Shown one piece after another: positions 1 through 43,661 of a stretch of 43,661 nt of DNA; within the stretch, counting starts at the first letter, position 1, and the number at the start of each line of letters is the position of its first letter. Below the pieces are notes generated by a model. The model made no database searches. It worked only from the letters and a program-made list of their open reading frames with translations, and was not told the origin of the DNA. The position numbers and the translations under genes are program-made. The stretch covers positions 1-43,661 of the forward strand of contig CAINWP010000298.1 in the NCBI GenBank assembly GCA_903854475.1. Reading direction: 5' to 3'. The DNA is from an uncultured Verrucomicrobiota bacterium (GTDB lineage: Bacteria > Verrucomicrobiota > Verrucomicrobiia > Limisphaerales > UBA9464).

Positions 1-240
1 AGCCCGATGAGCCACCGACTCCGATCCTAGGTAGGGACCGATCTCCGAGCGGTCCGTCCCCACCGAGTCCGATCCTAGGTAGGGACCGATCTCCGAGCGG
101 TCCGTCCCCACCGACGCGGCGCTTTCGGAGAAATCGCCCTATCTCGGAAACGCGTGGGTGAGGTGGAATCTGCCGCAGGAACCCGCGATGTAGCCCGATG
201 AGCCTCCGAGTCCGATCCTGCTCCTAGGTAGGGATCCGAA
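1..240 (-). repeat. Family B intergenic repeat array (reverse orientation relative to 29.4 kb), partly duplicated; probably continues left of the window
   Basis: ccgatcctaggtagggaccgatctccgagcggtccgtccccaccga occurs twice with a 48-bp period (14-61 and 62-109). It is followed by ggcgctttcggagaaatcgccctatctcgg, the reverse complement of the 29.37 kb arm. agcccgatgagcc recurs at 1 and ~192. Confidence 0.85.
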
Positions 241-245
241 TCTTA

Positions 246-282
246 GGGATCCGTGGGGAGGCGTGCTCCTGCTACGGATCCC
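246..282. terminator. Stem-loop downstream of secA (possible terminator)
   Basis: gggatccgt (246-254) / acggatccc (274-282), a 9-bp perfect inverted repeat. No clear T-tract. Confidence 0.4.
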
Positions 283-311
283 TTCACCGTTTCTAATCAC
301 CGTACCCTGAC

Positions 312-3365
<3,054 letters not shown>

Positions 3366-3594
3366 GGGTATCTCAAGTTAAAGAACCGGCAAGCTAAGTA
3401 ACCCCACTCCCATCGTCAAAGGCTTTGACCGGAACTCGCGGGCCATTTCGGAGCAGGGTCAGAGGTTATTTGCATGATCCGAAGGCGTGGTGAGGCGTCG
3501 CCGGACAAACGCTAGAAGCCTGAGTCCTCCAGAGTCGGTCCGACTTTGATCTGGCGCGGGATTCCCTCACCCGGGCAGCCTTACGGGAATCTGC

Positions 3595-4686
3595 ATGAAG
3601 CGCTTCGTTCAACCCCTGATCTCCAACACTGTCTTGGCCTTGGTGAGCGGTTGGATCGCCAGCGGCTGCAAGCCGGCTACTATGCCCGGTGCAGTGGCAG
3701 CCAAGGGGGGTGGAGGCATGGTCTTTCAGGTGGTGGCGGTGGAGGCTCGTCTTCAGCCCGTGGCCGAGGTGGTCTCGTTGGTGGGAACCGTGACACCCAA
3801 CGAGTCAGTGGAAATTAAATCCGAAACCGATGGTGTGGTGCAGACCATTGGTTTTTCTGAGGGCCAGTCGGTCGAGGCGGGTGCGCTGCTGCTGTCTCTC
3901 GATCATACTAAGTTCCAGGCAGCCCTGCAGGAATCCGAGGCATCGCTGGAGTTGAGTCGGGCCAATTTCGAACGTGCCCAGCAGATGTTCCGGGGCAAGC
4001 TGATCGCTCAGCAAGAGTTCGATCAGGCATCGGCGACGTTTCAGGTCAACCAGAGTGCCGTCGAGCTGCGCCGACGGTTGCTTAAAGACGCCCGTATCGT
4101 GGCTCCCTTCTCGGGCACCACCGGAGCCCGGCAAATCAGTCCTGGCCAAGTCATCTCTCGCAACACGCCGCTCACTACACTGGTAGACCTTTCAGTCATG
4201 AAGGTGGAACTGAGTCTGCCGGAACGGTTCCTGGGCCAGGTGCGTATTGGTCAGAAGGTAGACTTTCATGTGGACGCGTATCCCACGGAGCGTTTTTCGG
4301 GTGAGGTTTATTTCATTTCCCCGCAATTAGACCCGGGCACCCGGACCGCTTTGGTCAAGGCTCGCGTGGCCAATCCGGAGGCACGCCTTCGCGGTGGGAT
4401 GCTGGCCCAGTTGGATTTGTCGGTGCGACTTCGGGAATCGGCATTGGTCATTCCTGAGCCGTCGGTGATTGCCAATGGAGACACCAACTTGGTCTTTGTG
4501 GTCAGTCCTCAAAACCAGGCTGTGATGCGTCCGGTCCGCCTGGGGATGCGGTTGGCCGGCAAGGTGGAAGTTCTCAGCGGTATAGAGCCGGGCGAGAAGG
4601 TGGTGGTGGAGGGGGGAAAGAAGATTTTCCCTGGCGCTCCCCTCAAGCTTTCGGGTCCGGAGTCCACCGCACCCTACTTGCAGTAA
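3595..4686 (+). CDS. Efflux RND transporter periplasmic adaptor (membrane fusion protein), probable lipoprotein
   Basis: Lipobox-like IASGC. MFP lipoyl/barrel pattern (IKSETDGVVQTIGFSEGQSVEAGALLLSLD, ARIVAPFSGTTGARQISPGQVIS). Confidence 0.88.
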   Translation: MKRFVQPLISNTVLALVSGWIASGCKPATMPGAVAAKGGGGMVFQVVAVEARLQPVAEVVSLVGTVTPNESVEIKSETDGVVQTIGFSEGQSVEAGALLLSLDHTKFQAALQESEASLELSRANFERAQQMFRGKLIAQQEFDQASATFQVNQSAVELRRRLLKDARIVAPFSGTTGARQISPGQVISRNTPLTTLVDLSVMKVELSLPERFLGQVRIGQKVDFHVDAYPTERFSGEVYFISPQLDPGTRTALVKARVANPEARLRGGMLAQLDLSVRLRESALVIPEPSVIANGDTNLVFVVSPQNQAVMRPVRLGMRLAGKVEVLSGIEPGEKVVVEGGKKIFPGAPLKLSGPESTAPYLQ

Positions 4687-4811
4687 TCGCTGACGAGTGT
4701 CTGCTAAGCCTGCGTTCCCGACGCAGAGAGGTGGTTGCTGGGATCAGAAACAAATTGACCCCAACACAGACTCCAGGGCCTTCCTTCGGTGTTACCCCTG
4801 TTACACCGAGC

Positions 4812-5078
4812 ATGAGCGAGGATTCGTGCATCCCCTTGCGCCAGCATTTGGCCATCCTGCGTGCCTGCGAGCTCGCCGAGGTGGACCTCTGGGCAGTGAT
4901 GGAGTGCGTTTCTTCCTGGAAACGACCTCAGTACCAGCTGACTCGATGGATTCAACCCAAGGCCTTTGCCCAGGATGTCAGCGCGGTGGAGGATGATCTG
5001 AATACCACGCGGCCGGATCAGGTGAAGCTGGCCGTCGCCGATTTGCATGACCGGGCCCGCCGCTGGCCGGTCTTTTGA
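4812..5078 (+). CDS. Small hypothetical protein
   Basis: ORF in frame with 4731-5078; the more plausible start is MSEDSCIPLRQHLAILRACELAEVDLW. No family recognised. Confidence 0.4.
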   Translation: MSEDSCIPLRQHLAILRACELAEVDLWAVMECVSSWKRPQYQLTRWIQPKAFAQDVSAVEDDLNTTRPDQVKLAVADLHDRARRWPVF

Positions 5079-5182
5079 AGGGATTCGTTGGGTTTGAGGG
5101 TTTCCGGTCCTTGGTCGTTGGTCTTGGCCCAGTTGGGTTTTCGGAGAGTGTCGTTGCTGTGAGTTCCGGCACGGGGTTCCCA

Positions 5183-5218
5183 ACAAAAAAGGCGCCTGCG
5201 TTGCCGCGGGCGCCTTTG
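5183..5218 (-). terminator. Rho-independent terminator of pnp
   Basis: Minus strand reads aaaggcgcccgcggcaacgcaggcgccttttttgttg: GC-rich stem followed by a T6 tract, just after the pnp stop. Confidence 0.9.
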
Positions 5219-5234
5219 AGATACGGTGAGTGAA

Positions 5235-7919
5235 TTATGCCTGAGCATCAGAGCCGCCGCTGGCGGACTCGCTGGCAGCAGGTGCGTCACCCGAGGAGGC
5301 CTTTTCCCGCTCTTCCATAGCAGCCTTGCGGCTGAGGCGGACGCGGCCCTTTTCATCCTGACCGAGGAGTTTCACCCAAATCTCGTCGCCGAGCTGGACG
5401 ATGTCTTCGACCTGCTTGACGCGGAAGTTGGCGAGCTCGCTGACGTGCACCAGACCTTCGCGGCCCGGGAGGAACTCCACAAAGGCTCCGAAGTCTTTGA
5501 TGGTCACAACCTTGGCCCGGTAGATCTTTCCGATTTCTAGGGGTTCGCCGGAACCTTCGCCGTCGCCACCGGCCGGGGCGTCGCTACGACGGCCACCGCG
5601 ATCTCCGCCGCGAGCACCACGGTCTGCGACACGGCCACCGCGATCACCACCGCGATCTCCGCCACGAGCACCACGGTCTCCACCACGGTCTCCGCCACGA
5701 TCGGCTCCGCGCTCAGGGCCGCGCTCGGGGCGTTCAGCACGCTCCGGACGGGCTTCTTCGCTCGCTGCAGGGGCTCCCTCTTCCGGGGCACCGGTGGAGG
5801 GCGGGATTTCTCCACGCTCTTCCATGGCAGCCTTGCGGCTGAGTTTCACGCGACCCTTTTCGTCGACGCCGATGCACTTCACCCAAATGTCGTCACCCAT
5901 CTTGATGACGTCTTCAACGCGGGCGACGCGCTTGTTGGACAGCTCGCTGACGTGCACCAGGCCGTCTTGACCCGGGAACACTTCGACGAAGGCGCCGAAC
6001 TCCTTGATGGTCACGACACGGCCTTTGTAGACCTTACCGATTTCGATCTCGGCGCTGAGCGCTTCGATTTCGCGGCGGGCGATTTCCATGCCCTCCGGGG
6101 ACACGGAGAACACCTTCACGGTTCCGTCGTCCTCGATGTTGATTTCGCAACCGGACTCTTCGACCAGGCGCTTGATGTTCTTGCCGCCAGGTCCGATCAG
6201 CGCGCCGATCTTCTCGGGGTTGATCTTCAGGGTGACGATGCGCGGGGCGTACTTGGAGATATCCGAGCGCGGAGCCGGCAGCGTGGTGAGCATGTGGGCC
6301 AGGATCAGGCCACGGGCGATACGAGCCTTCTCGATGGTCTGCTCCATGATCGGCAGCGGAATGCCCTTGAGCTTCAGATCCAGCTGGAAGCCGGTGATGC
6401 CCTTCTCGGTTCCGGCGATCTTGCAGTCCATGTCGCAGAACGCGTCTTCCCAGCCGATGATGTCGGTGAGGAGCTTGTAGCGGGAGATCTCGTGATTTGC
6501 GCCGTACTCGGTGCAAATACCGATGGAAATACCAGCCACCGGGCGGGTGATGGGCACGCCGGCATCCATGAGGGCCAGAGTCGCACCGCAGACTGACGCC
6601 ATGGAGGTGGAACCATTGGATTCCATGATCTCGGCGGTGATGCGGACGGCGTAGGGGTACTCGGTGAGGGGGATCACCGGGCGCACGCTGCGCTCGGCGA
6701 GGGCTCCGTGGCCGATTTCGCGGCGGCCGGGGCCGGTGATGCGGCCCGTCTCACCGACGGAGAAGTTCGGGAAGTTGTAGTGCAGCAGGAACTGCTTCTT
6801 GGTCTCGCCTCCGGTGTAGGAGTCGAACTGCTGGATGTCGTCGCTGGTGCCCAAGGTGGCCAAGCAGACGGCCTGGGTCTCGCCGCGGGCGAACACGGCC
6901 GAACCGTGGGCTCGGGGCAGGAAGCCCACGTCGCTGGACAGGGTGCGGATCGCGTCGAAGTCACGGCCGTCCAAACGCTTGGAGTGGTCGAGGACGAGGC
7001 TGCGGATCGCTTCCTTCTGGATGTAATACTGGGCGTCCTTGAGGACGAACTCGGTCACCTTATCGGCACCGAATTGGGCGACGAGCTTCTGACCGACTTC
7101 GGCGAAGATCGCGTTGACGGCGGCCTCGCGGGCCAGCTTCTGCTGTGTGAGGAGGGCTGGGATGATGCGATCACCGGCCAGCGTCTTGGCGGCGGTGAGG
7201 ATCTCTTCCGGAACGATGGTCACCGTGATGGCGCGCTTGGTCTTGCCGGCCTTGGCAGCCAGTTCTTCCTGAGCGGCGATCAAGGGTTGGCAGGCGGCCT
7301 GGGCGAATTTCAGGGCGGAGATGAAATCGGCCTCCGAGATTTCGTTGGCGGCACCTTCGTACATGACCACGTCGGTCTTGTTGCCGACATAGATGAGGTC
7401 GAGGTCGGACTGGGCCTGCTGTTCGTGGGTAGGGTTCACTAGGAACTCACCGGCGACGCGGGCGATGCGGACGGCGCCGAGCGGTCCATCCCAAGGAATG
7501 TCGGAAACGGTCAACGCGGCCGAAGCTCCGAGGATGGAGAGGATGTCGGCGTCATTCTGGCCGTCGGCCGAGAGCAGCAGCGACTGGACTTGGACTTCAT
7601 TGTACCAGCCCTTGGGGAAGAGCGGGCGGATGGGGCGATCGGTCAGGCGGCAGGTGAGGATCTCCTTCTCGGAGGGCCGGCCTTCACGCTTGAAGTATCC
7701 GCCGGGGAAACGGCCTGCGGCCGCCGCCTTCTCGCGGTAATCCACGGTGAGGGGGAAGAAATCCTGACCGGGCTTGGCCTTGGAGGCCGCAACGGCCGCC
7801 GTCAGGATGATGGTTTCACCGAGTTGAACGGTCACGGCGCCGTCGGCCTGCTTTGCAAAGCGGCCGGTTTCGATGGTGATGTGTTGACCACCGACGGGGA
7901 TTTGAACGGTATGGGACAT
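5235..7919 (-). CDS. pnp: Polyribonucleotide nucleotidyltransferase with two S1 domains separated by an RG-rich linker
   Basis: 894 aa. RNase PH-like domains, KH ([29 protein letters not shown]), S1, RGG/RGD-rich linker, second S1. Confidence 0.97.
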
Positions 7920-8180
7920 ACTAGCAGTTGCCCGACCGCCCTGAGGAACTTCACTCGACCTTCAGTAAACCTTTCTTGGTGGGGAAGGTTTGTTGGTGGA
8001 GAGCGAGTGAAATTTCCCGGGCGGACCGGGCGTTTCTTTTTAACTTCTTTGACGCGTCTTTGGGTTTTTGGTGCGGGTGACTTTGCGCGCGCGTCGAATG
8101 GGCGCGGCACCCGCAATTGTCCGCTTTGGACAATCCGGACAACCCTGTGGTCGCGGCAATCGTGGCCTGCAGGGTCTCCT

Positions 8181-8208
8181 AAAGCGAAAACCGGGCTGAA
8201 GGCCCGGC
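8181..8208 (-). terminator. Probable terminator or attenuator between rpsO and pnp
   Basis: Minus strand ccgggccttcagcccggttttcgcttt immediately downstream of the rpsO stop. Confidence 0.65.
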
Positions 8209-8219
8209 GTCGCAAAAAA

Positions 8220-8477
8220 TTACTTCCGGAGCTTCAGCTTCTTGGTCAGCGCCTGGTAACGGGCCGAATCCGTGCGGTTCAGATAATCGAGCAAGCTGCG
8301 GCGTTTGCCCACCATGAGCAACATGCCACGACGGCTGCTATGATCCTTCTTGTTCTTCTGAAGATGCTCCGTCAGGGAGTTGATCTTCTCAGTGAGAAGG
8401 GCAATCTGGACATCGGCAGAGCCGGTGTCTTTTGCGTGGATGCGGTGTTCGGCGATGGTTTTGTTTTTTTCAAGCAT
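8220..8477 (-). CDS. rpsO: 30S ribosomal protein S15
   Basis: 85 aa. [50 protein letters not shown] signature. Confidence 0.97.
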
Positions 8478-8637
8478 GATTCGGTGTCGGGAAGCTCGAT
8501 GCCTCCCAGTAAGCGGTTCCGTTTATCCTGAATCGCCAAGTTAAGGGGCTGCGGTAAATGGGGCAAGCCCGGAGTTTTCTCACTATAGGCTGGTCGTTTT
8601 TTTTGGGATCAGCGGGGTGGGTTGTGGGTGGGGCTCT

Positions 8638-8750
8638 GCGGGATAGGTCCTGCGCTCGCAGGGAACGTCGGGACAGGAGGAGCTTTCGCGCTGTCGCGCG
8701 AGGGGAATCAGGATGTGGACGTTCCAATGCTCGCTCCGGACCTATCCCGC
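8638..8750. repeat. Family A structured repeat, copy 1
   Basis: 13-bp perfect terminal IR gcgggataggtcc/ggacctatcccgc, inner IR ggaacgtc/gacgttcc, apical hairpin tcgcgc-tgtc-gcgcga. Confidence 0.92.
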
Positions 8751-8834
8751 TGCCGCCAGGGGTAGGGGGTCAGTCACACCTATTTACACAAAAGGGGACA
8801 CTCTTTACTATACTAATGTTGTTGCAGTGGCTCC

Positions 8835-8947
8835 GCGGGAGCGGTCCTGTGCTCGCAGGGAACGTGGGGGCAGGAGGAGTTTTCGCGCTTTCGCGCGAGG
8901 GGGATCAGTTTGATGACGTTCCAATGCTCGCTCCGGTCCTATCCCGC
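8835..8947. repeat. Family A structured repeat, copy 2
   Basis: Closely similar to copy 1 and the same length (113 nt). The outer stem has 3 mismatched positions; the inner stems are intact. Confidence 0.92.
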
Positions 8948-9127
8948 TGCTGCCCAGGGGGGTTGTTCGGGGTGGTTGGGTGATTGAGGGAGGGATTTTA
9001 AGAAGGGAAATGGGTGATTGGGTTGTGGGTGGGGAGAATTCAAGGAGGGCAGGGCTCCGAGGCTTGCGGGAAGAGCTTCGGGCGGGAAAGGTGGGGTTGG
9101 AGGGGCGTCTGCGGAGCCGTTCACCGG

Positions 9128-10324
9128 ATGATGATCACTTACGAAGATGCTTTGGAGCGGGTTTTGAAGCCTTTAGTTGCTGTTCCAGTGGTTTCGATAT
9201 CCTTAATTGAAGCGTTGGGATGCTATTTAGCGGAGGAGGTCACTGCTTTGGTTGATTCGCCCGGCTTTGATACGGCTTCGATAGATGGCTATGCGGTGAG
9301 AGCGGGGGAGGTGTCTCGTTCTGGGGTGGTGCTGCCGTGCCTTTTGGAGGTGGCTGCGGGCCGGGTTGCCCATCGATCTCTAGAGTCCGGGGAGTGTGCT
9401 CGCATTTTGACGGGGGCCCCCATGCCAGCAGGGTCCGATGCGGTGGTGATGCAGGAGGATACGGAGCGGGAGGTCGATGGGCGGATCCGTTTCTTGGATG
9501 GGGTCAAGCCTTGGGAGAATGTTCGTTTCCGGGGGGAGGACTTCCGGATGGGTACTCGGGTGTTGGCGGCCGGGCAACGATTGGGCCCGCCGCAGTTGGC
9601 TCTTGCGGCGGCGGCAGGTCGTGGGGAGCTGCGGGTGCATCGGGAGGTGCGCGTGGTGGTGGCGAGCTCCGGGGATGAGTTGCGCTCTCCGGGCGCGACG
9701 CTGGCCCCGGGGCAAATCCACGACAGCAACTCGGTGCTGCTGACCACGTTGTTTCGTTCTGCGGGCGCGGAGGTGATTCAGGTGCCACCGCTACCGGATC
9801 AACTGGAAGCGACCATGGAGGGTCTTGAATCGGCGCTGTCGCAGGCAGATCTGGTGATCACCGCGGGCGGAGCTTCGGTGGGAGACCGGGATTTTCTGCG
9901 TCCGGCCTGGGAGCGATTGGGAGGTCAGCTCGACTTCTTTAAGGTGGCCATCAAGCCTGGAAAGCCTGTGTTTTTCGGGACACTCCGGGGTGGGCACCTC
10001 ATCGGGTTGCCAGGGAATCCCGTTTCGGCGTTTGTCACGGCGGTCCTCATGGCCTTGCCAGCTCTGCGTCGATTGCAGGGAGCGGCCGATGTCGGGTTGC
10101 CGGCCACCGTCGGTACGTTGTCGGTCCCCCTCTCGAACCCCGGTCTCCGACGGCATTTTATGCGAGTGATCTTGGAGGAATCGGGACAGGTGCGATCCGC
10201 TGGGGTTCAGGCTTCGCACATACTTCTGTCGATGGCGCGGTCCAATGGATTGGTGGATGTGCCCCCATCCACGGAGTGGCCTGTTGGGAAGCCAGTGCGG
10301 GTGCTGCGTTGGCCTGGAGTTTAA
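9128..10324 (+). CDS. moeA: Molybdopterin molybdotransferase MoeA
   Basis: MMITYEDALERVL, ASIDGYAV, ARILTGAPMPAGSDAVVMQEDT, ITAGGASVGDRDF, KPGKPVFFGTLRGGHLIGLPGNPVSAFV. Confidence 0.95.
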   Translation: MMITYEDALERVLKPLVAVPVVSISLIEALGCYLAEEVTALVDSPGFDTASIDGYAVRAGEVSRSGVVLPCLLEVAAGRVAHRSLESGECARILTGAPMPAGSDAVVMQEDTEREVDGRIRFLDGVKPWENVRFRGEDFRMGTRVLAAGQRLGPPQLALAAAAGRGELRVHREVRVVVASSGDELRSPGATLAPGQIHDSNSVLLTTLFRSAGAEVIQVPPLPDQLEATMEGLESALSQADLVITAGGASVGDRDFLRPAWERLGGQLDFFKVAIKPGKPVFFGTLRGGHLIGLPGNPVSAFVTAVLMALPALRRLQGAADVGLPATVGTLSVPLSNPGLRRHFMRVILEESGQVRSAGVQASHILLSMARSNGLVDVPPSTEWPVGKPVRVLRWPGV

Positions 10325-10389
10325 TATCGATTTGCTGGTGGGCGTCGGGGTTGCGCTTTTTGGGTTTGCATGGATATTACGCGACTAAA

Positions 10390-11274
10390 ATGAAGAAACT
10401 CTCCCAGACGGCGGTGATTGTCCTGATGACTGCGGGCAGCGTGTGGGCCCAAGACCGATTTGAGGCTTCATCCTACACTGGGGCCCTCGAAGTCAATGCG
10501 GGCTATTCGGCCGGTGCGGACATCCGCCTGGGATCCCGCGAGTTGGGCAATCTGGACGCCACCCGGACACGGCTTGAGTACAAGGGGACCTTTGACCCGG
10601 CTGCTGCATTGAATTGGGGTGTCGGCGTGGCCTACACTCGGTGGGATTTCGGTCGTGATTCGGGTAATCCGCTGCCGGCCAATTTGCAGTCGGTGGCCCT
10701 CCCACTCACGGTGTCTTGGCGCTTTAGCGAAGGTTGGCAGGCCTTCGGAGAAGTTTCGCCGGGCCTGTATTCTGATTTCGAAAAGATCAGTGGGGATGAT
10801 TTTAATGCGCCGTTCATCGGGGGGGTGGGCTACACGGTGAATCCGGATCTTCAGGTGTTCCTTTCGGTGAGTGTGGATCCGAGACGGGATATTCCGGTCG
10901 TGGGCGGGCCTGGAGTTCGTTGGCGGTTTGCCGAGCATTGGACGCTGTCACTGCTCCTGCCCCGGCCGCAGATCCAGTACCGTCCTTCTGAAAACTGGAC
11001 CTTCCATGTCGGAGCCGACATGATGGGCGGAGCCTACCACCTGAATCCGAGCTTTGGTCGGGACCGCGGTCTGGCCGCCATGGATGACCAGATGGTCACC
11101 TATCGCGAGATTCGCACGGGTGTTGGTGCGCGCTGGGGCGGGCCGAAAGGTTTTTACGCCTCACTCGAGGGCGGTTGGATGATTGATCGGCGGTTCGTAC
11201 TCGATAATGTACGCCTTCAGTTCAATGGAGATGGTGCCGCCTACGGTCAGTTGGCCGTCGGCTACCGGTACTGA
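10390..11274 (+). CDS. Outer-membrane beta-barrel-like protein (DUF6268-like)
   Basis: Signal peptide MKKLSQTAVIVLMTAGSVWAQ, alternating aromatic beta-strands, C-terminal VGYRY typical of OM barrels. Confidence 0.7.
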   Translation: MKKLSQTAVIVLMTAGSVWAQDRFEASSYTGALEVNAGYSAGADIRLGSRELGNLDATRTRLEYKGTFDPAAALNWGVGVAYTRWDFGRDSGNPLPANLQSVALPLTVSWRFSEGWQAFGEVSPGLYSDFEKISGDDFNAPFIGGVGYTVNPDLQVFLSVSVDPRRDIPVVGGPGVRWRFAEHWTLSLLLPRPQIQYRPSENWTFHVGADMMGGAYHLNPSFGRDRGLAAMDDQMVTYREIRTGVGARWGGPKGFYASLEGGWMIDRRFVLDNVRLQFNGDGAAYGQLAVGYRY

Positions 11275-11385
11275 AGGCTTTAGCCCAGGGGACGGTCGGG
11301 TCCATCAAGCTTCAAGCGGGCCCACCGCGCTCCAGGTTCCGGCTTGAGGTCGGCCTGGAGATAGGTCCCGGAGGTAGACCTCAAA

Positions 11386-11485
11386 GGTAGGGCCGGATCT
11401 CCGAGCCGGCCGCACTGCGGGCCTGTGTAGTTCCGGCAACCCCGACCGCTCCCTCACCGCCGTTTTCGGAGGGAATCCCTCCCTC
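11386..11485 (-). repeat. Diverged Family B repeat
   Basis: aggtagggccggatctccgagccggccgc...accgccgttttcggagggaatccctccctcg parallels aggtagggaccgatctccgagcggtccg...gcggcgctttcggagaaatcgccctatctcgg at the window start. Confidence 0.7.
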
Positions 11486-11496
11486 GATCTGCCCGC

Positions 11497-12594
11497 TTAC
11501 AACGCGTTGAGGATCCGGTTCAGGTTCACATTCTTGGAGATGATCTCCTGAATGAGTTGGATCTTCTGACTGTCGTCGGGCCGGGTCTTCACGATTAAGT
11601 CGTGGACGACCGAGGCAGCACGGTAGCTGTCCTTGCCGGTGATGATTACTGGGCAGGGAAGATCTCGGAGTTGTTTGAGCATCGAGGTGGAGGGCTTGAT
11701 GTCGTCGGAGAGGATGAGTCCGGCGATGGGTTGCCGGGAGGCCTTCATTTGTTCGGTGGCCGCATTCAAGATGTCCTCCCGATCGGCAGGGACGATCATG
11801 ACCACGTTGGGCTTCAAGAGTGTTTTCGCCCGTTCCGCGCCCATGGCTCCGATGACCACCTGATTGACGATCTGGGTTAGCGGGGTTTTTCCAACCAAAA
11901 CCTCCGCCTCGAGCTCATCGGCGATCGCCCCGAGTGTCGGGCGCGAGAGGATGGGCTGGTAAGGCACCACCCCCAGCAGTTCGAGTCCCTTGCGCTTGAG
12001 GCCGCGCTGAGCGAACTCGGTGATATAGTCGAGTTTCTCGGGCAGCACTTTGTTGATGATGACCCCGATGACTTGAACCCCCTCTTGTTTGAAGAGGGCG
12101 TGGTTCATGACCGTTTCGTCGATGGGTTGGCCGATGCCGCCTCGGGTCACGATGACGACCTTGGCATTGAGCAATTTGGCAACGTTCGCGTTGGAGAGGT
12201 CGAAGACGCTGCCGACGCCGGCGTGGCCCGTGCCTTCGCAAAGCACGAAGTCTTTCTCCCAAGCCACTCGATCAAAGGCCTTGTGGATGCGCTTCACCAG
12301 GGCCTCGAGATTGGCCGACTGCAAATACTTGCGGGTGAAGTCCGGCTCGACCGCGATGGGAGACATGTCCACCAGCGGGCAGTTCAGCCGGAAGACGCGG
12401 TCCATGATCACGGCGTCTTCGTCGATCTTCTGCTCGTCGATTTCCACGAAGCGCTGACCCACCGGCTTGATGTAGCCGACCCGGCCATAGCGTTGCTGCA
12501 ATGCGGCGAGGAGTCCGAGCGAGGTGGTGGTCTTGCCATCATTCTGGCGAGTGGCCGCGATGAAGACCCGGGGAGTCAGCAGGTTCTGAAGCAT
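11497..12594 (-). CDS. P-loop (BioD/CobB-like) + DRTGG domain protein resembling the N-terminal half of long Pta
   Basis: FIAATRQNDGKTTTSLGLLAALQQRYGRVGYIKPVGQ. Central domain consistent with DRTGG. Adjacent to pta. Confidence 0.85.
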   Translation of the reverse strand: MLQNLLTPRVFIAATRQNDGKTTTSLGLLAALQQRYGRVGYIKPVGQRFVEIDEQKIDEDAVIMDRVFRLNCPLVDMSPIAVEPDFTRKYLQSANLEALVKRIHKAFDRVAWEKDFVLCEGTGHAGVGSVFDLSNANVAKLLNAKVVIVTRGGIGQPIDETVMNHALFKQEGVQVIGVIINKVLPEKLDYITEFAQRGLKRKGLELLGVVPYQPILSRPTLGAIADELEAEVLVGKTPLTQIVNQVVIGAMGAERAKTLLKPNVVMIVPADREDILNAATEQMKASRQPIAGLILSDDIKPSTSMLKQLRDLPCPVIITGKDSYRAASVVHDLIVKTRPDDSQKIQLIQEIISKNVNLNRILNAL

Positions 12595-12638
12595 GGACCG
12601 GAGGTGGCTCGGGGTGGTGAGTCAGGGGGATGAACGTT

Positions 12639-13694
12639 TCAGAGGTCGCCCGGCAAGTTTTCGCCGGCGCCGGGGTAGAGATGTTGGTAGTCGATGCTTT
12701 GCAGCCCAACGATGGCGGCCACGCCCAGGATGTCGTGGGAACTGCTGCCGCGTGATAGGTCAGCGGCGGGACGATCCAGACCGAGCAGGATCTGGCCGTA
12801 GGCGTTGGCCCGGGCCACGTGCTGGATGAGCTTGCTGGCGATGTTGCCTGAATTGAGGTCGGGGAAGATGAGCACGTTGGCCTTTCCGGCCACCTTGCTG
12901 TCCGGCAGCTTGCGCAAGGCGATCTCTGGGATGAGCGCGGCATCGACTTGCAGTTCACCGTCGAAATCGGCTTCGAAGCCCATCTCGTGGGCTTTTTGCT
13001 GAGCCAATCCCGTGGCGGCCTTGACCTTCATCAGACTGGGTTGAGTGGCACTGCCTTTGGTGGAGTAGCTCAGGAGGGCCACGCGGGGGCGGACCCCGGA
13101 GATTTGCCGCGCCAGGCGGGCTGTGGAGATGGCGATGTCGGCCAATTGGTCGACGGTGGGTTCCGGGATGACACCGCAATCACCCATGAACAGCACACCG
13201 CGATCGCCAAAGCGGGTGTCCTCGACCTCCATCACCATGCAGGAGGAGGCGGTGGTGGTCTTCGGGGCGACCTTGATGATTTGGAAGAGGGGTCGGAGAA
13301 CGCCGCCCGAGATTTCATTGGCACCGGAGACCAGACCGTCGGCCTGCTTCATGGCCACCATCATCGCGCCGAAGTAGTTGGGCTTGATCATGGCTTCGCG
13401 AGCTTCCTGCTCTTCGATGCCCTTGCCCCGGCGAAGCAGCATGAAGCGCCGCACGAAGCTGTCGAGATCCGGGCTTTCCGACGGGTTGATGAGGCGAATG
13501 CCCTCGAGAGATACATTCAGAGCCGCCGCGGCCTCTTTGATGGCCAGTCGGTCTCCTAACAAAATCGGAGCCCCGAGGCGGAGAGAAAAGAACTGGCGAG
13601 CCGCCTGGATGACCCGGGGTTCGGTGCCTTCAGGAAAGACGATCCGCTTGGGGTGACGTTGGAGCTTCTCGATGACGCCGCCAATGAAACGCAT
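12639..13694 (-). CDS. pta: Phosphate acetyltransferase (PTA_PTB domain)
   Basis: RIVFPEGTEPRVIQAARQ, ADGLVSGA, LSYSTKGSA, NVLIFPDLNSGNIASKLIQH. Start chosen at MRFIGG; the ORF extends to 13733. Confidence 0.9.
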   Translation of the reverse strand: MRFIGGVIEKLQRHPKRIVFPEGTEPRVIQAARQFFSLRLGAPILLGDRLAIKEAAAALNVSLEGIRLINPSESPDLDSFVRRFMLLRRGKGIEEQEAREAMIKPNYFGAMMVAMKQADGLVSGANEISGGVLRPLFQIIKVAPKTTTASSCMVMEVEDTRFGDRGVLFMGDCGVIPEPTVDQLADIAISTARLARQISGVRPRVALLSYSTKGSATQPSLMKVKAATGLAQQKAHEMGFEADFDGELQVDAALIPEIALRKLPDSKVAGKANVLIFPDLNSGNIASKLIQHVARANAYGQILLGLDRPAADLSRGSSSHDILGVAAIVGLQSIDYQHLYPGAGENLPGDL

Positions 13695-13754
13695 GGCCGG
13701 ACCATGGCCGAGCCGCTCACGCCCCACAAGCATGGCCTCGGCTCCTTGTGAGGA

Positions 13755-13803
13755 ACGAAAAAACCCGCGGCTTCAGGTCTTTCGACCGAGGCCGCGGGTT
13801 CTT
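13755..13803 (-). terminator. Rho-independent terminator of acnA
   Basis: Minus strand aacccgcggc...gccgcgggttttttcg: strong stem plus T-tract directly after the acnA stop. Confidence 0.92.
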
Positions 13804-13817
13804 CGGTGCAGTGGCGA

Positions 13818-16508
13818 TTAGGCCTTGGCCACCAGTTGGCGCAGGACGTAGGGCAGGATGCCGCCGTGCTGGTAATATTCGATCTCGATCGGGGTATCGA
13901 TGCGGCAAATGACCTCGACATTCTCCACCGTGCCGCACTTGCGGGTGATGCGCAGGGTCAGGTCTTGTTGGGGTTTGACCGAGGGGCTTAGACCAATGAT
14001 GTCGAAGGTCTCCGTGCCGTCGAGGTGCAGACTTCGTGCGCTGGCGCCGTCCTTGAACTGGAGGGGCAGAACGCCCATACCCAATAAATTGGAGCGGTGA
14101 ATGCGTTCGAAGCTCTCAGCGACGACCACCTTCACGCCGAGCAAGCTGGTGCCCTTGGCGGCCCAGTCACGGCTGGAACCGGTGCCGTATTCCTGGCCGG
14201 CGATGACGATGAGCGGGGTGCCGGTGGCTTGATAGGCCACGGCCGCATCATAGATGGAAGTCTTCTGGCCATCGGGGCCGAAGGTGTTGCCGCCTTCTTC
14301 GCCGCCGAGCATCAAGTTCTTGATGCGGACGTTGGCGAAGGTGCCGCGGGTCATGATGCGGTCGTTGCCGCGGCGGCTGCCGTAGCTGTTGAAGTCGGCG
14401 AACTCCACGTGGCTGTTCACCAGGAATTGACCGGCCGGTGAACTCTTCTTGATGGCGCCGGCCGGTGAGATGTGGTCGGTGGTCACCGAATCCCCGAAGA
14501 TGCCCAGGGCACGGGCCCCGCGGATCTCAGAAATGGTGCCCGGCTGCATACCGAACTGGGTGAAGAATGGAGGCTCTTGGATGTAGGTGGAGTTGCCGTC
14601 CCACTCGTACACATTGCCCACGCTCGAAGAGATTTCGTTCCACTTCGGGTTCTGGGCCGCGAAGTCGGTGTAGAGTGCCCGGAAGATCTCGGGCTTGAGG
14701 GCCGACTGCAAGGTGTCGCGCACCTCGGTGAGGCTGGGCCAGATGTCCTTCAGGAACACCGGTCCGTTGGTGCCTTCACCGATGGGCTCGGTGGTCAGGT
14801 CCTTGTCGACCCGGCCCGCCAGCGCGAAGGCCACCACCAGTGGCGGCGACATCAGGAAGTTTGCCTTAATGTTCTGATGGACGCGGGCTTCAAAGTTGCG
14901 ATTGCCCGACAAGACGGAGGCGGCCACCAGCTCGTTATTCACCACGGCTTCTTCGATCTTGGCGTCGAGCGGACCAGAGTTGCCGATGCAGGTCGTGCAG
15001 CCGTAGCCCACCGTCTGGAAGCCCAGCTGATCGAGATAGGTTTGCAGCCCGGTCTTGTTGAGGTAATCGGTGACCACCCGGCTGCCCGGGGCCAGCGATG
15101 ACTTCACCGACGGGTTGAGCTTCAGGCCCTTCTCGATGGCCTTCTTAGCCAGCAAGCCCGCAGCCAGCATGACCGTGGGGTTGGAGGTGTTGGTGCAGCT
15201 GGTGATGGCGGCGATGAGCACCGAGCCGTGTCCGATCTTCGAGCCGCCGACTTCGGCGCTGACCGACGCGAAGTCTTCGGCCTTCTTGCCGAAGCCGTTC
15301 TCGGTCACTGGCTTGCTGAAGGAACCCACGAAGCTGGACTTGAGGTTCTGCAGCTCGATGCGGTCTTGCGGGCGCTTCGGGCCGGCCACGCTGGGCACCA
15401 CGGTGGAGAGGTCGAGCTCGACCACTTGGGAGTATTCGATCTGCCCCTTCTGTGGCATGCCCCACAGGCCCTGGGCCTGGTAGTAGTTCTTGTAGAGGGC
15501 GATATGCTCTTCGGTGCGGCCGGTGGCACGGAGGTAGTTGACGCATTCGTCATCGATGGGGAAGAAGCCCATCGTGGCTCCGTATTCCGGGGCCATGTTG
15601 GCGATGGTGGCGCGGTCCACTAGCGGGAGCGCGGCGGCACCCGGGCCAAAGAACTCCACGAACTTTCCAACAACCTTAGCCTTGCGCAGAATCTGGGTGA
15701 CAGTCAGCGCCACATCGGTGGCAGTGACGCCTTCGCGAATGGTCCCGGTCAGGTGCACACCCACGACATCGGGAGTGAGGAAGTACACGGGCTGACCCAG
15801 CATGCCTGCCTCGGCTTCAATGCCGCCCACGCCCCAACCGACGATACCCAGACCATTGATCATGGTGGTGTGGGAATCGGTGCCCACCAGCGTGTCAGGA
15901 TAATAGACGCCGCCCGCGCTCAGGACACCCTTAGCCAAGTATTCCAAGTTGACCTGGTGGACAATGCCAATGCCCGGGGGGACGACCTTGAAGGTGTCGA
16001 AGGCCTGCATGCCCCACTTGAGGAACTGGTAGCGCTCGCGGTTGCGGGTGAACTCCAGGTCGAGGTTCTTCTGGAGCGAGTCACCGGAGCCGGCGAAATC
16101 CACCTGCACCGAATGGTCGACCACGAGGTCCACGGGCACCAGGGGTTCGATGATCTTGGGGTTCTTGCCCAGCTTGGCCACGGCGGAGCGCATCGCTGCC
16201 AGATCCACCAGGAGCGGCACACCGGTGAAGTCTTGCAAGACGATCCGCGCCACCACGAAGGGGATCTCGGCCGTTCGGGACTCGTTGGCTTTCCAGTTGG
16301 CCAACTCGCGGACATTGGCCTCCTGCACCTTCAATCCGTCGCAGTTGCGGAGCACGCTCTCCAGAACCAGTCGAACGGAGACCGGGAGTTTGGAGATGGG
16401 GCCCACGCCCGCCTTTTCCAGGGCGGGAAGGCTATAGAATTGGCCGGTGCTGCCATTGCCCAGATCGAAGGATTGGAGGGTGTTGAACAGGTTGTGCGGA
16501 GTGCTCAT
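13818..16508 (-). CDS. acnA: Aconitate hydratase
   Basis: 896 aa. [74 protein letters not shown]. Confidence 0.97.
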
Positions 16509-16604
16509 TGACAGGGTTGCTTAGGAGAAAGCGGTGTATTGTCGTCAGAATTGCGGTTTGTGAGTCAGAGCGTCAAGAAACCGAAGTCGGTGGTTCCTGT
16601 TGTT

Positions 16605-18584
16605 TCAGAAAATTTGGCCGGGTGATTCACCACGGCAAAGCTTGCGATAAGTGGCCAAGGCCAGCAGAGGCCAGGCGTTCCGGTACATGTCGTACTTCAG
16701 GTAGAACACGCATGGGAACCCGGTGCCGGTGATCTCATCTTCGGTCCACGATCCGTCCGCATTGTGGTTGCGGATGAGCCAGTCGATGCCCCGGTGGATG
16801 GCGGGGTCGGTGGGATCGCCCAGGGCGCAAAGGCCCATGATGGCCCAGGCGGTCTGGGACGCGGTGGCGGGCCCGGTTCCCTTGAAGATGGGGTCGTCGT
16901 AAGTGTTGCAACGCTCGCCCCAACCACCGTCGGGCAATTGGACGCTGCGCAGCCAGTGGGCGCCGCGTTGGAGCCAGGGCTCCTGCATGTTCCAGTTCAT
17001 GGCCTTCATGCCTCGCAGCACCTGCCAGGTTCCGTAGATGTAGTTGACCCCCCAGCGGCCGTACCACGATCCGTCGGTCTCTTGCTGGGTTTTCAGATAG
17101 GCGATGCCCCGCTGTACTTGGGGGCAATTGCGGTTCCATCCTTCGTAGCCCAGCAATTCGAGAATGCGCGCCGTGATGTCCGCACACTCGGGGTCGAGCA
17201 TGGCGTTGTGGTCGGCGAAAGGGACTTTCTCGAGAATGGACTTGGTGCAGTCCTTGTCGAAGGCGGCCCATCCGCCGTCCCTGCACTGAAAGGTCATCAT
17301 CCACCGGATGGCTCGATCCCGGCATTCATCCCGACGCTTCGGATTATCCGTCGGGATCAACCGCATCGCCAGGAGGACCATGGCCGTGTCGTCCACGTCC
17401 GGGTTCCACTGGTTGGCGTATTCAAAGACCCAGCCGGAGGCCTCGACGTCTGCTGGGTTCTTGTGGATCCAGTCCCCCCGGAAACGGATCTCTTTGTCCA
17501 TCAGCCATTCGGCCGCGCGCTTCAGCTTGGGGTGATGGGCCGGCACGCCCGATTCACGGAGGCAAATGGCCACGATGGCGCTGTCCCACACGGGTGAGAA
17601 GCAGGGCTCGATGCGTACGGAATCCTCCGTGAAGTGCATGAGCTTCTGCAGTTCGTGATGCGCCCGAACCACCTGCGGATGATCATCCGGATAGCCCAGT
17701 GCGATGAGTGCAATGAGTGCATTAAGCATCGCCGGAAAAATTGCAGCCAGTCCGCCGCTGCCTTCGAAACGCTCCAGCATCCATCTCTCGGCCCGCTTGA
17801 GGGCCCGATCGCGGAACGGATGGAGGCCTTGGCGACTCACCCACTCGGCCAACTTATGCAGGCGATCGAGCCATAGAAAAATATTCCGTAGCGAAAAGTC
17901 GAAATAGCGCGGACGCAGGCTCTCATCGAGTTCCCACTTCCCGTTGGGGAAGAGTTCATCGAGGTTTACCTGAACCTTCCGCGTGGGCCGGAAGTGGTTG
18001 ATGATCGCCAGTGGGATGATCATGGCCCGCGACCAGTTGCTCATCTCCCAGAAGTTGACATGGAACCACTTGCCGATGAGGAGGACCTCGCAGGGAATGG
18101 TGGGTACGTGGTTCCAGGCCGCCAAGCCAATGAGGGCTAAGTAGAGCTTGGAGAAGGTGTTCATCCGGGGCACCCCTCCCAATGAGCGAGCCATTTCTCG
18201 AGCCCGGAGCATCCGCGGGTCGGTGGTGGGGATGCCCGCCAACTTGAGGGCCAGGTAGGCCTTGACCGTTGCATTCACCTCCGCCGGGCCGTGGGGATAG
18301 ATGTTCCATCCCCCGTCGGGGAGTTGCTTTTCGAAGATGTGGTGCACGGCCTTGCGCTGCCAGACCGGGTCCACCTTCCCCCACCAGTGATAGAAGGCGA
18401 CCATGTCGGCGACGAGCGTCACATCGACCATTAATTCGCCCACCCAATACCCCTCGGGCTTTTGCTCGGACAGCAAGTAGCTCTGGGATCGGGTGATCGC
18501 AGCATCAAGATCGGGATGGGCGGAAAAGTTAGGCTTTCCCGAGGCGCTGTCCGCAGGCCGGAGCGGCGCTTGACTCACTAACAT
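16605..18584 (-). CDS. shc: Squalene-hopene cyclase
   Basis: 659 aa. DVDDTAMVL catalytic motif and several QW-type repeats (QCRDGGWAAFD, QQETDGSWYGRWGVNYIYGTW, QLPDGGWGE). Confidence 0.95.
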   Translation of the reverse strand: MLVSQAPLRPADSASGKPNFSAHPDLDAAITRSQSYLLSEQKPEGYWVGELMVDVTLVADMVAFYHWWGKVDPVWQRKAVHHIFEKQLPDGGWNIYPHGPAEVNATVKAYLALKLAGIPTTDPRMLRAREMARSLGGVPRMNTFSKLYLALIGLAAWNHVPTIPCEVLLIGKWFHVNFWEMSNWSRAMIIPLAIINHFRPTRKVQVNLDELFPNGKWELDESLRPRYFDFSLRNIFLWLDRLHKLAEWVSRQGLHPFRDRALKRAERWMLERFEGSGGLAAIFPAMLNALIALIALGYPDDHPQVVRAHHELQKLMHFTEDSVRIEPCFSPVWDSAIVAICLRESGVPAHHPKLKRAAEWLMDKEIRFRGDWIHKNPADVEASGWVFEYANQWNPDVDDTAMVLLAMRLIPTDNPKRRDECRDRAIRWMMTFQCRDGGWAAFDKDCTKSILEKVPFADHNAMLDPECADITARILELLGYEGWNRNCPQVQRGIAYLKTQQETDGSWYGRWGVNYIYGTWQVLRGMKAMNWNMQEPWLQRGAHWLRSVQLPDGGWGERCNTYDDPIFKGTGPATASQTAWAIMGLCALGDPTDPAIHRGIDWLIRNHNADGSWTEDEITGTGFPCVFYLKYDMYRNAWPLLALATYRKLCRGESPGQIF

Positions 18585-18701
18585 GGCGGCAAGGATGCGG
18601 TGGGAGCTTCATCGCGCAAAGTGATTATTGATCCGCCGCCCTCGGCGGATTGTGCTGGTTTGGGACTTGGGCTTTGCGGGGCCTGTCCTTAACGTTGAGC
18701 T

Positions 18702-20099
18702 GTGTTCGGGAATCTTCGTAGCGTTCATTTCATCGGGATTGGCGGCTCGGCGATGGCCAGCGCGGCCGTCGCCATGCACGAGCTTGGGTACCAGGTCACC
18801 GGTTCTGATCAGGATGTGATTTATCCACCGATGTCCACGTTCTTGGCCGAACGGGGCATTCGAGTGATGGCCGGATACGCCGAGGTTAACCTCTCTCAGC
18901 GCCCCGACCTGGTGGTGGTTGGTAATGCGATCTCCCGCGGGAATCCGGAGGCCGAAGCGGTGTTGGAGCGAAAACTGCGCTACTGCTCATTGCCCGAATT
19001 ATTGAAGGAATTCTTCATTCGTGGGCGCCGTTCACTGGTGGTGACCGGCACCCATGGCAAGACCACGACTGCCTCGCTTCTGGCTTGGGTGCTGGAGAGT
19101 GAGGGGTTGAATCCGTCGTTCCTGATCGGTGGCATCCCGCGGAATTTGGGTCAGGGAGCGCGGTTTACTGATTCGGAGTGGTTTGTGATCGAGGGCGACG
19201 AGTACGACACATCCTTTTTCGATAAGCGCTCCAAGTTCGTTCACTACCTGCCGGAGGTGGCCATCCTGAACAACTTGGAGTTCGACCACGCCGACATCTT
19301 CCCGACGCTGGCCGACATTCAGTTGAGTTTCCGCCGGTTCATCCACCTCATTCCCCGCAACGGTCTCCTGCTGGCCAATGGCGACGAAGCGAACATCACT
19401 CCGCTGCTGGATATTCGGCACTGCCCCGTCAAGCGTTTCGGCCTTGGGGTCGACAACGAACTGAGGGCCAGCGGTCTGGTCCTGAAGGAGGACAGTTCTG
19501 AGTTTGAATTGGGTGGAACTCGCTTTCGGATTCCCATGGTGGGCGAACTCAATGTGCGCAATGCCTTGGCGGTGGCCGCTGCGGCCCGCCACTGCGGCAT
19601 CCGTGATTCGGTCATCCAATCGGCCTTCGATTCCTTTCTGAGTGTGAAGCGGCGGATGGAGGTTCGGGGAGAGGCCGGTGGAGTTACTGTGATCGATGAT
19701 TTTGGTCACCACCCCACAGCGATCCGGGAGACGGTGCGGGCGTTACGGGTGAAGTTTCCCGGTCGTCGCATCTGGGCCGTGTTCGAGCCCCGTTCCAACA
19801 CGACGCGCCGCAATGTTTTCCAGCAGGAGTTGGTGGACGCTTTGGAACGGGCCGATGTCGTTGTGGTGGCCGAGGTGGCTCGGTTGGAACAGTTGCCGCT
19901 GGGTGAACGACTCAACCCGGAGAAGCTCATGCAGGACCTTCGCCTCACGGGCAAGCCGGCCTCCTATTTGCCGACCGTCGATTCCATCGTGGACCATGTG
20001 GGTTCTGGTGCACGCCCGGGTGATGTAGTGTGTGTCTTCAGCAACGGCGGCTTCGGAGATATTCATAACCGGTTGCTGGCTCGACTTGGGGCTCGTTGA
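18702..20099 (+). CDS. mpl: UDP-N-acetylmuramate:L-alanyl-gamma-D-glutamyl-meso-diaminopimelate ligase
   Basis: VHFIGIGGSAMASAAVAMHELGYQVTGSD, VTGTHGKTTTASLLAWVLE, DDFGHHPTAIRETVRALR. GTG start. Confidence 0.92.
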   Translation: MFGNLRSVHFIGIGGSAMASAAVAMHELGYQVTGSDQDVIYPPMSTFLAERGIRVMAGYAEVNLSQRPDLVVVGNAISRGNPEAEAVLERKLRYCSLPELLKEFFIRGRRSLVVTGTHGKTTTASLLAWVLESEGLNPSFLIGGIPRNLGQGARFTDSEWFVIEGDEYDTSFFDKRSKFVHYLPEVAILNNLEFDHADIFPTLADIQLSFRRFIHLIPRNGLLLANGDEANITPLLDIRHCPVKRFGLGVDNELRASGLVLKEDSSEFELGGTRFRIPMVGELNVRNALAVAAAARHCGIRDSVIQSAFDSFLSVKRRMEVRGEAGGVTVIDDFGHHPTAIRETVRALRVKFPGRRIWAVFEPRSNTTRRNVFQQELVDALERADVVVVAEVARLEQLPLGERLNPEKLMQDLRLTGKPASYLPTVDSIVDHVGSGARPGDVVCVFSNGGFGDIHNRLLARLGAR

Positions 20100-20156
20100 A
20101 TAAACGCTCATTCGGCGCGTCCGAAAACACTGTGGGCCCTTCTTGGGACTCACTGC

Positions 20157-20573
20157 ATGAACAAATCCAATGTTGTTGCGGCCGCGCTGATTGCGTGGTC
20201 TGCCACGGTCACCACCACCCTCAACGCCGGCAACGTCTCCTGGGGCGTCAGCGTCGGAAGCTGGGGAGGGGGAATCGGAGTCGGAGTTTCCGCTGGCTCC
20301 GGAGGCGGTCACGGTCATTGGGGCGGACACCATCACCATGGCGGTGGTTTTGTTTCCGTGGCGGCTCCGGTCGTCTATTCAGCGCCGCCTCCTCCACCAA
20401 TGGTGGTTTATGCTCCGACGCCGGTGGTCTATGCACCCGCGCCGGTGGTATATGCCCCTGCTCCCGTGGTGGTATACGCTCCTGCGCCAGTAGTTTATGC
20501 TCCTGTTCCGGTCTTCTACGCCCCTGCGCCGGTTTACTGCGCCCCTCGGTTTGCCTTTCGCGCCCGTTGGTAA
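20157..20573 (+). CDS. Secreted low-complexity protein with Gly/His-rich and VVYAPAP repeats
   Basis: N-terminal signal-like segment, GGGHGHWGGHHHHGGG, then tandem VVYAP(A/T/V)P repeats. Confidence 0.65.
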   Translation: MNKSNVVAAALIAWSATVTTTLNAGNVSWGVSVGSWGGGIGVGVSAGSGGGHGHWGGHHHHGGGFVSVAAPVVYSAPPPPPMVVYAPTPVVYAPAPVVYAPAPVVVYAPAPVVYAPVPVFYAPAPVYCAPRFAFRARW

Positions 20574-20726
20574 GACTGGGTTCGGCTGTTTGTTTGAGAC
20601 TGAGCCGATGCAATTTCTGTTGGATCAGTCGTTGCGGCTCAGGATCGGTAATAATGGGTTTCTGACGATTCTGAGTTAGGCGGGGTCTTCGGAGTTTGGG
20701 GTTTCCAAAGTTTCAGGAGTAATGAA

Positions 20727-20749
20727 AACGCCGCCCATTGGGCGGCGTT
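20727..20749 (-). terminator. Rho-independent terminator downstream of the 20804-21187 gene
   Basis: aacgccgccca-ttg-ggcggcgtt; minus-strand 3' side followed by ttttc. Confidence 0.75.
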
Positions 20750-20803
20750 GTGTTGAGGGTGTATTAACGATCTCGTTGATCGTTCTAGGGATAGCCTTCC
20801 CGC

Positions 20804-21187
20804 TTACTTCTCGTTCGTTTCGTTTTTCTTGGGGCGCTTGCTTCCCGCCGGGCGGTCACCCGGAGGTCGGTCACCGCGGGCGGCCTGCTTCTCCAGGCGC
20901 TCCAACTGCTGGGTCTCCTTGTCGCTCAGGGTGCCGGCGGCCTTCTTGGCCTTCAGGTCCTTGATGCGGGCTTCCATCTTGGCTTTGCGCTCCTTCAGCT
21001 TCTCGGCCTTTTCCGCCTCGGTGAGCTTGTCCCAGTCTTCGCGGGCGCCCTTGACTTTCTTGTCCACCTTCTCAGCGGTCGGAACCGGCGGGGCGGCAGG
21101 GGCGGCGGGCTTGGCGTCTTCGGCGGACAACGGGGCGAGGCTCAGGCCGATGAGGGTGGCCAGAAGGGCAATGGTGCGTTTGTTCAT
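20804..21187 (-). CDS. Small exported Lys/Glu-rich helical protein
   Basis: Signal peptide MNKRTIALLATLIGLSLAPLSA followed by a charged coiled-coil-like sequence. Confidence 0.65.
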   Translation of the reverse strand: MNKRTIALLATLIGLSLAPLSAEDAKPAAPAAPPVPTAEKVDKKVKGAREDWDKLTEAEKAEKLKERKAKMEARIKDLKAKKAAGTLSDKETQQLERLEKQAARGDRPPGDRPAGSKRPKKNETNEK

Positions 21188-21312
21188 GAGTGTTGATCTA
21201 AAGTTGGATGTCCGAGTTTTCCGGACAGTCGGTACGTAGATCCAGACCTATCCGGGACTCCTCAGGTTACAAAGCGGTGCGTTCATCGGTCGGTTGTGCT
21301 AGCGTAGCGGCC

Positions 21313-22287
21313 ATGAGCGATGTCCTCGCCGGAGCCTTGAGTCTTCTGTTGGCCACCAACAAAACCGCGTTGCTGAACACGGCGTTGGTGGAACGGGCGG
21401 GGATCGTGGTTCCAGTGAATGCCACCAACGATCCGTTAGAGGTCGAATTCCAGGCCATCCTTCGGTTGGATGACCGTGTGAGTGATGAGGTGGAACGGTG
21501 GTTAGATGCATTGCCCGACGGCGCCGAGGTGAGTGCGGAACTCAAGGCGAGGATCGACGGCCGCCATGAAGAGGTGCGTAAGCGCTACACAGCCTTCATG
21601 GAAAAGAATCCCAAGAATGCCCGCGCGGTGATTGCCTACGGTAGTTTCTTGGGGGACATCGGCGACGAATTCGCCATGGCCGATCAGTGGGAAAAGGCGC
21701 GCGCCATGGATCCTTCGAATCCGGCGGTTTGGAATAATTTGGCCGGTCATTACGCGCACCGTGGTCCCATCGAGAAGGCCTTCCCGTATTTCGAAAAGGC
21801 TATCGAATTGAAGCCTACTGAGGCCCAGTACTGGCATTCTCTCGGGACGGTGACCTATCTCTTTCGTCGCGACGCTGAGAAGTATTACGGCATTGATGAA
21901 CAAGGTGTGTTCAAGAAGGCCTTCGAGTTCTACGCCAAAGCCACCGCGTTGCGTCCGCTGGATTTCAAGCTCGCCTCCGATGTTGCCCAAACTTGGTATG
22001 GCGTGAAGCCTGCCACTGCTGAGACCGAAGCGGCCAAGAAGGCGGCCGAACTGGTGGTTATTGATTCAGGGCTCGGGGCTTGGACCAATGCCTTGCGTCT
22101 GGCCACGCTGGACGAGGAACGTGAAGGAGTCCGCTTACACATGGCCCGTTGGCAAATCAAGGCGGGTCGATGGTCGGAGGCTCGGACCCATCTGGATGGT
22201 GTAACCAACGAAGTTCATGCGACTGTGAAGGTTCGGATCGAACGCACTTGGCGCGAGAAACAAGGTTTGCCGCCCGAGTCCAAGTAG
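21313..22287 (+). CDS. Tetratricopeptide repeat protein
   Basis: TPR-like repeats (NPAVWNNLAGHYAHRGPIEKAFPYFEKAIELKPTEAQYWHSLGTVTYLF). Start chosen at MSDVLAG. Confidence 0.75.
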   Translation: MSDVLAGALSLLLATNKTALLNTALVERAGIVVPVNATNDPLEVEFQAILRLDDRVSDEVERWLDALPDGAEVSAELKARIDGRHEEVRKRYTAFMEKNPKNARAVIAYGSFLGDIGDEFAMADQWEKARAMDPSNPAVWNNLAGHYAHRGPIEKAFPYFEKAIELKPTEAQYWHSLGTVTYLFRRDAEKYYGIDEQGVFKKAFEFYAKATALRPLDFKLASDVAQTWYGVKPATAETEAAKKAAELVVIDSGLGAWTNALRLATLDEEREGVRLHMARWQIKAGRWSEARTHLDGVTNEVHATVKVRIERTWREKQGLPPESK

Positions 22288-22432
22288 TGGGTCACAGGAT
22301 TGGATGGCAAGCTGCCCAAAGGGAACCCCGGAGATCGGCTCGAGTTTACGCCGGTGGCGATTTCGCGAATCAAAGGGCGTTCTGCGTAGATGCTGCTAAT
22401 GGGCTCAATTGCAATGGGCTAAATTACGGACC

Positions 22433-22468
22433 CAAAAAAGGCCGCCCGGATTGCGCCGGGCGGCCTGT
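22433..22468 (-). terminator. Rho-independent terminator of ppdK
   Basis: Minus strand caggccgcccggcgcaatccgggcggccttttttggg. Confidence 0.9.
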
Positions 22469-22514
22469 TTGAAAATTCGCCTGCCGGTTTTAGAACCGGT
22501 CAGGTCGGACGGAG

Positions 22515-25295
22515 TTAGTTCTTCTTCTTGGCTGGGGCCTTAGTCGGGGCCTTGGCCGGAGCCTTGGCGCTGGCCGCCGTACGCTTGTCTTCGATGGCTG
22601 CCTGAGCCGCCGCGAGGCGGGCCACCGGAACACGGTACGGGGAGCAGCTCACGTAGGTCAGGCCCACGCGGTGGCAGAACTTCACGGAATCGGGGTCGCC
22701 GCCGTGCTCACCGCAAATGCCCAGCTTGATGCCCGGGCGGGTCGCATTGCCCTTCTCGGCCGCGATCTTGATCAACTGGCCGACGCCGGTCTGGTCAATG
22801 GAGGCGAACGGATTCTTCTTCACGATCTCGTTCTCGGTGTAGGCACCGAGGAAGGAGCCGGAGTCGTCGCGGGACATGCCGAGGCAGGTCTGCGTGAGAT
22901 CGTTGGTGCCGAAGCTGAAGAACTCGGCGGTTTGGGCGATCTCGTCGGCGGTCAGCGCGCCGCGCGGGATCTCGATCATGGTGCCAACGGAGTAGGCGAT
23001 CTTCACCTTCTTCTCCTTCTGCACCAACTCGGCGACCTGATGGACGATCTCGACTTGCAGATCGAGCTCCTTCTTGAACCCGACCAGCGGGATCATGATC
23101 TCGGGCTTGGCCTTGAAGCCCTTCTTGGTCGCATCAGCCGCGGCCTCGAGGACGGCGCGGGCCTGCATGCGGGTGATCTCCGGATACTTGATACCGAGGC
23201 GGCAGCCACGGAATCCGAGCATGGGGTTGAACTCGTGCAGCTCGTGCACGCGGGCCATAATCTTCTCGACGGGGATGTCCAACTTGCGGGAGAGGTCCAT
23301 CTGCTGCTCCTTGGAGTGCGGCAGGAACTCGTGCAGCGGGGGATCGAGGAAGCGGATCGTGGCTGGGAAGCCCTTCAACGCCTTGAAGATGCCGAAGAAG
23401 TCTTCGCGCTGATACGGGAGGAGCTTGGCCAGTGCGGCCTCGCGGGCCTGGAGCGAGTCCGCCAAGATCATCTCGCGCATCGCGTCAATGCGGTCGCCCT
23501 CGAAGAACATGTGCTCAGTGCGGGTGAGGCCGATGCCCTCGGCTCCGAATGCCATGGCCTGAGAGGTCTGCTCCGGGGTGTCGGCGTTGGTACGCACAGA
23601 CATGCGGGTGGACTTCTTGCACCAGTCCATCAGCTGGACGTAGTTCTTGTATTTCTCGGTCTTCTGGGCGGCCTTGTCGCCGTTTAGGAGGCCCGAGACG
23701 ATTTCGGACGGAGCGGTCTTGATTTGGCCGGCGTAAACCAAGCCCGAGGTGCCGTCGATGGAAAGAAAGTCGCCCTCACTGAAGGTCTGGCCGTCAATGT
23801 TGGCAGTCTTCTTGTCGTAGTCGATGTGCACGGCGGCGGCGCCGCAGACGCAAACCTTGCCCATTTGGCGGGCGACGAGCGCGGCGTGCGAGGAGACACC
23901 GCCACGGGCGGTCAGGATGCCCTCGGCCGCGATCATGCCACGGAGATCTTCCGGGGAGGTTTCGACGCGGACCAGCAGGACCTTCTCACCCTTCTCCGCA
24001 GCTTGGACGGAGCGTTCGGCGTTGAAGTAGATCTTGCCGGTGGCGGCGCCGGGGCCGGCCGGGAGACCTGTGGCGATGACCTTGGCCAGCATCACATCGG
24101 CGGGGTCAAAGATGGGGGCCAACAGCTGTTCGAGCTGATCGGCCGGATTGCGCATCACGGCGGTTTCCCAGTCGATGAGCTTCTCCTTGACCATGTCGGC
24201 CGCGAACTTCAGCGCCGCCGCTGCGGTCCGCTTGCCGTTGCGGGTTTGGAGCATGAACAGCTTGCCTTCCTGGATGGTGAACTCGACATCCTGCACATCC
24301 TTGAAGTGCTTCTCCAGCGTCTTGCGAACGGTCAGCAGTTCGGCATAAGACTTGGGCATTACTTTCTGCAGCTTGAGGACGGGTTCCGGGGTGCGGACGC
24401 CGGCGACGACGTCTTCGCCCTGGGCGTTGACGAGGAACTCGCCATAGAACTCGTTGACGCCGTTGGCCGGGTTGCGGGTGAAGGCCACGCCGGACCCGGA
24501 GGTCTCACCGGTGTTGCCGAACACCATCGCCTGCACGTTGACAGCGGTTCCCCACTCAGCGGGGATGTTGTACTTGCGGCGGTAGACGATGGCGCGGTCG
24601 TTCATCCAGGAGCTGAACACGGCACCGGCGGCGCCGCGCAACTGATCCCACGGATTGTTGGGGAACACCTTGCCGGTGCGCTCCTTGACCAGCGCCTTGA
24701 AGCGCTTGACGAGTTCCTGCTGGTCCTCGGCAGTCAACGCGGAGTCTTCGACGTCGGCGTGGTACTTCTCATGCTTGAACTCATGGATGATCGTCTCGAA
24801 CGGTTCATGGTCTTCGCCTTCGCGCTTCTGCACCCCGAGCACGACGTCGCCGTACATCTGGATGAAGCGGCGGTAGCAATCCCAGGCGAACCGGCCATTT
24901 TTGGTGGCGGCTTCGAGGGCGACCACGGACTGGTCGTTGAGGCCCAGGTTCAAGATGGTGTCCATCATTCCGGGCATGGAATCTCGGGCGCCGGAGCGGA
25001 CTGCCAGCAGCAGCGGCATGCCGGAAGTGGCACCGAACTTGGTGCCCATGATCTTCTCCATGTTGACCACACCGGCCTCCATCTGGGACTGGAGTTCCTT
25101 AGGGTAGGTCTTCTTGTGGGCGTAGAAGTAGGTGCACACCTCGGTGGTGACGGTGAATCCCGGAGGCACCGGGAGGCCGATGCGGGTCATTTCGGCCAGG
25201 TTGGCACCTTTGCCGCCCAAGAGGGCTTTCATGGAGCCATCGCCATCGGCTTTTTTGTTACCCCAGGTGTAAACGTATTTCGGAGCTTTCGGCAT
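22515..25295 (-). CDS. ppdK: Pyruvate, phosphate dikinase
   Basis: 926 aa. [86 protein letters not shown]. Confidence 0.97.
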
Positions 25296-25569
25296 AATCG
25301 CTAATTGTGTCTTTGGATGAGAACGCGGGAATCGCGTGGACGCAGAACCTTCAGACTATCTGGGAGCAAGGAAGCGTCAACGCGGGAAAAATTAGGAAAA
25401 CTTTCAGGGAAAGAGGGTTTTCTCTATTTGGTCGTCGAGATTGCGCTTGTTTCACTGGATTTCCAAACGATGAACTGGCCGGCAACGGCTGTAGTGTCCT
25501 GTTCTCGAGTGTCCTGCTCTTGAAAGGTGTTCTTGTCTGCCCGAGGCGCTGTCCGCATCTTGTTAAAAC

Positions 25570-26484
25570 ATGTCGTCGACGGATTCATTGCCCACCTTAC
25601 TGCTGGTTGACGGCCACGCGTATGCCTATCGAGCTTTCTACGCGATCCGTTCGTTGAATTCACCGGAGGGCGCGCCCACCAATGCCATCTATGGGTTCGT
25701 AAAAATGCTCCAAAAGATGGAGACCATTCTACGTCCTACCCATCGGTTGGTGCTGTGGGATCGCGGCCTGGCCGCCGAGCGAATGGCTGAGTTGCCCGAG
25801 TACAAACAGCAGCGCTCACCGACGCCCGAAGATCTTGAACGGCAGTTTCCGGAGATCGAGGGTTGGCTGGAGGCGGCAGGCATCGCGGCTTGGAGCCAGG
25901 CGCAGACGGAGGCGGACGATTGGATTGGGACCTACGCCAAGAGGGCTGAGGCATTAGGATGGCGGACGATCGTGGCCAGCTCAGACAAGGATTTCATGCA
26001 GTTGGTGAGTGACCGGGTGGCGCTCTATAATCCCAACGACAAGACCGAAAGAGTTTGGACCGCGGCCGAGGTCGTGGCCAAGACGGGGGTTCAGCCCGAT
26101 CAGGTGGTCGATTGGCTGAGCCTGATCGGAGATGCGGTGGACAACATTCCCGGGGTTCCGGGAGTGGGGCTAAAAACCGCCACCCAGCTTCTCCAGAAAT
26201 ACGGCACCATCGAAGCGCTGATGTCGCGATTGGGCGAGGTGAAGTCGGAGTCTCAACGGTCCAATCTTCAGGCTTCATTAGAACAGTTGCAGCGCAATCA
26301 ACGCCTCATCGCTCTCAGGACGAGTCTTTCTGGAGGCCCGGCTTTGGAGACCCTGCGAATCGAGCCGATGGATGCCACTCGCCGCAAGCGCCTGGGCGAG
26401 ATGTACCGTCAGTGGGGGTTCCGCAGCCTGCTCTCGGAACTGGGTCTGCCCTGGGAGGGGCCGGATCAAGGAACACTGCTGTGA
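25570..26484 (+). CDS. Stand-alone 5'-3' exonuclease (PolA N-terminal-like)
   Basis: 304 aa. LLLVDGHAYAYRAFYAI, ASSDKDFMQLVSDRVALYNP, WLSLIGDAVDNIPGVPGVGLKTATQLLQKYG (helix-hairpin-helix). Confidence 0.93.
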   Translation: MSSTDSLPTLLLVDGHAYAYRAFYAIRSLNSPEGAPTNAIYGFVKMLQKMETILRPTHRLVLWDRGLAAERMAELPEYKQQRSPTPEDLERQFPEIEGWLEAAGIAAWSQAQTEADDWIGTYAKRAEALGWRTIVASSDKDFMQLVSDRVALYNPNDKTERVWTAAEVVAKTGVQPDQVVDWLSLIGDAVDNIPGVPGVGLKTATQLLQKYGTIEALMSRLGEVKSESQRSNLQASLEQLQRNQRLIALRTSLSGGPALETLRIEPMDATRRKRLGEMYRQWGFRSLLSELGLPWEGPDQGTLL

Positions 26485-26831
26485 CGAAGCCCTTGTCCAT
26501 TCTGAAAGCGAACCCGCCGTCGGCTCCTACGGTTCATTCGGGGACGCCGATTCATCCGCTGGCCGCCGGTCTGCTGGTGGCAGTAGATAACCTTTGGAAT
26601 CTCGCCGATTGGGCGGTGATCACCTGGTGGGTGACTGTGCCTCTGAGCTTCTTGTCGGTGTTTGTTCCCACGGTGTGGTTCCAGCGTCGGCTCAGGAAAG
26701 ATCGCTGGGGCTCCGCCGTGGCCAAAGCGCTGGTGCTGGGCCTGGTGGCGGCCGTCCCCACGTCGTTGACCGGCACTCCGGTGGGCATGGCGTTGTTGGC
26801 TTGGGCCGGTGTGGACCGGTGGCGTCGGTGA
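26481..26831 (+). CDS. Small membrane protein
   Basis: GTG start overlaps the exonuclease stop (gTGA). Two hydrophobic segments (VITWWVTVPLSFLSVFVPTVWF, ALVLGLVAAVPTSLTGTPVGMALLAWAGV). Confidence 0.6.
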   Translation: MTKPLSILKANPPSAPTVHSGTPIHPLAAGLLVAVDNLWNLADWAVITWWVTVPLSFLSVFVPTVWFQRRLRKDRWGSAVAKALVLGLVAAVPTSLTGTPVGMALLAWAGVDRWRR

Positions 26832-26854
26832 ACCTGGATCCTGTGACCGAATCC

Positions 26855-28012
26855 ATGAGGCCCCCAGACTTGAGACGGCGAGCGGTTTCTACCCTTTCTG
26901 CGACCGCCCTCGTGGTGTCGGCCCTGCTGATGGGGTGGGGCTGTGGGCAGAATTCTGACCCGAAGGCTCCTGCTGCGGCGACGAATGCAGTGCAGCTAAA
27001 GGGGACTCCGGTCGGCATGGTGTGGATTGGCGGCGGCGAGTTTTCGATGGGAGGTCCGGCAGTGGACACAACCGTTTCTCTGCGTTCTGGCCTCCAGGTG
27101 GGTGAACCGATGTGCACGGGCCTCCGTGATGGGTTCACGGATTCGGATCCGGTCCACCGGGTGTCCGTGGACGGATTTTGGATGGATGAAACCGAGGTCA
27201 CCAATGACCAGTTCGCGCGATTTGTGGCGGCGACGGGGTATCGCACGGTCGCCGAGCATGCGCCCCGGGCAGAGGATTTTCCCGGAGCCGATCCGGCCCT
27301 GCTTGTTCCCGGTGCTGCGGTCTTTGTGCGGCCGGAGGGCCCGGTGACGCTGGAGGATCCGCTCCAGTGGTGGCGGTATGTTCCAGGAGCCCAGTGGCGG
27401 CATCCGGAAGGTCCGGGCAGTTCCATCGAGGGCCGGGGTAATTTGCCGGTGGTTCATGTGGCTTATGCCGATGCTGAGGCCTATGCGCGGTGGGCGGGCA
27501 AGCGCTTGCCTACCGAGGCAGAGTGGGAGTTTGCCGCTCGCGGCGGGTTGGATCGCAAGGCCTACGCTTGGGGCGATGTTCGGTTGGAAGAAAACGGGCG
27601 CTGGCGGTGCAACGCGTTCCAAGGACGCTTTCCGGATGCAGATGCCGCGCTGGACGGATTCCGAGGAATCGCTCCAGTGCGCCAGTATGCGCCCAACGGT
27701 TTCGGTCTCTACGATGTTGCGGGCAACGTCTGGGAGTGGTGCAGCGACTGGTATCGTCCGGATACTTACCGATTGCGGTCCGTCGAGGGCGCGGTCGTCC
27801 ACAATCCGCGCGGACCCTCCGACAGTTTGGATCCAGACGAACCGGGTGTCCCCAAGCGAGTTCATCGGGGTGGATCCTTCCTCTGTAGCGACCAGTACTG
27901 CGCCCGATTCCTTATCGGTACTCGAGGCAAAGGTGCGGTGGACACGGGCAGTTCCCATGTCGGATTTCGGTGTGTCCAAGACGGCCAGAGCCCGGTGGTT
28001 GGCGGACGTTGA
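26855..28012 (+). CDS. Formylglycine-generating enzyme (SUMF1/FGE-sulfatase) family protein, exported
   Basis: GGEFSMGG, VHRVSVDGFWMDETEVTNDQFARFVAATGY, RLPTEAEWEFAARGG, NVWEWCSDWY, HRGGSFLCSDQYCARFLIGTRGKGAVDTGSSHVGFRC. Confidence 0.93.
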   Translation: MRPPDLRRRAVSTLSATALVVSALLMGWGCGQNSDPKAPAAATNAVQLKGTPVGMVWIGGGEFSMGGPAVDTTVSLRSGLQVGEPMCTGLRDGFTDSDPVHRVSVDGFWMDETEVTNDQFARFVAATGYRTVAEHAPRAEDFPGADPALLVPGAAVFVRPEGPVTLEDPLQWWRYVPGAQWRHPEGPGSSIEGRGNLPVVHVAYADAEAYARWAGKRLPTEAEWEFAARGGLDRKAYAWGDVRLEENGRWRCNAFQGRFPDADAALDGFRGIAPVRQYAPNGFGLYDVAGNVWEWCSDWYRPDTYRLRSVEGAVVHNPRGPSDSLDPDEPGVPKRVHRGGSFLCSDQYCARFLIGTRGKGAVDTGSSHVGFRCVQDGQSPVVGGR

Positions 28013-28073
28013 GAGGCCGGAAAGCGAAGCGCTGTTTGCGCCGGCCGAGCTCTGTGGTTGAATCGGCCCGCCG

Positions 28074-29357
28074 ATGAACATTCTCGACGAACTGCGCTGG
28101 CGGGGCCTCTACGCCGATTGCACCGACCTGGAAGCCTTGTCCGCTCGGCTCGCCACGGGACCTCTGACCTTGTATTGCGGCTTTGATCCGACGGCCGATT
28201 CCCTGCACGTGGGCAATTTGGTGCCGCTTCTGTGCCTGCGACGTTTTCAACAAGCCGGCCATGTGCCGCTCGCATTGGCCGGTGGAGCAACCGGCATGAT
28301 TGGTGACCCCAGCGGTCGTTCTTCCGAGCGCAACTTGCTGACCCCGGAGGTGCTGCGGCACAACATCGCTTCGATCAAGGAGCAGTTGGCCCGGTTCCTG
28401 GACTTCGACGCCCCGGACAATGCCGCACGCCTGGTGGATAATTTCGATTGGTTCGGGCCTATCTCCTACCTCGAATTTCTGCGCGACGTGGGTAAGTACT
28501 TCACTGTCAACGCCATGGTGGCCAAGGAGTCGGTCCGCGCCCGCATGGAAGACCGCGACAACGGCATCAGCTACACCGAGTTTAGCTACATGCTGCTGCA
28601 GGCCTATGATTTCTATCATCTGCGCAGCCATTCAAACTGTGAACTCCAAATCGGTGCCACCGACCAGTGGGGCAACATCACTGCGGGAACCGATCTGTGC
28701 CGCAAGAAGCTCGGCGTACCGGTGTGGGGGCTGACACTACCCCTGCTGACCAAGGCCGATGGCACCAAGTACGGCAAGAGCGCCTCGGGGGCGGTGTGGT
28801 TGGATTCCAAGCGGACCAGCTCCTATCGATTTTATCAGTTCTTCGTCCAGAGCGACGACCGCGATGTTATCAAGCTCCTGAAGGTGCTGACATTCCTCCC
28901 GTCCGATCAAATCGCGGCCCTGGAGCAGGATTTGGTCGCTAACCCAGGGGCACGGGCACCGCACAAAACCTTGGCGCGTGAGGTGACGACGCTCGTTCAT
29001 GGAGAGGCGGCGGCTCAGGAAGCGGTCCGTGCCAGCGAAATCCTCTTTGGTGGCGATTTGGCGGGCGTCGGTGAAAGCACCTTTAACGAATTGCTCGGAG
29101 AGGTGCCGACCCATGCCCTGGAAGCCAGCCGTTTGGCCGGAGCCGGAATGCCGCTCATTGAATTGCTGGTTCAGGCCGGCTTGTCGGCCAGCAAGGGACA
29201 AGCCCGCACGGATATTCAGGGTGGCGGCGCGTCGCTCAACAATGTGCGCGTCGGGGAAGTTCAGCGGGCTATCACCACGAACGACCTCCTTTTCGGTAAG
29301 CACTTGCTCTTGCGCAAAGGGCGTCGCAACTACGCCGTCGTCACCGTCCAGGGCTAA
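28074..29357 (+). CDS. tyrS: Tyrosyl-tRNA synthetase
   Basis: YCGFDPTADSLHVGNLVPL (HIGH-like), GGATGMIGDPSGRSSER, KSASGAVWLD (KMSKS region), C-terminal S4-like domain. Confidence 0.96.
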   Translation: MNILDELRWRGLYADCTDLEALSARLATGPLTLYCGFDPTADSLHVGNLVPLLCLRRFQQAGHVPLALAGGATGMIGDPSGRSSERNLLTPEVLRHNIASIKEQLARFLDFDAPDNAARLVDNFDWFGPISYLEFLRDVGKYFTVNAMVAKESVRARMEDRDNGISYTEFSYMLLQAYDFYHLRSHSNCELQIGATDQWGNITAGTDLCRKKLGVPVWGLTLPLLTKADGTKYGKSASGAVWLDSKRTSSYRFYQFFVQSDDRDVIKLLKVLTFLPSDQIAALEQDLVANPGARAPHKTLAREVTTLVHGEAAAQEAVRASEILFGGDLAGVGESTFNELLGEVPTHALEASRLAGAGMPLIELLVQAGLSASKGQARTDIQGGGASLNNVRVGEVQRAITTNDLLFGKHLLLRKGRRNYAVVTVQG

Positions 29358-29370
29358 GGGTAGAGCGCCT

Positions 29371-29779
29371 CCGAGGTAGGGCGATTTCTCCGAAAGCGCC
29401 ACGTCTGAAGACATGGACCATCGCAGAGATTGGACCGCCGCAGACCGGACCGCTCGGAGATCGGTCCCTACCTCGGAAGTCTTTGGACCACATCCAAGGT
29501 TCCTACCACAAGATCAGCCTCACCCGAGCGCCTCCGAGGTAGGGCGATTTCTCCGAAAGCGCCGCGTCCGCAGACATGGACCATCGCAGAGATTGGACCA
29601 TCGCAGACATGGACCGCCGCAGGGGCGGACCGCTCGGAGATCGGTCCCTACCTCGGCAGTCTTCGGACCACATCCAAGGTTCCTGCCACAAGATGAGCCT
29701 CACCCGAGGCCTCCGAGGTAGGGCGATTTCTCCGAAAGCGCCACGTTGAGCCTGACCGCCCAGAGATCGTCCCTGCTCA
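29371..29779 (+). repeat. Family B repeat array: three tandem units
   Basis: Units begin ccgaggtagggcgatttctccgaaagcgcc at 29371, 29533 and 29713. Units 1 and 2 end ggaccgctcggagatcggtccctacctcgg (29476, 29656); the unit 3 end is degenerate and abuts slyX. Confidence 0.93.
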
Positions 29780-29995
29780 GGGCGCGTAGTGCGGCGGCTT
29801 CTGATTGTGAGGCTGAGTGCGGTCAACATCTTGGCCGCGCAAGGTCTCCCCGAGGATCTCTAGCTGTTTTTGAAGCCGGGTGATCGTTCTGCTCTGGGCA
29901 ATGATCACCGAGTTGAGTTCGTCGTAGTTGCGCTCGAGGTGGGCGAGGGAAGCTTCGGTTTGTTCGAGTCGGGCATTCAGTGATTCCAGATTCAC
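29777..29995 (-). CDS. slyX: SlyX family protein
   Basis: 72 aa. LNARLEQTEASLAHLERNYDELNSVIIAQSRTITRLQKQLEIL and C-terminal PPHY. Confidence 0.88.
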   Translation of the reverse strand: MNLESLNARLEQTEASLAHLERNYDELNSVIIAQSRTITRLQKQLEILGETLRGQDVDRTQPHNQKPPHYAP

Positions 29996-30222
29996 AGTTC
30001 TCCTTCGCGTTCGGTGAAAAACAAGTCGTGGGCCCTAGAAAAATCGGCTTCTGGGACAAGGATCCGCACTTCGCGGTCCAAATCTTCGGGATCTAAAGGG
30101 GTGGGTTCACCCGTGATGGGTTCGACGGGCTCGACGGTGGACTCGATGCCGTGCTTCTCGAGCCACGTTTGCAAGAGCTCGCACTTAATCCAGGGTCCGG
30201 TGAAGAAGTGCCTCATGGCCAT
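29992..30222 (-). CDS. DUF2007-like putative signal-transducing small protein
   Basis: 76 aa. FFTGPWIKCELLQTWLEKHGIESTVEPV...VRILVPEADFSRAHDLF. Its stop overlaps the slyX start by 4 nt. Confidence 0.7.
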   Translation of the reverse strand: MAMRHFFTGPWIKCELLQTWLEKHGIESTVEPVEPITGEPTPLDPEDLDREVRILVPEADFSRAHDLFFTEREGEL

Positions 30223-30240
30223 GGCGATTGGCCAAGGATC

Positions 30241-31773
30241 TCAGAGGACTCGGACGATGACCACGGTGAAGTCATCGGTTTGCGGCTCCGGTTGCGTGAA
30301 GGCTCGTGCTTCGCTGCAAATGAGTTCTGCCAAATCGGTTGCTGGCATTCCCGGGTGGCCACGGATGAGATCCAAGACACGCTCCACGGTGAAGAGGCTC
30401 CCGTCGGCGCGCATGGCTTCGTCGATGCCGTCGGTCAGTTGGAGGAGGGTGTCGCCCGGGTTTAGAATAATTTCAGGGTTCTCACCGTAGGCGATGAGGC
30501 CTTGTCGCCCGAGCGGTTTGCCGGTTCGGCGCAGGCTGGCCTTGATCTGGCCGGTCGCATCGAGGACCCAGGTCGCGGGATGGCCTGCGCTGGCGTGACG
30601 CAAGGTTCGGCTTCCTGGATGGATCACAGCCAAGGACACAGTCACGTAATTGTCGCCGCCGAGGTCTTCGGCCAAGAGCCGGTTGGCTTGGGTCAGGATT
30701 TCGGCCGGGCTTAAGGCCAACCGGGCCGTCATACGAAGGCAGAATCGGGTCTCCGCCATGAGGAGGGCGGGTCCCATTCCGTGTCCGGCCACATCGGCCA
30801 CCAAGATACCCCAAGAACCATCCGGCAATGGAAGGTAATCAAAAGAGTCTCCGCCCGTAGCCTCGGCGGCATGTGAAACCCCGGCGATATCGAATCCCGG
30901 CACCCGGGGTGAGGATTTGGGGAAAAGACGGGACTGGATCTCGCGAGCGGTAGCGAACTCCTGCCGCGTCTTGCGGATTTCAGCCTCATGGCGACGGCGC
31001 TGGGTGATGTCACGAATAAAGGCGACCAGCCATTGTTGTTCACCCATCCGCATCCGAGTGAATCCGATTTCGATTTCGACCTCCGAATTATCGGAACGTC
31101 GGGCGAGGGATTCGAAGACCCTGCGGTCTTCGGCCTCGGCGGCCGCCTTCCAGGTACCCGGGGCGGTCGCCGTTGTCTGAAGAAAATCGAGGGTATTTCC
31201 GCAGATTTGTTCGGCCTCCCAGCCGAAGATTGTCTTCACGGCCGGATTACCGAAGCGGATGGCCCCTTCCAAATCGATAAGCAGGACTCCGTCCGTCGAA
31301 TTTTCCCAGACCGATCGGTAGCGCAGCTCGCTCTCTCGCAGGGATATTTCGGCCAGTCTGCTGGAGGCCCGGACGGCGGCCTCACGCAATTCCCGCTGTA
31401 TGGCGGGCACCAGGCGGCCGGGGGATCCTTTGGTCATGAAGTCGTGGGCTCCGGACTTCATGGCTTCGATGGCCACGCCTTCTTCGATGCCGCCCGACAC
31501 GATGATGAAGGGCATGTCCTTGCCGGACTGCTTGTAGAGAACCAAGGCCTGGGGAGCGCTGAACCCGGGCATGAAGTGGTCGCACAGAACGAGGTTCCAG
31601 TTGCCGTTTTTCAATTCCTGCGCAAAGGACTCGGCGCTGGCTACCCGCTTGGATTCCACCCGCCACCCACCTTGACGCAGGTGGTTGACCAAAATCAGCG
31701 CATCAAACTCAGAGTCCTCAACGATGAGGGCCCGGAGTAGGGGGCGGTCAGGATTTGAGGGATTTGGGGCCAC
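30241..31773 (-). CDS. Response regulator (REC)-PAS-PP2C/SpoIIE phosphatase
   Basis: LRALIVEDSEFDALILVNHLRQGG, PAS (RYRSVWENSTDGVLLIDLEGAIRFGNPAVKTIFGW), SpoIIE (GSWGILVADVAGHGMGPALLMAETR). Confidence 0.92.
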   Translation of the reverse strand: MAPNPSNPDRPLLRALIVEDSEFDALILVNHLRQGGWRVESKRVASAESFAQELKNGNWNLVLCDHFMPGFSAPQALVLYKQSGKDMPFIIVSGGIEEGVAIEAMKSGAHDFMTKGSPGRLVPAIQRELREAAVRASSRLAEISLRESELRYRSVWENSTDGVLLIDLEGAIRFGNPAVKTIFGWEAEQICGNTLDFLQTTATAPGTWKAAAEAEDRRVFESLARRSDNSEVEIEIGFTRMRMGEQQWLVAFIRDITQRRRHEAEIRKTRQEFATAREIQSRLFPKSSPRVPGFDIAGVSHAAEATGGDSFDYLPLPDGSWGILVADVAGHGMGPALLMAETRFCLRMTARLALSPAEILTQANRLLAEDLGGDNYVTVSLAVIHPGSRTLRHASAGHPATWVLDATGQIKASLRRTGKPLGRQGLIAYGENPEIILNPGDTLLQLTDGIDEAMRADGSLFTVERVLDLIRGHPGMPATDLAELICSEARAFTQPEPQTDDFTVVIVRVL

Positions 31774-31832
31774 GGTTCAAAATTGGAGTCCGACAGATCC
31801 CAAGGCCGGAAATCCGCCGTCTCGTTGTTACA

Positions 31833-33296
31833 TCACAGCCGCCGGGCTCTTAAAAAGAGGTGGGTCGCCGGGTTGCTGGGCAGAGGGATTGTCACGGCCT
31901 CCGAGAGACTCTTTCCGACCACAGCGGCGACCCCAGGCAGTTGGGTCCAACTGCCCCCGAGCGAGAGACTCTGCTCAATTTGATAGCTAACTCCCGAGGT
32001 GGCCCGCAGATGAAGATTCAATGCTCCATCCGAGGTGCTGGAAATCTCCAGCGTGGCGACGGCAGGTGCGGGATTCGTGTCGCGGACGATGATATCAAAG
32101 TCTTGGGGCACACTGGTAACCTGATCGCTGATGCTAACCCGTACTCGGTTGGTGCTGGGACCCTGCTGAAGTGTGGGGGTCCAAGAAAGCAAGCCATTGG
32201 TGGTGACGGTCAGGCCAGTCGGACCAGACACCAGTTTGTAGGTGAGCAGTTGGGCGGGCAGGTCGGAATCGGTGGCCTTGAGTTGAAATGAGAGCCGCAG
32301 TCCCTCGGTCACACGGCGTGTGCCCACGGCGGTCCACTCCGGCGGAAGATTTCGCTCTTGGACCACGATGTCGAATTCTTGGGAGGTGCCTTCGATCTTG
32401 TCATTCACTTCTACGCGGACCCGGTTGGTGCTGGGCCCTTGCTCTTCAGTGGGCAGCCAGGAAACCACGCCGTTGGTACTGACCGTCAGGCCCGTCGGAC
32501 CGCTGATGAGGCGGTAGCTCAGGGGTTGGGGCGGAAGGTCGGAATCGGTGGCCCGGAGTTGGAATGAGAGGGTGGAGCCTTCAGAGATACGTCGGTTTAG
32601 GGCCGCCGATGTCCAGACAGGAGCCTTGTTGGGATTAGCTACCGTGACCACCTGGGCAAAAAAGTTACCTTGAGGTCCGACGTTGGGATTGGTGCTGAAG
32701 ATTTGAAGGGTCCAAGAATCGAGGATGTCTGCCTCCTCGAGCATCCAGAAATCCGTATAGCTCCCGATGACGGTGGAGTTTTTGCCCGGCAGTGTAGCCC
32801 CGATGGTGGGTGGGTGGGCTAAGACGAGTCCGGCTCCGTTGTCCGAATCTTGGGGTAGATTGAAGAACTCCACTGTCCAGGTGAAGCGGTCGGGGACTGT
32901 TATCTGAGGTACTGTCAGTGTGGTCACCTGGTAGCCGGGTTGGACCGGATGCATTCCGCTTTCCCAGATCAGGGTGTTGGGCTTTTGAGAAGTAGCAATG
33001 GAGGGGTTCTCCAGTGCTCCGTCGTTTTTGTAAAAACGGATCTTCCACTCACCTGGGGAGATTATATTGGTCGGCGTGTTGCTGAAGTAGAGAAACGTGA
33101 ACTGAGTAACAATCCGTCCTCCTCCCGCCAAGTTAATGTCGTCACCGTGCTGGCGACCGAACATGTAGTAGTTGGTCGTTATCCCGGACATATTCTCGAA
33201 GACGATCTCCGAGGATTGCGTGGTCAGGTGGGCCGACAGGAAAAATACCAGGAAGAGCCAGACGTTTCGTGCTACTTCAGAAAAAAATCGTGTCAT
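31833..33296 (-). CDS. Secreted protein with two tandem putative-Ig/cadherin-like repeats
   Basis: Signal peptide plus two ~90-aa repeats (EGSTLSFQLRATDSDLPPQPLSYRLISGPTGLTVSTNGVVSWLPTEEQGPSTNRVRV / EGLRLSFQLKATDSDLPAQLLTYKLVSGPTGLTVTTNGLLSWTPTLQQGPSTNRVRV). Confidence 0.85.
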   Translation of the reverse strand: MTRFFSEVARNVWLFLVFFLSAHLTTQSSEIVFENMSGITTNYYMFGRQHGDDINLAGGGRIVTQFTFLYFSNTPTNIISPGEWKIRFYKNDGALENPSIATSQKPNTLIWESGMHPVQPGYQVTTLTVPQITVPDRFTWTVEFFNLPQDSDNGAGLVLAHPPTIGATLPGKNSTVIGSYTDFWMLEEADILDSWTLQIFSTNPNVGPQGNFFAQVVTVANPNKAPVWTSAALNRRISEGSTLSFQLRATDSDLPPQPLSYRLISGPTGLTVSTNGVVSWLPTEEQGPSTNRVRVEVNDKIEGTSQEFDIVVQERNLPPEWTAVGTRRVTEGLRLSFQLKATDSDLPAQLLTYKLVSGPTGLTVTTNGLLSWTPTLQQGPSTNRVRVSISDQVTSVPQDFDIIVRDTNPAPAVATLEISSTSDGALNLHLRATSGVSYQIEQSLSLGGSWTQLPGVAAVVGKSLSEAVTIPLPSNPATHLFLRARRL

Positions 33297-33392
33297 CGAT
33301 CGAGACTACTCCGTCTAGGGAGTATCTTTCTACGGCGTCCGGTTGGGACACCAGCTTTGAGAGCAAGTTGGGAAAAGTATGGAGGAATAGAC

Positions 33393-33467
<75 letters not shown>

Positions 33468-33613
33468 GCCAAAACCGGGGCGCTTTATGAAGAGTGTTAA
33501 GGGTCTTGTCAACACGGTGGACGGAATTTGCGAAAAATCTGATGGGCCTGATTGATCTCCAAAAAAATTCAAGTCCCGCTTTTTCGGGTTATTGCTTAGA
33601 GTTGCTCCCAGCA

Positions 33614-35515
33614 ATGCTGACTGTCTCCAATGTGTCGAAGGGGTATGGCGGAAAGACCCTGTTCTCAGATTTGTCCCTGCAGTTCAACCGTCAGGACCGT
33701 TTGGGTCTGGTGGGTCCGAATGGCGCCGGCAAGTCCACGCTCTTCAAACTAATCCTCCAATTGGAGGAGCCCGATGATGGTCTGGTGACCTTCCAACGCG
33801 GGACCACCGTCGGTTTCCTGCCGCAGGAAAGCGCGCCCGTGGGCGATCAGACGGTGATGGAAATTGCCACCAGTCAGCATGCGCCCGGTTCCGAGCCGGA
33901 CGATGATTACCACTCGTATGCCGACGGTCCCGCCATCGCCAAGGCCAAGCGACTGCTCAAGGGTCTGGCCTTTCGGGAAACGGACTTCGATCGGCCGGCG
34001 CGCGAGTTGTCCGGTGGCTGGGTGATGCGGGCACACCTTGCTCGGTTGTTGGTCCATGAGCCGGACATCCTGATGCTGGATGAGCCCACCAACCATCTCG
34101 ATCTTGAGACCCTGATTTGGTTCCAGGGCTATCTGAAGAATTACCCGGGTGCGATCTTGGTCATCTCGCATGACCGGGAGTTTCTCAACCAGTTGGTTAC
34201 CGGTATCGTCGAGATTCGTAACGAGCGACTCTACAGTTACTTTGGTAACTACGACGCCTTTTTGGACGAACGCGAGGCGCAGCAGGAGCAGCAATTGGCC
34301 GCCTTCAAGAATCAGCAGCGCGAAATTGGGCGCTTGATGGATTTCGTGAATCGGTTCCGGGCCAAGAACACGACGGCGACGCGAGCTCAGGCCAAGCTCA
34401 AGCAAATTGATCGTATGGAGAAGATCAACGCGCCGGAACAGGCTGCGTCGACCGTCGATTTTGCATTCCCACAACCGGAGAAAAGCGGTCAGCGGGTAAT
34501 CACCTTGAAGGGGGTCAATTTTGCCTATGGGCAGAACGTCATTTACACGGGTTTGGAGTTCGAGGCGCAGCGGGGAGATCGAACCGTGCTGGTCGGGCCC
34601 AATGGCTCCGGCAAGTCCACGCTCATCAAGCTCTTGGCGGGCAACCTGACTCCCCAGGCGGGCGATCGGGACCTGGGACTGCGAGTCAAGGTGGGATATT
34701 TCTCGCAGTACCGCACCGAAATGCTCCAGCCCGAGCGCACCGTGCTGGAGGAGGCTTCCGACACAGCGGCCCGAGTGACCGATTTGTACATCCGATCACT
34801 GCTGGGGTGTTTCCTTTTCCGGGATGACGACGTCTTCAAAAAAGTGGCCGTGCTCAGCGGTGGTGAGAAGACCCGCTTGGCTCTGGTGAAGTTGCTCCTC
34901 GATCCGCCCAACTTGCTGTTGATGGACGAGCCGACGACCCACCTCGACGTTGCCAGCATCGATGCGCTCGTGGCCGCCTTGAGTGAGTTCATCGGGACTC
35001 TCGTCTTCATCAGCCATGACGTGTACTTCATCCGGGCGATCGCGACCCGCGTGCTGCACATCAGCGGTGGTGTGCTGACACCGTATGCGGGCGACTACGA
35101 TTATTACCTCGAGAAGACCAAGGCCTCCTCGGCGCGTGTGGCGTTGACCGCGTCCTCCAATGGCAACGGTTTGACCAATGCCCGTCCGGCTACCAGTGGT
35201 CCGGCCGTGTCCTCAAAACCGGTGATCACAAACTCCTCCAAGGAGCGTCGGCAGCAGGCGGCAGAGGCCCGCAAGGCGATGGGTTTCCAGAAAAAGCACG
35301 TAACGACCCTGGAAGCCCGTATCGCCTCCCTAGAAGCCAAGCAAGTCCAGTTGACGGCCGAGATGGAAAAGCCCGAGACCTACTCCAAACCGGGTCGATC
35401 CATGGAGATTCAACAACAACTCCGTGCCGTGGGTCACGATTTGCACAAGGTCAGCACCGACTGGGAGGCTGCGGCCACCAAGCTCGCAGAGCTCGAGGCC
35501 GCCTCCGTGGAGTGA
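33614..35515 (+). CDS. ABC-F family ATPase
   Basis: Two ABC domains (GPNGAGKSTLFKLI, GPNGSGKSTLIKLLAG), LSGGWVMRAHLARLL and LSGGEKTRLALVKLLL, two Walker B motifs, C-terminal coiled coil. Confidence 0.95.
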   Translation: MLTVSNVSKGYGGKTLFSDLSLQFNRQDRLGLVGPNGAGKSTLFKLILQLEEPDDGLVTFQRGTTVGFLPQESAPVGDQTVMEIATSQHAPGSEPDDDYHSYADGPAIAKAKRLLKGLAFRETDFDRPARELSGGWVMRAHLARLLVHEPDILMLDEPTNHLDLETLIWFQGYLKNYPGAILVISHDREFLNQLVTGIVEIRNERLYSYFGNYDAFLDEREAQQEQQLAAFKNQQREIGRLMDFVNRFRAKNTTATRAQAKLKQIDRMEKINAPEQAASTVDFAFPQPEKSGQRVITLKGVNFAYGQNVIYTGLEFEAQRGDRTVLVGPNGSGKSTLIKLLAGNLTPQAGDRDLGLRVKVGYFSQYRTEMLQPERTVLEEASDTAARVTDLYIRSLLGCFLFRDDDVFKKVAVLSGGEKTRLALVKLLLDPPNLLLMDEPTTHLDVASIDALVAALSEFIGTLVFISHDVYFIRAIATRVLHISGGVLTPYAGDYDYYLEKTKASSARVALTASSNGNGLTNARPATSGPAVSSKPVITNSSKERRQQAAEARKAMGFQKKHVTTLEARIASLEAKQVQLTAEMEKPETYSKPGRSMEIQQQLRAVGHDLHKVSTDWEAAATKLAELEAASVE

Positions 35516-35542
35516 TTCGGGTAACCCGAGGCGGTAGAATCT

Positions 35543-36613
35543 TTAAATCACCACCTTGAATTTTTCGCCCTTGGCGATGGACAGCGCGAAGCCGGCCATC
35601 AGCTCGGGGATGTATTCGAGGTCCTTGAGGTTCACCATCTCCACCGGTGAGTGCATATAGCGGTTGGGCAGGCTGATGAGGCCGCTGGGGATACCGCCGC
35701 GGGTCCAGAAGATCACGTCGGTGTCGGTGCCGCTGGTGGCGCTCATCGCCTCATGCTGCAACGGAATCTTCTTTTTCTCGGCGACGTCTTCGAGGCGCTG
35801 GATAACGGCCGGATGGTTGCAGCCGCCGTGTGTCAATGCGGGGCCGCTACCGAGCTTAATATCTCCATGGGCACGCTGGTCCACGGTGGGGTAGTCCGTG
35901 GCGTGGGTGACATCCACCACCAGGGCCGTCTCCGGATTCAGTGAGTAGGCAATTTGGCGGGCTCCGAGCAGACCCACTTCTTCCTGCACGTTGGCCACGG
36001 CGCAGACTTCGACATTGAGTTTCTTAACCAGGGGTTTGAGCAACCGGAGCGTCTCGGCAACTGCGAAGGTTCCGATGCGGTTGTCGAAGGCGCGCGCGAC
36101 AGCCAAATCGCCGCGCAGCATCTCAAAGCGGTCATTCAGCGTGATCGGATCTCCGATGCGTACCAGCTTCAGCGCGGCGTCCTTGGAGGCGACGCCAATG
36201 TCGATGAAGAGTTCGTGGATCTTGGGGGCTTTGGGCTCGCTGTCGCCGCGGGTGAGGTGCGGGGCAACGTTGCCGACCACGCCAAGAACCGGACCTTGTC
36301 GGGTGTGGATGGTAACCCGCTGGGCCTTGGTGATGGCCGGGTCGATGCCGCCGGTTCTGCGGACGTGGATAAACCCCTCTGCGGTGATGAAGTTCACCGA
36401 CATGGCGATTTCATCGGCGTGAGCGGCGAGCATGAGTCGGGGGCCGCCCCCTTTGTTAAGCACCGCCACGCAGTTCCCGTAGGCATCGGAGAAGGTTTCA
36501 TCGGCGTAAGTGCCGGCGTAGTCCATCCAGGCGCGCAGACCGCGCGTTTCATACCCGACGGGGCTGGGAGTGTTGACGAGGGTTTCCAGGAAGGTCAGCG
36601 ATTGCGAACGCAT
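35543..36613 (-). CDS. M42 family metallopeptidase
   Basis: LMLAAHADEIAMSVNFITAEGFIHVRRTGGID, ARAFDNRIGTFAVAETL, VANVQEEVGLLGARQIAY, MSATSGTDTDVIFW. Confidence 0.94.
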   Translation of the reverse strand: MRSQSLTFLETLVNTPSPVGYETRGLRAWMDYAGTYADETFSDAYGNCVAVLNKGGGPRLMLAAHADEIAMSVNFITAEGFIHVRRTGGIDPAITKAQRVTIHTRQGPVLGVVGNVAPHLTRGDSEPKAPKIHELFIDIGVASKDAALKLVRIGDPITLNDRFEMLRGDLAVARAFDNRIGTFAVAETLRLLKPLVKKLNVEVCAVANVQEEVGLLGARQIAYSLNPETALVVDVTHATDYPTVDQRAHGDIKLGSGPALTHGGCNHPAVIQRLEDVAEKKKIPLQHEAMSATSGTDTDVIFWTRGGIPSGLISLPNRYMHSPVEMVNLKDLEYIPELMAGFALSIAKGEKFKVVI

Positions 36614-36674
36614 ACCTCGGGAGTTTGCCTCAGGTGACAGGGGGTGCCAAGGGGGACCCGTGATCTGTCTACGG

Positions 36675-37418
36675 TCAATGACTCCTCGTGTCGGGCTGCC
36701 GACGGAAGCGATTTTCTAGGAGGAGGCGCCAAACCATCCACGCCGCCTCAATGGCGATGTCTCGTGACATCTTTGAGACACCCTGCTCCCGATCGGTGAA
36801 GATGATGGGAACCTCGGCGATCTTGAGACCCCGACGCCAAATGCGATGGGTCAGTTCGATTTGGAAACTGTAGCCATTGGCTGTGACTGAACCGACATCG
36901 ATGGCTGCCAACGTCTCCCGTCGAAAGCATTTGAAGCCTCCGGTCGGGTCGCTGAAGGGCATGCCGGTGATGATTCGAGTGTAGAAGCCGCCCCAGAGGG
37001 AGAGCAGCAGTCGGGGCAGCGGCCAATTGATGACGCGAATGCCGCCCGAGTAGCGTGAACCCAGCACCAAATCCGCCTTCTGTTCTTGGGCCGTTTGGAG
37101 AAAGCGGGGGATGTCCGACGGATTGTGGGAGAAGTCGGCATCCATCTCGAAGATGAACTGATAATCGCGGCTCAAGGCCCACTGAAACCCCGCCACATAG
37201 GCGCGACCCAGACCATCCTTCACCGTGCGGTGCAGCACATGGACCCAAGGGTTTTTCGAAGCCAGCTCATCGGCGATCTGGCCGGTGCCGTCGGGCGAGT
37301 TGTCGTCCACCACCAGCAAATCGACCGGCACGGGCAGCGAGCCAAGTCGGCGGACCAACTCGGGCAGATTTTCCCGCTCGTTGTAGGTCGGTACGATGAT
37401 GAGCGTCTCGGCCAGCAT
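36675..37418 (-). CDS. Polyprenol monophosphomannose synthase-like GT2 glycosyltransferase
   Basis: IIVPTYNERENLPELVRRL, LLVVDDNSPDGTGQIADEL, IFEMDADFSHNPSDIPRFL, GMPFSDPTGGFKCFRRETL. Confidence 0.92.
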   Translation of the reverse strand: MLAETLIIVPTYNERENLPELVRRLGSLPVPVDLLVVDDNSPDGTGQIADELASKNPWVHVLHRTVKDGLGRAYVAGFQWALSRDYQFIFEMDADFSHNPSDIPRFLQTAQEQKADLVLGSRYSGGIRVINWPLPRLLLSLWGGFYTRIITGMPFSDPTGGFKCFRRETLAAIDVGSVTANGYSFQIELTHRIWRRGLKIAEVPIIFTDREQGVSKMSRDIAIEAAWMVWRLLLENRFRRQPDTRSH

Positions 37419-37528
37419 AAGTCTTCCGACGCAAGGTAACGGTCCATCGGCACCCTAAACAAATGCGAAATTCCAAGACTTGTCTCCGGATGCTTGCATC
37501 GGAGCGTTTCTTGGGGAGCCTTTGGTCC

Positions 37529-38551
37529 ATGAAGATTCCTCGTAGGGCATTCGTGGGCTCATCACTGGCGGCCATTGCGGGCGGTCCGCTCATCGCCGCC
37601 AATTCGAAGCCGGGTCCGAAAGTCCGCCGGGAGGCGGATGCTCGAGCCAAGCCGCCCTTGGTCATTTCGACCTGGCCCTTCGGCAAGCCCGCCAACGACC
37701 GCACTCTAGAGGTGCTCCGTTCTGGAAAATCTGGCTTGGACGCTGTGGAGCAGGGGGTGCGATTGGCTGAGGACGACCTTTCCAATGCCAGCGTGGGTCT
37801 TGGAGGGATTCCCGCGGCTCATGGTGTGGTCCAGTTGGATGCCTGCATTATGTCCGGTCCGGGACATAAGGCTGGATCGGTGGCTGCGGTCGAGGGATTC
37901 AAGCACCCGGTCTCCATCGCGCGCCGCGTCATGGAGGAAACCCGCCATGTGATGCTGGTGGGCGAGGGGGCTCAGCGGTTCGCCCGTGAGCGAAAGTTTG
38001 AGGAAGGACCCGCGGTCACGCCGGGTCAGAAGGCGGCCTGGGAAAACTGGAAGAAGGCGCAGGAGGCTGAGAAGGCCAAGATACCGAACCACGACACCAT
38101 CGCCCTTCTCATGCTGAGCCCGTCGGGTGATATCTTTGGGGCGTGTTCCACCTCCGGTTGGGGTTACAAGATTCAGGGTCGGGTAGGCGATTCCCCCATC
38201 ATCGGTGGCGGGCTTTACGTGGACAACGCGGTGGGTGGCGCTGGCGCCACCGGCATTGGTGAGAACGTGATGCGCTATTGCGGCTCGTTCTTGGTGGTGG
38301 AGTTCATGCGGCAGGGGATGTCTCCGACCGAAGCCTGCCTGGCCACGTTGCACCGGATTGCTTCCATGGACCCCAAGGGCTACGATCTCAGCATCAACTT
38401 CATCGCCCTCGACAAGCGGGGGCGTTTCGGTGCGGCGGGTACTGGTCAAGGTTTCCAGTATTCGGTGGCCTGCGACGACTACAGCAAGGTGCTGCAAAGT
38501 CCGGGGGTTACCCAGAAGCCGGTGGGGCCCCTGGGCGGCAATCGTCTTTAA
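37529..38551 (+). CDS. N4-(beta-N-acetylglucosaminyl)-L-asparaginase-like Ntn hydrolase, Tat-like leader
   Basis: RRAFVGSSLAAIAGGPLIAA leader, GLDAVEQGVRLAEDD, NHDTIALLML (nucleophile Thr), VGDSPIIGGGLYVDNAVGGAGATGIGE. Confidence 0.88.
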   Translation: MKIPRRAFVGSSLAAIAGGPLIAANSKPGPKVRREADARAKPPLVISTWPFGKPANDRTLEVLRSGKSGLDAVEQGVRLAEDDLSNASVGLGGIPAAHGVVQLDACIMSGPGHKAGSVAAVEGFKHPVSIARRVMEETRHVMLVGEGAQRFARERKFEEGPAVTPGQKAAWENWKKAQEAEKAKIPNHDTIALLMLSPSGDIFGACSTSGWGYKIQGRVGDSPIIGGGLYVDNAVGGAGATGIGENVMRYCGSFLVVEFMRQGMSPTEACLATLHRIASMDPKGYDLSINFIALDKRGRFGAAGTGQGFQYSVACDDYSKVLQSPGVTQKPVGPLGGNRL

Positions 38552-38581
38552 TCGACCGGTGTTTCCTCGAGTGGCGGCCGG

Positions 38582-39793
38582 TCACTTTGAACCGGCGGGC
38601 AACGCCACCTGACCGGGCCGGCTCAGGTAATAAAGGAGATCCCGGGTCTGCTGTTCGGTGAGGTTGGCGATGAGGCCTTCGGGCATCATCGATATGGCCG
38701 TGGCCTCGATCTTACGGATTTCCGAGCGCGGCAGGGTGATCAGTTCGTTGGCCGTCTGCAGGGTGATCCCGCTCGCGTCCTGGGACTTGATCATGCCGGT
38801 GAGCACTCGCTCGTCCTTCGTCTCGATGGTCGAAGCCAGGTACTCGTTGGGGATGACCGAGTTGGGGTAGAGGATATTCTGAAGCAAATAGTCGAGATCG
38901 GCGCGATTGGCCCCGGTGATGTCCGGACCAACAGCGCCACCAGTGTCAAAGAGGTGGTGGCACTGGGCGCAAATTTGATTAAAAACCACGCGACCCCGGG
39001 GGCCGTCGCCGGGTTGAGATCCACCGGCCGCGTAGAGCCGCTTTACCCGTTCCACCTCGGCCTTCATGTCCGGGCTAGTTTCTTTCATCACCCCCCAGAT
39101 CTGAGTCAGGTCGCTGGCCAAGGTGGGGTCTTTAAGTGAGCGCAATTGGCGGACGAGGTCTGCAGTTAAGGAGGCCTTCGGAACCGAGCCTCCACGAACC
39201 GCTTCTACCAGGGGGCGGGCGTAGGTGGATCGGGAGGCGAGCGTGTTCAGGGCGTCCCGCTGTTCGGCGGCATTGAATTGTGAGAATCCGGCCAGGAGCA
39301 CGGAAGGGGTCTTGGCATCGTCGAACCCGGCCAGGCCGCGCAGCGCGGTAGCCCGGATGCCGGGTTCGGTGCTGAGTTTTTGGAGGAGAGGCACCAGGGC
39401 TGCATCTCGGGTTCGGAGCAGGGTCTCCAAGGCTGCGGTGCGGTCCGCGGAGGCGGCGTTGGAATCCGAGGCGATGGCACGCAGGGAATCCAAGGCCCGG
39501 GCACTTCCGAAGACGGTCCCCAGATTCCGGGCCAAGCGCTGGGTCTCCGCGTCGGGGGCTGCTGCCAGTGTGGACTCGAGCTCGTTCCACCCGCTCGGAG
39601 CAGTCACTCCGTTACGTCCGCGGAGGGCTGCCTCCATGCCTCGCAACACATCCAGTCGAAGGGCAATGTCGGGTGTGGCCGCCGCCAGGGCCGTCAGGCG
39701 GTCGAGGGGCCCCTCGGCCAAGAGCACGGAAGAGAACAGGCTCAAGGCCAGCGTCCAGAGGCACCCGTTCCGAAACCATTGCGTGGATTTCAC
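38582..39793 (-). CDS. HEAT-like repeat protein with a C-terminal PVC-type heme-binding (c-type cytochrome) domain
   Basis: CAQCHHLFDTGGAVGPDITGANRADLDYLLQNILYPNSVIPNEYLASTIETKDERVLTGMI. CXXCH motif; N-terminal signal peptide. Confidence 0.88.
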   Translation of the reverse strand: MKSTQWFRNGCLWTLALSLFSSVLLAEGPLDRLTALAAATPDIALRLDVLRGMEAALRGRNGVTAPSGWNELESTLAAAPDAETQRLARNLGTVFGSARALDSLRAIASDSNAASADRTAALETLLRTRDAALVPLLQKLSTEPGIRATALRGLAGFDDAKTPSVLLAGFSQFNAAEQRDALNTLASRSTYARPLVEAVRGGSVPKASLTADLVRQLRSLKDPTLASDLTQIWGVMKETSPDMKAEVERVKRLYAAGGSQPGDGPRGRVVFNQICAQCHHLFDTGGAVGPDITGANRADLDYLLQNILYPNSVIPNEYLASTIETKDERVLTGMIKSQDASGITLQTANELITLPRSEIRKIEATAISMMPEGLIANLTEQQTRDLLYYLSRPGQVALPAGSK

Positions 39794-39993
39794 GCCGGTA
39801 AGGCTACGCAGGAGCCGAAGGGCAGCAAGCTGTCGTTGACCTCAAACATCGTTTGGAGCGTCGCCAGTGGGGTGGGGTTGATTTGCCGAGGGGGAAATAC
39901 TCATTGCACCTTCTAACTGTGCTGTGGCTAAGTTTCGCGCCTTTCCGCGGGAAAACCTCGGGAATGGTGGGTTCCACGACGTTGGGGATATTC

Positions 39994-40272
39994 ATGAAGC
40001 GCTGGCGCATGCAAGTCTTGTACTTAGGTCGGGTGCAAGGCGTGGGTTTTCGCTATCAGACGAAACGGCAGGCGACGGGCTTCGAGGTATCAGGAACGGT
40101 GCGGAACTTGCTAGATGGACGGGTTGAACTGGTCGCCGAGGGCGAGCGGTCCGAGTTGGAAGAATTTCGGAAGGCAATCCGTGAGTGCGGGTTGGGTCCG
40201 ATGATTCGTAACGAGGACGTGACATGGACCGAGGCCACGGGCGGTTTCCGGGGTTTCGAGATCGTGCGGTAA
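39994..40272 (+). CDS. acyP: Acylphosphatase
   Basis: LGRVQGVGFRYQTKRQATGFEVSGTVRNLLDGRVELVAEG signature. Confidence 0.93.
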   Translation: MKRWRMQVLYLGRVQGVGFRYQTKRQATGFEVSGTVRNLLDGRVELVAEGERSELEEFRKAIRECGLGPMIRNEDVTWTEATGGFRGFEIVR

Positions 40273-40278
40273 ACGAGA

Positions 40279-41001
40279 ATGAGGTACGCCATTATAGCTG
40301 ACATCCATGGGAACCTAGAAGGTCTCCAGCGGGTGCTTGCCGACATCCAGGAACAAAAGTGTACCCATGTCGTGTGTTTGGGCGATGTCGTCGGATATGG
40401 CGCCAACCCGAAGGAGTGTCTCGACATCGTGCGCGGGATGAATATCCCCACGGTCAAGGGCAACCATGACGAATACATCGGCCTCGATGAAGACCCCGAG
40501 GGGTTCAATGACGCCGCGGCCGAGGCGGTGGCTTGGAGTCGTTCCCAATTGACGGCGGACGACCGCAAGTGGTTGAGGGAACTCAAGTATTTCCGTTTGG
40601 TGGCCAATTTCTCCATCGTCCATGCGACCTTGGATGGCCCCCAGCGATGGGGTTACGTGTTCGAGAAGCTGGAGGCGGCCGCGAGCTTCACCTATCAGAA
40701 CACCCAGTTGTGCTTCTTCGGTCACACTCACGTGCCGGTGGCCTTCATTCGTGATACCGGAGTGCGCGGTGGGCAGTACTCGAAGCTGAAGATCGAGCCC
40801 GGTCGCAAGTATTTCATTAACGTGGGCAGCGTCGGTCAGCCGCGTGACGGCGACCCTCGTGCGGCCTACGTGGTGTACGATTTCCCGACCCAGACCGTGG
40901 AGCTGCGTCGCCTCGAATACGATATTCCAACGACCCAGAAGAAGATTTTGGACGCGGGTCTCCCGCCTCGATTGGCTCAGCGCTTGGCAACCGGCCGCTG
41001 A
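40279..41001 (+). CDS. Metallophosphoesterase family protein
   Basis: AIIADIHGNLEGLQRVL, LGDVVGYGANP, VKGNHDEY, FFGHTHVPVAF. Confidence 0.93.
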   Translation: MRYAIIADIHGNLEGLQRVLADIQEQKCTHVVCLGDVVGYGANPKECLDIVRGMNIPTVKGNHDEYIGLDEDPEGFNDAAAEAVAWSRSQLTADDRKWLRELKYFRLVANFSIVHATLDGPQRWGYVFEKLEAAASFTYQNTQLCFFGHTHVPVAFIRDTGVRGGQYSKLKIEPGRKYFINVGSVGQPRDGDPRAAYVVYDFPTQTVELRRLEYDIPTTQKKILDAGLPPRLAQRLATGR

Positions 41002-41137
41002 GTTTTTTGGGGCAAGTTTGGAGGGCGAGCGTTTCGATTAAAGAGGTTGGATTTCAGGTTCGCGAAGGGGTCACGACTGGGTCACGAATGGGTCACAAAA
41101 AGCTCCGGTGGTTTATGGTCTGGGTTCCTGTGGTCGC

Positions 41138-42175
41138 GTGAAGATCCTTATCCTCAAGCCAAGTTCCCTGGGAGACGTGATCCACGCACTTCCCGTGCTG
41201 CGGCTCCTGCGGCTTGAGTTTCCGGAGGCCCAGATAGATTGGTGGATTCTCCGTGGGCTGATGCCTCTCCTCGAGGGCGATCCCGATTTGCGTCGGCTCG
41301 TTCCCTTCGACCGGAAGGATTGGGCCAAGCCGCGGCATTGGCCGTCGGTGTTTCGACTGGTGCGCCAACTCCGATCGGAGCGCTACGACTGGATCCTGGA
41401 CCTCCAAGGCCTGGCACGCTCAGCGTTGTTTGGTCGGGCGTGTGCCAGTGCTGGTACTCGGTATGTCGGGGTGCGGGACTGGCGGGAATTGGCCCCGTTG
41501 TTTCAGGGCGAATCGGTGCCTCGGCCTTCGCCACAAGCCCATGCTGTGGACTGGCAGCGGGCCTTGTTGACACACCTGGGAGTGCCCTTACGCACCGGTG
41601 GTTGGGAATGGATTCCCCGTCGGCTGGCGGCTGCGGAGCGCCTGAAGCACGAGTTTGCCGAGTTGAACCAGGGTCGCTGGATGGGTCTTCAACCGGGGGC
41701 TCGCTGGGACAACAAGCGGTGGCCGGTGGCTCGGTTTGTGGAACTCATTGGTCTTTTGTCGCGATCCCACCCGGGGCATCGGATCGCTATTTTTGGAGGG
41801 CCTGACGACTTAGCTCTGGGTCGGGCTCTGGCGTCGGCCGATCCGGGGCGCTGTTTGGATTTGACGGGTCGCCTGACCTTACCAGGCATGATCGAGGCCT
41901 TGCGCTGTGTGGACCTGTTGGTGACCAACGACACGGGCCCGATGCATGTGGCCGCGGCCTTGGGCAAGCCGGTGGTGGCGGTGTTCGGTCCGACGGATCC
42001 TTCCAGGACCGGTCCCTATGGCCAGGTGGAGTTCGTACTTCGGGCTCCGCAACCGCCGGCGTGTGCCCCCTGTTTAAAGCCCGTTTGCCGTTACTCGGAA
42101 CCGCTGGCTTGCCTGAATCGGATCACAGCCGCCCAGGTGGCCGTGGCCGTGGCCGGGCGTTTGGCTGCAGAGTGA
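41138..42175 (+). CDS. Glycosyltransferase family 9 (heptosyltransferase-like)
   Basis: ILILKPSSLGDVIHALPVLRLLRLEFPEAQIDWW, LVTNDTGPMHVAAALGKPVVAVFGPTDPSRTGPYG. GTG start proposed. Confidence 0.92.
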   Translation: MKILILKPSSLGDVIHALPVLRLLRLEFPEAQIDWWILRGLMPLLEGDPDLRRLVPFDRKDWAKPRHWPSVFRLVRQLRSERYDWILDLQGLARSALFGRACASAGTRYVGVRDWRELAPLFQGESVPRPSPQAHAVDWQRALLTHLGVPLRTGGWEWIPRRLAAAERLKHEFAELNQGRWMGLQPGARWDNKRWPVARFVELIGLLSRSHPGHRIAIFGGPDDLALGRALASADPGRCLDLTGRLTLPGMIEALRCVDLLVTNDTGPMHVAAALGKPVVAVFGPTDPSRTGPYGQVEFVLRAPQPPACAPCLKPVCRYSEPLACLNRITAAQVAVAVAGRLAAE

Positions 42176-42226
42176 GGGCTTTCCAGAACGGTCTTCGACT
42201 TAGATTTCAGGGCCGTTGCTGAGGGG

Positions 42227-43465
42227 TTACTCCGTCAAGGCGGCGTCCCAGTCTTTCCACACGGGTTCGTAGCCCAGGCGGCGGATCACGTCGGCCACCT
42301 CCGCGGGCGAGCGTTCATCGGCGATATCAAATTGGCCGGTGGCGTTGGTGGCGCGTCCCTGGGTGGCTTTCCACTCGGGTGAATCGGGCGCCAGTGCTTC
42401 GATGCGTCCGCGCACTGTGTGATGGATGGCGTCCTTGCCGGCTCCGGTATAGCCGCCGGGTTCGGTGTGGCTGCCGGCGCTGGCGTGGGTGATGCCCAAG
42501 GGCAGCAGGCCGTCGCGCAACGGGGCTGGTTCGCGGGTGGAGAGCACTAGGCCGACGTCGGGCAAGAAGAGGCGCAGTGCGGTGATTACCTGGACGAGGT
42601 CGCGATCCTGGAATCCGGCCAGGGGCTGGAATTCTCCGGCGCAGGGGCGAATCCGCGGGAGCGAGACGGTGACTTGCGCTTTCCAGCAGTGCTTGAGCAG
42701 CCAGGCGGCGTGGGCGGCCACGGAAATGGCTTCTTGGCGCCAGTCGGCCAGACCGTACAAGGCCCCGATGCCAAGGCGGCGGAACCCGGCCAAATAAGCC
42801 CGCTCGGGTGTGGCCAGTCGCCAGTCGAAATCGCGTTTGGGACCGAGGGTGTGCATTTGAGCGTACACGTTTCGGTCATAGGTTTCTTGGTATACGACCA
42901 ATCCTTCGGCGCCGGCCTGCACCAGCGGATAGTAGTCGGCGGTCTCCATCGGCCCGACCTCCAGGGACAGTGAAGGAATAAAGGAGTGGAGGGTTCGAAT
43001 ACATCCGGCCATGTAACCGTTGGAGACGAATTTGGGGTGTTCTCCGGCCACTAGCAGGATATTGCGAAAGCCGTGGCCGGCCAAAGCCAGGGCTTCTCGT
43101 TTCACTTCTTGTTCGGCGAGGGTGACCCGGAGGATGGAGTTGTCGCGGGAAAAGCCGCAGTAAGCGCAGTTGTTAATGCACTCGTTGCTGAGGTACAGCG
43201 GTGCGAAGAGTCGGATGGTCTTTCCGAACCGTTGGCGGGTGAGGGCTTGGGACCGCCGGCACAGTTCCTCCAATCGAGTGGCGGCCTCGGGTGAGAGCAG
43301 GGTGGCAAAATCACTGACCGACGACGGGCCGCGCCGGAGTACCGAGTCTACTTGCTCGGTATTCGACGACCGGGCCTGACTCATCAAACCCTCTGAAGGC
43401 AAGGCATCGAAGGCCTCGACGAAACTCATGTCGGGCGACCATAGCTGTGGAGTCTCCGCAGGCAA
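42227..43465 (-). CDS. thiH: 2-iminoacetate synthase ThiH (radical SAM)
   Basis: LFAPLYLSNECINNCAYCGFSRDN (CxxxCxxC), GLVVYQETYDRNVYAQMHTLGPKRDFDWRLATPERA. Confidence 0.92.
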   Translation of the reverse strand: MPAETPQLWSPDMSFVEAFDALPSEGLMSQARSSNTEQVDSVLRRGPSSVSDFATLLSPEAATRLEELCRRSQALTRQRFGKTIRLFAPLYLSNECINNCAYCGFSRDNSILRVTLAEQEVKREALALAGHGFRNILLVAGEHPKFVSNGYMAGCIRTLHSFIPSLSLEVGPMETADYYPLVQAGAEGLVVYQETYDRNVYAQMHTLGPKRDFDWRLATPERAYLAGFRRLGIGALYGLADWRQEAISVAAHAAWLLKHCWKAQVTVSLPRIRPCAGEFQPLAGFQDRDLVQVITALRLFLPDVGLVLSTREPAPLRDGLLPLGITHASAGSHTEPGGYTGAGKDAIHHTVRGRIEALAPDSPEWKATQGRATNATGQFDIADERSPAEVADVIRRLGYEPVWKDWDAALTE

Positions 43466-43476
43466 GCGGGCGCTCC

Positions 43477-43590
43477 GCGGGACCGGGCCTTCGCTCGCAG
43501 GGAACGTTGGGACAGGAGGAGCTTTCGCGCTGGCGCGCGAGGGGGATATAGGGTGTCGACGTTCCTACGCTCGCTCCGGCCCGGTCCCGC
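43477..43590. repeat. Family A structured repeat, copy 3
   Basis: 13-bp perfect terminal IR gcgggaccgggcc/ggcccggtcccgc, inner ggaacgt/acgttcc, apical tcgcgc-tggc-gcgcga. Confidence 0.93.
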
Positions 43591-43619
43591 TCCGCTTGAC
43601 GTATTTGGTGGGGCGCTCC

Positions 43620-43661
43620 GCGGGACCGGGCCTTCGCTCGCAGGGAACGTTGGGACAGGAG
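43620..43661. repeat. Family A structured repeat, copy 4 (truncated by window end)
   Basis: gcgggaccgggccttcgctcgcagggaacgttgggacaggag, identical to the first 42 nt of copy 3. Confidence 0.92.

Follow-up and report, generated by a model that had tools for sequence, protein, structure and literature searches.

A new ERIC/REP-like family of nested hairpins with replication polarity and RAYT tags in Verrucomicrobiota

The movement of ERIC-sized bacterial palindromes is an old open question, and no transposase has been tied to them. The ERIC/IRU (RU-1, 127 bp) and YPAL (RU-2, 168 bp) repeats of Enterobacteria are dispersed, intergenic, form long stem-loops and have no transposase of their own (PMC2229807). 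REPs are 20-40 nt long, carry a GTAG-type tag and flank their own RAYT as inverted copies (PMC2817692, PMC3116915). TIRtrons/TIRYTs, in the portion of Di Nocera et al. (2013, PMC3733652) used here, are RAYT-like genes bounded by inverted repeats that share GGGGWSAS and have dispersed copies. Subclass 2.6 TnpA-Y1 genes have atypical secondary structures on their flanks, copies of which occur at other places in the genome, and action on the lagging-strand template is established for IS200/IS605 relatives (PMC6006769). The repeat described here, element A, is a new ERIC/REP-like family, judged against Rfam and phage, plasmid, viral and E. coli collections, with an unusual set of features: a nested hairpin with compensatory evolution, replication polarity and RAYT tags. 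The family is a testable case: it has polarity and compensatory changes, each candidate RAYT is present in some species and absent from others, and tagged and untagged copies lie in one genome.

The window is the whole 43,661-nt contig (C298) of an uncultured Verrucomicrobiota bacterium, and it holds three complete copies of A and the start of a fourth, cut off by the contig end (Table 1). A first-pass annotation of the sequence had placed all four, two of them between rpsO and moeA, and the covariance model and Pfam confirmed these placements (rpsO, 8220-8477, minus strand, Ribosomal_S15; moeA, 9128-10324, plus strand, MoeA_N/C). It had treated copies 1 and 2 as a pair; both copies are real, but motif M and an AT-rich linker had been overlooked, and the second member is an M-A unit. 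Copies 3 and 4 have an array period of 143 nt, and the contig end falls inside the tandem array. Most copies of A are 118-125 nt long with a consensus starting GCTCCGCGGGA, and the flanking letters differ among copies.

Table 1. Element A copies and associated motifs in the window
Feature	Position (nt)	Strand	Remarks
G-rich leader, GGTGGGTTGTGGGTGGG type	8610..8632	+	Seen before many M-less A copies; recurs upstream of unrelated copies
Element A copy 1	8633..8755 (outer-stem limits 8638-8750)	+	Covariance model R1, 128.1 bits, E 1e-27
Copy 1 stems	Outer 8638-8650 with 8738-8750; inner GGAACGTC/GACGTTCC type; apical TCGCGC/GCGCGA	+	
Motif M, variant GGGGTCAGTCACACCTATTTACACAAAAGG	8766..8795	+	30 nt; forms the left edge of the M-A2 unit; also the RAYT-alpha leader motif
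AT-rich linker of class I M-A units	8796..8829	+	M at fixed 63 nt before A, 8 copies
Element A copy 2, imperfect outer stem	8830..8952 (outer-stem limits 8835-8947)	+	Covariance model, 113.4 bits
Degenerate R motif GAGGGCAGGGCTCC	9045..9058	+	Orthologous site in G003 is GGAGGGACAGGCTCC (sequence comparison, L104 vs L108)
Element A copy 3, perfect 13-bp outer stem	43472..43595 (outer-stem limits 43477-43590)	+	Covariance model, 115.4 bits
Element A copy 4, 3' end cut by contig end	43615..43661 (outer-stem start 43620)	+	Covariance model, 38.4 bits

The inner GGAACGT/ACGTTCC stem and the apical TCGCGC-NNNN-GCGCGA hairpin were found as annotated. The outer 13-nt inverted repeat, ascribed to each copy, is perfect in copies 1 and 3, but the arms of copy 2 mismatch at no fewer than two positions. 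The GCTCGC strands of the internal loop had been described as conserved without pairing, which did not hold: their GC ends pair (G-C/C-G) on either side of a tandem mismatch, across 72 copies the four pairs are intact in roughly 94-99%, and two of the four have two-sided changes. The predicted folds of copy 1 (MFE -66.6, z -6.0) and copy 3 (MFE -70.1, z -4.7) were each better than 200/200 dinucleotide shuffles; that of copy 2 was weaker (z -1.9, 7/200 shuffles equally good) because of its mismatched outer arms. No Y1 transposase match was obtained in the window, in agreement with the transposase absence noted earlier, and the Rfam scan of the window gave a single match, a tRNA, with no family for A above the gathering score. 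Two other kinds of repeat were observed in the window. A second palindromic family (GGACCGCTCGGAGATCGGTCCCTACCTCGG / CCTCCGAGGTAGGGCGATTTCTCCGAAAGCGCC) occurs at 12-107, 209-256, 11368-11415 and, in tandem, 29363-29746, and also adjoins some A copies (L020, L030, L129). The pnp gene (894 aa, 5235-7919) has internal repeats of 230 and 49 nt (5308-5537 with 5815-6044; 5593-5707).

A covariance model was built from 32 copies with a hand-drawn structure, because the RNAalifold consensus on the MAFFT alignment was poor and an alignment gap split the inner stem. Scanning the genome and its relatives, as the first-pass annotation had proposed, gave 75 matches in the own genome, 13 A-positive genomes among 19 genus members, with 7 to at least 72 copies each, and one copy in one other genus of the same family. 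This bears out a genome-wide family larger than an ordinary REP. The viral, phage and plasmid collections searched held no occurrence of A, and blastn against 5,426 E. coli genomes gave no match; a pattern match in Antarcticirhabdus, outside the family, was taken as chance. Public records of A-positive genomes are mostly freshwater Verrucomicrobiota MAGs. Among the A-carrying lake MAG records, CAMCYJ and CAMATE are labelled Akkermansia muciniphila in GenBank and others Verrucomicrobia bacterium; the labels look wrong. As judged with a rough gene caller, A is nearly always intergenic, in every gene configuration and with no fixed orientation to its neighbours.

Across 72 aligned copies, 91.2% of cells were paired and 19/33 pairs were changed on both sides (180 cells), in an alignment fitted to the model, which favours structure; the changes are nevertheless visible by eye. 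None of 500 shuffles reached any of the five measures, and slid controls dropped to 31-48% paired. The inner stem occurs as GGAACG/CGTTCC, GGAAGC/GCTTCC, GGATCG/CGATCC and GGAGGC/GCCTCC, and the outer arms vary by compensatory change (GCGGGACCGGGCC vs GCGGGATAGGTCC). A could be the MITE of a DDE transposon, with the outer stem serving as terminal inverted repeats read in double-stranded DNA by a transposase lost or located elsewhere. Its size of about 120 nt, intergenic position and several copies with perfect 13-bp outer arms would suit such an origin, and known bacterial MITEs of 100-200 bp form long stem-loops (PMC2229807). A TIR-binding transposase wants one sequence, however, and the arms of A are not fixed (9/13 outer pairs changed on both sides); conservation lies in the apical and internal-loop sequence, and the strand polarity of A is unexpected for DDE MITEs. 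A MITE origin is considered unlikely.

When the flanks of 20 copies were used to find the matching sites in G011 and G017, nearly all readable sites were occupied by 1 to 4 tandem copies; most of the dispersal thus predates these species. Among the about 20 orthologous sites tested in these two genomes, none was cleanly empty. Neighbouring copies lie head to tail, and tandem copy number differs between species at orthologous sites. The rpsO-moeA site has a single A in G011 and G003, the M-A2 unit of the window being extra, and a different A subtype in G002. Local duplication and subtype replacement are still under way. The occupied sites common to species, the variable arrays, the dearth of clean empty sites and the replacement in G002 would also be expected of an old immobile repeat that now spreads only when it duplicates locally or when intergenic repeats recombine ectopically, and to which motifs M and R are linked by hitchhiking. 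Such a history is distinctly improbable: unrelated sites carry M-A units whose left end is sharp, and copy numbers differ widely between species, both of which need dispersal at some time; polarity is left without explanation.

At orthologous sites, A diverged by 9.8%, the adjacent 50 nt by 8.4% and sequence further out by 4.9%. Stems changed by 5-8% and middle loops by 17-23%, so some constraint or within-family exchange is indicated. Single changes in the outer stem broke pairs in 22 cases and kept them in 9. Since in-place changes mostly break outer pairs and A diverges like its flanks, the comparison suggests that the covariation most likely arose in spreading lineages needing a foldable strand, rather than in place. 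The lower change in stems, the stable fold and the conserved apical hairpin with G-U pairs on the plus strand (CTTTCGCGC/GCGCGAGGG) might instead point to a structured RNA, such as a small RNA, an mRNA stabiliser or a terminator-like element. Against an RNA stand the pair-breaking outer-stem changes, the counts in the outer and inner stems (53 G-U cells vs 63 A-C mismatches, with no RNA-strand preference outside the apical hairpin), the variable orientation to neighbouring genes, the lack of a T-run after the stem and of an Rfam family. There is no sign of a conserved RNA, because A diverges about like the adjacent flanks and stem mismatches have no G-U preference, and an RNA function is held to be improbable.

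Replication direction was taken from GC skew in draft MAGs, with the G-rich strand as the lagging-strand template. The plus strand of the window is G-rich at the fourfold sites of plus-strand and minus-strand genes alike, a mark of replication direction. With ±1 kb masked, the A top strand lay on the G-rich strand in 59/72 clusters from three genomes (p 4e-8), and in 43/58 by a gene-direction-corrected fourfold-site measure (p 3e-4), counts that are partly non-independent since sites are common to several species. Opposite-pointing clusters made up about 18-26% in these stricter counts, the exceptions mostly having near-zero skew. A first count of 50/54 was replaced by these, as it had been inflated by the G-richness of the flanks of A themselves. 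In a hand tally, likewise partly non-independent, neighbouring clusters on one contig pointed in the same direction in 28/35 pairs. An active strand in the lagging-strand template is a feature of IS200/IS605-type polarity, and both counts place the top strand of A there; because IS200/IS605 elements use this template (PMC6006769), a single-strand route is favoured. The bias, together with long retention at the same sites in related species, could alternatively mean that A is a polar motif under selection, resembling KOPS or Chi or acting as a boundary element bound by protein, whose single orientation serves the biology of the chromosome. That A is wholly absent from six genus members, that it has diverged slightly more than its nearest flanks and that a sizeable minority of clusters is reversed all speak against such a motif, which is very unlikely.

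The own genome has 44 copies of M, 35 of them without mismatch to the pattern. In eight copies the distance from the M start to A is exactly 63 nt and the sequence left of M is unrelated, which makes M-A a unit and gives it a sharp left end. The Y1 transposase gene RAYT-alpha (PF01797, E 2.5e-10; NF047646 below its cut-off) also has M as its leader; a PDB search with its sequence gave no match. The link to a RAYT raised in the first-pass annotation stands in part: an M-A unit lies just upstream of RAYT-alpha, preceding the gene's own M', in five species (G000, G001, G005, G011, G017), but alpha is absent from four A-carrying genomes. In G018, G003 and G012, M directly precedes RAYT-alpha and A is absent there. 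M tracks alpha, being present in 9/9 alpha genomes and absent from 9/10 alpha-less ones, the tenth having 3 copies. Alpha is missing, and M missing or nearly so, in G007, G015, G016 and G010, which carry at least 72, 28, 18 and 7 copies of A, respectively. A therefore spreads without M or alpha, and RAYT-alpha with M was rejected as its general mobiliser. As to TIRYT-type repeats, alpha has M' at its 5' end and only a degenerate 3' copy, and clear inverted repeats occur in the gamma and beta RAYT clades. The GGGGTCAG form of M matches GGGGWSAS, and the commoner GGGGTCGG is off by one base. Other RAYT clades among genus members (L071, L050, L051, L066, L063, L271, L040) are bounded by clade-specific inverted leaders, AAAGGGGTCAGTTCTTGATATTG or AAAGGGGTCGGTCCTCACTATTGACACAA.

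RAYT-delta1 has a second motif, R (GGGACAGGCT), as its leader. Near A, R is on the same strand in 34/38 cases, often 31-33 nt downstream, and it also lies inside some A copies. A delta1 gene (at least 57% identity) was present in 12/13 A-positive and 0/6 A-negative genomes, as was R; delta1 was not detected in A-positive G012. Delta1 thus co-occurs with A better than alpha, but its genes are not flanked by A, and no A was found beside any of them. Because the A-positive genomes look like one clade, the co-occurrence is confounded by phylogeny, which could explain it by itself; on co-occurrence and motif, delta1 is the best candidate mobiliser of A. The delta1 genes of G000 (C22, C232, C96, C228; L400-L403) are cut at contig ends in pairs, and likewise in G007, G011, G017 and G001; such breaks in five genomes point to recent near-identical copies.

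The preferred reading, given about an even chance, is that A is an ERIC/REP-size, non-coding, non-autonomous dispersed DNA element that spread in single-stranded form by a RAYT-type transposase acting in trans and was then duplicated in tandem. A is probably a small selfish element spreading through single-stranded DNA with borrowed enzymes, and its movers are probably RAYT-type transposases in trans, named as candidate enzymes. We infer a single-strand mechanism: at the replication fork, where the lagging-strand template is single-stranded, the A top strand would form a long nested hairpin, and a Y1 (HUH) transposase of RAYT type, supplied in trans, would copy or insert it from the fork, mostly in one polarity. 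RAYT tags lie next to A on its own strand (M for alpha, R for delta1), and some copies would move as M-A units. Local tandem duplication would then build head-to-tail arrays (2 to 4 copies), and ageing copies would decay at about the neutral intergenic rate. A more speculative and rather doubtful extension is that the selfish, fork-polarised hairpin makes use of more than one RAYT, with interchangeable tags M and R letting new transposase lineages take over as older ones are lost. No complete RAYT gene bounded by A was found: A adjoins a single orthologous RAYT-alpha locus, at the 5' side only. Nor was an autonomous version with a gene-sized insert between A halves found; A itself is too short to hold a gene. 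In G018, a dense A cluster was considered as an autonomous version and rejected, as it contains an lpxD-like coding sequence (named by eye) and no transposase. Copies of A around the lpxD-like gene at this locus (L332, G018 C149) alternate with those of a different hairpin repeat, GGTGTATGCGGCGTTCCTTCAGAACGCTCCGGTTGTGCGCCATACCCGGGG. If the RAYT reading is true, ERIC-like repeats would be linked to single-strand (HUH) mobility.

Compared with known systems, A resembles REPs, BIMEs and REPINs in being an extragenic palindrome with compensatory changes, occurring in clusters, in genomes with Y1/HUH transposase genes. It differs from REPs in being 120 nt rather than 20-40 nt long and in having no conserved GTAG/GTRG foot, and no RAYT is flanked by two inverted A copies, A being 5' of RAYT-alpha only (five species) and at none of the other RAYT loci examined. 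Pairs of A are head to tail, unlike the inverted pairs of REPINs and BIMEs. A lacks the REP features that were examined and is not classed as a REP. From IS200/IS605 elements it differs in having no Y1 transposase of its own between its ends. Like the structures near subclass 2.6 TnpA-Y1 genes, A is an atypical structure that occurs by a Y1 gene and again at other sites in the genome, but it accompanies alpha at a single locus, on the 5' side. The TIRtron/TIRYT description, in the portion of PMC3733652 used here, fits the leaders of the RAYTs in these genomes and motifs M and R, with the dispersed copies of M tracking alpha; it covers M and R but not A, the 3' repeat of alpha is degenerate, and that portion of the account has no 120-nt nested hairpin joined to such a tag. 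As with ERIC/IRU and YPAL, A is intergenic, dispersed, forms a long stem-loop and has no transposase of its own; it differs from them in its compensatory stem evolution, strand polarity and RAYT tags, and in having no sequence match in E. coli genomes.
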